From positions 33,741 through 97,740 of the forward strand of contig JAFYYP010000030.1 in assembly GCA_017557505.1 (NCBI GenBank): 64,000 bases of DNA. Direction: 5' to 3'. The DNA is from Bacillota bacterium. Its GTDB lineage: Bacteria > Bacillota > Clostridia > Peptostreptococcales > Anaerovoracaceae. A model generated the notes under the pieces. The model was not told the DNA's origin, did not search any database, and saw only the letters and a list, made by a program, of their open reading frames with translations. Made by a program: the position numbers and the translations under genes. Positions within the stretch are counted from its first letter, which is position 1. Each line of letters begins with the position of its first letter. Shown piece after piece: positions 1 to 64,000 of this stretch.

Positions 1-25
1 AAGGAGGCCGAAGCCTCCTTTTTGC
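1..25. terminator. Hairpin terminator at window edge
   Basis: An 8-bp perfect stem (AAGGAGGC / GCCTCCTT) with a CGAA loop is followed by a T run on the plus strand. On the minus strand it lies just after the flavin reductase stop and is preceded by an A run. It may serve the leftward operon or a rightward gene outside the window. Confidence 0.7.
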
Positions 26-36
26 TTGTCCGGAAC

Positions 37-588
37 TTAGAACTTGTCCGCCAGAGCCGCTGCCTGCGCGCAGCCGTCGGTGTTCGCGATGGCTCCGGCT
101 TCGTTTACGCCGGGCACCAGCACTTCGCCTACCATGTTCCACTGCAGCAGCGCAACCGTGCGCTCCATGGGAATCTTGACGCCGTCCATGACGGAGGGGT
201 CTGCCTCTTCGCAGCAGGTGATGATCGCCGCCGATTTTCCGGCGACCTGTTCTGCCTTGCCTCCAATGAAGAAGGAATACAGTTTATCGATCACGCCCTT
301 GATCTGCGCGGGGATGGAATACCAGTAGACCGGCATGGAGAACACGATGCCGTCCGCTTCCAGGATCGCGGGAGCCATCTTGTTGAAGTCGCCGCCGAAG
401 CTGCAGGCTTCGCCCGTCTTATAGCAGGTGTTGCACGCGTGGCAGAACCCGACGTCCATGTGGGCTGCGTCGAAACGGGTCACGGTGTGGCCTTTCGCCT
501 CCGCCGCCTTGATGAAAGCCTCGGTCATGGCAAAGGTGTTGCCGTTGTTTCTGGGGCTGCCGGTGATCACTACGATTTTCTTGCTCAT
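37..588 (-). CDS. NAD(P)H-dependent FMN reductase / iron-sulfur flavoprotein-like
   Basis: A 183-residue flavodoxin-fold protein of the FMN_red family, probably a cytoplasmic flavin-dependent oxidoreductase. The phosphate-binding loop GSPRNNGNT is at residues 10-18. A cysteine cluster follows (C49, C52, C55, C62), spaced as in iron-sulfur flavoproteins of anaerobes. The PVYWYSIPAQIKGVIDK segment near residue 86 is the usual flavin and dimer region. GGAG lies 8 bases before the ATG. It is the last gene of a five-gene leftward operon, so it may supply or remove electrons for the SDR and FAH-family steps; that link is inferred from position. Whether an Fe-S cluster is bound cannot be seen. Confidence 0.85.
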   Translation of the reverse strand: MSKKIVVITGSPRNNGNTFAMTEAFIKAAEAKGHTVTRFDAAHMDVGFCHACNTCYKTGEACSFGGDFNKMAPAILEADGIVFSMPVYWYSIPAQIKGVIDKLYSFFIGGKAEQVAGKSAAIITCCEEADPSVMDGVKIPMERTVALLQWNMVGEVLVPGVNEAGAIANTDGCAQAAALADKF

Positions 589-636
589 TTGTTTTCTCCT
601 TTTATGAAAAATGGGTTCAGGGACTGAAACTGTCTA

Positions 637-1431
637 TCAATAAGCTGTCGTCATGGCGCCGTCGTCCAGGAAAGCCTGTCCGCTGACGCTGCCGTTGGCA
701 GGGCTGATCAGGAAGACCGCGGTGCGGCCGTATTCGTCCGTGGACTGATAGCGGCGCTGAGGGAAGTTCGCGCTGTCTTTCTTCGTGTATTCCTCTTCGG
801 TAAGGCCAATCTTTTCGCCGCGGATGCCATTCAGGTACTTGATGCGGTCGGTGTAGATGCGGCCGGGTCCCATGGTGTTCACCAGGATGCCGAAGGGACC
901 GAATTCGCGGGCCATGGTCTTGCTCATACCGACGACGCCCATGCGGAACGTGTTGGACAGGATGAGGTTGTCGAGCGCGCTCTTGATAGAAGAGGACGTG
1001 CTGTTGAGGATGCGGCCTTCGCCGGCCTTTTTCATGTAGGGCAGCGCCGCGCGGATGGACGTCACGTAGCTGTGCAGGCACTTCTGATAACCGTCCGCCC
1101 AGTCGTCTTCCGTCAGAGCCTCGAAGGAACCGGCCTTCGGCCCGGGGCAGTGATTGACCAGCGCGTAGATGCCGCCCAGCTGCGCAGCGACATCGTCGAT
1201 CATCTTCGTGATGCTGGCGTCGTCCAGCACATCGTAGAAGAAGCAGTAGGGCCTGTTGCCCGTTTCCTTCTCGATATCCGCCTGCGCTTTTTCCAGATCT
1301 TCTTTGAATGCAGGCGCGGTCGTGATCGCGACCTTCGCACCCTCCCTGGCGGCTTCCGTGGCGATGCCTTTACCGATGCCTGCTGCAGAAGAAAGAACGA
1401 CGACGACTTTATCTTTTAAACCGAGATCCAT
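637..1431 (-). CDS. Atypical short-chain dehydrogenase/reductase
   Basis: A 264-residue Rossmann-fold protein of the SDR family. The glycine motif reads SSAAGIGKG (residues 14-22) and the VNHCPGP stretch near residue 92 replaces the usual NNAG. The classical catalytic YxxxK is absent: aligning on the downstream GVVGMSK and VNTMGPG blocks puts S159 where Tyr is expected and R163 where Lys is expected. A subgroup of SDRs with this SNxxR pattern is known, so it is probably a real family with altered chemistry and not a decayed gene. AAGGAGG sits 8 bases before the ATG. It lies between the FAH-family gene and the flavin reductase. The substrate is unknown. Confidence 0.85.
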   Translation of the reverse strand: MDLGLKDKVVVVLSSAAGIGKGIATEAAREGAKVAITTAPAFKEDLEKAQADIEKETGNRPYCFFYDVLDDASITKMIDDVAAQLGGIYALVNHCPGPKAGSFEALTEDDWADGYQKCLHSYVTSIRAALPYMKKAGEGRILNSTSSSIKSALDNLILSNTFRMGVVGMSKTMAREFGPFGILVNTMGPGRIYTDRIKYLNGIRGEKIGLTEEEYTKKDSANFPQRRYQSTDEYGRTAVFLISPANGSVSGQAFLDDGAMTTAY

Positions 1432-1446
1432 AGTATTTACCTCCTT

Positions 1447-1465
1447 GGGACAAAGAACCGTCCCC
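1447..1465. repeat. GGGAC/GTCCC intergenic repeat copy
   Basis: A short palindromic element (GGGAC stem, 8-base AT-rich loop, GTCCC) lies in the 39-bp gap between the FAH-family and SDR genes. Its minus-strand core GGGGACGGTTC is shared with the hairpin at 45151-45177, and the GGGGACGG part with the one at 5421-5444, which suggests a dispersed repeat family. Confidence 0.5.
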
Positions 1466-1470
1466 GACTC

Positions 1471-2385
1471 CTAACGCTTTTTCAGATCCACGACCGGGTT
1501 GACGAGGGGTTTCATCTCGAAACCATCCGGCCCTGTGATGCGGCACTCCGCGATATCGCCGTCCGCCAGGGGGAAGGCCCTGGGCGTTCCCGTGGACAGC
1601 ACGTCGCCCGCGTACCAGCCCTGGATGCTGCTGTGCAGCGAGACCAGGCGGGCAGGGCGGTGGGTCATGTTGGCGACCACGTTCTTCGCGTACACTTCGC
1701 CGTTGTGCACGCTCTGCACCTCCAGCTTCATCACGTCCGGCACCTCGTCCGGGGTCACGAGCTGGGGACCGAAGGAGAAGAACGTGGGGAAATTCTTGAC
1801 GATCGTCAGGTAGCGGGGATTGCCCTGCACGTATTCGTTGCCCTTCAGGATGGACTCCTCCGTCATGTCGAGGATGGTGGTGTATCCCGCGACCGCGTCC
1901 AGCCAGTCCTCTTCGGGGACGTCCCTGCAGTCCTTGCCCATGATGACGCCCAGTTCCGCTTCCGCCGTGGTGCGGCAGGCTTCCTTCAGCTTCGGCAGGC
2001 AGATGTCGTCTCCGGGGCCGACGAGGGTGTCCGCCATCTTGAAGAAGCTGCCGGGAAAGCCCTGGGGCGCCGCCATACCGATGTCGCCGGCGTGATCCAC
2101 GTAGTTCAGGCCGATGCCGAAGATGCGCTTCGGATTGCGGTACAGGGGGCCGTAGACGACCTCTGCCTCAGGAATGACCCCGGGAATGCTCTCCAGTTCC
2201 TCTTTGCCGCCTTCGTTGTACCATGCCGTCAGGGGCTTCAGTTCCTGGGAGGCGATCAGCTCGAACAGATCTTCCTTCCAGGACGTGCCCTTGCAGGCGT
2301 TCAGGCAGGCGATGGGGAGGACGCCTGTTTTCGTCACGATCGCAGCGGTCTCCCCGCCGCCGCGTTTTATGGTTGCAAGTCTCAT
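1471..2385 (-). CDS. Fumarylacetoacetate hydrolase family protein
   Basis: A 304-residue protein of the FAH family, metal-dependent enzymes that hydrolyse, decarboxylate or isomerise 2-oxo acid intermediates of aromatic and related catabolism. Family landmarks are FGIGLNYVDHAG, the acidic metal-site region TAEAELGVIMG, and SLHSSIQGWYAGDVLSTGTP near the C-terminus. The ATG at 2385 was chosen because GAAGGAG lies 8 bases upstream and MRLATIKRGG matches the family N-terminus; a longer frame reaching 2436 is upstream read-through. The start overlaps the aminotransferase stop as ATGA, so translation is probably coupled. The exact substrate is not evident. Confidence 0.88.
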   Translation of the reverse strand: MRLATIKRGGGETAAIVTKTGVLPIACLNACKGTSWKEDLFELIASQELKPLTAWYNEGGKEELESIPGVIPEAEVVYGPLYRNPKRIFGIGLNYVDHAGDIGMAAPQGFPGSFFKMADTLVGPGDDICLPKLKEACRTTAEAELGVIMGKDCRDVPEEDWLDAVAGYTTILDMTEESILKGNEYVQGNPRYLTIVKNFPTFFSFGPQLVTPDEVPDVMKLEVQSVHNGEVYAKNVVANMTHRPARLVSLHSSIQGWYAGDVLSTGTPRAFPLADGDIAECRITGPDGFEMKPLVNPVVDLKKR

Positions 2386-3569
2386 CTGCACGTCTCCTTC
2401 TTCAACGTTTCCACGGCGTCCTTCAGACGCGCGCATCCTTCTGCGATGTTTTCATAGCTGTTGGCGAAGGACATCCGCAGATATCCTTCTCCGCCCGGGC
2501 CGAACACGTCTCCGGGCACGAGCGCGATCTTCGCGTTCTCCAGCAGATAGTCCGCCAGTTCTGCGGACTTCTGTCCCAGCGCCTTGCAGTTGATGAAGAT
2601 ATAGAACGCGCCCTTCGGCGAGAGGCAGGACAGCCCGTCGATGGCGTTGATCGCCTTCACCGCATAGTCCCTTCTGCGCTGATATTCCTTCACCATCTCC
2701 CTGACTTCTTCGCCCTCTTCCTGCAGCGCGACGACCGCGGCTGCCTGTCCGAACGATACGGCGCAGGTGGTGTTGTGCTGGTGGAACTTGTTCAGCACCG
2801 GGATATACTCTGCGGGAGCCGCCACATAGCCGAGCCGCCAGCCCGTCATGGAATAGGTTTTGGACAGCCCGTTCATGGTGAAGGTCCGTTCCTTCATGCC
2901 CGGCAGGGACGCGATGCTCACGTGCTCCGTTCCGTCGTAGATCAGCCGCTCGTAGACTTCGTCGGAAATGACCAGAAGATTCTTTTCGATGGCCAGATCC
3001 GCAAGTTTCTGCAGGACTTCCCGGCAGAGCACGCCGCCGGTGGGGTTGTTCGGGGTCACGAGGACGATGGCGCGGGTCTTCGCGGTGACCTTGGACCGGA
3101 TCTCCTCCAGATCCAGCTGATATCCGTTTTCTTCCTTCAGTTCGTAGGAGACCGGCACCGCGTTCAGGAAAGCGGGCACGTTGCGGTAGTTGATCCAGAC
3201 AGGGTCGGGCACCAGAAGTTCGTCGCCTTCTTCCAGGATCGCAGCTAGGACGGCGAACACTGCCTCGGACAGCCCTGCCGTCACCAGGATCTCCTCCGCC
3301 TTGTAATCCAGGCCGTTCTCCCGCTTCAGCTTCTCCGCGATGGCCTGCCGCAGCTCCATTTTGCCGAAGTTGGAGGTGTAGAACACGTCGCCGCTTCGCA
3401 GCGCTTCGATCGCCGCTTTTTTAATGTATTCCGGCGTGTCGAAATCCGGCCTCCCGATCTCGAAATGGATCACCGTTTCGCCGGCGCGTTCCATGGCCAG
3501 CGCCTTTTCGTTCACCCTGCGGATGCCGGAAGGCGCCATCCGCTCCATGCGGGATGCAATTGCGGGCAT
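2382..3569 (-). CDS. Pyridoxal-phosphate aminotransferase, class I/II
   Basis: A 395-residue fold-type I aminotransferase of the aspartate aminotransferase superfamily. The PLP lysine is K237 in SKTYSMTGWRLGY. N175 of PNNPTG, D203 of ISDEVY and R245 are the expected cofactor contacts, and a YLRMSF stretch near the C-terminus supplies the carboxylate-binding arginine. The ATG at 3569 overlaps the amidotransferase stop by one base (TGATG), with GAGG about 7 bases upstream. The open frame runs on to 3917 but that part is not protein-like. With the C26 amidotransferase upstream and the FAH-family hydrolase downstream, it probably works on an amino acid released in the same pathway. Substrate unknown. 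Confidence 0.9.
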   Translation of the reverse strand: MPAIASRMERMAPSGIRRVNEKALAMERAGETVIHFEIGRPDFDTPEYIKKAAIEALRSGDVFYTSNFGKMELRQAIAEKLKRENGLDYKAEEILVTAGLSEAVFAVLAAILEEGDELLVPDPVWINYRNVPAFLNAVPVSYELKEENGYQLDLEEIRSKVTAKTRAIVLVTPNNPTGGVLCREVLQKLADLAIEKNLLVISDEVYERLIYDGTEHVSIASLPGMKERTFTMNGLSKTYSMTGWRLGYVAAPAEYIPVLNKFHQHNTTCAVSFGQAAAVVALQEEGEEVREMVKEYQRRRDYAVKAINAIDGLSCLSPKGAFYIFINCKALGQKSAELADYLLENAKIALVPGDVFGPGGEGYLRMSFANSYENIAEGCARLKDAVETLKKETCR

Positions 3570-4318
3570 CACTTTTCCTCCTCGTATTTTCTGACCATCT
3601 CCAGGAAGTACCGGGCGATGGGGGTCTCGTCGAACAGGGACTTGTCCCAGACGACGTCCAGTTCCGGGTGCCATTGAGTGGCGATGAAGGGATAGCTCTC
3701 GTGATAGACCGCTTCCGCGATGCAGCTGCTGTCCAGTTCCCGGAGCGTGCCTTCCGCCGCCTGCTTCAGTTTCTCCGGCAGCTGCGCCGGATCCTCGCAC
3801 CAGAGCTGCGCGACGCGCAGGCCCTCGGGAACGGTCCGCAGCGCCTGATGGTGAGCGCTGTTGACGGTCATGGAAGGACCGTACAGTTCTTCGAAGAACG
3901 AGCCAGGAACGGACCACGCTTCGTGATGTCTCAGATCGTCCGGATCGAATTTATGCGCGCCGTTCTTGATGTCCTGGATCGTCTTCGCGCCGAAGAACAT
4001 GCTGACGAACTGCATGCCGCGGCAGATCCCCATAATGGGCATCCGTCTGTCGATCGCCTTCCGGATGATCTCATACTGCACTTTATCCAATTCTTCGTCG
4101 ATCCCTCTGCTCTCCGTATTCTCTTCTCCGCAGTAGGACGGATGGATGTTGGGGATGCCTCCGGGAATGAGCAGACCGCCGCAGCCGTCCAGGTCGGCGG
4201 GATCCAGGCTGCGGAACGCGTCCGCGCCGGCTCTTTTGAGCATCTCCACCGCCATGTCCGCGCAGCCGACGTGCAGTCGCTCCAGGTCTTCTATCGCTCC
4301 TGCAACCATGATCTTCAT
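3569..4318 (-). CDS. Class I glutamine amidotransferase-like, C26 gamma-glutamyl hydrolase family
   Basis: A 249-residue peptidase C26/GATase1-like enzyme of the kind that cleaves gamma-glutamyl amide bonds (PuuD is a known member). The triad is visible: nucleophile C99 in GICRGMQ, H217 and E219 in QWHPE, plus the SAHHQAL substrate-side motif at 155-160. Size fits stand-alone C26 hydrolases. AAAGGAGG precedes the ATG. It is the first gene of the leftward operon, divergent from the LysR gene, so the cluster may deal with gamma-glutamylated amines or amino acids. The specific substrate is inferred only from family. Confidence 0.88.
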   Translation of the reverse strand: MKIMVAGAIEDLERLHVGCADMAVEMLKRAGADAFRSLDPADLDGCGGLLIPGGIPNIHPSYCGEENTESRGIDEELDKVQYEIIRKAIDRRMPIMGICRGMQFVSMFFGAKTIQDIKNGAHKFDPDDLRHHEAWSVPGSFFEELYGPSMTVNSAHHQALRTVPEGLRVAQLWCEDPAQLPEKLKQAAEGTLRELDSSCIAEAVYHESYPFIATQWHPELDVVWDKSLFDETPIARYFLEMVRKYEEEK

Positions 4319-4375
4319 AGGATAAGCCTCCTTTATTGCTGTGATGAAGTGTGTGATAGGCTTGTTTCTGTTTTT

Positions 4376-4381
4376 ATTGTA
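4376..4381 (-). promoter_or_regulatory. Candidate -10 of the leftward catabolic operon
   Basis: On the minus strand TACAAT lies about 58 bases before the amidotransferase ATG, with only a poor -35 (TATTCA at 17 bp). A weak -35 is common for LysR-activated promoters, which would fit control by the divergent LysR protein. Confidence 0.4.
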
Positions 4382-4415
4382 GCAAAGAACCGGCGGTCTG
4401 AATAATACGAATCCC

Positions 4416-4444
4416 TTGCCATGTTATATGTTTTTTCTTATAAT
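4416..4444 (+). promoter_or_regulatory. Sigma-A-type promoter of the LysR gene
   Basis: TTGCCA and TATAAT are separated by 17 bp. The predicted start of transcription falls at about 4451, one base before the ATG at 4452, so the mRNA would have no leader. Confidence 0.65.
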
Positions 4445-4451
4445 GTTGTCG

Positions 4452-5408
4452 ATGAACATCTTATCCGATTACAAAGAATATATTTATGCCGTTTACCGGG
4501 AACGCAGCTTTTCCAAGGCCGCGCAGGTGCTCCACACGTCCCAGCCCTGGCTGAGCGCGAAGGTTAAGGAAGTGGAGCAAACGCTCGGCGCGTCGCTGTT
4601 CGACCGCAGCACGAGTCCTCTTACCGTGACCCCCGCAGGCGAGTACTACGTCGCCCAGGCGCAGAAGATGATGCAGATCGAGGCGGAGATGGACCAGTAC
4701 TTCGAAGAACTGCGGCAGGCTTCCGCGGGGAGGCTGCGCATCGGCAGCTCCATGTTCTTCTGCACCTACGTGCTACCGGCGCTGCTCGCGGGATTTCAGA
4801 AGGATCATCCCGGCGTGACCCTCACATTCGAGGAAGGCGCCACGAAGATTCTGTCGGAAAAACTGCTGCGCGGCGACCTGGACGTGATCCTGGAAGCGGA
4901 AAAACCGGAACAAGCGGGAATACGCTCCCTCCTGTGGGAAAAGGAAGAGATCCTTCTGGCCGTACCTGCCCGCTATGAGATCAACCGGGAATTGGAAGCG
5001 TACCGCTACACTTTCGACGAAGTGCTGAAACGCGACCTCCCCGGCTGCGGAAAGCCTCCCGTACCGCTGGCGCGTTTTGCAGATCAGCCGTTTCTTCTTC
5101 TGGATGAGACCAACGATATCCACGACCGCTGCCTGGCGATCTGCCGGAACGCCGGATTTACGCCTGCTGTCAAACTGCAACTTACCCAGATGATGACAGC
5201 GTACTACCTCGCGTGCGAAGGGCAGGGCGTTTCGATGCTGCGGGCGTCCATCCCCGAATCGGTGACGCCCACGGACAGCGTGGTGTTTTACCAGCTGGAC
5301 GATCCGCTCGCCGTCCGCGACATCTATCTGTCCTACGTGAGGCTGCGGGACAGCAATCTGAAGAAACAGCTCATCGGCTATCTGGAAGACAGAGCGGAAA
5401 AGATCTGA
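4452..5408 (+). CDS. LysR family transcriptional regulator
   Basis: A 318-residue LysR-type regulator. The N-terminal winged helix-turn-helix (FSKAAQVLHTSQPWLSAKVK) is followed by a linker helix and a periplasmic-binding-protein-like effector domain starting near residue 90 (GRLRIGSS). Several in-frame starts exist (4416, 4428, 4443, 4446, 4452). The first three lie within the promoter and 4446 lies just after the -10. I chose 4452 because MNILSDYKEYIY begins like the family and transcription should start next to it. There is no Shine-Dalgarno sequence, which fits a leaderless mRNA. It is divergent from the amidotransferase operon and probably controls it in response to a pathway intermediate. 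Confidence 0.9.
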   Translation: MNILSDYKEYIYAVYRERSFSKAAQVLHTSQPWLSAKVKEVEQTLGASLFDRSTSPLTVTPAGEYYVAQAQKMMQIEAEMDQYFEELRQASAGRLRIGSSMFFCTYVLPALLAGFQKDHPGVTLTFEEGATKILSEKLLRGDLDVILEAEKPEQAGIRSLLWEKEEILLAVPARYEINRELEAYRYTFDEVLKRDLPGCGKPPVPLARFADQPFLLLDETNDIHDRCLAICRNAGFTPAVKLQLTQMMTAYYLACEGQGVSMLRASIPESVTPTDSVVFYQLDDPLAVRDIYLSYVRLRDSNLKKQLIGYLEDRAEKI

Positions 5409-5420
5409 GGAACAATAAAA

Positions 5421-5448
5421 CGGGGACGGTTTTCCGTCCCCGTTGTTT
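5421..5448. terminator. Bidirectional hairpin terminator
   Basis: A perfect 10-bp stem (ACGGGGACGG / CCGTCCCCGT) with a TTTT loop lies between the convergent LysR and ABC ATPase genes. There are T-rich bases on the plus side and an A run on the other. The sequence belongs to the GGGGACGG repeat family. Confidence 0.8.
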
Positions 5449-5454
5449 CACGTA

Positions 5455-6195
5455 TCATTTCAGCACTGCCTCCAGCAGGCTCTTCGTGTAGTCGTGCTGC
5501 GGGTGTTCGTACACCTCTTCCACGGGCCCCTGTTCCACGATCTCGCCCTTGTACATCACGACGACGCGGTCGCAGATCGAGTAGCACAGGTTCAAATCAT
5601 GCGTAATGAACAGATAGCTCAGATCCAGCTCGTCGCGCAGGTTCAGCAGCAGCTGCAGGATCTGGCCCTGGATCGAGACGTCCAGCGCAGAGACCGGCTC
5701 GTCTGCCACGACGAAGCGGGGCCTCTGGATGAGCGCTGTCGCGATCGAGACGCGCTGCTTCTGGCCGCCGGACAGTTCGCTCGGTTTGTGCGTGATCAAC
5801 TCGTGCTCGAGACCGACGCGGGTCATCATGTCCAACACGCGGCGCTTGCGTTCGGGCTCGTCGTATTTGCCGAAGATGCGCAGCGGCTCTTCGAGGATCC
5901 AGCCGACCGTCTTGGCCGGGTTCAGGCTTCCGTGCGGGTCCTGGAACACCATCTGCGGGCGCTTCGTGTAGTGCTTGATCTCGCCCGTGATCTCGGCGTC
6001 GTCCAGCATGCCTAAAATGGCCTTCGACATCGTGGATTTGCCGCAGCCCGATTCGCCGACGAGGCCGACGATCTCGCCGTGGTCGATGTAGAACGTGGCG
6101 TTCTTCACGGCCTGGAAATCGCGGCGCTTGCCGAAGACCGTCGAATCCTTGTACACGACGGACAGGTTATTCACTTCGAGCACGCGGTCACTCAT
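5455..6195 (-). CDS. Peptide/nickel ABC importer ATPase, DppF/OppF type
   Basis: A 246-residue nucleotide-binding subunit. It has Walker [10 protein letters not shown], signature [15 protein letters not shown], Walker [13 protein letters not shown] and the H-loop FITHDL. The C-terminus has the [16 protein letters not shown] segment typical of OppF/DppF. It lacks the longer C-terminal Fe-S or cysteine tail found in some family members, so it is on the short side. Its start overlaps the end of the DppD-type gene by 8 bases. It is the last gene of the leftward importer operon and is predicted to energise dipeptide, oligopeptide or nickel uptake with its partner ATPase. Confidence 0.92.
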
Positions 6196-6979
6196 GGCGT
6201 CTCCTCGTCGGGATGGCAGCCATCAGCTGCCTCGTGTATTCGTCCTTGGGAGCGTTGAAGATGTCCAGCGTCTTACCCTGCTCCACGATATTGCCTTTGT
6301 ACATGACGGCGACGTTCTCGCACAGCTGCTTCACGACCATCAGGTCGTGGGAGATCAGCAGGATGCCCATCTTGTATTCGTCGCTCAGTTCGCGCAGAAG
6401 CTTCAGGATCTTGGCCTGCACGGACACGTCGAGCGCGGTCGTCGGTTCGTCGCAGATCAGCAGTTTCGGGTGGATGATCATGGCGGACGCGATCATGGCG
6501 CGCTGCCGCTGACCCCCGGAAAGCTGATGCGGATATTTGTTGTAGATCTCTTCGGGATTGGGCAGGCCGACGCGGTCGAGCGCGTCGATGGCCATCTTTT
6601 TGCGCACTTCCGGTACGAGATCCGTGTGCAGGCGCAGCACTTCCTCCACCTGGTGGCCCACCTTGATGAGCGGGTTCATGGAGTTCATGGGCTCCTGGAA
6701 GATGACCCCGATGCCCGGTCCCTGGATGGAACGCAGCTTGCTTCTGGAGCAGCGGTGCAGGTCGGTGTCTTCGAAGATGACGTCGCCGGTCACTTCGACG
6801 TTGCTTCTTTCGATGAGGCCGGAAATGGCCATGGCCGTAACGGTCTTGCCGCTGCCGGATTCTCCGACGAGGCCGAGTCTTTCGCCTTCCGCCATGGAGA
6901 ACGTGATGCCGTGCAGGGCTTCCTTGCGGTTGTTCAGGAACGTGACCTTCAGGTCCTTTACGCTCAGCATATCGCCCAT
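6188..6979 (-). CDS. Peptide/nickel ABC importer ATPase, DppD/OppD type
   Basis: A 263-residue ATPase with Walker A GESGSGKT, the DppD-type Q-loop region [13 protein letters not shown], signature [15 protein letters not shown], Walker [12 protein letters not shown] and the H-loop LISHDL. The ATG at 6979 was chosen because GGAGGTGAG lies 4 bases upstream, spanning the end of the permease gene; the frame continuing to 7111 is not family-like. It pairs with the DppF-type ATPase downstream. The usual C-terminal oligopeptide-transporter extension is only partly present ([16 protein letters not shown]). Confidence 0.92.
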
Positions 6980-6980
6980 G

Positions 6981-7778
6981 CTACTCACCTCCCATGCCTT
7001 CGGACAGCAGTCCGAATCCCAGGATGAGCAGGATGATGGCCACGCCTGTGAAGATGGCGTACCACGGCGCCTGGAACAGGTACCCCTGCGCTTCGGACAG
7101 CATGCGGCCAAGACTGGGGTCGGGAGGCTGCACGCCCATGCCCAGATAGCTCATGGACGCTTCGGACAGCACGGCGTTGTTGAAGCCGATGGCGACCGAA
7201 GACAGCAGCACCGGAATGATGTTCGGCATGATATGGATGAACAGGATGCGCATGTCGCCGGCTCCCATGAGCTTGGCGTTGCGCACGTAATCCGTATTCT
7301 TCTGTTTGGCGACTTCGGTGCGCACGATGCGCGCGAAGCTGGGGATGAACAGCAGGCCCAAAGCGAGGATGATGTTGTATTTGCCCTTGCCTAAGATCGC
7401 GATCATGACGAGGGCCAGCAGGATGCTCGGAAAGGCGAGGATGCTGTCCGCGATGCGCATCAGGATCTCGTCGAGTAAGCCGCCGTAATAGCCGGTGAGA
7501 CCTCCGATGATGAGCCCGACGACGAGGCCGATCGCGACGGTAGCCGCAGCGATCAGGAACGTGGCGCCGGCGCCCTGCACGACGCGCGAAAAGATGTCGC
7601 GGCCGAAATTATCCGTGCCGAACCAGTGCGCGGCGCTCGGTCCCTGCAGCTTCTCCGAGCCGCTCATGGCGTTCGGGTCGTAGGGGGTCCAGAACAGTCC
7701 GATGAGGATCACGAGCACCATCAGTCCCGTGATGATCAGGCCGGCTTTGAAGTTTTTATCCTTCAGGTAATGCTTCAT
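6981..7778 (-). CDS. Peptide/nickel ABC importer permease, DppC type
   Basis: A 265-residue inner permease with an N-terminal membrane segment (GLIITGLMVLVILIGLFW) and the DppC hallmark GTDNFGRDIFSRVVQGA. The EAA loop that contacts the ATPases (VRNAKLMGAGDMRILFIHIMP) follows. About six hydrophobic segments are visible, as in the family. It lies 3 bases after the DppB-type gene and just before the DppD-type ATPase, so all four are one transport unit. Confidence 0.92.
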   Translation of the reverse strand: MKHYLKDKNFKAGLIITGLMVLVILIGLFWTPYDPNAMSGSEKLQGPSAAHWFGTDNFGRDIFSRVVQGAGATFLIAAATVAIGLVVGLIIGGLTGYYGGLLDEILMRIADSILAFPSILLALVMIAILGKGKYNIILALGLLFIPSFARIVRTEVAKQKNTDYVRNAKLMGAGDMRILFIHIMPNIIPVLLSSVAIGFNNAVLSEASMSYLGMGVQPPDPSLGRMLSEAQGYLFQAPWYAIFTGVAIILLILGFGLLSEGMGGE

Positions 7779-7781
7779 AGC

Positions 7782-8723
7782 CTAGTTCAGCCTCACTCTC
7801 GGGTCGACGTACTGGGTGACGATGTCCGCCAGATAGTTCATGAAGATGACGATGAACGCGATGATCACGACGATGCACTGGGCCACAGGGAAGTCGCGGT
7901 TGCCGATGGACGACAGCAGCAGACGGCCCAGTCCCGGCAGGGCGAAGACCTGTTCGACGATGATGGAGCCCGCGACGGTATCCGCGAGGCTCATGGCCAG
8001 GTACGTGATGACCGGCAGCATCGCGTTGCGCAGCACGTGGTCGCGCAGCACAGCCCAGCGGGAATTGCCGCGGCTGTACGCCGTGCGCACGTAGTCCTTG
8101 TTCATTTCGTTCAGGATGGAGGAGCGCAGCAGCTTCGCGGTCTTGGCCGCCTTGGGGATGGCGATGGCGAGGGCAGGGAAGAACAGATAGCCCATCGCTT
8201 TGCCGAAGCCGGCGCTGAACGGTACGTAGCCGCCCGGCGTGAACCACTGCAGCACGAGGCCGAACAGGTACGTGAACAGCATGCCGAGGAAGAACGGCGG
8301 CACGGCCATGAACACCTGGTTCAGCACGATGCCGGTGCGTTCGAGATGTCCACCCTGGAAGCGGGCCAGGATAATGCCCATCGGAATGGAGAACAACATA
8401 ACAAGGACCCAGGAGAACAGCGACAGGGCCGCGGTCACCTGGATCTTGCCTTGCATGACTTCTTTGACGGGCATGAAATAGCTGTAACTGATGCCGGGAT
8501 CACCGGAAATGAGCCCTTTGAGCCAATTCAAATAACGGGCGGGCAGCGGGTCGTTCAGACCGAGCTGTTCGCGCAGCGCTTCTGCTTTTTCGGGCGTGTA
8601 GTCCGTCCCCAGGATCTTCGTGGTCGGATCGGCAGGGATGATCTGAAAGGCCAGAAATGCAAGCAGGGATATCAGGACGAGGGAGATGATCAATACTCCC
8701 GTCTTTTTGATTACGTATGCCAC
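7782..8723 (-). CDS. Peptide/nickel ABC importer permease, DppB type
   Basis: A 313-residue permease that begins YVIKKTGVLIISLVLIS, the usual DppB first membrane segment. The extracytoplasmic region near LGTDYTPEKAEALREQLGL and the EAA loop (YVRTAYSRGNSRWAVLRDHVLRN) are typical of the family. The C-terminal DIVTQYVDPRVRLN is the canonical DppB ending. It is downstream of the binding protein and forms the pore with the DppC-type subunit. Confidence 0.92.
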   Translation of the reverse strand: MAYVIKKTGVLIISLVLISLLAFLAFQIIPADPTTKILGTDYTPEKAEALREQLGLNDPLPARYLNWLKGLISGDPGISYSYFMPVKEVMQGKIQVTAALSLFSWVLVMLFSIPMGIILARFQGGHLERTGIVLNQVFMAVPPFFLGMLFTYLFGLVLQWFTPGGYVPFSAGFGKAMGYLFFPALAIAIPKAAKTAKLLRSSILNEMNKDYVRTAYSRGNSRWAVLRDHVLRNAMLPVITYLAMSLADTVAGSIIVEQVFALPGLGRLLLSSIGNRDFPVAQCIVVIIAFIVIFMNYLADIVTQYVDPRVRLN

Positions 8724-8741
8724 TGCTCTTTCCCGTGATCC

Positions 8742-10286
8742 TTACTTCGTTCTGTAGATCTTGGACAGATCGAGGACGTAAAGCGGATAGAATTCGAATC
8801 CGCCGAGGTCTTTCGCCATCGCGACGAAGGACGCGCCGTCCTGGATGTAGACGTTGGCTGCTTCTTCGGCGAGGATGGTCTCGCATTCCTTGAAACGGGC
8901 GGTCTGCTCCGCGTCGTCGATGGTGGAGACAGCTGCGTTGTAGGCCGCGTCGTAAGCCGGCGAATTGAAGTTGATGAAGTTCTTGGCGCTGCCGCTGACG
9001 AATCTGGCCAGCAGGTCGGAAGCCGCTACGCCGTGGGCGTCCATGCCGATGACGGTCGCCTCGAACTTTCTGCCCTGATAGGCGTCGGAGTACCACGTCG
9101 CCCATTCGACCTGGTCGATGTGGGCTGTGATGCCGACAGGCTGCAGCAGGTTCTCGATGGCCTGCGCGACGTCCACGTGCATCTTCATGTTGGAAGGCAC
9201 AGTGATCGTGAATTCGAAGCCGTCGGGATAGCCTGCTTCCGCGAGCAGTTCCTTGGCCTTGTCGATATCCTTGGTATAGTAATCCGTCAGCTCCGGCATG
9301 AAGTACTTGCCGAAGGCGGGGAACATGCTGCTGCCAAGAGCGGTGCCGTATCCGTCGGACGCCAGATCGATGACTTCGTGCTTATCGATGGCGTAGCACA
9401 GGGCCTGACGGACGCGCACGTCGTCGAACGGTTTGACCGCGTTATTGAGATAGAGGGCCTGCACGATGTTGCTGCTTCCCTCGAGGATATTCATATTCGT
9501 GAGCGTGGGGATCTGGCTCGCGTTCAGGCGGACCGCCATGTCGACGCTGCCGCCGCGCAGGCTCATGACCAGCGTTTCGGAATTTTCGATGATCTTCAGG
9601 GTCACCTTGTCGAGATGGGCCGGTTCGCCCCAGTATTCGTCGAACTTCTCGAGGACGATGTTGTCCTGCACGACGCGGGAGACGAACTTGAACGGGCCCG
9701 TGCCGATGACTTCGGACAGGGGATCGTGACCCTCGGGAATGATGGCCGTCGTGATATGGGCCAGGAATTCGGTATCGGGCTTCTTCAGTTTAATGACGAT
9801 GGTGGTGCCATCCGTCTTCGTAACGGACTCGATGCCTGCCACGTCGCTGACGAGCGGCTCGCCGGTCTCGAGGCCTGCGGCCCGGGACAGGGAGTAGACG
9901 ACGTCGTCCGCGGTGACGTCTTTGCCGTTGTGGAACTTGACGCCCTGGCGGAGCTTGAACGTGTACTCGTCGGCGCCGGCGTTCGCGCTGTAGCTCTCGG
10001 CGATGGCGGGCACGAGGTTGCCGTCGCTGTCGGGCTTCACGAGACCTTCGAAGATATTGAACAGGATCTCACGGGTCGCGGCGGACGAGGAGGACATGTG
10101 CGGGTCGAGGCTCGCGTCCAGATCGTTGTACAGACCGACGGAGATCTCTCCGCCTTCGATCGGTTCGCCGGGCGCGTCCGGTTCGACGGTGCCGGGATCG
10201 ACGGGACCGGGTTTGTTGCCCGTGCACGCGGCGAGCGCGAGTACCATGGCGAGTGCCAGCAAAACTGCAACAAATCTTTTCTTCAT
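8742..10286 (-). CDS. Extracellular solute-binding lipoprotein, family 5 (peptide/nickel)
   Basis: A 514-residue binding lipoprotein. The signal peptide MKKRFVAVLLALAMVLALAAC ends in a lipobox (LAAC). The mature protein begins with a GNKPGPVDPG linker and then the SBP_bac_5 fold, with markers such as VKFHNGKDVTADDVVYSL and RQALCYAIDKHEV. The ATG at 10286 was chosen for AAGGAG 8 bases upstream and for the signal peptide. It should capture peptide or nickel-type ligands for the downstream permeases. It begins only 19 bases after the ModA-like lipoprotein gene, so the two are probably cotranscribed. Confidence 0.93.
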   Translation of the reverse strand: MKKRFVAVLLALAMVLALAACTGNKPGPVDPGTVEPDAPGEPIEGGEISVGLYNDLDASLDPHMSSSSAATREILFNIFEGLVKPDSDGNLVPAIAESYSANAGADEYTFKLRQGVKFHNGKDVTADDVVYSLSRAAGLETGEPLVSDVAGIESVTKTDGTTIVIKLKKPDTEFLAHITTAIIPEGHDPLSEVIGTGPFKFVSRVVQDNIVLEKFDEYWGEPAHLDKVTLKIIENSETLVMSLRGGSVDMAVRLNASQIPTLTNMNILEGSSNIVQALYLNNAVKPFDDVRVRQALCYAIDKHEVIDLASDGYGTALGSSMFPAFGKYFMPELTDYYTKDIDKAKELLAEAGYPDGFEFTITVPSNMKMHVDVAQAIENLLQPVGITAHIDQVEWATWYSDAYQGRKFEATVIGMDAHGVAASDLLARFVSGSAKNFINFNSPAYDAAYNAAVSTIDDAEQTARFKECETILAEEAANVYIQDGASFVAMAKDLGGFEFYPLYVLDLSKIYRTK

Positions 10287-10305
10287 GACAGTTTCTCCTT
10301 TGGTT

Positions 10306-10881
10306 CTATTCTGCGATCTGTTCATATCCGTATGCTTCGTAAGCTTCTTTCGCGTCTTCGCTCAGCATAAAGAGGATGAATTGCTCCGCCTCGTAGGGGA
10401 TGCCTGTCGTCCGGCAGACGGCGGCGCTGAACGTCGTGGTGTAGACTTCACCTTCCGCGAGTTCTTCTTCTGCATACTTTTCGTTGCCGGGGCCGACCGC
10501 GATGTCTTTGCGGGTATCGGAAACGATCTTGTCGTTGTGGTTCGGATTTTTCTCTTCGTCGCATTCCTGGTCCAGCCAGTCCATGAAGCGGTTGTCGTCG
10601 GACACGTAGATGTCGCAGACTGCGCCGGCTTCGATCTTGGCCGCCAGGACGGCGCCTTCGTCATAGGTGATCCGGATGGACGCTCTGGGCGCATAGGTGG
10701 AATAGCGGTAGGCGAGATCGGACATGACGCCGACGAGCTCGTCGGACGCGTAGATATCCAGGACAAATTCCTCGTTCGGATTGGCGGGCGTATAATGCGC
10801 TGCCTCCTCTTTCTTGCATGCTGTAAACGCGAACATGAGTGTTACGGCTGTCAGCAGGGCAAGGATCCTTTTATATTGCAT
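10306..10881 (-). CDS. Shortened ModA-like binding lipoprotein
   Basis: A 191-residue lipoprotein. The signal MQYKRILALLTAVTLMFAFTAC has a lipobox (FTAC). The mature N-terminus resembles lobe I of molybdate-binding ModA: DIYASDELVGVMSDLAYRY, then DEGAVLAAKIEAGAVCDIYVS. The C-terminus (YEAEQFILFMLSEDAKEAYEAYGY) resembles the end of ModA. The intervening lobe II, roughly 100 residues in normal 230-260-residue ModA, is almost absent, so a two-lobed binding cleft is unlikely. No ModB or ModC gene is nearby. GGAGG lies about 10 bases upstream. It heads the Dpp-type operon, so it may be an accessory binding or sensing lipoprotein for that importer; this is inference. Confidence 0.7.
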   Translation of the reverse strand: MQYKRILALLTAVTLMFAFTACKKEEAAHYTPANPNEEFVLDIYASDELVGVMSDLAYRYSTYAPRASIRITYDEGAVLAAKIEAGAVCDIYVSDDNRFMDWLDQECDEEKNPNHNDKIVSDTRKDIAVGPGNEKYAEEELAEGEVYTTTFSAAVCRTTGIPYEAEQFILFMLSEDAKEAYEAYGYEQIAE

Positions 10882-10927
10882 GGGTTTTAAACCTCCGGTG
10901 TGTTTGATGTATTGCGTATTTTTTACG

Positions 10928-10991
10928 GGAAAGTTACCGCCTCTGTCTTGTGCCCAACCCGCATTCAATGTAAAATAATCGGGTAACTTCC
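10928..10991. repeat. Imperfect inverted repeat between divergent genes
   Basis: GGAAAGTTACC (10928-10938) and GGTAACTTCC (10982-10991) are inverted copies differing by one base in length, 43 bp apart. They lie in the 164-bp gap between the ModA-like lipoprotein and the ABC exporter. Paired operator half-sites are possible. I see no strong promoter on either strand here. Confidence 0.4.
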
Positions 10992-11045
10992 ACATAATGA
11001 TACAACCTAATTTATACCATAAAATCGGAAAGGTGTTCAAGTCTT

Positions 11046-12782
11046 ATGATAAAAAAACTGGCGGGCAGCATCAGGCAGTATAAGCTTCTGACGCTTCTCA
11101 CCCCCGTCTGCATGATCCTGGAAGTGGTCATGGAAGTGCTCATACCGTACTATATGGCGGACCTGGTCGATTACGGCATCGAAGCAGGCGACATGGCGTA
11201 CATCAAGGCGGTCGGCTTCAAGTTGATCCTGTTCGCGCTGCTGTCGCTGACGTTCGGCATCCTGGGCGGCCTGTTCGCTTCGCGCGCGTCCGCCGGCTTC
11301 GCCAGCAACCTGCAGCACGACATGTACTATCACATCCAGGAGTTCTCGTTCTCGAATATCGACAAGTTCTCGACGGCCGGTCTCGTGACCCGCATGACGA
11401 CGGATGTCACGAACGTGCAGCAGGCGTTCATGATGGTGACGCGCATGGCGTTCCGTTCTCCGTGCACGCTCATCTTCGCGCTCGTCATGGCGTTCCGCAA
11501 GAGCGCAAGGCTCTCCCTCGTGTTCGTCGCAGTGCTGCCGGTGCTCGCGATCGGGCTCGCCCTGATCATGACCCATTCGTTCCCCATCATGGAACGGGTG
11601 TTCGGCATCTATGACAAACTGAACGCGGTCGTGCAGGAGAACCTGCGCGGCATCCGCGTCGTCAAGGCGTTCGTAAGAGAAGAGGAAGAAAAAGAGAAGT
11701 TCCAGGACGTTTCCGGCAATCTGTACAGGACGTTCGTGAGCGCCGAGCGCATCATCGCGCTGAACGGTCCGCTGATGCAGACGAGCATGTACGTCTGCAT
11801 GCTGCTGATCTCGTGGTTCGGCGCGAAGCTCGTCGTCACCAGGACCATGTCCACCGGCCAGCTCATGGCGGTCATGACCTACGTGCAGCAGATCCTGATG
11901 AGTCTGATGATGCTGTCCATGATCGTCATCATGCTCACGATCGCCAAGGCTGCGGCGCAGCGCATCTGCGCGGTACTGGACGAAGCGCCCGACATCGTTT
12001 CGCCTGAGAACGCCGTTATGGAAGTCGCGGACGGCTCGGTCCGTTTCGAAGGCGTTTCGTTCGGCTACGGCAGCAACAAGCACATCCTGAAGGATATCAG
12101 CTTCGACGTGGCGTCCGGTGAGACCATCGGCATCATCGGCGGTACGGGCGCCGGCAAGTCCAGCATGGTGCAGCTGATCCCGCGGCTGTACGACGTGCGC
12201 AAGGGCAGTGTGACGGTCAGCGGCATCGACGTGCGCGACTACGACCTGACGGCTCTTCGCAGCAGCGTCGCCATGGTGCTGCAGAAGAACGTGCTGTTCT
12301 CCGGGTCCGTCAAGGACAACATCCGCTGGGGCAAGCAGGACGCGACGGACGAAGAGATCGAACGCGCCTGCCGTCTCGCGCAGGCTGAGGAGTTCATCAA
12401 GGGGTTCCCGGACGGCTATGACACCTGGATCGAACAGGGCGGCTCCAACGTTTCCGGCGGTCAGCGCCAGAGACTTTGTATTGCCCGCGCGCTCATCGCG
12501 AAGCCGAAGATCCTCATCCTGGACGACTCCACGAGCGCCGTGGACACCCATACCGAAAGTCTGATCCGCGCAGGATTTGCGCAGGATATTCCCGATACGA
12601 CCATCTTTATCATCGCGCAGCGCATCAGCTCCGTGAAGGACGCGGACCGCATCATCGTGCTCGACGACGGACGCATCTCCGGCATCGGCACGCACGACGA
12701 GCTGCTGGCGTCCAACGAGATCTATCAGGAAGTATACGAATCCCAGACGAAGGGAGGTGACTTCGATGAGCCAGGAAAATAA
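11046..12782 (+). CDS. Heterodimeric ABC exporter subunit with degenerate ATP site
   Basis: A 578-residue half-transporter: a six-helix membrane domain in the first 320 residues or so, then an ATPase domain. Walker A GGTGAGKSS is near residue 365 and the signature NVSGGQRQR is normal. However, Walker B reads ILILDDSTSAVD (Asp for the catalytic Glu, near 493), and the H-loop reads IIAQRISS (Gln for His, near 525). These two substitutions are the mark of the non-hydrolysing site of heterodimeric exporters such as TM287/288. AAAGGTG precedes the ATG. The partner is the next gene, with a 17-bp overlap. The cargo (drug, lipid or peptide) is not evident. Confidence 0.93.
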   Translation: MIKKLAGSIRQYKLLTLLTPVCMILEVVMEVLIPYYMADLVDYGIEAGDMAYIKAVGFKLILFALLSLTFGILGGLFASRASAGFASNLQHDMYYHIQEFSFSNIDKFSTAGLVTRMTTDVTNVQQAFMMVTRMAFRSPCTLIFALVMAFRKSARLSLVFVAVLPVLAIGLALIMTHSFPIMERVFGIYDKLNAVVQENLRGIRVVKAFVREEEEKEKFQDVSGNLYRTFVSAERIIALNGPLMQTSMYVCMLLISWFGAKLVVTRTMSTGQLMAVMTYVQQILMSLMMLSMIVIMLTIAKAAAQRICAVLDEAPDIVSPENAVMEVADGSVRFEGVSFGYGSNKHILKDISFDVASGETIGIIGGTGAGKSSMVQLIPRLYDVRKGSVTVSGIDVRDYDLTALRSSVAMVLQKNVLFSGSVKDNIRWGKQDATDEEIERACRLAQAEEFIKGFPDGYDTWIEQGGSNVSGGQRQRLCIARALIAKPKILILDDSTSAVDTHTESLIRAGFAQDIPDTTIFIIAQRISSVKDADRIIVLDDGRISGIGTHDELLASNEIYQEVYESQTKGGDFDEPGK

Positions 12783-14730
12783 GCAGCAGAGCAACCATTC
12801 CATGCCTAAGGGCGGGCCCGGCAGAGGCGGCAACGCCGCGGCGCAGGGACGCATCCGCATCGAAAAGGGCAGCGGCAAGACCGCGAAGCGGCTTCTTTCC
12901 TACATCGGCAGAGGTCACAGCGTCCCGTTCGTTCTGGCGCTTTTGTGCATCGCAGCCGACGCGTTCATCAGCACGAAGTCGTCCCTGTTCCTGGGCACCG
13001 TCATCGACGACTACATCAAACCCATGGAACTGGCGGGATCGAGAGACTTCTCCGGCCTGCTGCACGCCATCCTGATGATGGCCTGCCTGTACGGAGCCGG
13101 CGTGCTGTGCGCGCTCGCGTACAACCAGCTCATGGTGCGCGTGTCGCACGGCGTGCTGTTCTCGATCCGCGGCGAACTGTTCTCCAAAATGCAGGAACTG
13201 CCGATCCGCTATTTCGACACGCACCCCTACGGCGACACGATGAGCCGCTTCACGAACGATACCGACTCCATGCGGCAGATGCTGTCGCAGACCGTGCCGC
13301 AGGTGTTCAGCGCCATTCTGACGGTCACGTTCGTGTTCATCGCTATGGTGCGGCTTTCCCTCGCCCTGACCGGCGTCGAGATCCTGGTGGTGATCGTGAT
13401 GTACCTGATCACCATGACCGTGGGCGGTATGTCCGCGAAATATTTCCAGACCCGCTCGAGATCGCTGGGCGCCATGAACGCCTACATCGAAGAGATGATC
13501 AACGGCCAGAAGGTCGTGAAGGTGTTCTGCCACGAGGACGAGGCCAAGGCCGGATTCGACGTGAAGAACGACGATCTGCGCGTGCAGACGACGCGGGCGA
13601 ACAGCTATTCGAACATCCTCGGGCCCATCATGAACAACATCGGCAACATCCAGTACGTCGTGCTCGCCATCGCGGGCGGCGCGATCGCCATCAGCGGCAG
13701 GTTCAGCCTGACGCTCGGTGCGCTCGCTTCGTTCCTGGTGCTGTCGAAAAACTTCAGCAGGCCTGTTTCCATGATCTCGCAGCAGATCAACTCTATCGTC
13801 ATGGCGCTCGCCGGCGCGCAGCGCGTGTTCGACCTGATGGACGAAAAACCCGAAGTGGACGAGGGCAAGGTGACCCTGGTCAACGTCAGGGAAGGCGAAG
13901 ACGGCCAGCTGATCGAGACGGAAGAACGCACCGAGCACTGGGTGTGGAAGCTGCCTTCGGAAGACGCGGAAGGCCATCCCCGCTACGTCAGACTGGCGGG
14001 CGACGTGCGCATGAGCAGCGTGGACTTCGGCTACGAGGAGGGCAAGACCGTCCTGCACGACATCTCGCTGTTCGCCAAACCCGGCCAGAAGATCGCCTTC
14101 GTCGGTTCGACCGGCGCGGGCAAGACGACGATCACGAACCTGATCAACCGTTTCTACGACATCGAGGACGGCAAGATCCGCTACGACGGCATCAACATCA
14201 ACGATATCCGCAAGGATGACCTGCGCAAGTCTCTGGGCATGGTACTGCAGGAGACGAATCTGTTTACCGGCACCATCATGGAGAATATCCGCTACGGACG
14301 GCCTGACGCCACGGACGAGGAGGTCTACGCAGCCGCGAAGCTCGCGAACGCGGACTACTTCATCTCGCGCCTGCCCGAAGGTTACCAGACGGTCATCTCC
14401 GGTACGGGCAGCCAGCTTTCGCAGGGCCAGTGCCAGCTGCTGTCCATCGCGCGCTGCGCGGTGGCCGATCCGCCGGTCATGATCCTGGACGAGGCGACGA
14501 GCAGCGTCGACACTCGTACGGAGTCTCTCATTCAGAAGGGCATGGATAAGCTGATGGAGGGCCGCACGGTGTTCGTCATTGCGCACCGCCTGTCGACCAT
14601 TCAGAATTCCAACGCCATCATGGTCCTGGAGCACGGCCGCATCATCGAGCGCGGCGACCACGAAGAGCTGATGGCCCAGAAAGGCCGCTACTACCAGCTG
14701 TACACGGGCAACCAGATCGCGGAAGGATAA
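12766..14730 (+). CDS. Heterodimeric ABC exporter subunit with catalytic ATP site
   Basis: A 654-residue partner half-transporter with an extended N-terminus of about 40 polar residues. Walker A GSTGAGKTT is near residue 447. Walker B MILDEATSSVD keeps the catalytic Glu and the H-loop VIAHRLST keeps His. The signature is altered to LSQGQCQ (near 551), and it would face the degenerate site of the partner, as expected for this class. An insertion between membrane and ATPase domains (around residues 375-405) is rich in charged residues. ATG 12766 was chosen because GGAGGTGA lies 5 bases upstream; the GTG at 12757 is part of that ribosome site. Confidence 0.93.
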   Translation: MSQENKQQSNHSMPKGGPGRGGNAAAQGRIRIEKGSGKTAKRLLSYIGRGHSVPFVLALLCIAADAFISTKSSLFLGTVIDDYIKPMELAGSRDFSGLLHAILMMACLYGAGVLCALAYNQLMVRVSHGVLFSIRGELFSKMQELPIRYFDTHPYGDTMSRFTNDTDSMRQMLSQTVPQVFSAILTVTFVFIAMVRLSLALTGVEILVVIVMYLITMTVGGMSAKYFQTRSRSLGAMNAYIEEMINGQKVVKVFCHEDEAKAGFDVKNDDLRVQTTRANSYSNILGPIMNNIGNIQYVVLAIAGGAIAISGRFSLTLGALASFLVLSKNFSRPVSMISQQINSIVMALAGAQRVFDLMDEKPEVDEGKVTLVNVREGEDGQLIETEERTEHWVWKLPSEDAEGHPRYVRLAGDVRMSSVDFGYEEGKTVLHDISLFAKPGQKIAFVGSTGAGKTTITNLINRFYDIEDGKIRYDGININDIRKDDLRKSLGMVLQETNLFTGTIMENIRYGRPDATDEEVYAAAKLANADYFISRLPEGYQTVISGTGSQLSQGQCQLLSIARCAVADPPVMILDEATSSVDTRTESLIQKGMDKLMEGRTVFVIAHRLSTIQNSNAIMVLEHGRIIERGDHEELMAQKGRYYQLYTGNQIAEG

Positions 14731-14740
14731 ACGCAAATTA

Positions 14741-14767
14741 AAAAGAACGGGGCATCCCCGTTCTTTT
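14741..14767. terminator. Bidirectional terminator
   Basis: A 12-bp stem (AAAAGAACGGGG / CCCCGTTCTTTT) with a CAT loop and flanking A and T runs lies between the convergent exporter and DUF1836 genes. Confidence 0.88.
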
Positions 14768-14782
14768 TGCGTGTTCGGTTTT

Positions 14783-15367
14783 CTATTTCTCCGGGAAATA
14801 CTCGTCAAGCAGCTTTTCGGCGATGTAGCGCTCCTCGTTGGAACGCATGAGCAGCATGGAGATGAGCAGGATGAGCTCGGAAATGTCGTCGTCGCTGCCG
14901 CGGTCCGCAAGGAACTTCTTGTTGCGGCGGATGCGCTCCTGCAGTTTGACGGCGAAGTCCGCTTCGGCTTCGCGCACGGCATCCAGGATCTCTTTATAGT
15001 AGGCCGGCATATCGACGGCGTCATCCCAGTCGGAGTCGTAGTTCGAGAGGATGGGCTTCATCAGACGCTGCACCTGGTCCATGGAGAAGCAGCCCTTCAG
15101 GTAATAGACCAGCAGCATGAAGATGCAGTGATCCTTGGAATAGCGCTTGCCCTCCGGACCGGGGATCATCTTGTGCTTCGTATAGTTCGAGACCATGCCC
15201 TTCGTGACGGGTCCTTTGCCGTCCTCGGCGTAGAGCGAAAGCTCCGCGTTCAGGCAGCTGACCATCTGGTCGATATATAAGTCGATGTCGGGGATGGTCC
15301 TGCCGTCCGCCAGACCTTTTTTCTGATATTCCAGCGTAAGTTTTTCCGCGTATTGTTCGTAGCGCAT
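14783..15367 (-). CDS. DUF1836 domain protein, putative HTH regulator
   Basis: A 194-residue protein of the DUF1836 family, which is common in Clostridia and has a MerR/XRE-like helix-turn-helix. Family features include IDLYIDQMVSCLNAEL, the segment VTKGMVSNYTKHKMIPGP and the YSKDHCIFMLLVYYLKGCFS helix. The ATG at 15367 was chosen because GGAGG lies 8 bases upstream; a TTG 15 bases earlier would overlap that site. The gene lies behind a long inverted repeat that covers its predicted -10, suggesting self-regulation. Target genes are unknown; the divergent envelope operon is one possibility. Confidence 0.8.
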   Translation of the reverse strand: MRYEQYAEKLTLEYQKKGLADGRTIPDIDLYIDQMVSCLNAELSLYAEDGKGPVTKGMVSNYTKHKMIPGPEGKRYSKDHCIFMLLVYYLKGCFSMDQVQRLMKPILSNYDSDWDDAVDMPAYYKEILDAVREAEADFAVKLQERIRRNKKFLADRGSDDDISELILLISMLLMRSNEERYIAEKLLDEYFPEK

Positions 15368-15381
15368 GAGGAAGTCCTCCA

Positions 15382-15420
15382 AGTCATAGGATAAGATATC
15401 TTTTATCTTATTCTATGACT
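15382..15420. promoter_or_regulatory. 39-bp inverted repeat, putative operator
   Basis: Two 17-bp arms (AGTCATAGGATAAGATA at 15382-15398 and its reverse complement at 15404-15420) differ at one base and are separated by 5 bp. The distal arm contains the predicted -10 of the DUF1836 promoter and the proximal arm ends near the ribosome site. No T run follows, so an operator is more likely than a terminator. Confidence 0.65.
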
Positions 15421-15438
15421 ATTAAAACGATTTCGCAA
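15410..15438 (-). promoter_or_regulatory. Promoter of the DUF1836 gene
   Basis: On the minus strand TTGCGA (15433-15438) and TAGAAT (15410-15415) are 17 bp apart. The -10 is inside the inverted repeat. Confidence 0.6.
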
Positions 15439-15451
15439 GAGGCAACTTTCG

Positions 15452-15480
15452 TTGACTAGAAGAGGGCAGAAATATATAAT
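15452..15480 (+). promoter_or_regulatory. Strong promoter of the envelope polysaccharide operon
   Basis: TTGACT and TATAAT are separated by 17 bp, close to the sigma-A consensus. Transcription would begin near 15487 and leave an untranslated leader of about 88 bases before the first gene. Confidence 0.75.
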
Positions 15481-15574
15481 AACTATGTATAGACATTTTG
15501 AAGTTTGCCCGCACAAAATCTAGTGGAACGCGGGCGAGGGATCAGAGATCGTCCCCAAAAACGGAGGGTTATTT

Positions 15575-16114
15575 ATGAAGAACAGAAAGACTTTGCTCGC
15601 CCTGGCTGCGGCGGCGCTGCTCCTGATCGGCGGCTGCTTCGGCGCCATCTTCGCCGACGACGTTGTGCCGGGTTCCGCTGCGGATCCCGTCGTGAGCAAG
15701 AGCTATATGGATGCGCAGGTCGAGATCCTGAGTACGCAGATCAGCGACATGCAGACGCAGATCGAAAAGCTGCAGGCTGCCGTATCGGAAGGCTCAGGCA
15801 CGCCTGCGACGCCGTCCGACCCCGGGACGCCTTCGACTCCTGTCGAGGTGCCGAAGTTCGAGGTCGTCAAGGTCGAAGCCGGCAAGAGCCTCATCGGTTC
15901 TGCCAGCACGGAGATCGTTCTGCGCAGCGGAACAGCGACCGCCATTGCAGGCGCATCCGGCGGTGTATCCGACCTGACGGAAGGCGTAGACCTCGCGACC
16001 GGCGAAGCCGTGTCCAAGAACCATCTGCTGGTCATCCCCGTGGACGATGGCAGAGGCATCCAGTGCACGTCGCTGTGCTACGTCATGGTCAAGGGCGATT
16101 ACACGCTGAAATAG
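15575..16114 (+). CDS. Secreted protein of unknown function with coiled coil
   Basis: A 179-residue exported protein. A signal peptide (MKNRKTLLALAAAALLLIGG, cleavage probably after IFA near residue 27) precedes a short coiled coil (ILSTQISDMQTQIEKLQAAV), a Pro/Thr/Ser linker and a C-terminal domain of about 85 residues. That domain has the pattern GKSLIGSASTEIVLRSG, then DLTEGVDL, then NHLLVIPVDDGRGIQ and YVMVKGDYTLK. I have seen this pattern in secreted Firmicute proteins but know no function for it. GGAGG precedes the ATG. As the first gene after the promoter it is probably the most transcribed of the envelope operon. Confidence 0.8.
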   Translation: MKNRKTLLALAAAALLLIGGCFGAIFADDVVPGSAADPVVSKSYMDAQVEILSTQISDMQTQIEKLQAAVSEGSGTPATPSDPGTPSTPVEVPKFEVVKVEAGKSLIGSASTEIVLRSGTATAIAGASGGVSDLTEGVDLATGEAVSKNHLLVIPVDDGRGIQCTSLCYVMVKGDYTLK

Positions 16115-16141
16115 CAAAAACGGAAAGGGTATTCGGTTTTT

Positions 16142-17929
16142 ATGAAGGGGATAAAACGCCCGGCTGCCTTTCTGCTGGCGCTTCTGCTGGTCTGCCTTGC
16201 GGCGGTTCCCGCGGAAAACGCCTGCGCAGCTTCTCTGACGGAACTGCGGACGGAGGTCGTCGAGCTGAACGATCAGCTGACGCTGGTCAAGAACATCAAT
16301 TACAACAGCTCCTACGGAGATAACGCGGTGGAGCATTATTTCGAATATACGCCGGGGGGCAACGTACTGCCCCTGGTTTGCTATGGCTCCGGCATCAAAG
16401 GGGCCGTTTCCGCGTCGCGCATCTTTTCGGAAGAGGCAGAGAACGGCGTAACGGTCGCGGGTCTGACGAACGGGGATTTCTTCGTCATGGCGACAGGCGT
16501 CTCGCTGGGGCCCGTCATCCGTGACGGCATCGTCCGCACCGGCGGCTACAGCGAGTCCGTGATCGCATTCAAAAAGGACGGCACGGCGAAGATCGGGGAC
16601 CCGTCCCTGAACATCCGTCTGTCCTTTGTGGATAAGGACATCCATTACGGCAAGCTGAATTTCAACAAAAGCGTCACGGAGACGAACGGCATCTGCGCTT
16701 TCACGTCGGACTTTGGCGAGACGAACAGCGCGACGCTGGACACGTTCAACGTGTTCGTTCGCGTCATGGACGGAAGCTCCAAGGTGGGCGATACGATCGT
16801 GGGCGTCGTGGAATCTTCGCTCGACGCGACAGGTAAGACCAAGCTTCCTGAGAATTATCTCGTCCTGTCCATCGCGAAAGATACGCCCTATGCGACGGCG
16901 CTTTCGCAGATGCAGAGCCTGGAACCCGGAGAACAGGTCACGCTGGAATTCATGATGGCAGACGACTACCTCGACACCTGGCAGGCACTGGGGTTCGAGA
17001 AATGGCTCGTGAAGGGCGGACAGCCCGTATCCGGCCTCGATTCGTACACCGCTGCGCCGCGCACGGCGTTCGGACTCAAGCCGGACGGCAGCTATATCGT
17101 CTATACCGTCGACGGACGGCAGGCGGGTTACTCCGCCGGGCTGACCTATCTGGACCTGGCGCAGCGCATGGCTGAACTCGGCTGCATTCAGGCGGTCAAC
17201 CTGGATGGCGGCGCCTCTACCCAGCTGTTCGCGGTCTATCCTGGCTTCGACAAGCAGATGCAGATCAACCGCGATTCCGACGCGACGTACCTGCGCAGCT
17301 GCGCGAACTACGTGTGCTTCGCGAATTTCAACGAAAAGACCGGGGTGCCCGCGCATCTGCACGTGTACCCGTTCGACGAATACGTGCTGTGCGGCACACA
17401 GTTGCCGGTGTACGCGAAGGCGACGGACAGCGGCTGGTTCACGTGCGAAGTGCCGGAAGATATCACGTTCTCCTGCGACGAGATGGGAATTATCGAGGAG
17501 GACGTCTATACCGCGGGCAGCAAGCCCGGCACCGGCATCATCACCGCAAGCAGCGGCGATCTGTCCGGGACCATGCGGGTCTACCTCGTCGCGGATCCCG
17601 ACAGCATCACGGCCAGCGTGGACGGCAAAACCAAGACCCTGCTGAAGGCAGGCCTCGACAAGTCCTACCGGCTGACTGCCAAGTCCACGTGGCGCGGCCA
17701 GGAGCTGCGCTCCACGCAGGGCTGCTATACCTGGACCGTGGAAGGCGACATCGGCACGATCGACGAGAACGGCGTGTTCACGGCGGCGGGCGAGCACGGC
17801 AATACCGGCACCATCACGGTGACCGCAGGCAAGACGAAGCAGACCATCGCGGTCACGCTGCAGCAGACGCTGCCCGCAGCCGACCTGCAGGAATGGATCC
17901 GTGAGATCGTTCAGAACTTAGAAGAATAG
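16142..17929 (+). CDS. Secreted phosphodiester glycosidase (NAGPA domain) with Ig-like tail
   Basis: A 595-residue exported protein. The signal peptide covers about residues 1-30. A NAGPA-type phosphodiester glycosidase domain follows to about residue 395, with its hallmark AVNLDGGASTQLF near residue 353. The C-terminal 190 residues look like two beta-rich Ig-like (Big) domains, the first around DITFSCDEMGIIEEDVYTAG and the second around CYTWTVEGDIGTIDENGVFTA. NAGPA-family enzymes remove GlcNAc-type residues from phosphodiester links, so it may edit or release a phosphodiester-linked wall glycopolymer made by this operon. That role is inferred from the neighbours. Confidence 0.85.
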   Translation: MKGIKRPAAFLLALLLVCLAAVPAENACAASLTELRTEVVELNDQLTLVKNINYNSSYGDNAVEHYFEYTPGGNVLPLVCYGSGIKGAVSASRIFSEEAENGVTVAGLTNGDFFVMATGVSLGPVIRDGIVRTGGYSESVIAFKKDGTAKIGDPSLNIRLSFVDKDIHYGKLNFNKSVTETNGICAFTSDFGETNSATLDTFNVFVRVMDGSSKVGDTIVGVVESSLDATGKTKLPENYLVLSIAKDTPYATALSQMQSLEPGEQVTLEFMMADDYLDTWQALGFEKWLVKGGQPVSGLDSYTAAPRTAFGLKPDGSYIVYTVDGRQAGYSAGLTYLDLAQRMAELGCIQAVNLDGGASTQLFAVYPGFDKQMQINRDSDATYLRSCANYVCFANFNEKTGVPAHLHVYPFDEYVLCGTQLPVYAKATDSGWFTCEVPEDITFSCDEMGIIEEDVYTAGSKPGTGIITASSGDLSGTMRVYLVADPDSITASVDGKTKTLLKAGLDKSYRLTAKSTWRGQELRSTQGCYTWTVEGDIGTIDENGVFTAAGEHGNTGTITVTAGKTKQTIAVTLQQTLPAADLQEWIREIVQNLEE

Positions 17930-17933
17930 ACTT

Positions 17934-20138
17934 ATGCGCATCATGCTCTTTGCGGCCGGCGGCGACATCGGCGGCGGAAAAACCCATATTCTTTCCCTGG
18001 CGAAAGAACTGGCGAAAGACAACGACTTAAGGCTCGTTTCGTTCCGCCGCGGCGTTCTGTCGCAGGAAGGCATGGAGATGGGCATCGATACGGTCGATAC
18101 CGGCGGCAACAACGGCATCCTCCGCTCGATCCGTCTGGCGTTCGAGCAGGCGAAAGCTTTCCAACCGGACGTCATCCACTGCCACGGCGCCAAGGGCAAC
18201 ATGATGGGCATCCTCGTGAAGTGGTTTCTGCACATCCCCGTCATGACGACGGTGCACTCCGACCCCGAACTCGACTACATGGGCGCTCCGCTGCGCAATA
18301 TCACGAACGGCAACATCAACCGCTTCTGTCTGCGCCATATGGATTACCACGTGGCGGTGGCGGACCGCATGCGCGAACTATTGATCCAGAGGGGCTTCGA
18401 CGCGCAGAACATCTTCGCGGTATACAACGGCCTGGACTTCTCCGGCAGCGAAACGGGGCCGCGGGCGCTGAAGGGCGAAGATGAACCTATCACCGTGGGC
18501 ATCGCGGCGCGTCTCAATCCGGTCAAGGACATCGCGACGCTGCTGCGCGCTTTCGCGAAGGCTTACGCGCAGGATAAGCGCCTGCGCTTGTCTATCGCCG
18601 GCAGCGGCGAGGAGGAAAAGAGCCTGAAGGTCCTGGCTAAAGACCTCGGCATCGAGGACGTGACCACGTTCGAAGGCTGGATCAGCGACGTCAAGGAATA
18701 TTTCCGCGGTATCGATATCAACGTGCTGTCGTCCCTGTCCGAAACGTTCCCCTACTCGCTGCTCGAAGGCGCGTATGTGCATTGCCCGGCCATCGCGAGC
18801 AACGTAGGCGGCATCCCGTATCTGATCCGGAACGAGAAGACCGGCCTGCTGTTCGAGGCGGGAGACGCGCAAGGCTTCGCGGACTGCATCCTGCGTCTGG
18901 CGCAGGACCCACAGCTGCGTTTACAGTTGGCGGAGAACCTGTACGACAAAGCACGCACCGAGTTCTCTCTGGAGCGCATGAAGACAGATCAGGAAGCGAT
19001 CTACCGCACGCTGATCCACCGCAGCGAAATGTACAAGAAGGGCCGTTACGGCGCCATCCTGTGTGGCGCGTACGGCAAGGGCAACGCGGGCGACGACGCC
19101 ATTCTGCGCGCCATTCTGACGAGCCTGAAGGCCATCGATCCCGACATGCCGTTCTACGTCATGTCGCGCAACCCGGTCGAAACGAGCATGAAAGAGCGTG
19201 TCGGGTCGTTCTACATCTTCAACCTTAGAAAATTCTTTAAATATTTGCATAAAACCAGCCTGTTCGTGTCCGGCGGCGGCACGCTCATCCAGGACGTCAC
19301 GTCGTCCCGGTCGCTGTACTTTTACCTGTTCACGCTGATGGCCGCCAAATGGAGCGGCAGCCGCGTCGTGATGTACGGCTGCGGCATCGGCCCCATACGC
19401 AGGGGAACGAACCGCAGATGGACCGGCCGCGTGCTGAACCGCGCCGCGGACATCATCACGCTGAGAGATTCCATCTCCATGGAACTGCTGCAGGAGATCG
19501 GGGTGACAAAACCCGAGATCATCCTGTCCGCGGATCCGACGGTCAATCTGCCGTCCGTGCCCGAAGAAACGGTGCTGGAGGCGTTCCGCCTCGACGGCAT
19601 CCCTGCGGACGCGCGCAAGATCGCGTTCTGCCTGCGCGACTGGGACGAATTCCGTTCGCCCGAAGCCGTGGCGAAAGCTGCGGATTATGCGTACGAACGT
19701 TACGGCCTGCTGCCGGTGTTCCTGCCCATGGAATACCCGAGGGACGTGGCGGTAGGCGAACGGGTCGGCGCCATGGTGAAGGCTCCGCACGCGGTCTGCA
19801 GCCGCAGGCATTCGGTCGAGGAGCTGCGCGGCATGCTGTCGGCTATGGAAGTCGTGTGCGGCATGCGCCTGCACTCCCTGATCTTCGCTTCGGCCGGAGG
19901 GTCACCCATCGTCGGCATCTCCTACGACGTCAAGGTCGACAGCTTCATCAAGGACAGCGGCGCCCAGCGCTGCATCCAGCTGAAGGACCTCACCGCAGAG
20001 GCGCTCATGGCTGACATCGACGACGCCATCGCAGGCGGACGCAGCCATGGCAGCGAAACGAAACGCAGGCTGCAGACGATGGAACTCAAGAACGGAGAGG
20101 CAGCCAGACGCCTGCTCTCCGGAAAGGAATCCGCATGA
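17934..20138 (+). CDS. csaB: GT4 glycosyltransferase fused to CsaB polysaccharide pyruvyltransferase
   Basis: A 734-residue two-domain protein. Residues 1-370 or so are a GT-B glycosyltransferase of family GT4: AAGGDIGGGKTHILSL at the N-terminus, GIAARLNPVKDIATLL, and the EX7E motif SETFPYSLLEG. Residues 380-725 match polysaccharide pyruvyltransferase CsaB: GAYGKGNAGDDAILRAIL, FVSGGGTLIQDVTSS and CGMRLHSLIFA. CsaB adds 4,6-ketal pyruvate to ManNAc of secondary cell wall polymers, the ligand for SLH domains. The fusion would let one cytoplasmic protein add a sugar and pyruvylate it, or pyruvylate the carrier-bound acceptor. Its stop overlaps the next ATG by 4 bases. Confidence 0.9.
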   Translation: MRIMLFAAGGDIGGGKTHILSLAKELAKDNDLRLVSFRRGVLSQEGMEMGIDTVDTGGNNGILRSIRLAFEQAKAFQPDVIHCHGAKGNMMGILVKWFLHIPVMTTVHSDPELDYMGAPLRNITNGNINRFCLRHMDYHVAVADRMRELLIQRGFDAQNIFAVYNGLDFSGSETGPRALKGEDEPITVGIAARLNPVKDIATLLRAFAKAYAQDKRLRLSIAGSGEEEKSLKVLAKDLGIEDVTTFEGWISDVKEYFRGIDINVLSSLSETFPYSLLEGAYVHCPAIASNVGGIPYLIRNEKTGLLFEAGDAQGFADCILRLAQDPQLRLQLAENLYDKARTEFSLERMKTDQEAIYRTLIHRSEMYKKGRYGAILCGAYGKGNAGDDAILRAILTSLKAIDPDMPFYVMSRNPVETSMKERVGSFYIFNLRKFFKYLHKTSLFVSGGGTLIQDVTSSRSLYFYLFTLMAAKWSGSRVVMYGCGIGPIRRGTNRRWTGRVLNRAADIITLRDSISMELLQEIGVTKPEIILSADPTVNLPSVPEETVLEAFRLDGIPADARKIAFCLRDWDEFRSPEAVAKAADYAYERYGLLPVFLPMEYPRDVAVGERVGAMVKAPHAVCSRRHSVEELRGMLSAMEVVCGMRLHSLIFASAGGSPIVGISYDVKVDSFIKDSGAQRCIQLKDLTAEALMADIDDAIAGGRSHGSETKRRLQTMELKNGEAARRLLSGKESA

Positions 20139-21289
20139 GAAAGATCCTTTGTCTTTCCACATCGAACTATTATCCGTTCCCGACGCGCAAGCAGAACGTC
20201 ATGAACCGCATGACGGATTGCCAGATCCTGTACGTCGATCCGCCCGTGACGCTGATCGCGCCGCTCAAGGACCCCAAGGCCAAGGAGCGTCTGACCGCCT
20301 ACAAGGACGGTCCGAAGCAGGCGCAGCCGAACCTGAAAGTCTACGCCCAGCCGCCGGTGCTGCCGTTCTTCAACAAGAAGAGGGGCGTCAACGAGACGAA
20401 CCAGAAGAAACTGGCGAAGTACCTGGCGAAGATCCTGCGTGAAAACAATTTCGGGACCGATTTCTGGGTGTGGTGCTACAGCCCGACGAGCTGCGACGTC
20501 ATCGCGCCGCTGGCGAAGGAGATGGGCATCGACTCGTCCGCGCTGTGGAAACGCACGGTATACGACTGCGTCGACCGTCACTCTGCTTATCCCGGCCAGA
20601 TCGATCCGGTGGTCGTGGACGGCATGGAAGAAGACCTGGCGCGCAGCTGCGGCTGCGTATTCGCGACGGCGCAGGGCCTGTACGACCGGCTGAAGGAATT
20701 CAACGAAAACACGCACCTCATCCCCAACGGCTGCGCGTTCGAGCTGTTCAACACTGTTACATCTCTCGAAAAAGAGGGGCCGTCGCCGCATTTCGGCTTC
20801 GTCGGCATGCTGCAGGAGTGTCTGGATTACGACTGCATCCGCGCGGTGGCCAAGGATTTCCCGGAAGGCAAGGTGACCCTGATCGGGCGCACGCTGCCCG
20901 GTGTCGACATGAGCTGGACGAAGGATCACCCCAATATCGAGATGGCAGGCCTCGTGCCGCAGACCCAGCTGCCTCAGAGGATCAAGGACTTCGATCTCTG
21001 CCTGAACGTGTTTGCGGATAACGAACTGTCCCGCGACGTCAGCCCGCTGAAGTTCTACGAGTATCTGGCGACCGGCAAGCCCGTCGTGAGCACGCTCGTG
21101 CCGCTGCAGGTGCTGGATTACGCGGACTGCATCTATCTGGCGGAAACGCCTGCGGAATTCGCGATGCGCTGCCGCGAGGCGCTGGCAGAGGCGCCGGATT
21201 CCCCGAAGCGCACGGAACGCATCGAAGCGGCCCGCCGCAATTCCTGGGATGAAAAAGTGCGCGAAATGAAGGATATTCTGGCCTGGTGA
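20135..21289 (+). CDS. Glycosyltransferase, TuaH-like
   Basis: A 384-residue GT-B fold transferase resembling teichuronic acid protein TuaH. Seen are the N-terminal STSNYYPFPTRKQNVM, the middle block YDCVDRHSAYPGQ, ATAQGLYDRLKEFN and NTHLIPNGCAFELF, and a donor-site region ending LSRDVSPLKFYEYLATGKPVV. No membrane segment is seen, so it acts in the cytoplasm on a lipid-linked polymer intermediate. It begins with ATGA overlap on the csaB fusion. The sugar it transfers cannot be read from the sequence. Confidence 0.85.
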   Translation: MRKILCLSTSNYYPFPTRKQNVMNRMTDCQILYVDPPVTLIAPLKDPKAKERLTAYKDGPKQAQPNLKVYAQPPVLPFFNKKRGVNETNQKKLAKYLAKILRENNFGTDFWVWCYSPTSCDVIAPLAKEMGIDSSALWKRTVYDCVDRHSAYPGQIDPVVVDGMEEDLARSCGCVFATAQGLYDRLKEFNENTHLIPNGCAFELFNTVTSLEKEGPSPHFGFVGMLQECLDYDCIRAVAKDFPEGKVTLIGRTLPGVDMSWTKDHPNIEMAGLVPQTQLPQRIKDFDLCLNVFADNELSRDVSPLKFYEYLATGKPVVSTLVPLQVLDYADCIYLAETPAEFAMRCREALAEAPDSPKRTERIEAARRNSWDEKVREMKDILAW

Positions 21290-21319
21290 AGGCTTTAGAA
21301 AGAATACAAGGAGAAACTG

Positions 21320-21853
21320 ATGAAGATCATCAACGAAAAAGGCAAACTGTTCGGGCTCATCAATATCGTCGACCTGATCGTGCTGCTGCTTGTCATAGCG
21401 GTCATCGGCGTCGTCGGCACGAAGCTGATGGGCAGCAAGGTGACCGACGCGGTATCCGCCAAGACGGACTGCTGGGCGCAGGTGAGAGTCGCCGGCGCGC
21501 AGCCTTATCTGGTGGAAGAGACGCTGCGGCAGAACCTGCCGGGCCAGCGCATGGTCTCGGGCAACGAGTTCCTGTCCGGCACGGTCGAGGACGTCTGGAT
21601 CGAGGATTACAAAGTCCAGGTAACGACGGATGACGGCCGCATCGTGACTGCGACAGACCCCGACAAGAAGGACATCATCTTCCTGATCAAGACGCAGGTG
21701 GCGCCGGATACGGCGAGCCCCAAGCTGGGCAGCCAGGAGATCCGCGCAGGCCGTACGCTCATCGTCAAGACGCAGACGCTCGAGATCGCCGGCATCATCC
21801 GCTACGTCCAGTTCGGAGAATACGATCCCCCCGAAGACATCAAGAAACCCTAA
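21320..21853 (+). CDS. DUF4330 family membrane-anchored protein
   Basis: A 177-residue protein that begins KGKLFGLINIVDLIVLLLVIAVIGVVG, which is the DUF4330 start and a single membrane anchor, followed by an extracytoplasmic beta-rich part of about 140 residues. DUF4330 genes recur beside wall-polysaccharide genes in Firmicutes, but I know no assigned activity. AAGGAGAAAC lies just before the ATG. Its place between two polymer genes suggests a structural or accessory role in export or polymerisation. Confidence 0.8.
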   Translation: MKIINEKGKLFGLINIVDLIVLLLVIAVIGVVGTKLMGSKVTDAVSAKTDCWAQVRVAGAQPYLVEETLRQNLPGQRMVSGNEFLSGTVEDVWIEDYKVQVTTDDGRIVTATDPDKKDIIFLIKTQVAPDTASPKLGSQEIRAGRTLIVKTQTLEIAGIIRYVQFGEYDPPEDIKKP

Positions 21854-21862
21854 CGAGGCACA

Positions 21863-23500
21863 ATGACTGAGTTTGTAAGAAACAGCTTGGTCGTGCGCTT
21901 TATCGTCTGGCTCTATGAGACGCTGCGGCGCTTCTGGTGCAGCAGCTTGCTCGGAAAAGGCTGGGCAGGGTGGCACGGCAGCTGGCTACAATCGAATACA
22001 AGGATCCACTGGGAAGCCTGGACCGGTATGGACGATCCCGCGGAACACTCGATCTACGCGAAGTTCCTGCGCGCGGTGGAACGTGTGCTGCAAAGGATAG
22101 GCGACTGGCTGCGCGAAAGCCTGCTGTACCGCATCCTGACGGGGATCCGCGACGGTTATCTGAAGCTGTCGTCGGAAAGCAGGCTTTTCTCCGCGATCAA
22201 CCGCGTGCCGCTGCACCGCTGGTTCCTGCTGCTGTTCCCGTGTTATCTGCTGATCGAGTATACCGTACGGGATCTGCTGAAGATCAACATCCTGGCATCT
22301 GTCTGGGAAGAGCTGTTCATCATGGCGGGTATCGCGCTCGTGCTGTGGCGCACCTGCCTGAAGCAGACGGACGGCTTTAAGCGCGCGACAGCTCTCGAAA
22401 CGGCGCTGCTTCTGTACATGGCTGCCGGACTGCTCCTGATGATGCTGAACCGGCCGTTCCCCGCCATCGCCGCGGCGGGCTACCGGGCGCAGGTCGAATA
22501 CATCGTCTGGTACTTCATCCTGCTGCGCCTGATCGACGACGAGACGGACGCGAAAGCCGTGGCCCTGGGCTTCGGCGCCGTAGTGGCCTTATTGTCGCTG
22601 CACGGCATCTACCAGTACATCATCGCTGTGCCCATTCCCTCGTCCTGGGTAAGCCAGACGGAGATGGGCGTGCGCACGAGAGTTTTCTCGCTCACCGGCA
22701 GCCCGAACATCTTCGGGTCCCTGCTCGTGATGGGCGCGCCTGTGGCGGCTGCCTGCATGTATTATTTCAAGAACGGCTGGCTGAAGTTCCTGGCGTTGTG
22801 CGCGACCGGGGCGATCTGCCTGTCCATCCTGTTCACGTTCTCGCGCGGCGCGTGGGTCGGACTCGTTATCGCGGTCGTGATCTTCGCTCTGTACATGGAC
22901 AAGCGCCTGCTCGGCCTTATGGGCATCGCCATGGCGGCTGCCCTGATCGCCATTCCTTCCATCGCAGACCGCCTGACGTACCTGTTCACGACGGAATATG
23001 CGGAAGCTTCCGCGATCGGCGGACGGGCGCTGCGCTGGGAGACCGGCTGGAACCTGCTCCACGAGAATTCCCCCTGGCTGGGCTTCGGCCTGGGCCGTTT
23101 CGGCGGCGCCGTCGCCATGAACAACCAGGTGCTGGACAAGACGAAGGACTTCGAATACTTTTACATGGATAATTATTACCTCAAGACTCTTGTAGAAATG
23201 GGGTATATAGGAATAATATTTTATATAGTTGCACTGGTCGCGTTCGTGATCATGGCGATCCGCGCGATCCACGCCTGCAACGAGGGACGCGTCTGGGGCA
23301 TTTACGATGACGCGCTGACCCGCAGCAACGGCAGCCTGAAATGCATCGCGGCCGGCCTGTTTGCCGGCATGGCGGGCGTTCTGGTGCATTGCTATTTTGA
23401 GAACATTTTTGAAGAACCGTACATGATGGCCTATTTCTGGGGGCTGGCTGCAGCGCTGCAGCGGCTCGGAGCCATCAGCAGGGAAAGGAGCAAAACATGA
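21863..23500 (+). CDS. O-antigen ligase/polymerase-like membrane protein (Wzy_C family)
   Basis: A 545-residue polytopic protein. The first 115 or so residues are mostly soluble and predicted cytoplasmic; about ten membrane segments follow. The large loop contains GGRALRWETGWNLLHENSPWLGFG, the Wzy_C/WaaL-type region with conserved Arg and Gly residues. A FSRGAWVGLVIAVVIFALYM stretch is also typical. Such proteins polymerise or ligate undecaprenyl-linked glycans on the outer face. In this operon it probably joins repeat units of the secondary wall polymer or transfers the polymer. The soluble N-terminal extension is unusual for the general family. Confidence 0.88.
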   Translation: MTEFVRNSLVVRFIVWLYETLRRFWCSSLLGKGWAGWHGSWLQSNTRIHWEAWTGMDDPAEHSIYAKFLRAVERVLQRIGDWLRESLLYRILTGIRDGYLKLSSESRLFSAINRVPLHRWFLLLFPCYLLIEYTVRDLLKINILASVWEELFIMAGIALVLWRTCLKQTDGFKRATALETALLLYMAAGLLLMMLNRPFPAIAAAGYRAQVEYIVWYFILLRLIDDETDAKAVALGFGAVVALLSLHGIYQYIIAVPIPSSWVSQTEMGVRTRVFSLTGSPNIFGSLLVMGAPVAAACMYYFKNGWLKFLALCATGAICLSILFTFSRGAWVGLVIAVVIFALYMDKRLLGLMGIAMAAALIAIPSIADRLTYLFTTEYAEASAIGGRALRWETGWNLLHENSPWLGFGLGRFGGAVAMNNQVLDKTKDFEYFYMDNYYLKTLVEMGYIGIIFYIVALVAFVIMAIRAIHACNEGRVWGIYDDALTRSNGSLKCIAAGLFAGMAGVLVHCYFENIFEEPYMMAYFWGLAAALQRLGAISRERSKT

Positions 23501-24744
23501 AGGTATGCGTCATAGGTCTGGGCTATATCGGCCTGCCAACCGCTGCCATGTTTGCAAACGCCGGACACGAAGTCCTCGGCGTGGATAAGAAGCCTCAGAT
23601 CGTCGACGCGCTGAACCGCGGAGAGATCCTCATCGAGGAGAACGGACTGCCGGAATACATCAAGGCCGTCGTGGAAAAGGGCCATCTGCGCGCCGCGCTC
23701 GAGCCTGAAGTATCCGACGCCTACATCATCTCCGTGCCGACTCCGATCACCGAAGACAAGAAGGCCGACATGCGGTTCGTCGAGAGCGCGACCCACGAGA
23801 TCGTTCCCCTGCTGAAGAAAGGCGACCTCGTCATCCTGGAATCCACATCCCCTGTGGGCACGGTGGATACGCTGATGCAGCCTATCCTGGAGGAAAGCGG
23901 CCTGAAGGCCGGCGAAGATTTCGGCCTGGGTCATTCGCCGGAACGGGTCATTCCCGGCAAGATCCTGCAGGAACTGGTGCATAATTCCCGCATCGCCGGC
24001 GGCATCGACAAGGAAAGTGCGCACCGCATCGCGGAGCTGTACAGAAGCTTCGTCGAAGGCGACATATACGAAACGGACGCCCGCACGGCGGAGATGTGCA
24101 AGCTGTCCGAGAATACGTTCCGCGACGTGAACATCGCGTTCGCGAACGAGCTGGCAAAGATCTGCGAAGAACAGGGCATCAACGTCTGGGAGCTCATCGA
24201 GCTGTGCAACAAGCACCCGCGTGTGAACATCCACCAGCCGGGTCCCGGCGTGGGCGGCCACTGCATCGCGGTCGATCCGTGGTTCATCGTGGAAAAAGAG
24301 CCGGGTCTCGCCCAGATCATCCGCAGATCCAGGGAGACGAACGACTCCATGCCTTCCTACGTCGCGGACCGCGCGCAGAAGATCCTCGCGGGCGTCGCAG
24401 ACCCGAAGGTCTGCATCCTCGGCGCCACGTACAAGCCTGACGTCGACGACATGCGCGAAAGCCCCATTCTGCATCTGGCGGAGGAACTGAAAGCGAGAGG
24501 CGTCGACGTGGCGATCCACGATCCGCATGCAGCAAAGCGTCCGGGCATCGAAGGTGATCTGCTGAAAGCGGCCGAAGGCGCGGATCTCGTGATCCTCGGC
24601 GTCAATCACAAGCAGTTCAAAGAGCTTGATTACGAGGCGCTGGCCAAAGCCGTGCGCAGAAAGAATTTCCTGGATACGAGGAACTTCGCGGACAAGGCGG
24701 CGGCAGAGGCCGCGGGCTTTGCCTATTATCTGTTGGGAAAATAA
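23497..24744 (+). CDS. wecC: UDP-N-acetyl-D-mannosamine dehydrogenase
   Basis: A 415-residue nucleotide-sugar dehydrogenase that oxidises C6 of UDP-ManNAc to UDP-ManNAcA using NAD. The NAD loop GLGYIGLPTAAMFANAGH is at residues 7-24. ILESTSPVGTVD is near residue 110, LSENTFRDVNIAFANELAKI contains the conserved Lys/Asn region, and the catalytic cysteine is in GPGVGGHCIAVDPWF near 257. The sequence favours the WecC branch over UDP-glucose dehydrogenase. The matching 2-epimerase (WecB/MnaA) is not in this window. It overlaps the ligase-like gene by 4 bases and is followed directly by the WecG/TagA transferase that would use ManNAc-type sugars. Confidence 0.9.
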   Translation: MKVCVIGLGYIGLPTAAMFANAGHEVLGVDKKPQIVDALNRGEILIEENGLPEYIKAVVEKGHLRAALEPEVSDAYIISVPTPITEDKKADMRFVESATHEIVPLLKKGDLVILESTSPVGTVDTLMQPILEESGLKAGEDFGLGHSPERVIPGKILQELVHNSRIAGGIDKESAHRIAELYRSFVEGDIYETDARTAEMCKLSENTFRDVNIAFANELAKICEEQGINVWELIELCNKHPRVNIHQPGPGVGGHCIAVDPWFIVEKEPGLAQIIRRSRETNDSMPSYVADRAQKILAGVADPKVCILGATYKPDVDDMRESPILHLAEELKARGVDVAIHDPHAAKRPGIEGDLLKAAEGADLVILGVNHKQFKELDYEALAKAVRRKNFLDTRNFADKAAAEAAGFAYYLLGK

Positions 24745-25476
24745 ATGGCGGATTTCAATACCGTAAAGATCCTGGGCATCCGGGTGGATAAAGTGACGAA
24801 GGTGCAGGCACTGGAAGCGTTCCGGACCATGCTGGACGGGGACCGCTGCGAGCTCATCGTCACACCGAACGCGGAGATCGTCGAAAAGGCGAGCAAGACG
24901 CCGCGCCTGGCGCGCATCATCAACGAAGAAGCTGCGCTGGTCACGCCCGACGGCGTCGGTCTCATCTATGCGTCGAAGCTGAAAGGCGACCCCATCGAAG
25001 AAAAGGTCGCCGGCATCGATTTCGCGCGCAGCGCCATCGAACTGTGTGCGCAATTGGGCCGCAGCGTTTATCTGCTCGGCAGCAAACCGGGCGTTGCGGA
25101 AGCGGCGGCGGCCAATCTTGAAAAAGAGATCGCGGGCCTGAAGATCGCGGGCTTCCGGGACGGCTATTTCAAAGAGGAGGAAGAGTCCTCCGTCGTGGCG
25201 GACATTAACGAAAGCGGCGCGGACTTCCTTTGCGTCGCGCTCGGTTCTCCCAAACAGGAGTACTTCGTCGTCCGGCACAGGGATTCTCTCAAGGTCAAAG
25301 TGGCAGCGGGTTTAGGCGGCAGCCTGGACATCTGGTCCGGCCAGCTGAACCGCGCGCCTCAATTCTATATCGATCACAGCCTGGAATGGCTGTACAGAAT
25401 GATCCAGGAGCCAAAGCGCCTCAAGCGCCTGCCGGCTCTTCCGGTCTTTCTGATCAAAGCGGCAATACGGAGGTAA
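24745..25476 (+). CDS. WecG/TagA/CpsF family glycosyltransferase (GT26)
   Basis: A 243-residue GT26 enzyme. Family marks are [32 protein letters not shown] with the likely catalytic Asp in [33 protein letters not shown], and [13 protein letters not shown]. TagA adds ManNAc and WecG adds ManNAcA to GlcNAc-pyrophosphoryl-undecaprenol. With the ManNAc dehydrogenase just upstream, a ManNAcA transferase is plausible, but TagA-like use of ManNAc cannot be excluded and would suit the pyruvyltransferase better. The ATG directly follows the wecC stop. Confidence 0.9.
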
Positions 25477-25477
25477 C

Positions 25478-26296
25478 ATGGAAACAGTACAGCTGCAGAA
25501 GATCGCTCAAACAGTAAGGCAGCACATCATCAGACAGACGTACAACGCGGGTTCGGGCCATCCCGGCGGAAGCCTTTCGGCGGCCGATCTGCTGACCGCG
25601 CTGTATTTCTGCGAGATGAACATCGACCCGGCGAATCCGGGCATGAAGGGAAGAGACCGCTTCGTCCTTTCGAAGGGTCACGCGGCGCCGGCGCTCTACG
25701 CGTGCCTGGCGGAAAGAGGCTTCTTCCCGGTGGAGGATCTCGTGACCCTGCGCAAGATGGGCAGCAAGCTGCAGGGCCATCCGAGCATGATCCTTCTCCC
25801 CGGTGTGGAGATGTCGACGGGCTCTCTGGGCCAGGGCATTTCCGCCGCGACCGGCATGGCGCTGGCAGGCAAGCTCGACGGCGACCCCGGGCGCGTCTAT
25901 GCGCTGCTCGGCGACGGCGAACTGCAGGAAGGCATGGTCTGGGAAGCCGCGATGGCGGCGGGCCACTACAAGCTCGATAACCTGTGCGCGATCGTGGACC
26001 ACAACGGGCTGCAGATCGACGGACGCAACGAGGACGTCATGAACGTGATGCCCATCGCGGAAAAGTTCGCGGTGTTCGGCTGGAACGTGCTCGAGATCGA
26101 CGGACACGATTTCGAACAGATCCTGGACGCGTTCGACATGGCGAAGAAGTGCAAGGGCATGCCCACCATGATCGTCGCGGAGACCGTCAAGGGCAAGGGC
26201 GTATCGTTCATGGAGAACCAGGTCGGCTGGCACGGCAAGGCCCCGAACGAGGAGCAGGCGAAACAGGCTATGGAAGAGCTGGGAGGTGAGCTGTAA
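25478..26296 (+). CDS. Transketolase, N-terminal subunit
   Basis: A 272-residue subunit with the thiamine-diphosphate and metal motif [13 protein letters not shown] ... NGLQ near residues 146-185, plus [19 protein letters not shown] and [17 protein letters not shown]. Many anaerobes split transketolase into two genes, and this one has the normal length for the N-terminal half. Together the halves exchange two-carbon units between sugar phosphates in the pentose phosphate pathway. It begins one base after the GT26 stop, so it is transcribed with the polysaccharide genes. Confidence 0.95.
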
Positions 26297-27231
26297 TGGC
26301 AGAAAAGATCGCAACAAGAGCCAGTTACGGCAAGGCTCTCGTAGAACTGGGCGCCGAGAATCCCAATATCGTCGTGCTGGACGCGGACCTCTCGGGATCC
26401 ACGCAGACGAAGAAGTTTGCGGATGTTTATCCGGACAGATTCTTTAACGCGGGCATCGCCGAAGCCAACATGATGGGCATGGCGGCGGGTCTGGCCGTTT
26501 CCGGCAAGACCGTGTTCGCGAGCAGCTTCGCGATGTTTGCCTCCGGCAGACCTTACGAGATCATCCGCAACTCCATCGCGTACACGAACGCCAACGTCAA
26601 GATCTGCGCTTCGCACGCAGGCCTGACCGTCGGCGAAGACGGCGCAAGCCACCAGTGTCTCGAAGATCTGGCGCTGATGCGGGCCATCCCCGGTATGACC
26701 GTGCTCAACCCCGCGGACGACGTGAGCGCCAGGGCGCTGATCAAGGCCGCGGCAGCATACAAAGGTCCGGTGTACGTGCGGCTCGGCCGCGCGGCTGTCC
26801 CCGTGGTGTATGAAGAAGGCACGCAGTTCGAGATCGGCAAAGCGCTGCGCGTCAGAGAAGGCAAGGATGCCTGCATCATCGCGACGGGCATCATGATCGA
26901 CAAAGCGGTGCAGGCGGCGGATCTGCTGGCTGCGGAAGGCATCGAAGTGCGCATCCTCGACATGCATACGATCAAACCGCTCGATAAGGCGGAAGTGATC
27001 GCCGCGTCGAAGGAATGCGGATGCATCGTTACTGCGGAAGAACACTCCGTGATCGGCGGTCTGGGTTCCGCCGTGGCGGAAGCGGTGTGCGAGGAAGCGC
27101 CCTGCAAGGTCGCGCGCATTGGCGTAAAGGATATCTTCGGCCAGTCGGGCAAGCCGGATGAACTGCTGAAAGCTTACGGTCTTGCGGCGGAGGATATCGC
27201 GGCAGCCGTGAAGTCGCTCAAATGTAAATAA
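26296..27231 (+). CDS. Transketolase, C-terminal subunit
   Basis: A 311-residue partner holding the pyrimidine-binding and C-terminal domains. Typical stretches are RASYGKALVELG, ADLSGSTQTKKF, FNAGIAEANMMGMAAGLA, SHAGLTVGEDGASHQCLEDLALMR and VTAEEHSVIGGLGSAVAE. The start overlaps the N-terminal subunit stop by one base (TAATG) with GGAGGTGAG upstream. It is the last gene before the terminator at 27258-27291. Confidence 0.95.
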   Translation: MAEKIATRASYGKALVELGAENPNIVVLDADLSGSTQTKKFADVYPDRFFNAGIAEANMMGMAAGLAVSGKTVFASSFAMFASGRPYEIIRNSIAYTNANVKICASHAGLTVGEDGASHQCLEDLALMRAIPGMTVLNPADDVSARALIKAAAAYKGPVYVRLGRAAVPVVYEEGTQFEIGKALRVREGKDACIIATGIMIDKAVQAADLLAAEGIEVRILDMHTIKPLDKAEVIAASKECGCIVTAEEHSVIGGLGSAVAEAVCEEAPCKVARIGVKDIFGQSGKPDELLKAYGLAAEDIAAAVKSLKCK

Positions 27232-27260
27232 TTGACATTTTCCAAAGATTGATGTAGAAT
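27232..27260 (+). promoter_or_regulatory. Promoter of the ParA-like gene inside a terminator region
   Basis: TTGACA and TAGAAT lie 17 bp apart directly after the transketolase stop. The -10 overlaps the first bases of the terminator stem. Confidence 0.7.
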
Positions 27261-27291
27261 TCTCCCGCACGGCTGCTGCGGGAGAATTTTT
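27258..27291 (+). terminator. Terminator of the envelope-transketolase operon, overlapping an RBS
   Basis: An 11-bp stem (ATTCTCCCGCA / TGCGGGAGAAT) with a 7-base loop is followed by a T run that ends at the next ATG. The right arm also contains GGGAG, the only ribosome site for the next gene. Confidence 0.8.
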
Positions 27292-28008
27292 ATGAAGAAA
27301 AGAAGGACGGACGCTTCGGATGTCGAAAAGCGCGTCGTTTCCGTGTGCAGTCCGGCTGCGGGCAGCGGGGTCACGCTCGTCGCGGCGGCTTTGGCCTGTT
27401 CTCTTGCGGAAAACTCCTCGGCAGCGTTTGCTGAGGCCGGAACTCCTTACGTATTCGACGCGTTCGACATGGGCAAGAAATTCCTGCTGAGCGGTTTTAC
27501 GGATTATTTCCGTACGTTTCAGGAGGGTAAGGCTTTCCGGGGACCCGAGAATCTGTGGCACGGCGTGAACTGGGCCGTCCATCCCGGCAGCCTGCCGCCT
27601 GTCAAGACCCTGGAAGACGCAAGGGCGATCCTGCGCTTTGCGGAGCGTCTACCCGGCGCGTACACCGTCCTGGACTGTTCCGGTCTGGCGGAAGATGTGC
27701 TGCAGGGCGTGCTGAACGGATCGGACCGCATCTATCTCGTCGTGGACCCGCTTCCCGGCAAGCTCATCCCGTCGTCTGCCGCGCTGCAGCGGCTGAAGTA
27801 TGCGTTTCCGGGCGCTATACTGACGGTCAACCGCATGAACCGCGGCGTACACCGCCGGGAGTTGGACGCCTATCTGGGCACGCAGGATTATCTTTGCCTG
27901 CCCGATCTCGGCGCGGAAGTCATCTACAAGGCGGAGTATGCCTGCGTGTTCCCCTGGGATCTGCCGGAGGGGAAAAGGCTGCTCTCTTCACTAAAAAAAC
28001 AAGAATAA
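27292..28008 (+). CDS. ParA/MinD-like protein without P-loop lysines
   Basis: A 238-residue protein with the layout of a SIMIBI-class (MinD/ParA/CpaE) ATPase. An N-terminal loop SPAAGSGVTLVAAALACSL is followed by a hydrophobic strand with an Asp-containing block (YTVLDCSGLAEDV) and DRIYLVVDPLPGKL. The deviant Walker A should read KGGxGKT; here both lysines are replaced (Ala and Val), so ATP binding is doubtful. An YVFDAFDMGKKFLL stretch replaces the usual nucleotide-proximal region. It lies just upstream of ftsEX with its own promoter, which hints at a cell-division or envelope role. I cannot name a family. Confidence 0.7.
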   Translation: MKKRRTDASDVEKRVVSVCSPAAGSGVTLVAAALACSLAENSSAAFAEAGTPYVFDAFDMGKKFLLSGFTDYFRTFQEGKAFRGPENLWHGVNWAVHPGSLPPVKTLEDARAILRFAERLPGAYTVLDCSGLAEDVLQGVLNGSDRIYLVVDPLPGKLIPSSAALQRLKYAFPGAILTVNRMNRGVHRRELDAYLGTQDYLCLPDLGAEVIYKAEYACVFPWDLPEGKRLLSSLKKQE

Positions 28009-28042
28009 AACCGAAGTGTCCGTGGTCACGAAACAGAATATA

Positions 28043-28051
28043 TGGTATAAT
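28043..28051 (+). promoter_or_regulatory. Extended -10 promoter for ftsEX
   Basis: TGGTATAAT is an extended -10, with a partial -35 (TGGTCA at 28023-28028, 17 bp spacing), 42 bases before the ftsE start. Confidence 0.55.
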
Positions 28052-28092
28052 TATATGTCAATTTATACCCAAAACCACAAGAGGGAAGATTA

Positions 28093-28773
28093 GTGATCAT
28101 TTTCGATAACATCACGAAACGGTACGGTTCGAAGGTTGCGCTGGAAGACGCGACCATCCATATCGACAAGGGGGATTTCGTGTTTCTCGTCGGTCCGTCA
28201 GGGGCCGGAAAATCCACGTTCATCAAGCTCATCCTCAAAGAGATCGAGCCCGACGAGGGCAAGCTCATCGTGGCGGGCAGGGACATCACGCACCTTTCCA
28301 ACCGTGAGATCCCGCAGCTGCGCCGCTCTTTGGGCGTCGTGTTCCAGGATTTCCGTCTGCTCCCGAACAAAACCGTATTCGAAAACGTCGCTTTCGCCAT
28401 GGAAGTACTGCATCACAAGCCCCGCGTCATCAAGAAACAGGTGCCGCAGGTGCTCGAACTGATGGGCATCGGCGAAGCGGCGGATAAATTCCCGGACGAA
28501 CTGTCCGGCGGCGAGCAGCAGAGAGTTGCGATCGCCAGAGCCATCATCAACAATCCGCAGGTGCTGATCGCGGACGAGCCGACAGGCAATCTGGACAAGG
28601 ATACGGCCTGGGAGATCATGCAGCTGCTCAATCAGGTCAATTTGCGCGGTACGACCGTCGTCATGGTCACCCACGCGTTCGACATCGTGGAAAAGATGGG
28701 CAAGCGCGAAGTGGAGATCGAAGGCGGACGCATCATCCGCGATACAAAGGGAGGGATCGCAGCCGATGTTTAA
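28093..28773 (+). CDS. ftsE: Cell division ATP-binding protein FtsE
   Basis: A 226-residue ABC ATPase with Walker A GPSGAGKST, the Q-loop region GVVFQDFRLL, signature LSGGEQQRVAIARA, Walker B LIADEPTGNLD and H-loop VTHAFDIV. It starts with GTG at 28093 after GAGGGAAG. With FtsX it forms a mechanotransmission complex that switches on a peptidoglycan hydrolase at the division site or side wall. The next genes are ftsX and an M23 hydrolase, which fits exactly. Confidence 0.96.
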   Translation: MIIFDNITKRYGSKVALEDATIHIDKGDFVFLVGPSGAGKSTFIKLILKEIEPDEGKLIVAGRDITHLSNREIPQLRRSLGVVFQDFRLLPNKTVFENVAFAMEVLHHKPRVIKKQVPQVLELMGIGEAADKFPDELSGGEQQRVAIARAIINNPQVLIADEPTGNLDKDTAWEIMQLLNQVNLRGTTVVMVTHAFDIVEKMGKREVEIEGGRIIRDTKGGIAADV

Positions 28774-29659
28774 AGGACTGGGTTACTCCCTCAAGCAGGC
28801 GTTCCTGCAGATCTTCCGCAACAAAGGCATGGCCGTCGCGTCGCTGTTCGCGATCACTGCCATGCTGCTCATCCTCGGTCTGTTCTTCTTCCTGACGGTC
28901 AACGTCAATTTCCTGACGGAAGAGATCAAGGACCAGTTCGACACGATCGAAGTGTTCCTCGAGGATGACCAGACGGAAGCGCAGGCGAACGTCATACTCG
29001 AAAGCCTTTCCAAGCTGCCAGGCGTGGAAAGCGTCGAATATATCAACAAAGAACGGGCCATGGAGGAGTTCAAGGTCCGCTGGGGAGACAATGCTTACCT
29101 GCTCGACGGTCTGTCCACGAACCCGCTGCCGAATTCTCTGCGGGTCACGCTGACCGACCTGAACGAAGGCGACATCGTCGCGGAGGTCTCCCGCAACATG
29201 TCCGGCGTCGAAGACGTCCGCTACTATCAGACCGAGGTCAACAAGATCCTGAAGGTCTCCGAGGGCATCCAGAAAGGCGCCCTCGTGGTCATCGTCTTCC
29301 TGATCATCGTCTCGGTCGTCGTCGTTTCCAACACGGTCAAGCTGACGGTCATGGCGCGGCAGGAAGAGATTCGCATCATGAAATACGTCGGCGCGACGAA
29401 CTGGTTCATCCGCGGACCGCTGCTGCTGGAAGGTATGTTCATCGGTCTGATCGCGTCGCTCATCGCATTGGGGTGCACGTGGGCGATCTACGCGAAGCTG
29501 ATGGCGTCGTTCGGCCAGCAGGCCATGATCCTGCTGTCGTCGAGCCTCGTGGAAACGAACTTCATGATGATCAATCTGACGTGGATCTACATCGCGCTCG
29601 GTATCAGTATCGGCGCGTTCGGCTCCATCATCTCCATGCGGAGATTCCTGCAGGCATAG
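28766..29659 (+). CDS. ftsX: Cell division protein FtsX
   Basis: A 297-residue membrane protein with a cytoplasmic N-terminus, a first membrane segment near residues 22-43, an extracellular domain up to about residue 165 (EVFLEDDQTEAQANVILESL), and three further membrane segments with the KLTVMARQEEIRIMKYVGA coupling region between them. It overlaps ftsE by 8 bases. Its extracellular loop should bind the coiled coil of the downstream hydrolase. Confidence 0.95.
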   Translation: MFKGLGYSLKQAFLQIFRNKGMAVASLFAITAMLLILGLFFFLTVNVNFLTEEIKDQFDTIEVFLEDDQTEAQANVILESLSKLPGVESVEYINKERAMEEFKVRWGDNAYLLDGLSTNPLPNSLRVTLTDLNEGDIVAEVSRNMSGVEDVRYYQTEVNKILKVSEGIQKGALVVIVFLIIVSVVVVSNTVKLTVMARQEEIRIMKYVGATNWFIRGPLLLEGMFIGLIASLIALGCTWAIYAKLMASFGQQAMILLSSSLVETNFMMINLTWIYIALGISIGAFGSIISMRRFLQA

Positions 29660-29689
29660 CAGGCAAAAGGGGAAACAGGGGAAAGGTTT

Positions 29690-30868
29690 ATGAACAGGAG
29701 AACGCTGACAAAACGACAGATCAGGGCAAAGGTGGTGCTTTGGAGCATCGTGTTTGCCATGGCTGCAGCCGTAATGCTGACGCCTTTCGCGGACGCCGCG
29801 ACGATCGACGACTATACGAACCAGCTCAATCAGAAGAACCAGCAGAAGGAACAGATCCAGAACCAGCTGAACCAGAGCAAGAAAGATCTCGAGCAGGCGC
29901 AGGCGGAACTGAACGCGCTGGAGCAGAAGATCTACCGCGCTGAAGGGGAGATCCGGGAACTGACGGTCGAGATCAACGATACGAAAGAAGAGATCGTCAA
30001 AGGACTCGAAGAGTTGGAACGCCTGAAGAAAGATATTGAGAAACAGAACGACGACCTGAACGCCCGTCTGCGCAGCATGTACAAGAACGGCGACGTCGGC
30101 CTGCTGTCCGTCGTCTTCGGCAGCAGCAGCATGTCGGACGTCATGACCAATATGGACATGGTGCAGCGCATCTACAACGCGGACGCAGAACTGTTAGCCA
30201 GCATCCAGGCGCAGTACGAGCTTGTCGACGAGCAGAATAAAAAACTGGAAGCCCTGAAGGATCAGCTCGAGGCGCAGCAGGCAATCGTCGAGGAGAGAAA
30301 GGCAGCGCTCGAAGCGGACCGCCAGGAAGCGGCGGCCAAGAAACAAGAACTGCAGGCGAACACGGACTCCCTGGAGGCCCAGTACGCAGCGGTCAAGAAA
30401 GAAGCCGACGCTCTGACAGAGACCATCAAGGTGCTGCAGAGCTCGGATACGGAATACATCGGCGGCGCTATGTGCTGGCCGTCCCAGGCGAGCACCCGCA
30501 TCACGTCGCCGTTCGGCTGGCGCTATCTTTCGCTGCTCGGCGGACGCAATTACCATACCGGCGTCGATATCGGCGCAGCGGGCGGCACGAATATCCTGGC
30601 TGCCAACTCCGGCAAGGTCATCAAGGCGGGCTGGAACAACTCGTACGGCTACATGGTCATGATCGACCACGGCGGCGGCATCGTCACGCTGTACGCGCAC
30701 TCCAGCAAACTGCTGGTCAAGACCGGCGACGTCGTGGCCAGAGGGCAGGTCATCGCCCTGATCGGGTCGACCGGCATGTCCACGGGCAACCACCTGCACT
30801 TCGAAGTGCGCGTCAACGGCGCGTACAAGAATCCGCTCAACTATATCTCGCCATCCGTCAGGAAATAA
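29690..30868 (+). CDS. Murein hydrolase, coiled coil plus M23 domain (PcsB/EnvC-like)
   Basis: A 392-residue secreted protein. A signal sequence lies around residues 17-42, a long coiled coil around 45-260, and a LytM/M23 zinc metallopeptidase domain around 270-390. The zinc ligands are intact: H289 and D293 in YHTGVDIG and the HLHFEVR motif near residue 367. In EnvC these residues are missing and the protein only activates amidases; here it should itself cut peptide cross-bridges. The position after ftsEX gives the classic arrangement in which FtsEX controls a coiled-coil hydrolase. Confidence 0.93.
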   Translation: MNRRTLTKRQIRAKVVLWSIVFAMAAAVMLTPFADAATIDDYTNQLNQKNQQKEQIQNQLNQSKKDLEQAQAELNALEQKIYRAEGEIRELTVEINDTKEEIVKGLEELERLKKDIEKQNDDLNARLRSMYKNGDVGLLSVVFGSSSMSDVMTNMDMVQRIYNADAELLASIQAQYELVDEQNKKLEALKDQLEAQQAIVEERKAALEADRQEAAAKKQELQANTDSLEAQYAAVKKEADALTETIKVLQSSDTEYIGGAMCWPSQASTRITSPFGWRYLSLLGGRNYHTGVDIGAAGGTNILAANSGKVIKAGWNNSYGYMVMIDHGGGIVTLYAHSSKLLVKTGDVVARGQVIALIGSTGMSTGNHLHFEVRVNGAYKNPLNYISPSVRK

Positions 30869-32605
30869 ATGAGCAGATGGATCTATCAACAAAACGATCA
30901 TAAGACCGGATGGGGACCCTCAGGGGTCCCTGTTGCGGTTATGGACATTCTCGCCCGCAGAGGCATTTCGGACGAGGCGCAGGCAGAGGACTTTCTGTCT
31001 CCCGTACCGAAATGCACGTATGACCCCGTGCTGCTGCCGGACCTTACGGAAGCGGCAGACCTGCTGCTGTCGGCAGCAGAGCAGGGAAAGCACATCTGCA
31101 TCTACGGCGATTACGACGCGGACGGCGTCACGTCGACGGCGCTTTTGTACAGCGTGCTGTCGAAGCTGACGGATGCCGTCTCTTTCTATGTTCCGTCCCG
31201 TTTTACGGACGGTTACGGACTGAATAAAGACGCGGTGAGGCGCATCGCGGAAAGCGGCGCGCAGCTGCTGATCACGGTGGACTGCGGCAGCACGAACCGT
31301 GTGGAAGTCGAGCTTGCCAAACAGCTCGGCATGGAAGTGATCGTTACGGATCACCATGAACTGGAACCCGGTGCGGAACCGGACTGCCTGTTCGTGAACG
31401 CCAAGAGGAAGGACAGCGTCTATCCTTTCAGCGGCCTTTCCGGCTGCGGCACGGCCTTTAAACTGGCGCAGGGCATCCAGCGGAAACTGGCTGCGGCAGG
31501 CGACGAATGTTTTACCCGTCAGGATCTGACCGACCTGCTGGACCTCGTCGCGATCTCGACCGTCGCGGACGTCGTGCCTTTACTGGACGAAAACCGCAGC
31601 CTGATCAAATACGGACTGCGGGTCATCAACTCGCGCAAGAGAAGGGGCCTGCGCGTCCTTCTCGAGCAGCTGAACCTTGCGGACAAGGAGATCGACGCGG
31701 ACGATATCGGCTTTATCCTTGCTCCGCACATCAATTCCTGCGGACGCATGGCTACGGCTGACACAGCTGTCCGGCTTCTGGCCGGCATCGACGCGGACGG
31801 ACCGCTCGAAGACAAGGCTGCGTTCATGCTCGACTGCAATAGAAACCGCCGCTTTGCGCAGGACCGCACGCGCCAGATCTGTCTGGACGCGCTCGCGACC
31901 GGCACCTGCGGAGACCTGTTTTCCATCATCGAGGCGCCCGGCGCCCACGAAGGCGTCGCGGGCATCGTGGCCGGTGCGTTGAAAGAGCAGTTCAACCGCC
32001 CGGTCTGCATCGTCACGCCGAGCGAAAACGGCCTGCTGAAGGGCACCGGACGCTGCATCGCGGGGCTCGACCTGCACAGCATGCTTTCCGGCTGCGCCGA
32101 CCTGTTCGAGCGTTACGGCGGTCACGCAGGGGCCTGCGGTTTTTCCCTGCCCGCAGAGAACCTGCCGCAGCTGCGCGAGCGGATGGAAGAAGAGATGCGC
32201 GCTATCCTTGCCGAACGGCCGGACGCGCTCGAGGAAAAACTGCTGATCGAAAAGGTCCTGGATCCCGACGAAAAGACCATGGCATTCGCCGATGCGCTGC
32301 GCCGGCTGGAGCCTTTCGGCGAGGCGAATCCGAAACCTCTGTTTGCACTCGCCGCGGCAAGCGTGTACAATGTGCAGTACATGGGCAGTGAGGGCCAGCA
32401 CGTGCGCTTTACCGCATCGTGCAGCGATGGCATCGAAGTGCCTTGCGTCCTGTTCCGTCGCTCTGCGGACTTTTCGGACCTGCTCGGGTCCGGGGAGACG
32501 CTGGACGTCGCCGGCGAACTGGGCATTAACGAATACGGCGGCAGCCGCAGACTGCAGCTGACCGTCCGGGATATCAAGAGGAGCGATCCCAATGATCAAA
32601 ATTAA
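30869..32605 (+). CDS. recJ: Single-stranded-DNA-specific exonuclease RecJ
   Basis: A 578-residue DHH-family 5'-3' exonuclease used in recombination and mismatch repair. Motif I YGDYDADGVTSTALL is at residues 79-93, DCGS near 138, the DHH motif at 161-163, and the DHHA1 domain includes GRCIAGLDLHSML and GGHAGACGFSL. A C-terminal OB-like domain ends the protein. It is near the length of RecJ proteins without the extra C-terminal domain. The ATG directly follows the hydrolase stop. Confidence 0.93.
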   Translation: MSRWIYQQNDHKTGWGPSGVPVAVMDILARRGISDEAQAEDFLSPVPKCTYDPVLLPDLTEAADLLLSAAEQGKHICIYGDYDADGVTSTALLYSVLSKLTDAVSFYVPSRFTDGYGLNKDAVRRIAESGAQLLITVDCGSTNRVEVELAKQLGMEVIVTDHHELEPGAEPDCLFVNAKRKDSVYPFSGLSGCGTAFKLAQGIQRKLAAAGDECFTRQDLTDLLDLVAISTVADVVPLLDENRSLIKYGLRVINSRKRRGLRVLLEQLNLADKEIDADDIGFILAPHINSCGRMATADTAVRLLAGIDADGPLEDKAAFMLDCNRNRRFAQDRTRQICLDALATGTCGDLFSIIEAPGAHEGVAGIVAGALKEQFNRPVCIVTPSENGLLKGTGRCIAGLDLHSMLSGCADLFERYGGHAGACGFSLPAENLPQLRERMEEEMRAILAERPDALEEKLLIEKVLDPDEKTMAFADALRRLEPFGEANPKPLFALAAASVYNVQYMGSEGQHVRFTASCSDGIEVPCVLFRRSADFSDLLGSGETLDVAGELGINEYGGSRRLQLTVRDIKRSDPNDQN

Positions 32606-33803
32606 GAAAGCAACGCTGATCATCCTGGTCATCCTGGCCGTCCTGTGCGGGGCGGCGGGGTATTATTCCCTGCAGGCGACGGGCGTTCTCAGCCGCATGG
32701 GCGTCGATACGCAGCACACGCTGTCGGAAGAACAGTACCGGGAATACAAGCACCTGTCGAGCACGTACGGTAAGCTGGATGAACTGCGCAGCGACATTTT
32801 GAGGCGATATTACATCGAAGTAGATGAAGACAAACTCGAGACCGGCATGCTGAAAGGCCTGTACGACGGCCTCGAAGATCCGTACTCTTATTACATGACC
32901 CCTGCGGAATATGAGCAGACGATGATCTCGCTTACCGGCGTCTATTCCGGTGTCGGCGTCACGATCTCCGCGGGCGATTCCGGCTACGTCGAAGTCGTGA
33001 CCCCCACAAAGGGCAGCCCGGCTGACGAAGCCGGCATCCGGAAGGGCGACCTGATCTTAGCGGTCGACGGTACGGAGTACATCGGTTCCGATCTCGACAC
33101 CTGCGCCGCAGCGATCCGCGGCCCGGAGGGCACGGACGTAACGCTTACGATACGCCGCGGCGAAGAGATCTTCGACGTGACGATCACGAGAAAGACCATC
33201 ATCGCGCAGACGGTGGATTACAAGATGCTCGAAGACGGCATCGGCTACATCAGCATCAGCGGTTTCGAGGACAACACGCCTCTTGATTTCATGCAGGCGC
33301 TGGCAGCGATCCAGGAGCAGGGCGCCACGCGCTTCGTGCTCGACCTGCGCGACAACGGCGGCGGCCTCGTGGACGCGGCCGTGGATATCGCGGACGTGCT
33401 GCTGGATGAGGGCATCGTCGCCTACACGGAAGATCACGACGGCAACAAGGATTATTACCGCACTTCCAAGGGTCACACGGACCTGCCTTACGTGGTGCTC
33501 GTGAACGAAGGGTCCGCCTCGTCTTCCGAGATCCTCTCCGGAGGCATCAAGGACAACGGCGGCGGTCCGCTGGTCGGTGTCACGACGTATGGCAAAGGCA
33601 TCATCCAAACCGTGGAACAGCTGACGGACGGCTCCGGTATCAAGATGACCATCCTGCAGTACTATTCCCCGAACGGAAGCGTCATCCACAAGAACGGCAT
33701 CGAGCCGAACTACGTCGTGGAACTGACAGACGACTGCTACGACGAGAACGGCGACCTGATCAACGACCTGCAGCTGCAGAAGGCGATCGAATTGCTGAAA
33801 TAG
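32592..33803 (+). CDS. C-terminal processing protease CtpA (S41 family)
   Basis: A 403-residue exported serine protease: an N-terminal signal anchor (LIILVILAVLCGAAGYYSL), a PDZ domain near residues 105-195 (GVGVTISAGDSGYVEVVTP) and an S41 catalytic domain. The Ser-Lys dyad lies in NEGSASSSEILSGG (near 308-312) and TTYGKGIIQ (near 334). It overlaps recJ by 14 bases. CtpA proteases often act on peptidoglycan hydrolases or their regulators, so cleavage of the M23 hydrolase three genes upstream is conceivable; this is inference. Confidence 0.94.
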   Translation: MIKIKKATLIILVILAVLCGAAGYYSLQATGVLSRMGVDTQHTLSEEQYREYKHLSSTYGKLDELRSDILRRYYIEVDEDKLETGMLKGLYDGLEDPYSYYMTPAEYEQTMISLTGVYSGVGVTISAGDSGYVEVVTPTKGSPADEAGIRKGDLILAVDGTEYIGSDLDTCAAAIRGPEGTDVTLTIRRGEEIFDVTITRKTIIAQTVDYKMLEDGIGYISISGFEDNTPLDFMQALAAIQEQGATRFVLDLRDNGGGLVDAAVDIADVLLDEGIVAYTEDHDGNKDYYRTSKGHTDLPYVVLVNEGSASSSEILSGGIKDNGGGPLVGVTTYGKGIIQTVEQLTDGSGIKMTILQYYSPNGSVIHKNGIEPNYVVELTDDCYDENGDLINDLQLQKAIELLK

Positions 33804-33817
33804 GACAGAAAAAAATG

Positions 33818-33847
33818 ATCCCGGAGGGAAAGCCCTCCGGGATTTTT
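33818..33847. terminator. Bidirectional terminator
   Basis: A perfect 11-bp stem (ATCCCGGAGGG / CCCTCCGGGAT) with an AAAG loop is flanked by an A run and a T run between the convergent protease and dipeptidase genes. Confidence 0.9.
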
Positions 33848-33859
33848 CATGTCTTTGCT

Positions 33860-35374
33860 TTACTCCTTCGGCATCTTGAAATGCACTTTCTCGTTGTTGT
33901 CGGTCACGTCGCCGTTGTTCTGGATCTGGATGTAGGCCAGGTGGTCGTAGAGGTTCTGGATGTCCTCATATGCCTCGGCTGCCATCTCTTTGCCCAGTTT
34001 GGTCACGTAATTGTTGCCGATGAAATTGAACCACTTGTACTTCTGCTGGATCACGGGGATCTCTTCGAGGATGCGTTCCAGCATGGCCTTTTCCTGCCGC
34101 ACGTTGTAATCCTTGACGCCCTGGCCCAGGTATTTCCGGTCGGATTCCGCAAGACCGCAGACGAGCTTCGTCTGGTAATAGAAACTGTCGGTCACTTTGC
34201 GGTTTTCCGTGTCGACAAGCTGGTATTTCTCATAGGTATCCGTGATCCCGGAGAATGCCGGCACGAACATGGCGTGCTCCGCGTTGCCCATGGCGAGCCA
34301 CTGCAGCTGACACGTGCAGTCCGGAAGTTCGGAGAAGGTCTGGATGATGTGGACGTTGCCCTGGTTGGGGACGCCGATCGCCCGTCTCGACTCGTTTCCC
34401 GGCAGATTCTTGTCGAATTCCGTGCCTTCCAGCCGGTCGCCGTACAGCTCCATGATGTCGATCACGGAAACTTTTTTGTCCGGTTCGAACAGCAGGGGAT
34501 AGAAGGTCTCGTCGCTGTATTCGCCTGCAGTAGAAGGCGCCAGCAGCTGGTGACCCCGCCAGGTGCGCAGGTTCGAGAATGCGCTGCGCTTGCCCGGGTC
34601 GATCGACATGGCCAGATGATAGCGGCCCTGTTCGTCGATGACGGGATCTCTCAGTTTTTCCAGACAGGCTTTCAGGCCCGGTGCGAAGACATAGCCGTCC
34701 GTTTCGTCCAGATCTACCCAGCCTATCATGATCTGATTGCCGAACACCGCCACCTTATCCTCGGGAAGGCGCATGGCCGCGTAAGTGTGGCCGCCGTAAT
34801 TCTCGAAGATCCAGGCTTCGTTCCTGTCGGAGAACAGCAGCGTGTTGTATTCTTCGGAACCGTATTTGTCCAGCAACTCTGCGTATACGTGCACTGCGTC
34901 TTCCGCTGAAGAAGCCTGGCAGCAGATCAGCGCGGGCAGGATGGCCTCGCGCAGGCCGTGGCCTTCATACTGCAGCGGGTCCAGCCAGCGGTATTCCGAG
35001 GAGACGCTTGTCGTGACCGTACCCACGACCGCCAGGCCGCATTCGTTGGTGCAGCAGGCGTAGTAGAGACCGTCATTCGAATAGGGGTCGTCCTGGAGGT
35101 AGGTGTACTTGTAGGTCTTGTCCGGCAGCGGTACGGAAAAACCGTGCTGATAGGCCCCGGTATCGACCATTTCCCGGCCGGACTGGTTCACGGCTTTCTG
35201 CACGTAGAACAGTTTGTTGACGATGTTGCTACCCTGATCCTCGGAGCGGGCGATCAGGGTAGTGCCTTCCGCGCTGACTTCCCGGCCTACGTACACGCCG
35301 GTGCAGGCATAGACCGGCGCTGCCGCAAGCAGCAGCGCCAGAATGAGCACGATAGAGATCGTGATTCTTTTCAT
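33860..35374 (-). CDS. C69 family dipeptidase (U34, Ntn hydrolase), secreted
   Basis: A 504-residue dipeptidase of the PepD/C69 family. A signal peptide of about 23 residues ends AAPVYA, exactly before C24. C24 in CTGVYVG is the N-terminal nucleophile, so signal removal would itself create the active enzyme outside the membrane. IARSEDQGSNI, DEQGRYHLAMSIDPGKRSAF and IGVPNQGNVHIIQ are family stretches. It should split dipeptides for uptake. It lies 18 bases after the MscS gene, suggesting cotranscription. Confidence 0.9.
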   Translation of the reverse strand: MKRITISIVLILALLLAAAPVYACTGVYVGREVSAEGTTLIARSEDQGSNIVNKLFYVQKAVNQSGREMVDTGAYQHGFSVPLPDKTYKYTYLQDDPYSNDGLYYACCTNECGLAVVGTVTTSVSSEYRWLDPLQYEGHGLREAILPALICCQASSAEDAVHVYAELLDKYGSEEYNTLLFSDRNEAWIFENYGGHTYAAMRLPEDKVAVFGNQIMIGWVDLDETDGYVFAPGLKACLEKLRDPVIDEQGRYHLAMSIDPGKRSAFSNLRTWRGHQLLAPSTAGEYSDETFYPLLFEPDKKVSVIDIMELYGDRLEGTEFDKNLPGNESRRAIGVPNQGNVHIIQTFSELPDCTCQLQWLAMGNAEHAMFVPAFSGITDTYEKYQLVDTENRKVTDSFYYQTKLVCGLAESDRKYLGQGVKDYNVRQEKAMLERILEEIPVIQQKYKWFNFIGNNYVTKLGKEMAAEAYEDIQNLYDHLAYIQIQNNGDVTDNNEKVHFKMPKE

Positions 35375-35392
35375 GAGATAAGCCTCGTATAA

Positions 35393-36193
35393 CTAGTTCT
35401 TCATGTGGACGTCGATCTGCTGATACGGGATGGAGATGCCGGCCGCGTCGAAGGCGGGCTTGGCGTTCTCCAGCATGTAGAAGTAGACGTCCCAGTAATC
35501 GGCGGACTTGACCCAAAGTCTCGTCGTAAGTTCGACGCTCGAATCGAGCGCGCCGCTGATCTTGGCGAACGGTGCCGGATCCTTGAGGACAGCCGGGTTC
35601 CTCTCCGCCAGCTCCTTCAGGATCTCGAGAGCCTTCTGCGCGTCAGAATCATAAGAGATATGGAAGACCTGGTCGACTCTTCTGGTATCCTTTTCGGAGT
35701 AGTTAACGACAGTCGCGCCGGAGGCGGTGCCGTTGGGCAGATAGACGACCTTGTTGTCGAGCGTCGCGATCTTTGTGTGGATCAGGCGGATCTCCTGGAC
35801 TGTGCCGATCGTGCCGGCGGCTTCGATGAAGTCACCGACTTTGAACGGCCTCGTGACCAGGATGAGCAGGCCGCCCGCGAAGTTCGCGATGGCGCCGTTA
35901 ATCGCCATCCCGACGCCTACGCCGAGAGAAGCGATGATCGTTGCGATGCCTGCTGTATTGATGCCGAGGTAGCCGACGAGGCCGAGGATGACCAGGACCT
36001 TGAGGGCGACTCTGATGATGTAGCCCAGGATCGAGACGACCGTCTTGTCCAGTCTTTCGCTTTTGGCGCAGAGCTTTTCGATTCCCTTGCTGATCTTGTT
36101 GATGATGCCGAATGCGATGAACAGGACGACCAGCGCAATGATGATCTTGATGCCCACTTCAGTCGCTTTTGTAGCCAATGCTTGAATATCCAT
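35393..36193 (-). CDS. Small-conductance mechanosensitive channel (MscS family)
   Basis: A 266-residue channel with three N-terminal membrane helices. The pore helix region is GVGVGMAINGAIANFAGGLLILVTRPFKVGDFIE, split here only for description, and it is followed by the beta domain (VQEIRLIHTKIATLDNKVVYLPNG). ATG 36193 was chosen because AAAAGGAG lies 8 bases upstream and MDIQALATKA fits the family; a frame reaching 36250 covers the promoter. It opens on hypo-osmotic shock to release solutes. Confidence 0.92.
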   Translation of the reverse strand: MDIQALATKATEVGIKIIIALVVLFIAFGIINKISKGIEKLCAKSERLDKTVVSILGYIIRVALKVLVILGLVGYLGINTAGIATIIASLGVGVGMAINGAIANFAGGLLILVTRPFKVGDFIEAAGTIGTVQEIRLIHTKIATLDNKVVYLPNGTASGATVVNYSEKDTRRVDQVFHISYDSDAQKALEILKELAERNPAVLKDPAPFAKISGALDSSVELTTRLWVKSADYWDVYFYMLENAKPAFDAAGISIPYQQIDVHMKN

Positions 36194-36241
36194 GGTGCTC
36201 AACTCCTTTTTTATAAAAAGTGAATTTATTGATGCTTTATT

Positions 36242-36272
36242 ACTGCACATTATATCACAAAAAATGTGCAGT
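36242..36272. promoter_or_regulatory. Inverted repeat around the MscS gene -10
   Basis: Perfect 9-bp arms ACTGCACAT (36242-36250) and ATGTGCAGT (36264-36272) flank 13 bp. On the minus strand an extended -10 TGATATAAT (36249-36257) runs from one arm into the spacer. It sits between the divergent mscS and serine hydrolase genes and could be an operator for either. Confidence 0.55.
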
Positions 36273-36313
36273 TCATTTGCAGAGTGGTAAAATAGTAGAG
36301 TGAGGTGAATTCA

Positions 36314-37723
36314 ATGCAAGTAACTATTTCCGAACTCGATAAAGCGCTCGCAAAGCGCATCGAAGAAATGAAACTCCCCGGCGTCTCCGTCTGCATCCGC
36401 GGACCCGAAGGCGTCATCTTTGAAAAGGCCTACGGCAAGCGCAGCATCGCGCAGGACCTCGACGTGACCCCGGACACCGTGTTCGGTATCGCGTCTATGA
36501 GCAAATCCTTTACCGCGCTTTCCTGCTGCATGCTGGCAGCGGAAGGTAAGCTGACCCTGGAAGACCCCATCACGAAGTACTTCCCGAAGCTGCATATGCC
36601 CGGCATCCCCGACGAGCTCGTCACGATCCGGCAGCTCGGCCTGCACCGTGCGGGCATCCCGCCCATGGAGCCGCTGGAGTGGTCTATCGCGGTCAACACG
36701 CCGGGCCGCAAATCCAAGGAAGAAGACCAGCTGAGGAAAGAAAGCCCGAATGAGATGAACACGATCGATCAGATCGTCGACTATATCGCGGAAGGACGTT
36801 ACCAGACCCTGGGCGAACCGGGCGAATACATGAGCTACAGCAACGAGGCCTACGCCATTCTGTCCTACGTCGTGGATCAGGCCGCAGGCATTCCTCTCGA
36901 GCAGTTCCTGATGGAGCGCATCTTCAAGCCACTGGGCATGACCCGCACCATCCTGGACCAGGACTGCAGCGAACTGAAAGCCATGGTCGGCGACGGCAAC
37001 GTTACGATGCTGTTCGAAGAGGACGAAGACGGCAAGCTGACCGAAGACGACAGCTGGTCCGTCCTGCCGCCGTTCCGGGGCTGCGCCTGCATCAAGTCCA
37101 CGGCGCCCGACATGGCGCGGTATTATCAGATGCTCAGCAATCGCGGCACGTTCGAAGGCAGGCGCATCGTATCTGAAGAAGCCATCGACCTGATGTTCGG
37201 TCCGGAATATCCCCTGCGCAGAAAACCGTTCAACGTCATGGGCTTAAAGAAGCGCGAGATCGCGGGCAAAATGGTCTGCGACCACGGCGGCGGCCTGCAC
37301 GGCGTGTCGACGCACGGCGGCATGGTCGAAGGCGGCTATGGCATCGCGGTCCTGAGCAACAAGGGCAACGAAGACGCGGAGCTCGTGCAGTGGATCTGCT
37401 ACAACTACGTGCTCGGCCTGCCGCTCGAACAGGATCTGTACTGGTGCCATCCCTGCGGCAAAGCGTTCTCCGCGCCGGAGATGATCGCCGGCGATTACGT
37501 GGGTCACGAAGGCCTGACCGCGCACGCGCTCGTCTATCAGAAGGACGGAATACTGTGGGTGCGCTGCTACGGCGAAGAGCGCACGCTGGAGTACTGCGAA
37601 GGCACGGTCTTCGCGGCGTTCGATCCCAAAACGGGCAAACGCACGGACACGTACCGGTTCTTCATCCACGACGGCCACGCCTGGGCGGTCAAGGCCGGCA
37701 GCCGCATCTTCCGGCGTGCATAA
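36314..37723 (+). CDS. Beta-lactamase-fold serine hydrolase (class C family), copy 1
   Basis: A 469-residue serine hydrolase of the beta-lactamase/PBP4* family. The SxxK motif is in IASMSKSFTAL, the YxN motif is in YMSYSNEAYA, and HGGGLHG near residue 335 replaces the KTG box. No signal peptide is present, so it is probably cytoplasmic and acts on imported peptides or D-amino-acid amides. A C-terminal beta domain of about 90 residues follows. GAGGTGA lies 5 bases before ATG 36314; the GTG at 36305 is within it. A close paralog follows at once, then a peptide importer. Confidence 0.88.
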   Translation: MQVTISELDKALAKRIEEMKLPGVSVCIRGPEGVIFEKAYGKRSIAQDLDVTPDTVFGIASMSKSFTALSCCMLAAEGKLTLEDPITKYFPKLHMPGIPDELVTIRQLGLHRAGIPPMEPLEWSIAVNTPGRKSKEEDQLRKESPNEMNTIDQIVDYIAEGRYQTLGEPGEYMSYSNEAYAILSYVVDQAAGIPLEQFLMERIFKPLGMTRTILDQDCSELKAMVGDGNVTMLFEEDEDGKLTEDDSWSVLPPFRGCACIKSTAPDMARYYQMLSNRGTFEGRRIVSEEAIDLMFGPEYPLRRKPFNVMGLKKREIAGKMVCDHGGGLHGVSTHGGMVEGGYGIAVLSNKGNEDAELVQWICYNYVLGLPLEQDLYWCHPCGKAFSAPEMIAGDYVGHEGLTAHALVYQKDGILWVRCYGEERTLEYCEGTVFAAFDPKTGKRTDTYRFFIHDGHAWAVKAGSRIFRRA

Positions 37724-37738
37724 AGTGTGTGTACGATA

Positions 37739-37767
37739 TTGAATACAAAACCAAAAAGGAATAAAAT
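37739..37767 (+). promoter_or_regulatory. Promoter of the second serine hydrolase
   Basis: TTGAAT and TAAAAT are 17 bp apart in the 68-bp gap between the paralogs, with transcription expected to start about 18 bases before the ATG. It could drive the downstream importer genes too. Confidence 0.55.
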
Positions 37768-37791
37768 ATTCGTATATTTGTGGAATAGTCT

Positions 37792-39198
37792 ATGAATAGA
37801 AATATAGACGCGTTCGCAAGGGCGCTCCAGAAGAAAATCGAAGAAAAGGGCTGCACCGGCGTGGCGGTCTGCATCCGCGGACCCGAAGGCATCTGGTTCG
37901 AAAAAGGCTTTGGCAAGCGCAGCGTCAAACAGGATCTTCCGGTGCTTCCGGATACGGTGTTCGGCATCGCTTCGCTCAGCAAATCCTTCACAGCCCTGTC
38001 TTTGTGTATCCTGCATGCGGAAGGCAAGCTGGACCTCGACGATCCCGCGGTCAAATACCTGCCGGATCTGCACATCCCGGGCATTCCCGACGAGCTCGTG
38101 ACCCTGCGGCAGCTGGCGCTGCACCGCGCGGGCATCCCGTTCAACGAGTGCCTGGACTGGTGCATCGCGATGAACACGCCGGGCGAATACTATCAGAACG
38201 ACGATTATTTGCGCAGGACGAGCCCGTACCAATTCGACAAGATCGAAGACATCATCGCCTACGTTTCGCAGTGTCCCTATGAGACGCTCGGCGAACCGGG
38301 CGAATATATGAGCTACTGCAACGAGGCGTTCGCGCTGCTGTCTTCCGTCGCGGATCAGATGTGCGGCAAACCGCTCGAGGACTTCCTGGAAGAGCGCATC
38401 TTCCGGCCCCTCGGCATGACCCGTTCAGCCCTGGATCTCGACGGCGGCCGCATCGAGGCGATCACGGGCGGGGAGAATATCACGAACTTCTTCTCCGACT
38501 GGCCCGACGGCAAACACGAAGATCATCAATGGACCGTCTGTCCGCCGTACAAAGGCTGCGCCAACATGAAATCCACGGCGCAGGATCTGTCGAAGTACTA
38601 CCTGATGCTCGCGAGCGGCGGCGTGTTCGAAGGACAGCAGATCGTGCCCGCGGAAGCGCTGGATCAGATGTTCGGCCCGCGCTATCCGCTGCGCAGAAAG
38701 CCGTTCTACGCCATGGGCCTGCGCAAGCATACGATCGACGGCCACTGGGTCTGCGACCACGGCGGCGAACTGCACGGCGTCGCGGCCTACGGGGCATTCG
38801 TCAAGGATACCTGCGGCATCGCGGTCCTGTGCAACGAGAGCGAATGGGACATGGAGGACGTACTGAACATCTGCTACGCCTGGGTGCTCGGCTTTCCGCT
38901 CGAAGAGGATTACATGTGGACGCATCCGTCCGGCAAGGCCTTCAGCCGCCCGGATATGCTGAGAGGCGACTACGTGGGCCACATGGGAGAACCGGTGCAC
39001 ATCCGCATCTTCGAGAAAGACGGCCAGTTAATGGCCGATCTCGCCGGCGAACCCTGCCGACTGGAATACTGCGAAGCGAGCGTTTTCTCCGCGATCAGCG
39101 TCAATACAGGCAAGAGGATCTCATTCCTCCGCTTTTTTATACAGAACGGCCACGCGTGGGCTGTCAAGAACGGAAGCCTGCTCTTCCGCCGCGCATAG
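37792..39198 (+). CDS. Beta-lactamase-fold serine hydrolase (class C family), copy 2
   Basis: A 468-residue paralog of the gene just upstream, collinear along its whole length. SxxK is in IASLSKSFTAL, YxN is YMSYCNEAFA, and the third motif is DHGGELHG. The two keep the same ends (HAWAVK ... LFRRA against IFRRA), pointing to tandem duplication with divergence in the middle (EEDEDGKLTED against WPDGKHEDH). No signal peptide. The ribosome site is weak (GTGGA). The importer genes follow with 15 bases between, so it may be part of that operon, processing what is taken up. Confidence 0.88.
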   Translation: MNRNIDAFARALQKKIEEKGCTGVAVCIRGPEGIWFEKGFGKRSVKQDLPVLPDTVFGIASLSKSFTALSLCILHAEGKLDLDDPAVKYLPDLHIPGIPDELVTLRQLALHRAGIPFNECLDWCIAMNTPGEYYQNDDYLRRTSPYQFDKIEDIIAYVSQCPYETLGEPGEYMSYCNEAFALLSSVADQMCGKPLEDFLEERIFRPLGMTRSALDLDGGRIEAITGGENITNFFSDWPDGKHEDHQWTVCPPYKGCANMKSTAQDLSKYYLMLASGGVFEGQQIVPAEALDQMFGPRYPLRRKPFYAMGLRKHTIDGHWVCDHGGELHGVAAYGAFVKDTCGIAVLCNESEWDMEDVLNICYAWVLGFPLEEDYMWTHPSGKAFSRPDMLRGDYVGHMGEPVHIRIFEKDGQLMADLAGEPCRLEYCEASVFSAISVNTGKRISFLRFFIQNGHAWAVKNGSLLFRRA

Positions 39199-39213
39199 AA
39201 AGGGGGCCTTGTT

Positions 39214-40155
39214 ATTACTAAGTATATTCTGAAAAAGCTGGGCATCGGCGTGATCCTCGTATTTGCGGTCACGCTGCTGGTCTTCTCCCTGCTGTACATG
39301 ATGCCGGGCAACCCGATCGACATCATGACGGACCGCAAGGTCTCCGCTGAAAAGCGCGCCGAGATGGTCCATCAGTACGGCTTCGACCAGCCCCTGCACG
39401 TGCAGTATTTCCGCTGGATGAAGAAGATCATCCAGGACCAGGACTTCGGCCAGTCCGTGCGCTACAAGGTGCCGGTCTGGAACCTGATGAAAGACCGTAT
39501 CCCCAGGAGCGTCAAGCTCTGCGGCTGGTCGCTGTTGATAGAAATGCTCTTAGCCTTGCCATTAGGCTTGCTGGCGGCGATCAAGAAGGACTCGTTCTAC
39601 GACCGCTTCTCGGTCAACTTTACGCTGATGCTCACGTCCATGCCGAGCTTCTGGCTGGGCGCGCTGCTCATCCTGATTTTCGCCGTCGGCCTGAAATGGT
39701 TCCCGATCTCGGGCTTCGAAAGCGCCAAGAACTACGTGCTGCCGGTCGTCGCGCTCACCGCGGGGTCCCTCGCGGGCACGCTGCGTCTGACCCGCGCGGA
39801 AGTTCTGGAAGTGCTGAATGAAAAGTACGTCACGACGGCGCTGGCCAAGGGCGTTCCCTACGAAAAGGTCATGTTCAAGCACGTTTTAAGGAACGCGCTC
39901 ATCATGGTCACGGTCTCCGTGTTCATGTCGCTGCCGTGGCTCATCTCCGGCGCCGTGGTCACCGAAAAGATCTTCGGTATCCCGGGCATGGGCAATCTGC
40001 TGCTGAATTCCATCGTCGTGCAGGACTTCCCGGTCGTGCAGGCGGTGCTGCTCCTCATTGCCATCCTGACCGTCATCTGCAATCTGCTGAGCGATATCGT
40101 GATCGCGATCCTGGATCCGCGCATCCGCATCGCCATCGGGGGAGGTGACAAGTAA
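39214..40155 (+). CDS. Peptide/nickel ABC importer permease, DppB type; possible ATT start
   Basis: A DppB-type permease of 313 residues if read from 39214. The family N-terminus (TKYILKKLGIGVILVFAVTL) is fully encoded, but no ATG, GTG or TTG stands in frame before it. The codon at 39214 is ATT, 7 bases after AAGGGGG. The first conventional start is GTG at 39250, which would remove half of the first membrane segment (301 residues left). The rest is canonical: MPGNPIDIMTD, the EAA loop YVTTALAKGVPYEKVMFKHVLRN, and the end DIVIAILDPRIRI. The start is the only doubtful part. Confidence 0.88.
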   Translation: MTKYILKKLGIGVILVFAVTLLVFSLLYMMPGNPIDIMTDRKVSAEKRAEMVHQYGFDQPLHVQYFRWMKKIIQDQDFGQSVRYKVPVWNLMKDRIPRSVKLCGWSLLIEMLLALPLGLLAAIKKDSFYDRFSVNFTLMLTSMPSFWLGALLILIFAVGLKWFPISGFESAKNYVLPVVALTAGSLAGTLRLTRAEVLEVLNEKYVTTALAKGVPYEKVMFKHVLRNALIMVTVSVFMSLPWLISGAVVTEKIFGIPGMGNLLLNSIVVQDFPVVQAVLLLIAILTVICNLLSDIVIAILDPRIRIAIGGGDK

Positions 40156-41000
40156 TGAGCAGCAAGAGTAAAGAAACGCTGCATGCGTGCCTCCACAACG
40201 TCAACTTCATGATCGGCTTCTTCATGCTGCTGTCCGTCATCCTGGTCGCGATCTTCGCGGACAAGCTCGCGCCGTTCGGCTACACCGACCAGCTGGTCGG
40301 CCCGCAGTTCGAAGCGCCGAGCGCCGCGCACTGGTTTGGCACGGACGAACTCGGAAGAGACGTGCTGAGCCGCGTCATCTACGGAACCCGCATCACGCTG
40401 AAAGTCGCAGCTCTGGGCGCCTCGCTCGAGCTGATCATCGGCGTGGTCGTCGGTCTGTCCTGCGGCTATTTCGGCGGCGCGATCGACCACGTGTTCACGT
40501 TCCTGACCGACCTGACCTGGTGCATCCCGGGCACGATCCTGGCATTGGCCGTGGTCACGCTGATCGGCAAATCCCTCACGAACTCCGTCATCGCCATCGC
40601 GATGGTATGCTGGGCCTCGTACGCGAGGCCCATACGAGCCAAAACCATGTCCTTGAAAACCATGGCGTTCGTCGAGACCGGCAAGGCCTTTGGCGAGTCG
40701 AGCGCCGCGCTGATGTTCCGCTACATCCTTCCGAACGTCATCCCGTCGCTGATCGTCATGGTGTCCACGACGCTGCCCGGCACGATCCTGTCCACGACGA
40801 CGCTGTCGTTCCTTGGCATGGGCTCGCAGGCGCCTTCGCCGGACTGGGGACTGAACCTGTCCAAGGGCATGGACTACATCGGCAGCGCGCCGTGGCTGTC
40901 CATCTTCCCGGGCATCGCGCTCGTCTACACCGTGCTCGGATTCTCGCTTCTGGGTGAAGGGGTCAGAGATATCCTCGACCCGCACCTGAAGTCCCAGTAG
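40155..41000 (+). CDS. Peptide/nickel ABC importer permease, DppC type
   Basis: A 281-residue permease with the DppC hallmark GTDELGRDVLSRVIYGT, about six membrane segments and the EAA loop (ETGKAFGESSAALMFRYILP). The start overlaps the DppB stop (TAATG) with GGAGGTGA 6 bases upstream. The C-terminal GEGVRDILDPHLK is typical. It is the partner of the preceding permease. Confidence 0.92.
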   Translation: MSSKSKETLHACLHNVNFMIGFFMLLSVILVAIFADKLAPFGYTDQLVGPQFEAPSAAHWFGTDELGRDVLSRVIYGTRITLKVAALGASLELIIGVVVGLSCGYFGGAIDHVFTFLTDLTWCIPGTILALAVVTLIGKSLTNSVIAIAMVCWASYARPIRAKTMSLKTMAFVETGKAFGESSAALMFRYILPNVIPSLIVMVSTTLPGTILSTTTLSFLGMGSQAPSPDWGLNLSKGMDYIGSAPWLSIFPGIALVYTVLGFSLLGEGVRDILDPHLKSQ

Positions 41001-41010
41001 GAGGTGCCCC

Positions 41011-41994
41011 ATGAGCGAAGAACTGTTACGGCTCGAAAACCTGAGCATCGACTACAAAGTCAAGGGCGGATACCTGTCCGCGGTCAACGACGTGAACCTG
41101 TCCGTCCACCGCGGCGAGATCCTGGCCGTCGTCGGCGAGTCCGGCTGCGGCAAATCGACGATCGCCCACGCCATCATGAACCTGCTCCCCGGCGGCAACG
41201 AGTCCATCGAGGGCAAGATCATCTTCAAGGGCGAAGACCTGCGCACGTACAACCGCAGGCAGATGGAGGCCATCCGCGGCAAGGATATCGGCATGATCTT
41301 CCAGAACCCGCTGGATTCCCTCAACCCCGTATACAAGACCGGCAAGCAGGTGGAGGAGGCCATCCTGCTCGACGGCATCGACAGGGTCCAGGCCTGGAAC
41401 AAGGTGCTGGAACTGTATAAGGACGTCAAGATGCCCGACGCGGAAGTGCGCGCGAATTCGTTCCCGCATGAGCTGTCCGGCGGCATGCGGCAGCGCGTCA
41501 TGATCGCCATGATGCTGTCCCGCAACCCCGAACTTTTGATCGCGGACGAACCCACGACCGCGCTGGACGTGACGATCGAGGCGCAGATCCTCGAGATCAT
41601 CAAGGATCTGAAGAAGACCTACGATACGGCCATCATGCTCATCACGCACAACTTCGGACTCGTGGCGGAAGTCGCGGACAAGATCGCCGTCATGTACGCC
41701 GGCGAAGTCATCGAATACGGCGACGTGTACGAGATCTTCGAAAAACCGCTGCACCCCTACACGACGCTTCTGATGAAGGCCCTGCCCAGAAGGACGAAGC
41801 ACGAGGGCAGACTGCAGACCATCGACGGCAACGTGCCGCGCATCCTGGACAAGAAGCCGGGCTGCCGCTTCGCGAACCGCTGCCCGTACGCGATGGAGAA
41901 GTGCCAGAGCGAGACGCCGCCCGAGATCTTCGTTTCCGAGGAGCATAAATGCAGATGCTTCCTGATGGAAGAAGGAAAGGAGGCGGAAGCATGA
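41011..41994 (+). CDS. Peptide/nickel ABC importer ATPase, DppD type
   Basis: A 327-residue ATPase with Walker [10 protein letters not shown], the Q-loop region GMIFQNPLDSLNP, signature LSGGMRQRVMIAMML, Walker [12 protein letters not shown] and H-loop LITHNF. The C-terminal oligopeptide-transporter extension is complete and includes the cysteine-containing CRFANRCPYAMEKC motif. AGGAGGT precedes the ATG. It ends with ATGA overlap on the next ATPase gene. Confidence 0.93.
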   Translation: MSEELLRLENLSIDYKVKGGYLSAVNDVNLSVHRGEILAVVGESGCGKSTIAHAIMNLLPGGNESIEGKIIFKGEDLRTYNRRQMEAIRGKDIGMIFQNPLDSLNPVYKTGKQVEEAILLDGIDRVQAWNKVLELYKDVKMPDAEVRANSFPHELSGGMRQRVMIAMMLSRNPELLIADEPTTALDVTIEAQILEIIKDLKKTYDTAIMLITHNFGLVAEVADKIAVMYAGEVIEYGDVYEIFEKPLHPYTTLLMKALPRRTKHEGRLQTIDGNVPRILDKKPGCRFANRCPYAMEKCQSETPPEIFVSEEHKCRCFLMEEGKEAEA

Positions 41995-42965
41995 GCGCAC
42001 CCATGATCGAAATGAAGGACCTGCAGAAGTACTTCCGCGTGTCCAGGGGGCTGTTCAAGAGCTCCAACGAGCAGGTGAAGGCCGTGGACCACATCACGCT
42101 CTCCGTCGAGGAGGGCGAGATCGTCGGCCTCGGCGGCGAATCCGGCTCCGGCAAGACGAGGCTGGCGCGCGTGCGGCTGTCCCTGACGAAGATGACCGGC
42201 GGAGAAGCCGTCATCGACGGGGTCAACCTGGCCAAAGCCAGCCACAAGGACATGGACAAGCTGCATCGCGAGATCGCGGTCGTGTTCCAGGATCCCGCTT
42301 CCAACCTCAACCCCAGAGAGACCGTCGAAAGCTCCATCATGCGGCCCATGATCATCCATGGCGTGCCGCGCGACCAGGCCAAGGAAAAGGCTAAGGAAGT
42401 GCTGCAGATGGTCAAGATGGACCTCAAATACCTCGACAGCTTTCCGCATCAGCTTTCCGGCGGCCAGCTGCAGCGCATCGCCATCGCGAGAGCCCTGGCG
42501 CTGTCCCCGAAGATCATGATCCTGGACGAGCCAACGTCCGCGCTGGACGTGTCCGTGCAGGCCCAGATCCTCAACCTGCTGCTGGATCTGCAGGAACAGA
42601 TGCACCTGACTTACATCATCATTACGCACGACCTGAACGTCATCAAGTACATCTCGGACAAGATCGCCGTCATGTACCTGGGTCAGCTGGTGGAATTCGG
42701 CCCGGCGGACGTGGTGGGCAATCACCCGTCGCATCCGTACACGAAGGGCCTCATGGACGCCGCTCCCATCCTGGATCCGCGCGACCGCGGCAAGGAGAAG
42801 GAGATCATGAAGGGCGACCCCGGCAGCCTGATCGACCTGAAGGAAGGATGCAGGTTCTACGCGAGATGCCGCTACGCTACGGACGAGTGCAAGGAGAAAG
42901 ACCCGGAAAACGTGATCCTTGCGCCCGGTCATCAGGTAGCCTGCGTGCACCCGCTGAACATATAG
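41991..42965 (+). CDS. Peptide/nickel ABC importer ATPase, DppF type
   Basis: A 324-residue ATPase. Walker A reads [12 protein letters not shown] where GKST is usual; the P-loop lysine is kept. Signature LSGGQLQRIAIARA, Walker B MILDEPTSALD and H-loop IITHDLNV follow. The C-terminal extension with CRFYARCRYATDEC is intact. ATG 41991 was chosen since it overlaps the DppD stop as ATGA and lies just after AAAGGAGGCGG; the frame from 41949 duplicates coding sequence of the previous gene. Confidence 0.93.
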   Translation: MSAPMIEMKDLQKYFRVSRGLFKSSNEQVKAVDHITLSVEEGEIVGLGGESGSGKTRLARVRLSLTKMTGGEAVIDGVNLAKASHKDMDKLHREIAVVFQDPASNLNPRETVESSIMRPMIIHGVPRDQAKEKAKEVLQMVKMDLKYLDSFPHQLSGGQLQRIAIARALALSPKIMILDEPTSALDVSVQAQILNLLLDLQEQMHLTYIIITHDLNVIKYISDKIAVMYLGQLVEFGPADVVGNHPSHPYTKGLMDAAPILDPRDRGKEKEIMKGDPGSLIDLKEGCRFYARCRYATDECKEKDPENVILAPGHQVACVHPLNI

Positions 42966-43006
42966 TATAGGCTATGCTTTGTGTTTACATTTATAGGAGG
43001 TAAAAC

Positions 43007-44593
43007 ATGAAAAAGCTTATCGCATTACTGCTTGCGTTCGCCATGGTCTTCGCCCTGGCAGCGTGTTCCGGCGGCAGTTCCGGCGGCGGTGATCAGCCTG
43101 CCGGCGAAGTCAAGAGACTCGTGATCGCCGACGACGAGTGGTATGGCACTGACCCGTATCAGCAGGATACCTGGTCCACCGTCCAGACCCTCATCAACGA
43201 ACCGATCTTCTCGATCGATCCGGACACCGGCGCCCTGAACGACTCCATCGCGACCGGTCTGGAAGTATCCGAAGACGGCCTGACCATGACCTTCACCGTT
43301 CCCGAAGGCAAGTACTATGCTTCCGGCGAACAGGTCGAACCCGAGGACATCAAGGCTTCTCTCGAATACGGCCAGCAGATCTCTCCGTATGCAGAAGGCT
43401 GGGAGAACATCGAATCCATCGACGTGGACGAAGCGAACAGAACCGTTACGTTCCATCTGAGCAGATTCAGCTCCGACCTGCTGTACTACCTCGGCGAGTG
43501 CTTCATCGGCTGCATCGACAAGGATCAGCTCGACACCATGACCGAAGACGAACTCATGTGGGGCGCACAGTGCTACGCACCGTTCTATGTAGCGGAATAT
43601 GAACCGGGTTCCTACGTCCTTCTGAAGAAGAATGAGGGCTTCAAATCCGACAACCCGTACGTTTCCAACAAGGGTCCCGTGGACATCGATGAAGTCTACG
43701 TCAAGTTCAACACCGACGACTTCACCGTCATCGAAGAGATGAAGTCCGGCGCCTGCGATTACTGGAACGCTCCGACTCCCGACGCGCGTCAGCAGCTGGC
43801 CAACAGCTCCAACGTGGTCATCGCTGAGAAGAGCTATCCGGTCACCGACTTCATGGAGATCAATACCGACGAAGGCATCTTCGCCGACCAGAGACTCCGT
43901 GAGGCCCTGTGCCTGCTGCTCGACAGAGAAAAGTACTGCGAGATGACCAACGGTGCGGCAGTTCCTGCCTACTCCATGATCTACGACACGATGCTGTACT
44001 TCTCTCAGGCCGCAAAGGATGACTTTATGGCCAACTACGCCAACAACGAGACCAGAGCGCTCGAGCTGATCGCGGAAGCCGGCTGGGCTGACACCGACGG
44101 AGACGGCATCCTGGACAAGGACGGCCAGAAGTTCGAATTCGGTATGTACGCATCCACCGACTCCACCAGACAGGCTATCGTTCAGGCCATGCAGGAGCAC
44201 CTGAAGGGCTACGGCATGATCATGAACCCCGAAGCCATCGACTGGAACTACGTCCACGAGTATCTGGAAGCCGACGATTACGATCTCGGTATCCACTCCC
44301 TCGAATGGATGGAACCCATCCTGATCCTGAACTGCATGTATGATGACCCCGAGTACATCAACGGCGGCGACAACGATTATCAGTGGTTCTACGATGAAGT
44401 GACCAAGTGCGCTGCGGAACCCGACGATGAAACCCGTTCCGACATGCTGGGCGAACTGGAGATGAAGAACCATCCCGAATGGAACTGCATCCCCATCTAC
44501 TCCGACATCAGCTATGTCTGCTACAGCAGCAGAGTCAAGGGCATCAACATCCTGCCCAACGGCTTCATCTATTGGAACGACCTGAGCCTGTAA
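43007..44593 (+). CDS. Extracellular solute-binding lipoprotein, family 5 (peptide/nickel)
   Basis: A 528-residue lipoprotein with the signal MKKLIALLLAFAMVFALAAC (lipobox LAAC) and a Gly/Ser-rich linker (SGGSSGGGDQ), followed by the SBP_bac_5 fold: EPIFSIDPDTGAL, TFTVPEGKYYASGEQVEPEDIKASLEYG and LREALCLLLDREKYCEM. AGGAGGT lies 6 bases before the ATG. Unlike the leftward cluster, the binding protein is last in this operon. The codon choice is more AT-ending than in neighbouring genes, as often seen in highly expressed binding proteins. Confidence 0.94.
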   Translation: MKKLIALLLAFAMVFALAACSGGSSGGGDQPAGEVKRLVIADDEWYGTDPYQQDTWSTVQTLINEPIFSIDPDTGALNDSIATGLEVSEDGLTMTFTVPEGKYYASGEQVEPEDIKASLEYGQQISPYAEGWENIESIDVDEANRTVTFHLSRFSSDLLYYLGECFIGCIDKDQLDTMTEDELMWGAQCYAPFYVAEYEPGSYVLLKKNEGFKSDNPYVSNKGPVDIDEVYVKFNTDDFTVIEEMKSGACDYWNAPTPDARQQLANSSNVVIAEKSYPVTDFMEINTDEGIFADQRLREALCLLLDREKYCEMTNGAAVPAYSMIYDTMLYFSQAAKDDFMANYANNETRALELIAEAGWADTDGDGILDKDGQKFEFGMYASTDSTRQAIVQAMQEHLKGYGMIMNPEAIDWNYVHEYLEADDYDLGIHSLEWMEPILILNCMYDDPEYINGGDNDYQWFYDEVTKCAAEPDDETRSDMLGELEMKNHPEWNCIPIYSDISYVCYSSRVKGINILPNGFIYWNDLSL

Positions 44594-44596
44594 TAC

Positions 44597-45130
44597 ATGG
44601 ACGGCAAGGAAATGACCCGCGCAGAGCAGGCCTTCGAGGCCGGCAAGCATGTAGAACAGACTTACGGAGGCTGCGGCCAGTGCGTGCTGTACAGCCTGAT
44701 CGAGAGCGGTTTTGACATCTCCAAGGACGTCTTCCGGTCTGCCAGCGGCCTTGCCGCCGGCGTCGGACGCCAGGGCGAGACCTGCGGCGCCGTGACCGGA
44801 GCCATCCTCGCGATCAGCGCGCTGAACGGCAGAGAATTCGATGCCATCGGCGAAATGGCTGCCCGCAACAAGACCTTCGCGCTCTGCTACCGGTTCATCG
44901 ACCGGTTCAAGGCGGAGTACGGCTCCATCCAGTGCGCCGGGATCCAGGAGAAGTTGTACGGACGCAAGTACGATATGACGAATCTGGCTGATTTCCAGGC
45001 GTTCCTGGCTGACGGAGGCCACGACCCGCAGGGCTGCCCGACAGTCGTCGGCACTGCTGCAAAGCTGGCTGCCGAAGTGCTGGAAGAGGATGCCGCGAAC
45101 CCGCAGGAAGAGTATGCGATGTTCCGGTAA
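44597..45130 (+). CDS. C_GCAxxG_C_C family redox protein
   Basis: A 177-residue protein of the C_GCAxxG_C_C family, which is common in anaerobes and whose conserved cysteines suggest metal or redox chemistry. Cysteines occur at 26 and 29 (GGCGQCVLYSL), 63 (GETCGAVTGAI), near 94 (FALCYRF), 110 (SIQCAGI) and 146 (PQGCPTVVG). No signal peptide is seen. It starts 3 bases after the binding protein stop but with no clear ribosome site, so translation is likely coupled. Function is not established. It may be a passenger of the importer operon or handle a metal brought in by it. Confidence 0.85.
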   Translation: MDGKEMTRAEQAFEAGKHVEQTYGGCGQCVLYSLIESGFDISKDVFRSASGLAAGVGRQGETCGAVTGAILAISALNGREFDAIGEMAARNKTFALCYRFIDRFKAEYGSIQCAGIQEKLYGRKYDMTNLADFQAFLADGGHDPQGCPTVVGTAAKLAAEVLEEDAANPQEEYAMFR

Positions 45131-45150
45131 GCCAACAATTTAAAATGAGA

Positions 45151-45180
45151 CACGGGGACGGTTCTTCCGTCTCCGTGTTT
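45151..45180. terminator. Terminator, GGGGACGG repeat type
   Basis: An 11-bp stem (CACGGGGACGG / CCGTCTCCGTG, one G-T pair) with a TTCTT loop and a following T-rich run ends the importer operon. It shares its core with the elements at 1447 and 5421. Confidence 0.8.
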
Positions 45181-45258
45181 TCGTTTTTGCGCGATTCTAC
45201 CTGCGAGGGGTGTTCTTTTGCGGTCAGTATTCTATAATGGGGCAAAAGGGGAATACTT

Positions 45259-46212
45259 ATGGATCAGCAAAGAATCGGAAAATACGTGGCGGAGCGCAGG
45301 AAGGCTCTCGGCCTGACCCAGGCAGAACTTGCCCGGCAGCTGGGTGTGACAGACAAGTCCGTCTCGAAGTGGGAACGCGGCGTGTGCCTGCCGGACGTGT
45401 CTCTGTACCAGCCGCTGTGCAGGATTCTGGGGATCACGCTGAACGAGTTTTTCGCGGGCGGCCCCATCGCACCGGAGGATGAACCGGCCAAGGCTGAAGA
45501 GGCTATGCTCGGCATCGCGAAGGATGCAAAGCAGAAACGGCAGCTTTCCTGGAAGGTGATCGCGGCACTCGGCGTTGCCTGCATCGCTCTGTTCGCCGGA
45601 TTCGTGGCTGCGGCGTGGCGGCTCGGATGGTTCGACAGATGGTCGGAGAATTACATACAGGCGAAAGAACTGTCGGAAGAAGAATGGGCTCTGGTCGGCA
45701 TGCTGAACGGGTTCGGAAACGCATACGTCTATGATTTCTCCGCGTCGCAGCGCTACGAAAACCTGGATCTGATCGTACATACCTACCGCGACGGTGCGCC
45801 GGAAAGCGAAGAGGTGATCGGCGGTCTTCGCTTCCATCCGGAAGAAGGAGAGAAGGCGGAGGGCGTTTTGGCGATCGTTCTGGATCGCGACGCCGGAACC
45901 TACCGTATCTGCATCCGGGATGACCATTACGGAGCGTTTTATAGTTTCAGCGGAGAGCTCAGCGGGCTTGGAGAAGACAGCCCCTACAATCTGAGCGGTA
46001 CCGGGCCGCAGCTCGGAAGGTCGAGGATCATCGACGACAGAGAGATTACCTTGCTGGAGATCAATGCCGGCAAGGACGAACTGGAAACGGCAGACCTGTT
46101 CGGTCTCATCTCCGGCGATTATTCGTCTGACGGAAGATCTCCGGAAGAGTACGGCGCGGAAGAACTGCAAAAGATACAGTATGCCTGGGTCCTCTGCTGC
46201 AGGTTCTATTAG
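45259..46212 (+). CDS. Membrane-anchored XRE family regulator
   Basis: A 317-residue protein. An XRE helix-turn-helix occupies residues 5-65 (LGLTQAELARQLGVTDKSVS). One membrane segment lies near residues 100-122 (VIAALGVACIALFAGFVAAAW), and an extracytoplasmic domain of about 190 residues follows that I do not recognise. This layout suggests a one-component membrane sensor that binds DNA on the inside. AAAGGGG lies before the ATG, and a TATAAT at 45233-45238 may be its -10. Its target is unknown. Confidence 0.88.
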   Translation: MDQQRIGKYVAERRKALGLTQAELARQLGVTDKSVSKWERGVCLPDVSLYQPLCRILGITLNEFFAGGPIAPEDEPAKAEEAMLGIAKDAKQKRQLSWKVIAALGVACIALFAGFVAAAWRLGWFDRWSENYIQAKELSEEEWALVGMLNGFGNAYVYDFSASQRYENLDLIVHTYRDGAPESEEVIGGLRFHPEEGEKAEGVLAIVLDRDAGTYRICIRDDHYGAFYSFSGELSGLGEDSPYNLSGTGPQLGRSRIIDDREITLLEINAGKDELETADLFGLISGDYSSDGRSPEEYGAEELQKIQYAWVLCCRFY

Positions 46213-46241
46213 TTGTTCGTCGCTTTGCCCAGCGCAGCCCT

Positions 46242-46282
46242 TTCTTATCAAAACACATTGCATACCCGCATTTTGATAAGAA
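46242..46282. repeat. 12-bp perfect inverted repeat after the XRE gene
   Basis: TTCTTATCAAAA (46242-46253) and TTTTGATAAGAA (46271-46282) are separated by 17 bp. There is no T run after it, so it could be an operator for the XRE protein or a weak terminator. Confidence 0.55.
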
Positions 46283-46525
46283 TTAATTCCATGTGAATGC
46301 TTCGGAAAAGGCATGAACCGGCAATTGGCGGTGTTCCTCCGGATCGGACGGATGATTTCAAACCATATCTGACCGGTTTGAGCGAAATCAGCAGCGAAAC
46401 CAGAGCCAATTAAGAATTTATTATTATCATTCCGTTGAAAAGGTTCATAAAAAAACACAATGGGCTGTGCCGGGGTTTCGGGTCCTTTTCCGCACGTGCA
46501 TGTCTGTTGCGAGGCGCCTGCCCCT

Positions 46526-46554
46526 TTGACACATACCGCTCGCACGGGTAAACT
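46526..46554 (+). promoter_or_regulatory. Promoter of the racemase gene
   Basis: A consensus TTGACA is followed after 17 bp by TAAACT, about 68 bases before the ATG. Confidence 0.55.
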
Positions 46555-46621
46555 ATAGAAAAGAACCCGACGTTTTGAATCCCACAGCACAGCCTCCGCG
46601 AGGCGAAAGGATCGGAACAAT

Positions 46622-47728
46622 ATGAAGATCGAACCTGCAGACAGACCCGCGAAATATCCGTCGCTTACCATCAATCTGCCGCATCTGCGAAACAACGTCC
46701 GCGTGATCCGTGAGCTCTGCGAGAGCCGCGGCATCCACATTACAGCCGTCACGAAAGTGTTCGAGGGTGACCCCCGGATCGCGCAGGTGCTCGTGGAAGA
46801 AGGCCTGACGACGCTCGGCGATTCCCGTGTGGACAACCTGGAATTCATGAAGGACGTCCAAGCGAAAGACAAGTGGCTCATCCGGCCGCCCATGCTCAGC
46901 GAGATCCCGCGGCTCGTGAAATACGGAACCGCGTCGCTGAATTCGGAGCTGGCCGTGATCGAGGCGATCAACGAAGAATGCGGAAAGCAGGGGAAGCGGC
47001 ACAAGATCATCCTGATGGCCGACCTCGGCGATATCCGCGAGGGATTCGTCGATTATGACGAGATGATCGAAGTCGCGAAGAAGGTCGCCGCGATGCCGAA
47101 CGTGGATCTTTACGGCATCGGCGTCAACCTGACGTGCTTCTCCTTCGTGCAGTACGATACCGAGAAGCTGACCGAGCTGGTACAGTTGAAAAAACGCGTG
47201 GAAGAGGCGACCGGCGTCAAGCTGCAGGTCGTCAGCGGCGGCAATTCCGCAACGCTCGACCTGATGCTGCGCGGCGGGATCCCTGAAGGGGTCAACAACC
47301 TGCGCCTCGGAGAATCGGTGCTCATCGGCAAGGAGCGTACGCACTATTCCTACCTGCCGGGCACGTACCGCGACGTGTTCATCCTCCACGCGGAGATCGT
47401 GGAACTCAAGGAAAAACCGTCGCTGCCCTGGGGCAACATCGGCGTGAATTCTTACGGCGTGACGCCCACGTTCGTCGACCGCGGGCCGAAGCGGCTGAAG
47501 GCAATCTGCGCGCTCGGCCGCCAGGATTTCGACCCGGATATCACGGTGCCCTGCGATCCCGGGGTCATCCTTCTTGGAGCAAGTTCCGACCATCTGATGC
47601 TCGACGTCACGGACGCCGAAAAGACGTACAAGGTTGGCGACTGCATCGATTTGGAACTGGGGTATTTCTCCATGCTGCGCGCGTTTACGTCGTCGTACGT
47701 GCGGAAGGAGTACCTGGTAGAAGAATAA
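46622..47728 (+). CDS. Ornithine/alanine racemase family PLP enzyme (Orr-like)
   Basis: A 368-residue fold-type III PLP protein of the alanine racemase N-terminal family, in the branch that includes clostridial ornithine racemase Orr. The PLP lysine is probably K45 in TAVTKVFEGDP, and SGGNSATLDLML plus LRLGESVLIGKER form the phosphate site. It differs clearly from the Alr encoded at 61602. Ornithine racemase feeds D-ornithine into oxidative ornithine fermentation, which would fit an amino-acid fermenter; none of the other ornithine pathway genes is in the window. AAAGGA lies upstream of the ATG and a terminator follows. Confidence 0.85.
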   Translation: MKIEPADRPAKYPSLTINLPHLRNNVRVIRELCESRGIHITAVTKVFEGDPRIAQVLVEEGLTTLGDSRVDNLEFMKDVQAKDKWLIRPPMLSEIPRLVKYGTASLNSELAVIEAINEECGKQGKRHKIILMADLGDIREGFVDYDEMIEVAKKVAAMPNVDLYGIGVNLTCFSFVQYDTEKLTELVQLKKRVEEATGVKLQVVSGGNSATLDLMLRGGIPEGVNNLRLGESVLIGKERTHYSYLPGTYRDVFILHAEIVELKEKPSLPWGNIGVNSYGVTPTFVDRGPKRLKAICALGRQDFDPDITVPCDPGVILLGASSDHLMLDVTDAEKTYKVGDCIDLELGYFSMLRAFTSSYVRKEYLVEE

Positions 47729-47736
47729 GACGTCTG

Positions 47737-47763
47737 GCCCCGGTCGTAAGGCCGGGGCTTTTT
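47737..47763 (+). terminator. Terminator of the racemase gene
   Basis: A GCCCCGG / CCGGGGC stem with an 8-base loop is followed by five T residues. Confidence 0.85.
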
Positions 47764-47778
47764 GTAACCGTCCTGTAA

Positions 47779-47806
47779 TTGATATCCTCTGTGGATTTGG
47801 TAGACT
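47779..47806 (+). promoter_or_regulatory. Candidate promoter of the SLH protein gene
   Basis: TTGATA and TAGACT are 16 bp apart, about 31 bases before the ATG. Both hexamers are imperfect. Confidence 0.4.
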
Positions 47807-47837
47807 AAAATCAAAGGGATGAAAGGAGAAAGGGGAA

Positions 47838-49169
47838 ATGAAAAAGCATCGATTAATCACAGTACTTCTGGCGCTTCTGCTGGTCACTTTGTCCGCAGCC
47901 TGCATCTACGCGGCGGACGAAAAGGCGACGAAAGCTGCGGATGTGCTTTACGAGCTCGGCCTGTTTGCCGGCACGGGGACGAACGAAGACGGCACGCCGA
48001 TCTACAGTCTGGACAGGGAGCTGAACCGCCAGGAAGCTATGACCCTGTTCATCAACCTGCTGGGCAAGGGCGAAGAAGCCATGGCCGGCACCTGGACTAC
48101 GCCTTTTACTGACGTGGACGAGTGGGCTCAGCCCTTCATCGGTTATGCCTACGAGCATGACTTTACGGCGGGCGTTGCAGCGGACCGCTTCGGCGCGCAT
48201 GACCCGATCGATGGGAATCAGTATCTAACGTACCTGCTTCTGGCGCTTGGCTATGAACAGGGGACGGATTTCGTCTGGAACAAGTCCGTGATCTTTGCGG
48301 AGGAGATCGGTTTTAACGATGTCTTCGGGTTCAGTACCATCAAACGGTCTGACGCGGTGCTCTGGAACTGCAATGCGCTTGCCCTGCCGAAGAAGGGAGG
48401 CGAAGAATGTCTGCCGGGCACGTTCGATGGGAAGCCTGCAGACGCCGCGTTCATCGCCGCAGATCAGGGGTTCCTGTTCACCTGGGATGAGGGAAAGAAG
48501 ACCGTTGTCGCCCATTATGGCACGGATCTGGCCCTGACCAACCGCTGCGAGAGTGACAAGATCGAAAGCAGATATGATGCGGCTCTCATACCGCAGTCGA
48601 AAAAACTGCAGCTTTACGATAACGGCAGCGGCAGAAGCTATGATTATTATTACGGCCTGGACGGGCTTTACCGCATTCAGGATGGCGGACTGCAGCAGCT
48701 GAGCGCACGCCCGGTCCTGCAGATGATTTTCCTGCGTTACGGCGCAGTTTCTTCCAGCCCTGTCATTCTGACGTTCAATCCGAAAGATCCGGTCTATCCG
48801 GAATCTCCTGAACTTTTCGCCGGCGATACGATCATGGAAATCAAAGAAGGCGGTACGGAAGACGTGTTCCTCCATGGCAATACCCATCATGGGATCAAGA
48901 TCAATTCGATCTGGCCTGCCGACGGCGTCGTGCATTTCAATCAGGTAATCAGAGCCTGGGGAGAGCACTACAGTACGTATACCTATGCGCTTCTGCGTCA
49001 GTATGATGCGGAAACCGGAAAAGCCAAACCGGCGATCCTCACAATGCAGTACGAGGAAGGCGATCCGGAAGGGGCGACCGGAAAAGCGGAAGAGAAGAAG
49101 CGCTACGAAGAGCAGAGGCGTCTGTTCGAACTGGGAATCGGATCGGATCCGGGTCCTGAAGGGGAGTAG
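47838..49169 (+). CDS. Secreted SLH-domain protein of unknown function
   Basis: A 443-residue exported protein. The signal peptide (about residues 1-25, ending near IYA) precedes two SLH-like repeats at roughly residues 28-150, with TWTTPFTDVDEWAQPFIGYAYEH as the clearest part. The remaining 290 residues are a beta-rich region I cannot assign. SLH domains bind pyruvylated secondary wall polymers, so this protein is a candidate surface ligand of the polymer made by the csaB operon. AAAGGGGA precedes the ATG. It is followed after 6 bases by a membrane protein gene. Confidence 0.8.
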   Translation: MKKHRLITVLLALLLVTLSAACIYAADEKATKAADVLYELGLFAGTGTNEDGTPIYSLDRELNRQEAMTLFINLLGKGEEAMAGTWTTPFTDVDEWAQPFIGYAYEHDFTAGVAADRFGAHDPIDGNQYLTYLLLALGYEQGTDFVWNKSVIFAEEIGFNDVFGFSTIKRSDAVLWNCNALALPKKGGEECLPGTFDGKPADAAFIAADQGFLFTWDEGKKTVVAHYGTDLALTNRCESDKIESRYDAALIPQSKKLQLYDNGSGRSYDYYYGLDGLYRIQDGGLQQLSARPVLQMIFLRYGAVSSSPVILTFNPKDPVYPESPELFAGDTIMEIKEGGTEDVFLHGNTHHGIKINSIWPADGVVHFNQVIRAWGEHYSTYTYALLRQYDAETGKAKPAILTMQYEEGDPEGATGKAEEKKRYEEQRRLFELGIGSDPGPEGE

Positions 49170-49175
49170 GAATCC

Positions 49176-50051
49176 ATGAGCCTCGGCATGCAGGATAAAT
49201 ACAAAGAGAAGAACAGCCGCTTCCAACTGGAGCGACAGGTCGCTGAAGACGAACGGACCGCGCAGGATATGGCTGACCATGCCATGGACGTAGAACCGCC
49301 GAAGAACGGATTCGACGCCTTTATGCGCCGATATGGTTGGGGAATTCTTGTTGCGTTGGTCGTGCTTGCGATCCTGGGAAAGGTTTTCTGGGGCATCTAT
49401 CAGAACGCACAGACGCCGAAGATGCTCAACATCGCAGGCGAGATCTTTGTCTGCGACAAAAAGACAGGCGATATTGGCGATGTGACACTGGAAGGCGAGG
49501 TTAAATCAGCAACAGACCGCGACCTGTATCCGGCAGAAGATGAACAGACCAATGTGGCTGAATGGGTGGGTCAGCCCTACGCCGTAATCGACGATACCGT
49601 GTATGTCTACGACGGTAAGGACTGGTATGCCTGCCACGCTGGTCAGCAGGACGTTGGGGGCTTCCTCGGCGAATTCTTTACGCCCAACCGGTTCCACCGC
49701 TATGACCGTTTCCTTGAAGAGACTGCAGCCGATCCGCAGGAGCTCGAATCGCTTGCTGCGATCCATCACTATCATGAACGGGTCATGCCGTACCTGACAG
49801 AGAATGCGCTGTTCAAGATGGAGATGGGGCGCCAGCTGCAGCGGTTCGATATGTATTGCAAAGATACGTTCCAGGGCGTTCATTACCCGGTGCAGATCGA
49901 GGTGACGCAGGCCAGCCTGCAGGAGAACGCGTACAACTTTACGGTGACCATGGAAGACATGGCGCGGACCGTACAGAAGACCTTTACCGGTTCGTACATC
50001 GAGGACGAGGAAGGGAAGATAGAGTCGTTTACTGTGGTATTTCCGGATTAG
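49176..50051 (+). CDS. Single-span membrane protein of unknown function
   Basis: A 291-residue protein with a charged cytoplasmic N-terminus of about 50 residues, one membrane segment (YGWGILVALVVLAILGKVFWGIY, near 49-72) and an extracytoplasmic domain of about 215 residues. The external part has many aromatic residues (VGQPYAVIDDTVYVYDGKDWYAC) and no recognised catalytic motif. The close spacing after the SLH gene implies cotranscription, so it may be a membrane partner of that surface protein. I do not recognise a family. Confidence 0.7.
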   Translation: MSLGMQDKYKEKNSRFQLERQVAEDERTAQDMADHAMDVEPPKNGFDAFMRRYGWGILVALVVLAILGKVFWGIYQNAQTPKMLNIAGEIFVCDKKTGDIGDVTLEGEVKSATDRDLYPAEDEQTNVAEWVGQPYAVIDDTVYVYDGKDWYACHAGQQDVGGFLGEFFTPNRFHRYDRFLEETAADPQELESLAAIHHYHERVMPYLTENALFKMEMGRQLQRFDMYCKDTFQGVHYPVQIEVTQASLQENAYNFTVTMEDMARTVQKTFTGSYIEDEEGKIESFTVVFPD

Positions 50052-50054
50052 CGT

Positions 50055-50297
50055 ATGAAGCAGGTTTTGTTATGGATAATTGCACACAGCCGTACGTTCC
50101 TGATTATTTACGGGATCACTTTTTGTGTCATCCTTTCGATCATACTCGAAAACATGATTTCCCCCGGCTACACGCAAGATGATGCGTACCGGTGGATGTA
50201 TAAGGGGAACATCGCATTGGCCGTCCTGGCCATCTCCATCGGCCTTTTGGTATTGCTGCGATATCTGTATTTCGAGGGGATACTGCAGTTGGGGTGA
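50055..50297 (+). CDS. Small membrane protein with two predicted spans
   Basis: An 80-residue protein with hydrophobic segments near residues 5-32 (LLWIIAHSRTFLIIYGITFC) and 52-72 (NIALAVLAISIGLLVLLRY), separated by a short polar loop (NMISPGYTQDDAYRWMYKG). It starts 3 bases after the preceding stop and has no clear ribosome site, so translation is probably coupled. Unknown function. Both codon use and the clean two-span pattern support a real gene. Confidence 0.6.
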   Translation: MKQVLLWIIAHSRTFLIIYGITFCVILSIILENMISPGYTQDDAYRWMYKGNIALAVLAISIGLLVLLRYLYFEGILQLG

Positions 50298-50313
50298 AAC
50301 GGAAGAACAAAAG

Positions 50314-50337
50314 CCTCGCAACAAACCGTTGCGTGAG
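50314..50337. repeat. Short hairpin before the XRE gene
   Basis: CTCGCAAC and GTTGCGTGAG can pair (one mismatch or bulge) around AAACC. No T run follows. It overlaps the candidate -35 TTGCGT at 50329-50334, which has TATTAT 18 bp downstream (50353-50358), so it might be an operator. Confidence 0.35.
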
Positions 50338-50385
50338 AATTTCAGCGGTTCATATTATACTGGAACCGGTGAAAGGAACCGGCAT

Positions 50386-51069
50386 ATGAATGCAGTGGCG
50401 AAAAATCTGAAAACGATACGGACGCAGAAGGGCTATACGCAGGACGATCTTGCACAGGCGCTCCACGTGACCCGCCAGACCGTCAGCAGCTGGGAAACAG
50501 GTCGCAGCGAACCCGATATCGAGATGCTCACCGCGTTGGCGGAATTCCTGCAGACGGACGTGACCACGCTGATCTACGGCCCTGCAAAGACGCCTTATCA
50601 GGCCATGCAGGAAAAATACAAGGTCTGGAGCCTGATTCTGGGGCTGTTTGTGCTTGCCGGTCTTGTTGCTTACGTCTGGTTGCAGCCCCGGCTGCTGGAT
50701 TATCGACGCCAAACTTTTGATATGCGTCCCGGCATTTTGTATCAGACGCTTCTGGTCCCGGTCTGTACTGTTGCCACAGGTGCGCTGCTTCCCTGCATCC
50801 TGTCCCTGTGGATCAATACAGCGATCCGTAAGCCTTGGCGCTATCTTTTGTTGGTGTTTGGCGTTCTGGCGCTTGTCCCTATTCTGGGTACTGCATTACA
50901 ATTTGCAATATGGGAGCAACCGCCAGGTTTTACGGGTGTGTCTCAGCTGACTCTATGGTTTCCGTTTGCATTGAGGAATATGATAAGCTTGGGTATTTGG
51001 TCACGTGGCATGCCTTTCCTCGGCGGAATCTGCCTCTTTCTTGGGTTAAACCGGGAGATCGATCATTAA
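50386..51069 (+). CDS. XRE family regulator with membrane domain
   Basis: A 227-residue protein. An XRE helix-turn-helix is at residues 6-62 (KGYTQDDLAQALHVTRQTVS), then about four hydrophobic segments: VWSLILGLFVLAGLVAYVW, TLLVPVCTVATGALLPCIL, WRYLLLVFGVLALVPIL and GMPFLGGICLFLGL. It is predicted to tether a DNA-binding domain to the membrane. ATG 50386 was chosen because AAAGGA lies upstream and the HTH starts there; the longer frame from 50179 overlaps the small membrane gene. GC content is lower than in the flanking core genes. Target unknown. Confidence 0.82.
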   Translation: MNAVAKNLKTIRTQKGYTQDDLAQALHVTRQTVSSWETGRSEPDIEMLTALAEFLQTDVTTLIYGPAKTPYQAMQEKYKVWSLILGLFVLAGLVAYVWLQPRLLDYRRQTFDMRPGILYQTLLVPVCTVATGALLPCILSLWINTAIRKPWRYLLLVFGVLALVPILGTALQFAIWEQPPGFTGVSQLTLWFPFALRNMISLGIWSRGMPFLGGICLFLGLNREIDH

Positions 51070-51070
51070 A

Positions 51071-51733
51071 ATGAGTTACATGTTTTCCTTATTTCTTGCT
51101 CTCTTCATCCTCATTGCTATCGCCGGCATCGGGCTCGGCGTTTCGAAACAGCGCTACCGCGAACCGGGCGAAGGCTCCGATTACAGGAATCTAAACGAAT
51201 TCGGGGAGCCGGCAAGGACTCTGTACACTTCTTCAGAGATCTTCACGCTGCACCACCGCATCGAGATCACGGACGAGTACGGCAGCGTGGCGTACCGCGC
51301 CGAGACGCAGTTTCCGTCGATCCACGACAAGACGGACATCTATGACGCGGACGGCCGGCACGTCGCGCATATCGAGCGGAAACTCATTTCCATTCACGAG
51401 ATCCGCTATATCGACATGGCGGACGGAAGCAGTTTCATTCTGTCGAACGAGCTGTTCCATCTGATCCGGGACGTCACGAACCTCGAAGGCCTTGGCTGGA
51501 TCCTGGAAGGCAATCTGCTGCAGCTGAACTTCACGATAAAGGATGCGGAAGGCGCTCTGATTGCGCTGGTCAGCCAGAAATTCATGTCGATCCACGACAA
51601 ATATGCAGTCGATATCTATATGCCGCAGCACGAGGAAAAGGTCGTGGCGATCCTGATCGCGCTCCAGCACATGATCTGCGACCGGCAGGCAGCCGCATCT
51701 TCCTCCGGAGGAGGTGGCGTGAACGCGCAATAA
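51071..51733 (+). CDS. LURP-one-related (YxjI-type) protein with N-terminal anchor
   Basis: A 220-residue protein. A hydrophobic N-terminus (SLFLALFILIAIAGIGLGV) is followed by a LURP-one/Tubby-like beta domain: LYTSSEIFTLHHRIEITDEYG, RKLISIHEIRYI, and the repeated SQKFMSIHDKYAVDI. A poly-Ser/Gly tail ends the protein. Bacterial LURP-one proteins are thought to bind membranes or phospholipids, but no enzymatic role is known. It begins 1 base after the XRE stop, so the two form an operon. Confidence 0.82.
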   Translation: MSYMFSLFLALFILIAIAGIGLGVSKQRYREPGEGSDYRNLNEFGEPARTLYTSSEIFTLHHRIEITDEYGSVAYRAETQFPSIHDKTDIYDADGRHVAHIERKLISIHEIRYIDMADGSSFILSNELFHLIRDVTNLEGLGWILEGNLLQLNFTIKDAEGALIALVSQKFMSIHDKYAVDIYMPQHEEKVVAILIALQHMICDRQAAASSSGGGGVNAQ

Positions 51734-51751
51734 CAGGCGATGAACCGCATC

Positions 51752-51779
51752 AAACTGCGCCGGCAGCGGCGCAGTTTTT
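51752..51779 (+). terminator. Terminator of the LURP-one gene
   Basis: A 10-bp stem (AAACTGCGCC / GGCGCAGTTT) with a 6-base loop runs into a T run. Confidence 0.85.
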
Positions 51780-51793
51780 GTATGTCCTGAAAT

Positions 51794-51818
51794 GGATATT
51801 TCTCTTGACGAAATATCC
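51794..51818. promoter_or_regulatory. Operator copy A of the HTH-Uma2 gene
   Basis: A perfect inverted repeat GGATATTTC-N7-GAAATATCC. It covers the -35 hexamer TTGACG. Confidence 0.7.
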
Positions 51819-51833
51819 GTTAATGGATATAAT
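51805..51833 (+). promoter_or_regulatory. Promoter of the HTH-Uma2 gene
   Basis: TTGACG and TATAAT are 17 bp apart. The -35 sits in operator A and the -10 in operator B. Transcription would begin near 51840. Confidence 0.75.
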
Positions 51834-51849
51834 GAAGATGGAAATATCC
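51825..51849. promoter_or_regulatory. Operator copy B of the HTH-Uma2 gene
   Basis: GGATATAAT-N7-GAAATATCC, with the same size and spacing as copy A and exactly 31 bp downstream (about three helical turns). The left arm departs from symmetry only where it doubles as the -10. Confidence 0.7.
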
Positions 51850-51869
51850 ATGAAGGGATGGTGATTGGA

Positions 51870-52670
51870 ATGATCATCGAAGAAATGCAGAAAAGACGGA
51901 AAGAACTGGGCCTGACCTACGCGGAACTGGCGGAAAAGTCCGGCGTGCCGCTCAGCACGGTGCAGAAGATCCTGGGTGGTTTCACGGAGAACCCGAACTA
52001 CCGGACGGTGCTTGCACTGGAAGAGGTGCTGCAGCCGGAAAGGCCGTATTACTATGTTGAAGATGAACCCTATCCGATGGTGGAAGAAGCCCGGGTGGAG
52101 TATTTGGCTAAAAAAGATGGCAGCTATACGATCGAAGACCTGGAGCGTCTGCCGAAGGGAGTTCGCTGCGAACTTTGGGATGGAGAGATGGTCTTGCTTG
52201 CTGCTCCCAGCGATGAACACGAACAGGCGGTTACTTATCTGTTTGGCGAATTGTACGTCTATGTAAAGAAAAACGGAGGTAATTGTATCGTTTATGGTTC
52301 AAACCGGGGTGTGCGAAAGCATGAGGATGACAAGAATTATCTGTTACCCGACGTACAGATCGTGTGTGACCCATCGAGAGAGGATCACATTGGTCCGGAT
52401 CTGGCGATTGAGGTCACGTCGCCTTCGTCAGAGAAAACGGATCTTAACCTGAAACCGGCGAAATATGAGTGGTTCGGTGTGCGGGAATACTGGGTCGTTA
52501 TGCTGCAGCAGCAGAAGGTGGTCGTTTACGATCTCGAACACGATGCGCCAGTCGCGTTCTACTCGTTCGAAGATAAAGTGCCTGTTGGTATCTACGGGGG
52601 TGACTGTGCGATTGATTTCAATGATTTAAAAGCATACCTGAAAAAGTGGGAGAAGAAAGGAGGCCTTTAA
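51870..52670 (+). CDS. HTH domain fused to Uma2-family (DUF820) endonuclease-like domain
   Basis: A 266-residue fusion. Residues 1-50 form an XRE-like helix-turn-helix (LGLTYAELAEKSGVPLSTVQ). Residues 80-260 or so form a Uma2/DUF820 domain of the PD-(D/E)xK fold, with the acidic residues in YLLPDVQIV and LAIEVTSPSS and a Lys in the NLKPAKYEWFGVREYWVV block. Uma2 proteins are abundant but their biological substrate is unclear. ATG 51870 is chosen because the promoter and operators fill 51794-51849, leaving only starts after 51840; ATG 51858 and GTG 51861 are alternatives. GC is lower than around it. The HTH probably represses its own gene. Confidence 0.83.
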   Translation: MIIEEMQKRRKELGLTYAELAEKSGVPLSTVQKILGGFTENPNYRTVLALEEVLQPERPYYYVEDEPYPMVEEARVEYLAKKDGSYTIEDLERLPKGVRCELWDGEMVLLAAPSDEHEQAVTYLFGELYVYVKKNGGNCIVYGSNRGVRKHEDDKNYLLPDVQIVCDPSREDHIGPDLAIEVTSPSSEKTDLNLKPAKYEWFGVREYWVVMLQQQKVVVYDLEHDAPVAFYSFEDKVPVGIYGGDCAIDFNDLKAYLKKWEKKGGL

Positions 52671-52672
52671 GA

Positions 52673-54301
52673 ATGGCACTACACTTTGACCCTCTTGACC
52701 ACAAATATCCCTCCGTGCGCTACCCGGTGTATGCCCGGAGCGGCATGGTGAACTGTTCCAGTCCGCAGGCCTCTGCCGCAGGCCTGGAGGTGTTGCGCAA
52801 GGGCGGAAATGCCATGGACGCGGCGGTCGCGGCTGCCGCGACATTGACCGTGGTGAAGCCGACGTCCAACGGACTCGGCTCGGATGCGTTTGCTTTGATC
52901 TGGTCTGAAAAAGACCGGAAACTATACGGCCTGAATTCCAGCGGCCGCGCACCGGCGCTGGCGACGATAGAAACTGTTCTGGCGAACAGGCAGGCGGCAG
53001 ATGGCAAAATGCCCCGCGACGGCTGGCTGCCGGTGACCGTACCCGGTGCGCCGAAAGCCTGGGCAGAGGTGGTCTCCCGCTTTGGAAAACTGAGCCTCGC
53101 GGAAGACCTGGCCCCTGCGGTGAACTATGCCCGCAATGGCTATCCCTGCGGCGCCAATCTGGCGGCCATGTGGGAAAGCGGCATCCGCACTTACAGAAAA
53201 CATGGCGACGATCCGGTCTATCAGGCGTTGTTCGATACTTTTGCGCCGGGCGGCAAAATGCCCAAGGCGGGCGATATGATCTTTCTGCCCGACCACGCGG
53301 ACACGCTTGAGGAGATCGGCGCGACGAACGCCGAGAGCTATTACACCGGTGAACTGGCGAAGAAGATCGACGCGGAAAGCCGCAGGTTTGGCGGCTTGCT
53401 GCGTTATGAAGACCTGGCAGCGCACAAAGCCGACTGGGTCGAACCCATCTCCGTCAACTACCGGGGCTACGACGTCTGTGAGATCCCCCCGAACGGGCAG
53501 GGTATCGTCGCGCTCATGACTTTGAATATCCTGAAAGAATTCGAACTGACAGGCCGTGACAGCCTGCAGACGGTCCACCGCCAGCTCGAAGCCATGAAGA
53601 TGGCTTTCGCAGACGCGTTCCGCTACGTTACGGATCCGGCGCATATGGACATCGATTATCACGACCTGCTGCAGCCGTCCTACGGCGCGATGCGTGCCGC
53701 GGAAATGACGGACAGAGCGCAGGTCTGGACGCACCGCCTGCCGCCCAAGAGCGGCACGGTTTATCTGTGTGCAGCGGACGGGGAGGGCAACATGGTGTCC
53801 TTTATCCAGTCCAACTATAACGGCTTCGGCTCGGGCATCGTCGTGTCGGGAACAGGCATCGCGCTGCAGAACCGCGGCGCGGACTTCTCTCTCGATCCTG
53901 TCGCTGCTAACTGCTTAAAACCGGGCAAGCGCAGCTATCATACGATCATTCCAGGTTTCCTGATGCAGGGTGGAAAACCCGTCGGACCGTTCGGGGTCAT
54001 GGGGGCGTACATGCAGCCGCAGGGCCACGTGCAGGTCGTGTGCAACGCGGTCGATTTCCGCCTGGATCCGCAGCAGTGTCTTGACGCGCCGCGCTGGCAG
54101 TGGCTGCGGGATGGCAGGGTCATCCTGGAGCCCGGTTTCGGCGAGGAATTCGTGCAGAAACTGCGCGAAACCGGCCATGATGCGAGCATCGAACCAAACT
54201 ACAATCTGTTCGGCCGCGGCCAGATGATCGTCCGTCTTGAGAACGGCGTGCTGTGCGGAGGTACGGAGCCGCGCTGCGACAGCAATATTGCATGTTATTG
54301 A
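52673..54301 (+). CDS. Gamma-glutamyltransferase family protein, YwrD-like
   Basis: A 542-residue Ntn hydrolase of the gamma-glutamyltransferase family. The family blocks are NAMDAAVAAAATLTVVKPTSNG, the self-cleavage threonine T362 in SGTVYLCAAD, and FGSGIVVSGTGIALQNRGADFS. The nucleophile block is TVYL where classical enzymes have TTHxS, which places it in the YwrD-like branch. No signal peptide is seen, so it is probably cytoplasmic. EIPPNGQGIVALMTLNIL is also conserved. AAAGGAGG lies 9 bases before ATG 52673. It follows the Uma2 gene after 2 bases and could be read from the same promoter, though the functions look unrelated. Confidence 0.88.
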   Translation: MALHFDPLDHKYPSVRYPVYARSGMVNCSSPQASAAGLEVLRKGGNAMDAAVAAAATLTVVKPTSNGLGSDAFALIWSEKDRKLYGLNSSGRAPALATIETVLANRQAADGKMPRDGWLPVTVPGAPKAWAEVVSRFGKLSLAEDLAPAVNYARNGYPCGANLAAMWESGIRTYRKHGDDPVYQALFDTFAPGGKMPKAGDMIFLPDHADTLEEIGATNAESYYTGELAKKIDAESRRFGGLLRYEDLAAHKADWVEPISVNYRGYDVCEIPPNGQGIVALMTLNILKEFELTGRDSLQTVHRQLEAMKMAFADAFRYVTDPAHMDIDYHDLLQPSYGAMRAAEMTDRAQVWTHRLPPKSGTVYLCAADGEGNMVSFIQSNYNGFGSGIVVSGTGIALQNRGADFSLDPVAANCLKPGKRSYHTIIPGFLMQGGKPVGPFGVMGAYMQPQGHVQVVCNAVDFRLDPQQCLDAPRWQWLRDGRVILEPGFGEEFVQKLRETGHDASIEPNYNLFGRGQMIVRLENGVLCGGTEPRCDSNIACY

Positions 54302-54330
54302 TTGACTTTACAACCTGCAGGTCCTACAAT
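54302..54330 (+). promoter_or_regulatory. Promoter of pckA
   Basis: TTGACT and TACAAT are 17 bp apart, directly after the preceding stop codon. The leader would be about 72 bases. Confidence 0.65.
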
Positions 54331-54337
54331 TTTAAGT

Positions 54338-54355
54338 AGGAGCAAAGGCTCCTTT
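54338..54355 (+). promoter_or_regulatory. Small hairpin in the pckA leader
   Basis: GGAGC-AAAG-GCTCC followed by TTTT lies in the 5' leader just after the predicted transcription start. It looks like a weak terminator or attenuator, but the stem is only 5 bp. Confidence 0.4.
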
Positions 54356-54408
54356 TCGGCTTGTCCGGAATCCTTACCGGTTGGACCTTTTGAGGGGGAA
54401 TTAACAGT

Positions 54409-55974
54409 ATGAATATCGAAGCTGCCCTGGCTGAACTGGGCATCATCAACGCAAAAGCAGTTTACCGCAACCTGACGCCTGCAGAGCTCACCGAACACGC
54501 GCTCAGAAGAGGCGAGGGAACGCTCAGCACCACCGGCGCTCTGGTGGTCAAGACCGGCAAATACACCGGCCGTTCCGCGAAGGACAAGTTCATCGTGGAC
54601 AGCCCGGGCGTACATGACGAGATCGCCTGGGGCAGCGTGAACATGCCGATCAGCCAGGAAAAGTCGGATGCGATCGGCGCCAAGGTGGTCGCGTATCTGC
54701 AGAATAAAGACGTATTCGTGTTCGACGGTTTCGCCGGCGCGGACCCGAAGCACCAGAAGGCCTTCCGGGTCATCACCGAACTGGCCAGCGAGAACATGTT
54801 CATCCATCAGCTGCTGCGCCGTCCGACGGCAGAGCAACTCGAGAACTTCAAAGAGGATTTCGTCATCATCGCCTGCCCGGGCTTCAAGTGCATCCCGGAG
54901 ATCGACGGCACGAGATCCGAAGCGGCCATCCTCGTGGACTACGAGAAGAAGCTGGTCGTGATCGCAGGCAGCCAGTATGCCGGCGAGATCAAGAAGTCCG
55001 TGTTCTCCGTCATGAATTACCTGATGCCGAAAGAAGGCGTCTTCCCGATGCACTGCTCTGCCAACATCGGCGAGGCGGGCGACTCCGCCGTATTCTTCGG
55101 CCTGTCCGGCACCGGCAAGACCACGCTGTCCGCAGATCCGAACCGTAAGCTCATCGGCGACGACGAGCACGGCTGGGCGGAGGATTCCGTGTTCAATTTC
55201 GAGGGCGGCTGCTATGCGAAGTGCATCAACCTGTCCGCGGAGAACGAACCCGAGATCTACGGCGCCATTAAGTTCGGCGCGCTCGTCGAAAACGTCGTGA
55301 TGGATTCCGAGACCCGTGAGTTCGACTTCTACGACGACTCCCTGGCGGTCAACAGCCGCGTGGGCTATCCGATCGAATACATTCCCAACGCGGAACTGTC
55401 CGGCGTGGGCGGCGTCCCCAAGACCGTCATCTTCCTGACGGCGGATGCCTACGGCGTGCTGCCTCCCATCTCCCGGCTGAACAAGAATCAGGCGGCCTAT
55501 TACTTCATGAGCGGCTTCACCAGCAAGCTGGCGGGCACGGAGATCGGCGTCAAGGAACCTGTTCCGACGTTCTCCACCTGCTTCGGCGAACCGTTCCTGC
55601 CGCTCGATCCGGCCCTGTACGCGGGCATGCTGATGGACAAGGTCGAAAAGACCGGCGCCAAGGTCTACCTGATCAATACGGGCTGGAACGGCACGGGCGA
55701 GCGCATCAAGCTCAGATTTACGAGAGCGATGGTCACCGCAGCCCTCACCGGCGAGATCGAGAAGGCCGAATTCGTGAAGGATCCCGTGTTCGGCGTGGAA
55801 GTGCCGACTTCGGTGGAAGGCGTTCCGTCCGAGATCCTCATCCCGGCTAACACCTGGGAAGACAAGGCGGCCTACGACGAAAAGGTCAAGATGCTGGCAA
55901 ACAGCTTTATCGATAACTTCAAGAAATATACGACAGCCTCTGCGGACATCGTGGCGGCGGGTCCGAAACTGTAA
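54409..55974 (+). CDS. pckA: Phosphoenolpyruvate carboxykinase (ATP)
   Basis: A 521-residue ATP-dependent PEP carboxykinase that interconverts oxaloacetate and PEP. The kinase loop GLSGTGKTTLSADP is near residue 232, followed by the metal site region IGDDEHGW and FEGGCYAKCINL. The N-terminal GALVVKTGKYTGRSAKDKFIV holds the substrate Arg. RIKLRFTRAMVTAAL is near the C-terminus. A Gly-rich ribosome site (GAGGGGGA) precedes the ATG. In anaerobes it can run either way, making ATP by PEP carboxylation or feeding gluconeogenesis from amino acids. Confidence 0.97.
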   Translation: MNIEAALAELGIINAKAVYRNLTPAELTEHALRRGEGTLSTTGALVVKTGKYTGRSAKDKFIVDSPGVHDEIAWGSVNMPISQEKSDAIGAKVVAYLQNKDVFVFDGFAGADPKHQKAFRVITELASENMFIHQLLRRPTAEQLENFKEDFVIIACPGFKCIPEIDGTRSEAAILVDYEKKLVVIAGSQYAGEIKKSVFSVMNYLMPKEGVFPMHCSANIGEAGDSAVFFGLSGTGKTTLSADPNRKLIGDDEHGWAEDSVFNFEGGCYAKCINLSAENEPEIYGAIKFGALVENVVMDSETREFDFYDDSLAVNSRVGYPIEYIPNAELSGVGGVPKTVIFLTADAYGVLPPISRLNKNQAAYYFMSGFTSKLAGTEIGVKEPVPTFSTCFGEPFLPLDPALYAGMLMDKVEKTGAKVYLINTGWNGTGERIKLRFTRAMVTAALTGEIEKAEFVKDPVFGVEVPTSVEGVPSEILIPANTWEDKAAYDEKVKMLANSFIDNFKKYTTASADIVAAGPKL

Positions 55975-55986
55975 AAGGAGGTCTGT

Positions 55987-56664
55987 ATGGCAGAAAGAAA
56001 AGCAAGAGAAGACCGGGTCATCACCGATATCCGTGACCAGGCCAAGACAGAATCTGAACGCAAGTCCGCAGCGCGGTCGAAGCGCATCACCGCGATCATC
56101 TTATGGATCCTGGCCATCGGCTGCGAAGTCGCCGCGATCATCCTGTTCAAGAAGCTGGTCGTCCTGTGGCCGTGCCTGCTGGCGCTGATCGTCGACGCGG
56201 TCCTGTGCATCGTGGCCGCGCAGTTCTGGAAGAAGGCGAACCACATAGACCCGCCTGCGGGCAGGTTCTGGCAGAACCAGTTCGGCGCTTTCATGGCGGT
56301 CCTGGCGTTCTTCCCGTTCATCCTGATCCTGCTCACGTCCAAGGACGTTGACCCGAAGTTCAAGAAGATCCTCACCGTCGTGGCGGCCCTATGCCTCGTC
56401 GCATCCGTAGGGGCGTCCATCGACTACAACCCCGTGACGATCGACGACCTGGACGAGGCGGAACTGTCCGCGCTGGGCTACGGTGGCGAATGCTACTGGG
56501 CGAAGTACTCCAAGTCCTATCACTTCGATCCGAACTGCCAGACGCTGCTGCGTTCGAAGGAAGTCTTCCACGGCACTATCGAACAGGCGTTCGAAGAAGG
56601 CCGTACGGACCCCTGCGACTACTGCGCTGGCGGCAAGGAGCTGAAGGAAAACGGCGGAGAATAG
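55987..56664 (+). CDS. Membrane protein with C-terminal Cys/His zinc-ribbon-like tail
   Basis: A 225-residue protein: a charged, helical N-terminus of about 30 residues, four hydrophobic segments between residues 33 and 142, and a cytoplasmic or external tail. The tail reads SYHFDPNCQTLL ... GTIEQAFEEGRTDPCDYC, a short His/Cys module that looks metal-binding and resembles the small Ada-like zinc modules found at the end of many secreted Firmicute proteins. It begins 12 bases after pckA with AAAGGAGGT upstream, so it is probably cotranscribed. No function is known to me. Confidence 0.75.
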   Translation: MAERKAREDRVITDIRDQAKTESERKSAARSKRITAIILWILAIGCEVAAIILFKKLVVLWPCLLALIVDAVLCIVAAQFWKKANHIDPPAGRFWQNQFGAFMAVLAFFPFILILLTSKDVDPKFKKILTVVAALCLVASVGASIDYNPVTIDDLDEAELSALGYGGECYWAKYSKSYHFDPNCQTLLRSKEVFHGTIEQAFEEGRTDPCDYCAGGKELKENGGE

Positions 56665-56726
56665 GCAATCACAACGGTTTTATGAACTCAAAGAAAGTTC
56701 TATCTGTATAGAAGGAGATTAAAAAC

Positions 56727-57656
56727 ATGGCATCTACTTTAGACTTACTCAACCTGCTGGCCAGCGGTCTCGGCACTTCCGAGAGCATCAACCACATGTC
56801 CGGCAAAACTTCTGCCAGCAACGATCAGGTAACGTCGGCTCTGCTGTCCGCGCTGCCCTCCATGCTGGGTCAGATGAAGACCAACGCTTCCACCCAGACC
56901 GGCGCAAGCAGCCTGATGAGCGCGCTCAACCAGCACGACCTCAGCAAGCTCAGCGAAGCTGACATCGTCAGCCTGATCAAGAATGCTGACGAAAAGGACG
57001 GCATCAAGATCCTGAATCACCTGTACGGAAGCCAGGCTCAGACCGAACAGGCGCAGGCATCCCTCGCCAAGCAGTCCGGCGTTTCCACCGCTCAGATGGC
57101 GAAGATCATGGCCATCGCAGCGCCCGCTCTGCTGACCGCCGTTGCAGCTGCGAAGAAAAAGCAGGCTGCACAGGCTGCCGCAGAAGCAGCTGCCGCACAG
57201 CAGGCTGCCCAGGCAAAGAAGACCAGCGAGAGCGACGAACTGATGGCTCTGCTGTCCAGCCTGTCCGGCGTCAACGTACCGCAGACGCAGACTCAGCCCT
57301 CTTACAGCGGCAAGACCCAGGGCGGCAAGAAGACCTCTTCCGCCAAGGAATCCATGGATCTGGGCAGCATACTGCAGATGGCAAGCGCTCTGTCCAGTTC
57401 CGGCAAGACCACTTCTTCCGCAAAGAAGAACGACGGTCTGGACCTTGGCGACATCCTGCAGATGGCAGGCGCTCTGTCCGGCTCCACTTCCGGCAAGAAG
57501 ACGCAGCAGAGCAGCGGCATGGATCTGGGCACCATGATGAACCTCGCAGGTTCTCTGATGGGCGGATCCTCCGGCAAGAAGACGCAGCAGAGCAGTTCCA
57601 TGGACGGCATGGCCTCCCTGCTCGGCACTCTGCTGCAGGGCAAGAAGCTGTTCTAA
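56727..57656 (+). CDS. DUF937 family protein with tandem C-terminal repeats
   Basis: A 309-residue protein. The N-terminal 160 residues fit DUF937 (YidB-like): STLDLLNLLASGLGTSESIN, QVTSALLSALPSMLGQM and LSEADIVSLIKNADEKDGIKIL. An Ala/Gln-rich helix (about 140-165) follows. The C-terminal third carries three to four repeats of about 28-30 residues, each with DLGxILQMAxALS (near 208, 238 and 265, then a shortened copy) joined by Ser/Lys/Gln-rich linkers such as SGKKTQQSS. Each repeat could be a short amphipathic helix on a flexible linker. No signal peptide is seen. GAAGGAGAT precedes the ATG. The function of DUF937 is not established. Confidence 0.78.
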   Translation: MASTLDLLNLLASGLGTSESINHMSGKTSASNDQVTSALLSALPSMLGQMKTNASTQTGASSLMSALNQHDLSKLSEADIVSLIKNADEKDGIKILNHLYGSQAQTEQAQASLAKQSGVSTAQMAKIMAIAAPALLTAVAAAKKKQAAQAAAEAAAAQQAAQAKKTSESDELMALLSSLSGVNVPQTQTQPSYSGKTQGGKKTSSAKESMDLGSILQMASALSSSGKTTSSAKKNDGLDLGDILQMAGALSGSTSGKKTQQSSGMDLGTMMNLAGSLMGGSSGKKTQQSSSMDGMASLLGTLLQGKKLF

Positions 57657-57676
57657 GCTTCACATCGATTGCAATC

Positions 57677-57702
57677 AAAAACGGCCCTACCGGGCCGTTT
57701 TT
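57677..57702. terminator. Bidirectional terminator
   Basis: An AAAAACGGCCC / GGGCCGTTTTT stem with a short TACC loop lies between the convergent DUF937 and gamma-glutamyltransferase genes. Confidence 0.88.
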
Positions 57703-57709
57703 GTTGTTC

Positions 57710-59383
57710 TTAGATTCCGACTGCGAGGCCGTCTCTTCGCGGGTCTGCGGCACCGGCGAGCGTGCCGTCCGGCAGGAAAGCGGCGGAGTTCGTCGCGCCC
57801 ATGATGCGATCCCAATCGGGGTACTTCCGCGTCTTGTGACCCATCGCTTCCAGCGCCGCGACGGTCTCCTCCGGGATGCGGCTTTCGTAGATGATGCAGT
57901 CCGCAATGTCGTCGCCGAAGCGGGGCGAATTGACTGCGCTTTCGACGTCCATGCCGTGGTCGATAAGCTTGGAGATCACCTGCACGACAGAGGAGATGAT
58001 GCGGATGCCGCCGGGACTTCCGACGACCGCCACAGGCTTGCCGTCCTTTAAGATGAACGTCGGCGACATGCAGGAAAGAGGCACCTTGCCGCCGGCAGGC
58101 GCGTTGGGCGAGGACGGGTCGATGCTGAAGTCCTCCATTTCGTCGTTCAGCAGGAAACCGGTTTCCTCCGGCACGGCGCAGGATCCGAAGAAATGGTTGA
58201 TCGTGCGCGTCGCCGCGACGAGGTTGCCTTCGCTGTCCGCGATGGAGAAGTGCGTCGTGGACGTGCTCTCATATTTGCCCGGCTGTCCGCACTGCGGCGC
58301 TTGCGACTTTGTGAGGTCCACGCGCGCGGCCAGCTCTGCCGCATACTTCTTGGCCACCAGTCCATCCAGCGGAACGCCCACATAGTCGGGATCCCCCATG
58401 TAACGGAAGCGGTCCGCATAGCACATCTTGAAGACCTCTGAGAACAGGTGGATGTAGGCCGGGCTGTTGACCTCCAGAGAACCGACGTCGAAATGTTCGA
58501 GCACGTTCAGCATCTGCACGACGTGCGTGCCGCCGGACGAGGGCGGGGGAGAGGACAGGATCTCATAGCCGCGGTACGTGCCGCGCACGGGCTGCAGGAC
58601 CTTGACCTCGAAATTTGCCAGGTCTTCGGCGGTCAGCCAGCCGCTGTCCTTTTCGGACTGCTGCAGGATCTTCTGTGCGATCTCTCCGCGGTAGAACGCG
58701 TTGCGGCCGCCTTCGGCGATCTTCTCGAGCGTGTCTGCGAGGTCCGGATTCTTCAGGATGGATCCTACGGAAGGCACCTTGCCGCCGGGCAGGTAGATCT
58801 TCCAGCCGTCGCCGTACTGCTTCAGCTGCGGCGCGTGCAGCGCGATATCCGCAGCGAGCAGGGGCGTTACCACAAAGCCTTCGCGGGCCAGGCGGATGGC
58901 AGGGGCCATCACCATCTTGCGGTCCAGCGTGCCGTAGTGTTCCAGCGCGTACAGCAGTCCCGCCACGTCGCCGGGCACGGCTGCCGCTGTCGCGGAGTAC
59001 ACGTTGCGCAGGTTCACGTCGTAGTTGATCCCCTCGAGACCTTGTGACGGGTCATAGTCCGGATTCTTCTGATACATGTCGGCCCTGGCTGCTGCAGGCG
59101 CTTTCTCTCGGAAGTTCAGAAAGACGTTTTCGCCTGTCTTCGCGTCGCGGATCAGCAGAAAACCGCCGCCGCCGATGCCGCAGGCGTTCGGTTCGCAAAC
59201 GCCGAGCGCAAACGCGACTGCCACGGCTGCGTCCACCGCGTTGCCTCCGGCCGCCAGGATCTCTTTTCCAATCTCCGACGCTTCCGCGCGTCCGGACGAT
59301 ACGACGCCCTTTGCGCCTGTACAGGCGCGGCCGCCGTAGATCATATTCCCCTGTGGATCAAAAGATCTGAAATCCGTGCTCAT
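57710..59383 (-). CDS. Gamma-glutamyltransferase
   Basis: A 557-residue gamma-glutamyltranspeptidase-family enzyme with the canonical self-processing motif TTHFS at residues 376-380. It also has GGNAVDAAVAVAFALGVCEP, the carboxylate-binding FREKAP near residue 91 and GSPGGIRIISSVVQVI near the end. No signal peptide is visible, unlike most secreted versions, so an intracellular role in glutathione or gamma-glutamyl peptide breakdown is more likely. It is the second member of the family in the window and belongs to the classical branch. GAGGAG lies before the ATG. It is divergent from dapF. Confidence 0.93.
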   Translation of the reverse strand: MSTDFRSFDPQGNMIYGGRACTGAKGVVSSGRAEASEIGKEILAAGGNAVDAAVAVAFALGVCEPNACGIGGGGFLLIRDAKTGENVFLNFREKAPAAARADMYQKNPDYDPSQGLEGINYDVNLRNVYSATAAAVPGDVAGLLYALEHYGTLDRKMVMAPAIRLAREGFVVTPLLAADIALHAPQLKQYGDGWKIYLPGGKVPSVGSILKNPDLADTLEKIAEGGRNAFYRGEIAQKILQQSEKDSGWLTAEDLANFEVKVLQPVRGTYRGYEILSSPPPSSGGTHVVQMLNVLEHFDVGSLEVNSPAYIHLFSEVFKMCYADRFRYMGDPDYVGVPLDGLVAKKYAAELAARVDLTKSQAPQCGQPGKYESTSTTHFSIADSEGNLVAATRTINHFFGSCAVPEETGFLLNDEMEDFSIDPSSPNAPAGGKVPLSCMSPTFILKDGKPVAVVGSPGGIRIISSVVQVISKLIDHGMDVESAVNSPRFGDDIADCIIYESRIPEETVAALEAMGHKTRKYPDWDRIMGATNSAAFLPDGTLAGAADPRRDGLAVGI

Positions 59384-59395
59384 GGATGCTCCTCT

Positions 59396-59423
59396 TTGCG
59401 TTCCGCAGTCAAAGTGATAAAAT
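59396..59423 (+). promoter_or_regulatory. Promoter of dapF
   Basis: TTGCGT and TAAAAT are 16 bp apart in the gap between the divergent ggt and dapF genes. Confidence 0.5.
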
Positions 59424-59487
59424 AGAAATGTTCGAGACTATTTTACACCCGAACGGTCCTGTATGGCGGACCGGAAAGGAAGTTGTT

Positions 59488-60318
59488 ATGAAATTTACGA
59501 AAATGCACGGCGCGGGCAACGATTTTCTCATCGTGGACAACCGCGAAGAGCGCGTTCCCGTCGAGCAGATGGCGGATCTTGCGCGGCAGCTTTGCGCGCG
59601 CAGGACGTCTGTCGGCGCAGACGGCATCATGTTCCTGGATGCCTGCGAAAGCTCCGAAGCCGACGTGGACATGCATTTCTTCAATGCGAGCGGACTGGAA
59701 GGCGAAATGTGCGGCAACGGCGCGCGCTGCGTCTGCCGCTTTGCCGCGGAGCACGGCTTCTGCGAAGGCGATACGCAGCGGATCATGACGAAGGCCGGCC
59801 TCGTGACCGGTGAGAAGATCGACGACACCCGCTACCGCATCCGTCTGAACGACATCACCGTGCGCAAGAACAACGTATATACGGAGTTCGAGGGTCACCG
59901 TTACCTGTGCGATTACATGGAGATGGGCGAACCGGGCCTGCCCCATGCGGTCGTGGAGCTGCCGGGGCTGTCCGCCATGGATAAGGAAGAACTGAGACCC
60001 CTGGGCGTCTATCTGCGCAACTTCTTCCCGCACGGCGCGAACGTCAACTTCTTCGAGCTGGCGGAGGACGGACACGTCGAATTGATCACCTACGAACGCG
60101 GCGTCGAAGACTTTACGCTGGCCTGCGGCACGGGAGCTGGCTGCACAGCTTCGCACCTGGTGGCGCTGGGCCGCGCAAAGCCCGAAGGGACAAGCCTCCA
60201 CGTGCCCGGCGGATGGCTGGAAGTCGCTGTGGAAGGCGGCAGATATTCGCCTTCGCACGACATCTATCTGACCGGCCCGACGTGCATCGTATACGAGGGC
60301 GAAACGGTCCTGTCTTGA
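59488..60318 (+). CDS. dapF: Diaminopimelate epimerase
   Basis: A 276-residue cofactor-independent epimerase converting LL- to meso-diaminopimelate for lysine and peptidoglycan. Both catalytic cysteines are present: C75 in MCGNGARCV and C213 in ACGTGAGCTAS. The N-terminal FTKMHGAGNDFLIVD is typical. ATG 59488 was chosen because AAAGGAAG lies 6 bases upstream; the frame open from 59386 includes the promoter region. It implies meso-DAP-type peptidoglycan. Confidence 0.97.
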   Translation: MKFTKMHGAGNDFLIVDNREERVPVEQMADLARQLCARRTSVGADGIMFLDACESSEADVDMHFFNASGLEGEMCGNGARCVCRFAAEHGFCEGDTQRIMTKAGLVTGEKIDDTRYRIRLNDITVRKNNVYTEFEGHRYLCDYMEMGEPGLPHAVVELPGLSAMDKEELRPLGVYLRNFFPHGANVNFFELAEDGHVELITYERGVEDFTLACGTGAGCTASHLVALGRAKPEGTSLHVPGGWLEVAVEGGRYSPSHDIYLTGPTCIVYEGETVLS

Positions 60319-60324
60319 CAAGGG

Positions 60325-60333
60325 TGGTATAAT
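60325..60333 (+). promoter_or_regulatory. Extended -10 promoter of the M20 gene
   Basis: TGGTATAAT lies 20 bases before the ATG at 60354, without a good -35 at the right distance. The TTGACA at 60315 is only 7 bp away and cannot pair with it. Confidence 0.5.
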
Positions 60334-60353
60334 AGACACCTCGAGGTATGTTT

Positions 60354-61553
60354 ATGGATATCAAAGAGCAAGTAAAACAGAGAATCGACGAGTTCTTCCC
60401 GCAGATCGTCGCGTTCCGCAGAGACCTGCACGCGCATCCGGAACTGTCCGGCAAAGAAGACCGCACGAGCGCGCGCATCGCGGAAGAACTGCAGAAATTA
60501 GGCCTGTCTTATCAGGTGACGCCCGAGAAAGCCGTCATCGGCACGGTCCCCGGCAAGGGGCCCGCTCCGTCCGGCAAATACATAGGCGTCGGCATCCGCG
60601 CGGACTTTGACGCGCTGCCCATCACCGAGGCGGCGGACGTCGCATGGAAGAGCACCAATCCCGGCGTTATGCACGCCTGCGGCCACGATATGCACACGGC
60701 CATGCTGCTTGGATCCGCCATGGTCCTGGCCAGCATGTCCGAATCGTTCGGCGGCAACGTCAAGCTGTTCTTCCAGCCCAACGAAGAGGCGGACGGCGGC
60801 GCGGAGAACATGATCAAGGCCGGCTGCATGGAAGATCCGGCTGTGAACGCGGTCATTTCGTTCCACGTCGAACCCGGCATCCCGACCGGATACATACAGT
60901 TCTGCCCGGGCAAAATGAATGCAGCCACGTGCGACCTGCACATCGAAGTCGAAGGCACAGCCTGCCACGGCGCGCACCCTGACAGAGGAGTCGACGCGAT
61001 CCTCGCTGCAAGCAACATCGTTACTGCCCTCCAGGCTGTCGTCGCCAGAAACCTGGCGCCTACGCAGCCCGGCGTCGTCACCGTGGGACAGTTCCACGCA
61101 GGCAATGCGAACAACGTGGTCGCGGGCAAGGCGACGCTCATCGGCACGCTGCGTGCATTGGACATGAAGACCATGGCGAAGATCAAGGAAATGGTGACGC
61201 AGACCGCGGAAGGCGTCGCGGCAGGGTACGGCGCAAAGGCTATCGTGACCCTCAGAGACGGCTATCCGAGCCTCGAGAACAACGTGCCTCTCGGCAAGTA
61301 CCTGCAGGAGCTCGCGATCGAGCTCGTCGGCGAAGACCACCTCGACTACATGGAAGAGCCGAGCATGGGCGCGGACGACTTTGCGTACTTCACGCAGTAC
61401 TGCGACGGCGTCTACATGAACCTCGGCACTACGCCCGAAGGCTGGGACGGCAAGCCCCAGGCGCTGCACAACGAATACCTGCAGCCGGACGAAGAGGCCA
61501 TGAAGACCGGAATCCTCATGGAAGTCATGACGGCGCTGCGTCTGCTCGCATAA
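60354..61553 (+). CDS. M20 family amidohydrolase (N-acyl amino acid type)
   Basis: A 399-residue zinc-dependent amidohydrolase of the M20D group. Metal-site motifs are HACGHDMHTAMLLG near residue 105, then PNEEADGGAENM and a SFHVEPGIPTGY block near 175-186. The dimerisation domain has GTACHGAHPDRGVDAI. ATG 60354 sits 7 bases after GAGG; an ATG 6 bases earlier directly abuts that site. Family members cut N-acetyl or other acyl groups from amino acids. With dapF upstream, an N-acetyl-diaminopimelate deacetylase is possible, but a general amino-acid amidohydrolase fits equally. Confidence 0.9.
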   Translation: MDIKEQVKQRIDEFFPQIVAFRRDLHAHPELSGKEDRTSARIAEELQKLGLSYQVTPEKAVIGTVPGKGPAPSGKYIGVGIRADFDALPITEAADVAWKSTNPGVMHACGHDMHTAMLLGSAMVLASMSESFGGNVKLFFQPNEEADGGAENMIKAGCMEDPAVNAVISFHVEPGIPTGYIQFCPGKMNAATCDLHIEVEGTACHGAHPDRGVDAILAASNIVTALQAVVARNLAPTQPGVVTVGQFHAGNANNVVAGKATLIGTLRALDMKTMAKIKEMVTQTAEGVAAGYGAKAIVTLRDGYPSLENNVPLGKYLQELAIELVGEDHLDYMEEPSMGADDFAYFTQYCDGVYMNLGTTPEGWDGKPQALHNEYLQPDEEAMKTGILMEVMTALRLLA

Positions 61554-61601
61554 AGACAAATACACGGTTGGAACACAAAAGAAACATATAAAATCGTTAA
61601 A

Positions 61602-62699
61602 ATGGAAGCACTGAGAGATACTGTCGTAAAGGTCGATCTGGGACGGATCGGCCGCAACATGGACAAGATCCGCGGCATGGTGGGTCCGGACGTGGCAGTG
61701 ATGCCCGTCATCAAGGCCAACGGCTACGGCTGCGGCGCGGTGGGCATCGCCCCGACGCTCATGGAGCACGGCGCGGCTTATCTGGCCGTTGCCACGCTGA
61801 CCGAGGCGCTGGAGCTGAGGCAGGCTTATCCGGACTACCCGCTGTTCATCCTGGGTCACACGCCGGCGCGGTTTCTGGAACACGTCGTGGATAACCGCAT
61901 CACCCAGACCGTCGTCAGCTATGACCACGCGAAGGCGCTGTCCGACGTTGCGCTCGCGAAGGGCACGAAAGCCAAGGTCCACCTGAAGGTAGATACCGGC
62001 TTCTGCCGGCTGGGCAGCCGCGATAAGGACGAGCTGCTGCAGATGGCCAAACTGCCCGGCCTGGACGTCGAAGGCATCTTCTCGCATCTGGCGCTGGCGT
62101 CCGTGGAAGACGACTGGAAACAGTACAACGGTCTGTGCGCGGTCATCGACTATCTCGAGGCGAACGGCTGCAGTTTTAAGTACAAGCACATCGCTGACAG
62201 CATCTCGCTCGGCGATTACCCGGAATTCCGCATGAACATGGTGCGCCCCGGCGCGCTGGTGTTCGGCCTGACGAGTTTCCAGAGAGCGCATCTGGACGTC
62301 GAACAGTGCATGGGGCTCGAGACCCGCATCTCGCAGATCCACGAGATCAAGGCGGGCGAAGGCGTGTCGTACGACTATCTGTGGAAGGCGCAGCGCGACA
62401 GCCGCATCGCTACGGTGCCCGTCGGCTATGCGGACGGCTACCCGCGCAATATGCGCGACAAAGGCTATCTGACGGTCCGCGGGGTCAAGTGCCCGACCGT
62501 CGGCGTCCTGTGCATGGACCAGCTCATGATCGACGTGACGGACTGCCCCGAAGCGAAAGAGGGCGACGTCGCGGTCATCTACGGGGACGGCTCCGGCAAC
62601 ACCATGAGCATCCCCGAAGCCGCGCAGCTTGCCGGCACCAACAAAAATGAGATCATTGCGCGCATTCTGAGCAGACCGCCCAGAGTGTACGTGAAATAA
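61602..62699 (+). CDS. alr: Alanine racemase
   Basis: A 365-residue PLP enzyme making D-alanine for peptidoglycan. The PLP lysine is K38 in MPVIKANGYGCGA and the second catalytic base is Y257 in GEGVSYDYLW. RIATVPVGYADGYPR and VGVLCMDQLMIDVT are standard. No Shine-Dalgarno sequence precedes the ATG. A TAAAAT at 61589-61594 would start transcription almost at the ATG, so the mRNA may be leaderless. No alternative start is better. Confidence 0.96.
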   Translation: MEALRDTVVKVDLGRIGRNMDKIRGMVGPDVAVMPVIKANGYGCGAVGIAPTLMEHGAAYLAVATLTEALELRQAYPDYPLFILGHTPARFLEHVVDNRITQTVVSYDHAKALSDVALAKGTKAKVHLKVDTGFCRLGSRDKDELLQMAKLPGLDVEGIFSHLALASVEDDWKQYNGLCAVIDYLEANGCSFKYKHIADSISLGDYPEFRMNMVRPGALVFGLTSFQRAHLDVEQCMGLETRISQIHEIKAGEGVSYDYLWKAQRDSRIATVPVGYADGYPRNMRDKGYLTVRGVKCPTVGVLCMDQLMIDVTDCPEAKEGDVAVIYGDGSGNTMSIPEAAQLAGTNKNEIIARILSRPPRVYVK

Positions 62700-62726
62700 A
62701 TCAGAAGAATCAGAAAGGAAGGATCG

Positions 62727-64000
62727 ATGCACCGAAGTACCATAGCAATATTCCTGATCCTAAGCATCATTTTTTCATCCTGCGCGTTCGTGTTCGCGGA
62801 CGATGCGTCTGCAGAAGGCTCAGCAGTGCCTGTAGAAGAATCTGCAGCAGAAGGTTTCTCGCATATTTACGCATATGAAGGACAGTTCCTGGACGTGGAA
62901 ACCACGGACTGGTTCTATTCGCACGTCGCGGAGGCCTATGAATACGGCCTCGTTTCCGGGCGCAGCGAAACCAGTTACGATCCGGACGGCAATATCACAG
63001 TCGCGGAATGCCTCGTGATCGCCAGTCAGCTGTACAGCATCTATACCGGCATTCCCGTCGACCGCGAGCTGACAGAAGGCGAAGCCTGGTACCAGCCCTA
63101 TGTGGATTATGCGATCGAAAACAAGATCATCTGGGCGAACTTCCCCTATGCGTTGAACGCAGCAGCATCCCGCGCTGTCTTTGCGGGCATCATGGCGAAC
63201 GCTCTGCCCGACGAAGCGCTGGCAGCCATCGGATCCGTGAAAACGATCCCCGACGTGAACGATTCGACCCGCTTCTCCGGGTCCATCTACCAGCTGTACA
63301 ACGCGGGCATCCTGGGCGGTGCCGACGAATACGGCACGTTCCATCCCTACGATACGATCAAGCGCAGCGAAGTCGCGGTCGTCGTCCTGAATATGGCCGA
63401 CGAGACCCGCCGCAAGGTCGCTGTCCTGAAGGATATCCCGCCCGTGACCCTGTATGCCGACAACGGCGCGACGATGACCGTCAAGCAGGGGAAGGAAGGA
63501 CCTTACCTGAAGCTCGGCTGGAGCAAGTCTCCCGTGGTCATCCCGGCTGGCGCGAGCCCGGAGACGATCCTGAATTCCGCCACGCTCAACCCGATGAAGA
63601 CGAACAACGCGGAGCTGGACAGCATCATCGACAATATCTTCGCGAAGATCCTTACGGACGACATGAGCACGTACGAGAAGACGCGGGCCATCTATCTTTA
63701 TCTGATGGATAACTGCTATTACGGCTGGGGTGCGGTCTCCTGGAGCGGCAAGTACGTGATGCACGACGACGATTACGTGGTCGTCATGGGCAAGCACATC
63801 CTGAAAACGGGTCACGGCACCTGCGACAACTATTCCGCGGCCTTCGTGGCCATGGCGCGCCGCATCGGCCTGAACGCGTATTTCGCGCGCGGCTACGCCG
63901 GGAACCAGTCCGGCGTCCTCGATACGCACGAGATCGCGATCGTCACCATCGCGGGCGTCGATTACGTGTTCGACCCCCAGATCGACGACTACAACTCCCG
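62727..64000 (+). CDS. SLH-domain protein with transglutaminase-like domain, 3' end outside window
   Basis: An open frame from ATG 62727 runs without stop to the window end (424 codons and 2 bases). The signal peptide covers residues 1-25 or so (IAIFLILSIIFSSCAFVFA). Three SLH-type repeats follow to about residue 225: FLDVETTDWFYSHVAEAYEYG, then EGEAWYQPYVDYAIENKIIW, then a third around GSIYQLYNAGILGGADEYG. A transglutaminase-like core begins near residue 340, with Cys in GHGTCDNYSAAFVAMARRIG, His in LDTHEIAIV and Asp in YVFDPQIDD. It is probably a wall-anchored cysteine enzyme or cross-linker held by the pyruvylated polymer. GAAAGGAAGG precedes the ATG. Confidence 0.88.
   Translation, partial: MHRSTIAIFLILSIIFSSCAFVFADDASAEGSAVPVEESAAEGFSHIYAYEGQFLDVETTDWFYSHVAEAYEYGLVSGRSETSYDPDGNITVAECLVIASQLYSIYTGIPVDRELTEGEAWYQPYVDYAIENKIIWANFPYALNAAASRAVFAGIMANALPDEALAAIGSVKTIPDVNDSTRFSGSIYQLYNAGILGGADEYGTFHPYDTIKRSEVAVVVLNMADETRRKVAVLKDIPPVTLYADNGATMTVKQGKEGPYLKLGWSKSPVVIPAGASPETILNSATLNPMKTNNAELDSIIDNIFAKILTDDMSTYEKTRAIYLYLMDNCYYGWGAVSWSGKYVMHDDDYVVVMGKHILKTGHGTCDNYSAAFVAMARRIGLNAYFARGYAGNQSGVLDTHEIAIVTIAGVDYVFDPQIDDYNS

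What the first reader, a model, noticed from the sequence alone, without database searches (positions are those of the whole stretch)
51791..51870. HTH-Uma2 gene under two identical operators that contain the -35 and the -10
Two 25-bp inverted repeats of the form GGATATttC-N7-GAAATATCC lie exactly 31 bp apart. The first covers TTGACG, and the left arm of the second is altered only where it also serves as TATAAT. The downstream protein carries an XRE-like HTH fused to a Uma2 nuclease-like domain. This looks like tight self-repression of a nuclease by its own DNA-binding domain, as in toxin-antitoxin loci but in a single chain. Uma2/DUF820 proteins are widespread with no clear biological role, so an explicit operator is a useful handle.
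Basis: partly seen in the sequence, partly recalled or inferred. Interest (0 to 1): 0.72.

Follow-up and report, generated by a model that had tools for sequence, protein, structure and literature searches.

The report
Self-repressing predicted nuclease with readable operators
A bacterial gene for a predicted DNA-cutting enzyme appears to switch itself off through its own DNA-reading domain, and comparing about 130 relatives suggests that each has its own control sites, whose sequence tends to follow one amino acid of the protein.

Summary
The repeats are real and lie on a strong promoter of an XRE-HTH-Uma2 gene (51870-52670). The bases after GG covary with HTH residue 38 (F/Y GGATA, Q GGCAA, T GGAAT), also between distantly related proteins; the window has F38 and GGATAT. 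This is strong, indirect evidence that the protein binds its own promoter. Arrays are in register with the -35, which favours repression. The two '25-bp operators' are better read as one dyad centred at 51821.5: ATATCC-N6-GGATAT in the -35/-10 spacer, a spacing shared with relatives, plus two outer half-sites. Predicted active-site residues are nearly invariant. Binding, repression, cleavage, toxicity and inducer are untested. New variant of a known kind: an autoregulated HTH protein fused to a predicted nuclease.

The parts
51752..51777 (+). terminator-like stem-loop after the upstream LOR-domain gene
   Evidence: 11 pairs, 7 G-C, T-rich tail; such sites are also expected by chance (0.8 per region in shuffles)
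51794..51799 (+). outer half-site 1, GGATAT
   Evidence: in the ortholog GGATAA, 1 bp further out
51805..51810 (+). -35 hexamer TTGACG
51813..51818 (-). inner half-site 2, ATATCC (GGATAT on the minus strand)
   Evidence: conserved in the ortholog
51825..51830 (+). inner half-site 3, GGATAT, overlapping the first half of the -10
   Evidence: CC-N6-GG spacing shared with other HTH-Uma2 genes; conserved in the ortholog
51828..51833 (+). -10 hexamer TATAAT
51844..51849 (-). outer half-site 4, ATATCC, about where transcription should start
   Evidence: start placed near 51840 by rule only; conserved in the ortholog, 1 bp further out
51870..52670 (+). HTH-Uma2 gene, 266 aa: HTH_3 residues 7-55 (specificity residue F38), Uma2 89-225 (H117, D161, E181, K195)
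52673..54301 (+). gamma-glutamyltranspeptidase-like gene starting 2 nt after the HTH-Uma2 stop; probably read from the same promoter (inference)
   Evidence: no promoter-like site by a simple rule in 52300-52673

Best explanation
P0001 is a one-chain autorepressor and predicted nuclease. Its N-terminal 434-repressor-like HTH binds GGATAT half-sites in its own strong promoter; residue 38, which by alignment with 434 repressor lies just after the recognition helix, largely sets the bases after GG. Copies on the inner dyad ATATCC-N6-GGATAT, inside the -35/-10 spacer, and on two outer half-sites would block RNA polymerase, so the gene stays low but can come on strongly when the protein is lost, titrated or occupied elsewhere. 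Relatives use the same design with their own bases, mostly as 11-bp direct repeats in register with the -35 hexamer, some as CC-N6-GG dyads. Shown by comparison: the operators, their register, the link to residue 38, the conserved Uma2 active-site residues. Inferred: binding, repression, nuclease activity, inducer.
For: Lag-11 identical 5-mers upstream of 130 HTH-Uma2 genes: 385 vs 27.9 in shuffles (z 54.5); 89 of 130 genes have one vs 18.5 expected. Controls: 23 standalone Uma2 genes z 0.7, CDS interior z -0.1; 69 further standalone Uma2 upstreams, from viral contigs and class-level loci, 10 vs 13.4. In the mutual-information scan the four highest scores are all residue 38 (z 8.5, 7.5, 6.3, 5.6; 70-85 of 96 genes in those cells). 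Among pairs with Uma2-domain identity below 45%, sharing residue 38 raises box similarity by 0.195 (0 of 2000 permutations reach it; next position 0.078). Word test, n = 130, two or more copies on either strand: Q38-GGCAA 6/8 vs 4/122; F/Y38-GGATA 8/12 vs 9/118 (6/10 without the window and its ortholog); T38-GGAAT 9/24 vs 5/106. Phased boxes fall mainly at one phase relative to the -35 (101 of 227), and GG directly precedes the -35 in 44 of 106 strong promoters vs 5, 7 and 5 in flank shuffles. 8 of the 9 genes with a CC-N6-GG dyad are among the 41 of 130 without a lag-11 pair, as if the two layouts were alternatives. D161 and E181 130/130, K195 129/130, H117 128/130, which I match to the predicted PD-EXX-K site of the family (PMC551604, section 6).
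Against: 41 of 130 genes, the window among them, have no identical 5-mer at lag 11. Smaller excesses occur at other lags (for example 9, z 6.7; 12, z 4.8), and the stretch -200 to -136 has z 3.6 at lag 11. The code is loose: A38 genes have several boxes; F/Y38 exceptions are L010, L144, L130, L048; 9 of 118 other genes also have GGATA twice; E38-GGTTG does not survive Bonferroni (0.13). In Uma2 clusters above 50% identity the effect is weaker (24 of 2000 permutations). The five-residue prediction uses positions picked partly from the same data. Of five genes outside the sampled family, clear 11-bp arrays are in two, and L197 has I38 but GGATA (read by eye).
Confidence: 0.8

Rival explanations
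1. The protein is only a transcription regulator; the Uma2 domain has lost catalysis and serves for oligomerisation or ligand sensing.
For: Nothing here tests cleavage. The window protein departs from the family at several well-conserved Uma2 positions (W103, E118, N145, M211).
Against: Predicted catalytic residues are nearly invariant in 130 proteins, more than a scaffold would seem to need.
Confidence: 0.3
2. The repeats are phased A-tract or UP-element-like DNA that bends or strengthens the promoter, with no binding by the HTH.
For: Period near one helical turn; boxes sit before strong promoters.
Against: Bent DNA would not covary with residue 38; standalone Uma2 genes lack the arrays; inverted CC-N6-GG forms exist.
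Confidence: 0.05
3. Another XRE regulator, for instance the HTH_3 protein encoded within 50179-51069, binds these sites.
For: Such a gene lies two genes upstream.
Against: Box sequence follows the HTH-Uma2 protein's own residue 38 across relatives; the ortholog keeps the operator, and the 5.7-kb stretch around it (L217) has no match to that gene at E 1e-4.
Confidence: 0.05
4. The HTH activates its own promoter instead of repressing it.
For: In 19 of the 73 strong-promoter genes with phased boxes all boxes lie upstream of the -35 region.
Against: In 50 of 73 at least one box overlaps the core promoter, and the promoters are already near consensus; in the window the dyad covers the spacer and part of the -10.
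Confidence: 0.07
5. One reading: two separate 25-bp operators, one on the -35 and one on the -10.
For: Both match well and the ortholog keeps the doubling, at 32 bp.
Against: Convergent spacing is not enriched in the family, divergent CC-N6-GG is; between window and ortholog the inner spacing is constant while both outer half-sites differ by 1 bp.
Confidence: 0.15

Closest known systems
Uma2 / COG4636 / DUF820 predicted PD-(D/E)XK nucleases
   Same: Pfam Uma2 match, solved relatives 6okh and 9y1l by sequence, H/D/E/K positions; Makarova 2009 (PMC2701414, passage) calls the family a likely solo toxin that mostly forms cassettes of paralogs
   Different: here fused to an XRE HTH with its own operator; the words HTH and helix-turn-helix do not occur in the held text of Feder and Bujnicki 2005 (PMC551604, term search)
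434 Cro / 434 repressor HTH
   Same: weak sequence match with residue numbers in step (query 5-49 to chain 5-49 for 434 repressor, E 0.015-0.019; 434 Cro E 0.0015); regulators of their own promoters (recalled)
   Different: half-sites are direct repeats at 11 bp or CC-N6-GG dyads; the specificity signal peaks at residue 38
C proteins of restriction-modification systems
   Same: regulator acting on its own promoter in a nuclease system (search listing with the starts of abstracts only)
   Different: here regulator and nuclease are one chain; no methyltransferase among the adjacent genes scanned
BldC, cooperative binding on direct repeats
   Same: head-to-tail occupancy of direct repeats (PMC5859096, abstract) is a model for how 11-bp arrays could be filled
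   Different: MerR-like, not XRE; no nuclease

Membership tests
Uma2 (PF05685) | profile match over the curated cut-off | tested here: met
   91.6 bits vs 27
Uma2 (PF05685) | D, E, migrated K and H of the PD-EXX-K site | tested here: met
   D161, E181, K195, H117 present; 130/130, 130/130, 129/130, 128/130 in the family; correspondence to the published residues is mine
Uma2 (PF05685) | PD-(D/E)XK fold | not testable with these tools
Uma2 (PF05685) | nuclease activity | not testable with these tools
   none
XRE / HTH_3 regulators | profile match over cut-off | tested here: met
   36.6 bits vs 23
Autoregulated repressor | operator on its own promoter that matches its HTH | tested here: met
   by covariation only
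Autoregulated repressor | measured binding and repression | not testable with these tools
   none
Type II toxin-antitoxin | separate toxin and antitoxin genes | tested here: not met
   single ORF; flanking genes are a LOR-domain protein and a gamma-glutamyltranspeptidase
Type II toxin-antitoxin | toxicity neutralised by partner | not testable with these tools
   none
Restriction-modification with C protein | methyltransferase partner | tested here: inconclusive
   none among the adjacent genes scanned; the rest of the window was not scanned

The most novel reading that the evidence does not exclude
HTH-Uma2 proteins are one-component nuclease switches with a readable recognition code centred on one residue: each copy carries its own operator array locked in helical register with its sigma-A -35, so loss or titration of the protein (for example by foreign DNA holding the boxes, or by DNA engaged by the Uma2 domain) releases a strong promoter and a burst of nuclease. 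The same HTH could also aim the nuclease at DNA that carries the boxes.
Probability: 0.25. Interest if true: 0.8.

Novelty: new variant of a known kind. Interest (0 to 1): 0.63.

Why it matters
Uma2/DUF820 genes are abundant in some bacteria and I found no established role in the papers searched. Here one branch comes with a predicted DNA target for each member and a residue that appears to set it, so binding, repression and cleavage can be tested on defined DNA, with matched and mismatched protein-operator pairs as built-in controls. It also offers a natural set of about a hundred protein-operator pairs (96 called) for studying how XRE specificity changes.

Tried and rejected
Literal search for GGATAT sites upstream of relatives: only the ortholog has the window's arrangement; this led to the search for repeats of any sequence. 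Insulation between paralogs of one genome: not supported, 11 of 74 within-genome pairs share residue 38 vs 9.4 expected. Phage origin of the fused form: the IMG/VR scan, made with two peptide patterns, gave 77 related loci; none gave an HTH-Uma2 ORF with my profiles at HTH E 1e-4, but two matches (L219, L220) begin inside the HTH region and one locus (L293) has a related HTH without Uma2, so I do not exclude it. The one hit in GenBank phages is a 181-aa Uma2 without HTH. Wider regulon: no further exact site, but the excess of two-mismatch places was not examined. Conserved operon with the transpeptidase: not conserved; the ortholog has another gene there, and G186 has the transpeptidase beside pckA and no P0001 match at E 1e-20. 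The within-cluster permutation was uninformative (one cluster held 93 of 96); repeated with finer clusters. A looser scan for inverted repeats gave small excesses at several distances (10, 12, 15, 21, 39, 41), sharpened, where N = 14 and N = 26 also reached 4 hits each (z 3.4). Other weak signals: lag 12 in CDS (z 4.3) and lag 19 in 23 standalone upstreams (z 4.1); lag 12 in 69 standalone upstreams, 32 vs 14.8. Paper searches listed no paper that I recognised as treating HTH-Uma2 autoregulation; most subscription papers are not held. Rows dropped: 157 ORFs with both domains, 5 without a start codon near the HTH, then identical proteins, to 144; then proteins at 85% identity or more or with under 110 nt upstream, to 130. 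For the box test 112 of 130 had a phased GG pair and 96 scored at least 5 (14% of mononucleotide shuffles do); a gene was left out of a cell where its two boxes differ.

Full report
Observation. The inverted repeats, the 31-bp spacing and the overlap with TTGACG/TATAAT are as described, and sites without mismatch occur only here in the held genome, which is about 87% complete. The ORF that follows is 51870-52670, 266 aa, with HTH_3 and Uma2 over Pfam's cut-offs. The longer ORF listed from 51792 would start inside the operator and ahead of the promoter, so I do not use it.

Relatives. Whole-genome searches with P0001 gave matches, fused or not, in 44 of 197 genomes at E 1e-10, 47 of 393 at 1e-20 and 95 of 349 at 1e-20, with overlap between the sets. 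In a class-wide sample 7 of 391 genomes matched at E 1e-25, the window's own included. From the first three I held 144 different HTH-Uma2 genes with upstream DNA (the ortholog copy L002 came), 130 of them at under 85% protein identity.

Family-wide operators. The relatives do not share the GGATAT layout except the ortholog, but in the set of 130 identical 5-mers recur at a lag of 11 bp (385 vs 27.9 expected, z 54.5), 22 bp (z 22.1) and 33 bp (z 10.8). There is also a peak at 41 bp (z 12.0) that I do not explain, and smaller excesses at several other lags (z 3.0-6.7). 89 of 130 genes have a pair at lag 11 against 18.5 expected. Coding DNA and 23 standalone Uma2 genes do not show it; the stretch -200 to -136 shows a small excess (z 3.6). 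69 more standalone upstreams have 10 vs 13.4. The repeated box is A(A/T)(T/C)GGnnn by eye.

Recognition code. Mutual information between HTH residues and box bases peaks at residue 38 for the three bases after GG and for the base before it. Sharing residue 38 raises box similarity by 0.195 in pairs with less than 45% Uma2 identity, 0 of 2000 permutations, the next best position giving 0.078. A word count on all 130 genes gives Q38-GGCAA, F/Y38-GGATA and T38-GGAAT after Bonferroni correction; E38-GGTTG and I/V38-GGAAA point the same way without reaching it; R32 goes with GGGTT in 3 of 7 vs 1 of 123. The six other F/Y38 members with GGATA that I compared are 38-40% identical to the window in the Uma2 domain and form pairs among themselves. 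Choosing partners by five HTH residues gives box similarity 0.583 among distant pairs, against 0.418 by Uma2 identity and 0.394 (sd 0.029, highest 0.478 of 200 draws) for random residues; the five were chosen partly from these data. Over all pairs, Uma2 identity itself does nearly as well (0.670 vs 0.713), as expected from descent. In clusters above 45% Uma2 identity 0 of 2000 permutations reach the effect, above 50% 24 of 2000.

Promoter register. 106 of 130 HTH-Uma2 genes have a strong sigma-70-type promoter by my rule, against 3 of 23 standalone Uma2 genes. Boxes are in register with the -35: 101 of 227 at the phase where GG directly precedes the hexamer. GG precedes it in 44 of 106, against 5, 7 and 5 in three flank shuffles. 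Of 73 such genes with phased boxes (13-16 in the shuffles), 50 have one within the core promoter and 19 have all upstream. This favours repression.

Window operator. Inverted forms in the family are divergent CC-N6-GG: 11 hits in 9 genes vs 0.57 expected. The 11 include a GC-rich match in the window's upstream terminator, two hits in L069, and the ortholog. 8 of these 9 genes, the window included, are among the 41 of 130 that lack a lag-11 pair, as if the two layouts were alternatives. The window's ATATCC-GTTAAT-GGATAT (51813-51830) sits in the -35/-10 spacer, and the two outer half-sites are symmetrical to it. The ortholog keeps the inner spacing and has both outer sites 1 bp further out. The window protein has N43 where 122 of 130 have R, a possible reason for its layout (inference).

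Out-of-sample genes. Of five HTH-Uma2 genes outside the family sampled (boxes read by eye), L197 has three GGATATTT boxes 11 bp apart but I38 with V28; L198 (E38) has an 11-bp array with GGTTG; L203 (E38) has GGTTG/GGTTA with mixed 10-11 bp spacing; L208 (K38) has GATAT twice, 10 bp apart; Eubacterium eligens (L186, E38) has GGTTA boxes without clear period.

Nuclease part. The predicted active-site residues are nearly invariant and fit the published PD-EXX-K description. PADLOC models named PDC-S03 match the Uma2 part (E 5e-25); I recall PDC as a label for phage-defence candidates. The role of the nuclease remains unknown; steps after operator binding are inference.

Neighbourhood. The transpeptidase gene starts 2 nt after the stop and no promoter-like site was found in 52300-52673, so it is probably cotranscribed. 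This link is not conserved.

Noticed in passing
window 52673-54301: A gamma-glutamyltranspeptidase gene follows HTH-Uma2 by 2 nt and may be under the same operator; in relative G186 it sits beside pckA without an HTH-Uma2 match in the stretch fetched.
   Followed up: partly
upstream regions of the 130 HTH-Uma2 genes: Besides the 11-bp register, identical 5-mers at a lag of 41 bp are over-represented (87 vs 19.4); unexplained.
   Followed up: no
L185 (G403:C78), L068: A Uma2 ORF without HTH match, with box-like repeats in front, lies directly upstream of an HTH-Uma2 gene whose own upstream DNA shows none by eye, suggesting one operator for a two-gene cassette.
   Followed up: no
L218-L294: Many Uma2 genes lie on IMG/VR viral contigs, mostly as forms without a recognisable HTH.
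   Followed up: partly
L014, L017, L022, L027, L133: A subgroup with recognition-helix variants (such as SVPTVQR, APITVQR, SVITVKR) has TTTGATAT-type repeats instead of GG boxes in the four upstream regions read by eye; L133's upstream was not read.
   Followed up: no
G000, whole genome: Places with up to two mismatches to GGATAT-N13-ATATCC number 69 against 17 for the reversed pattern; composition or secondary sites, not examined.
   Followed up: no
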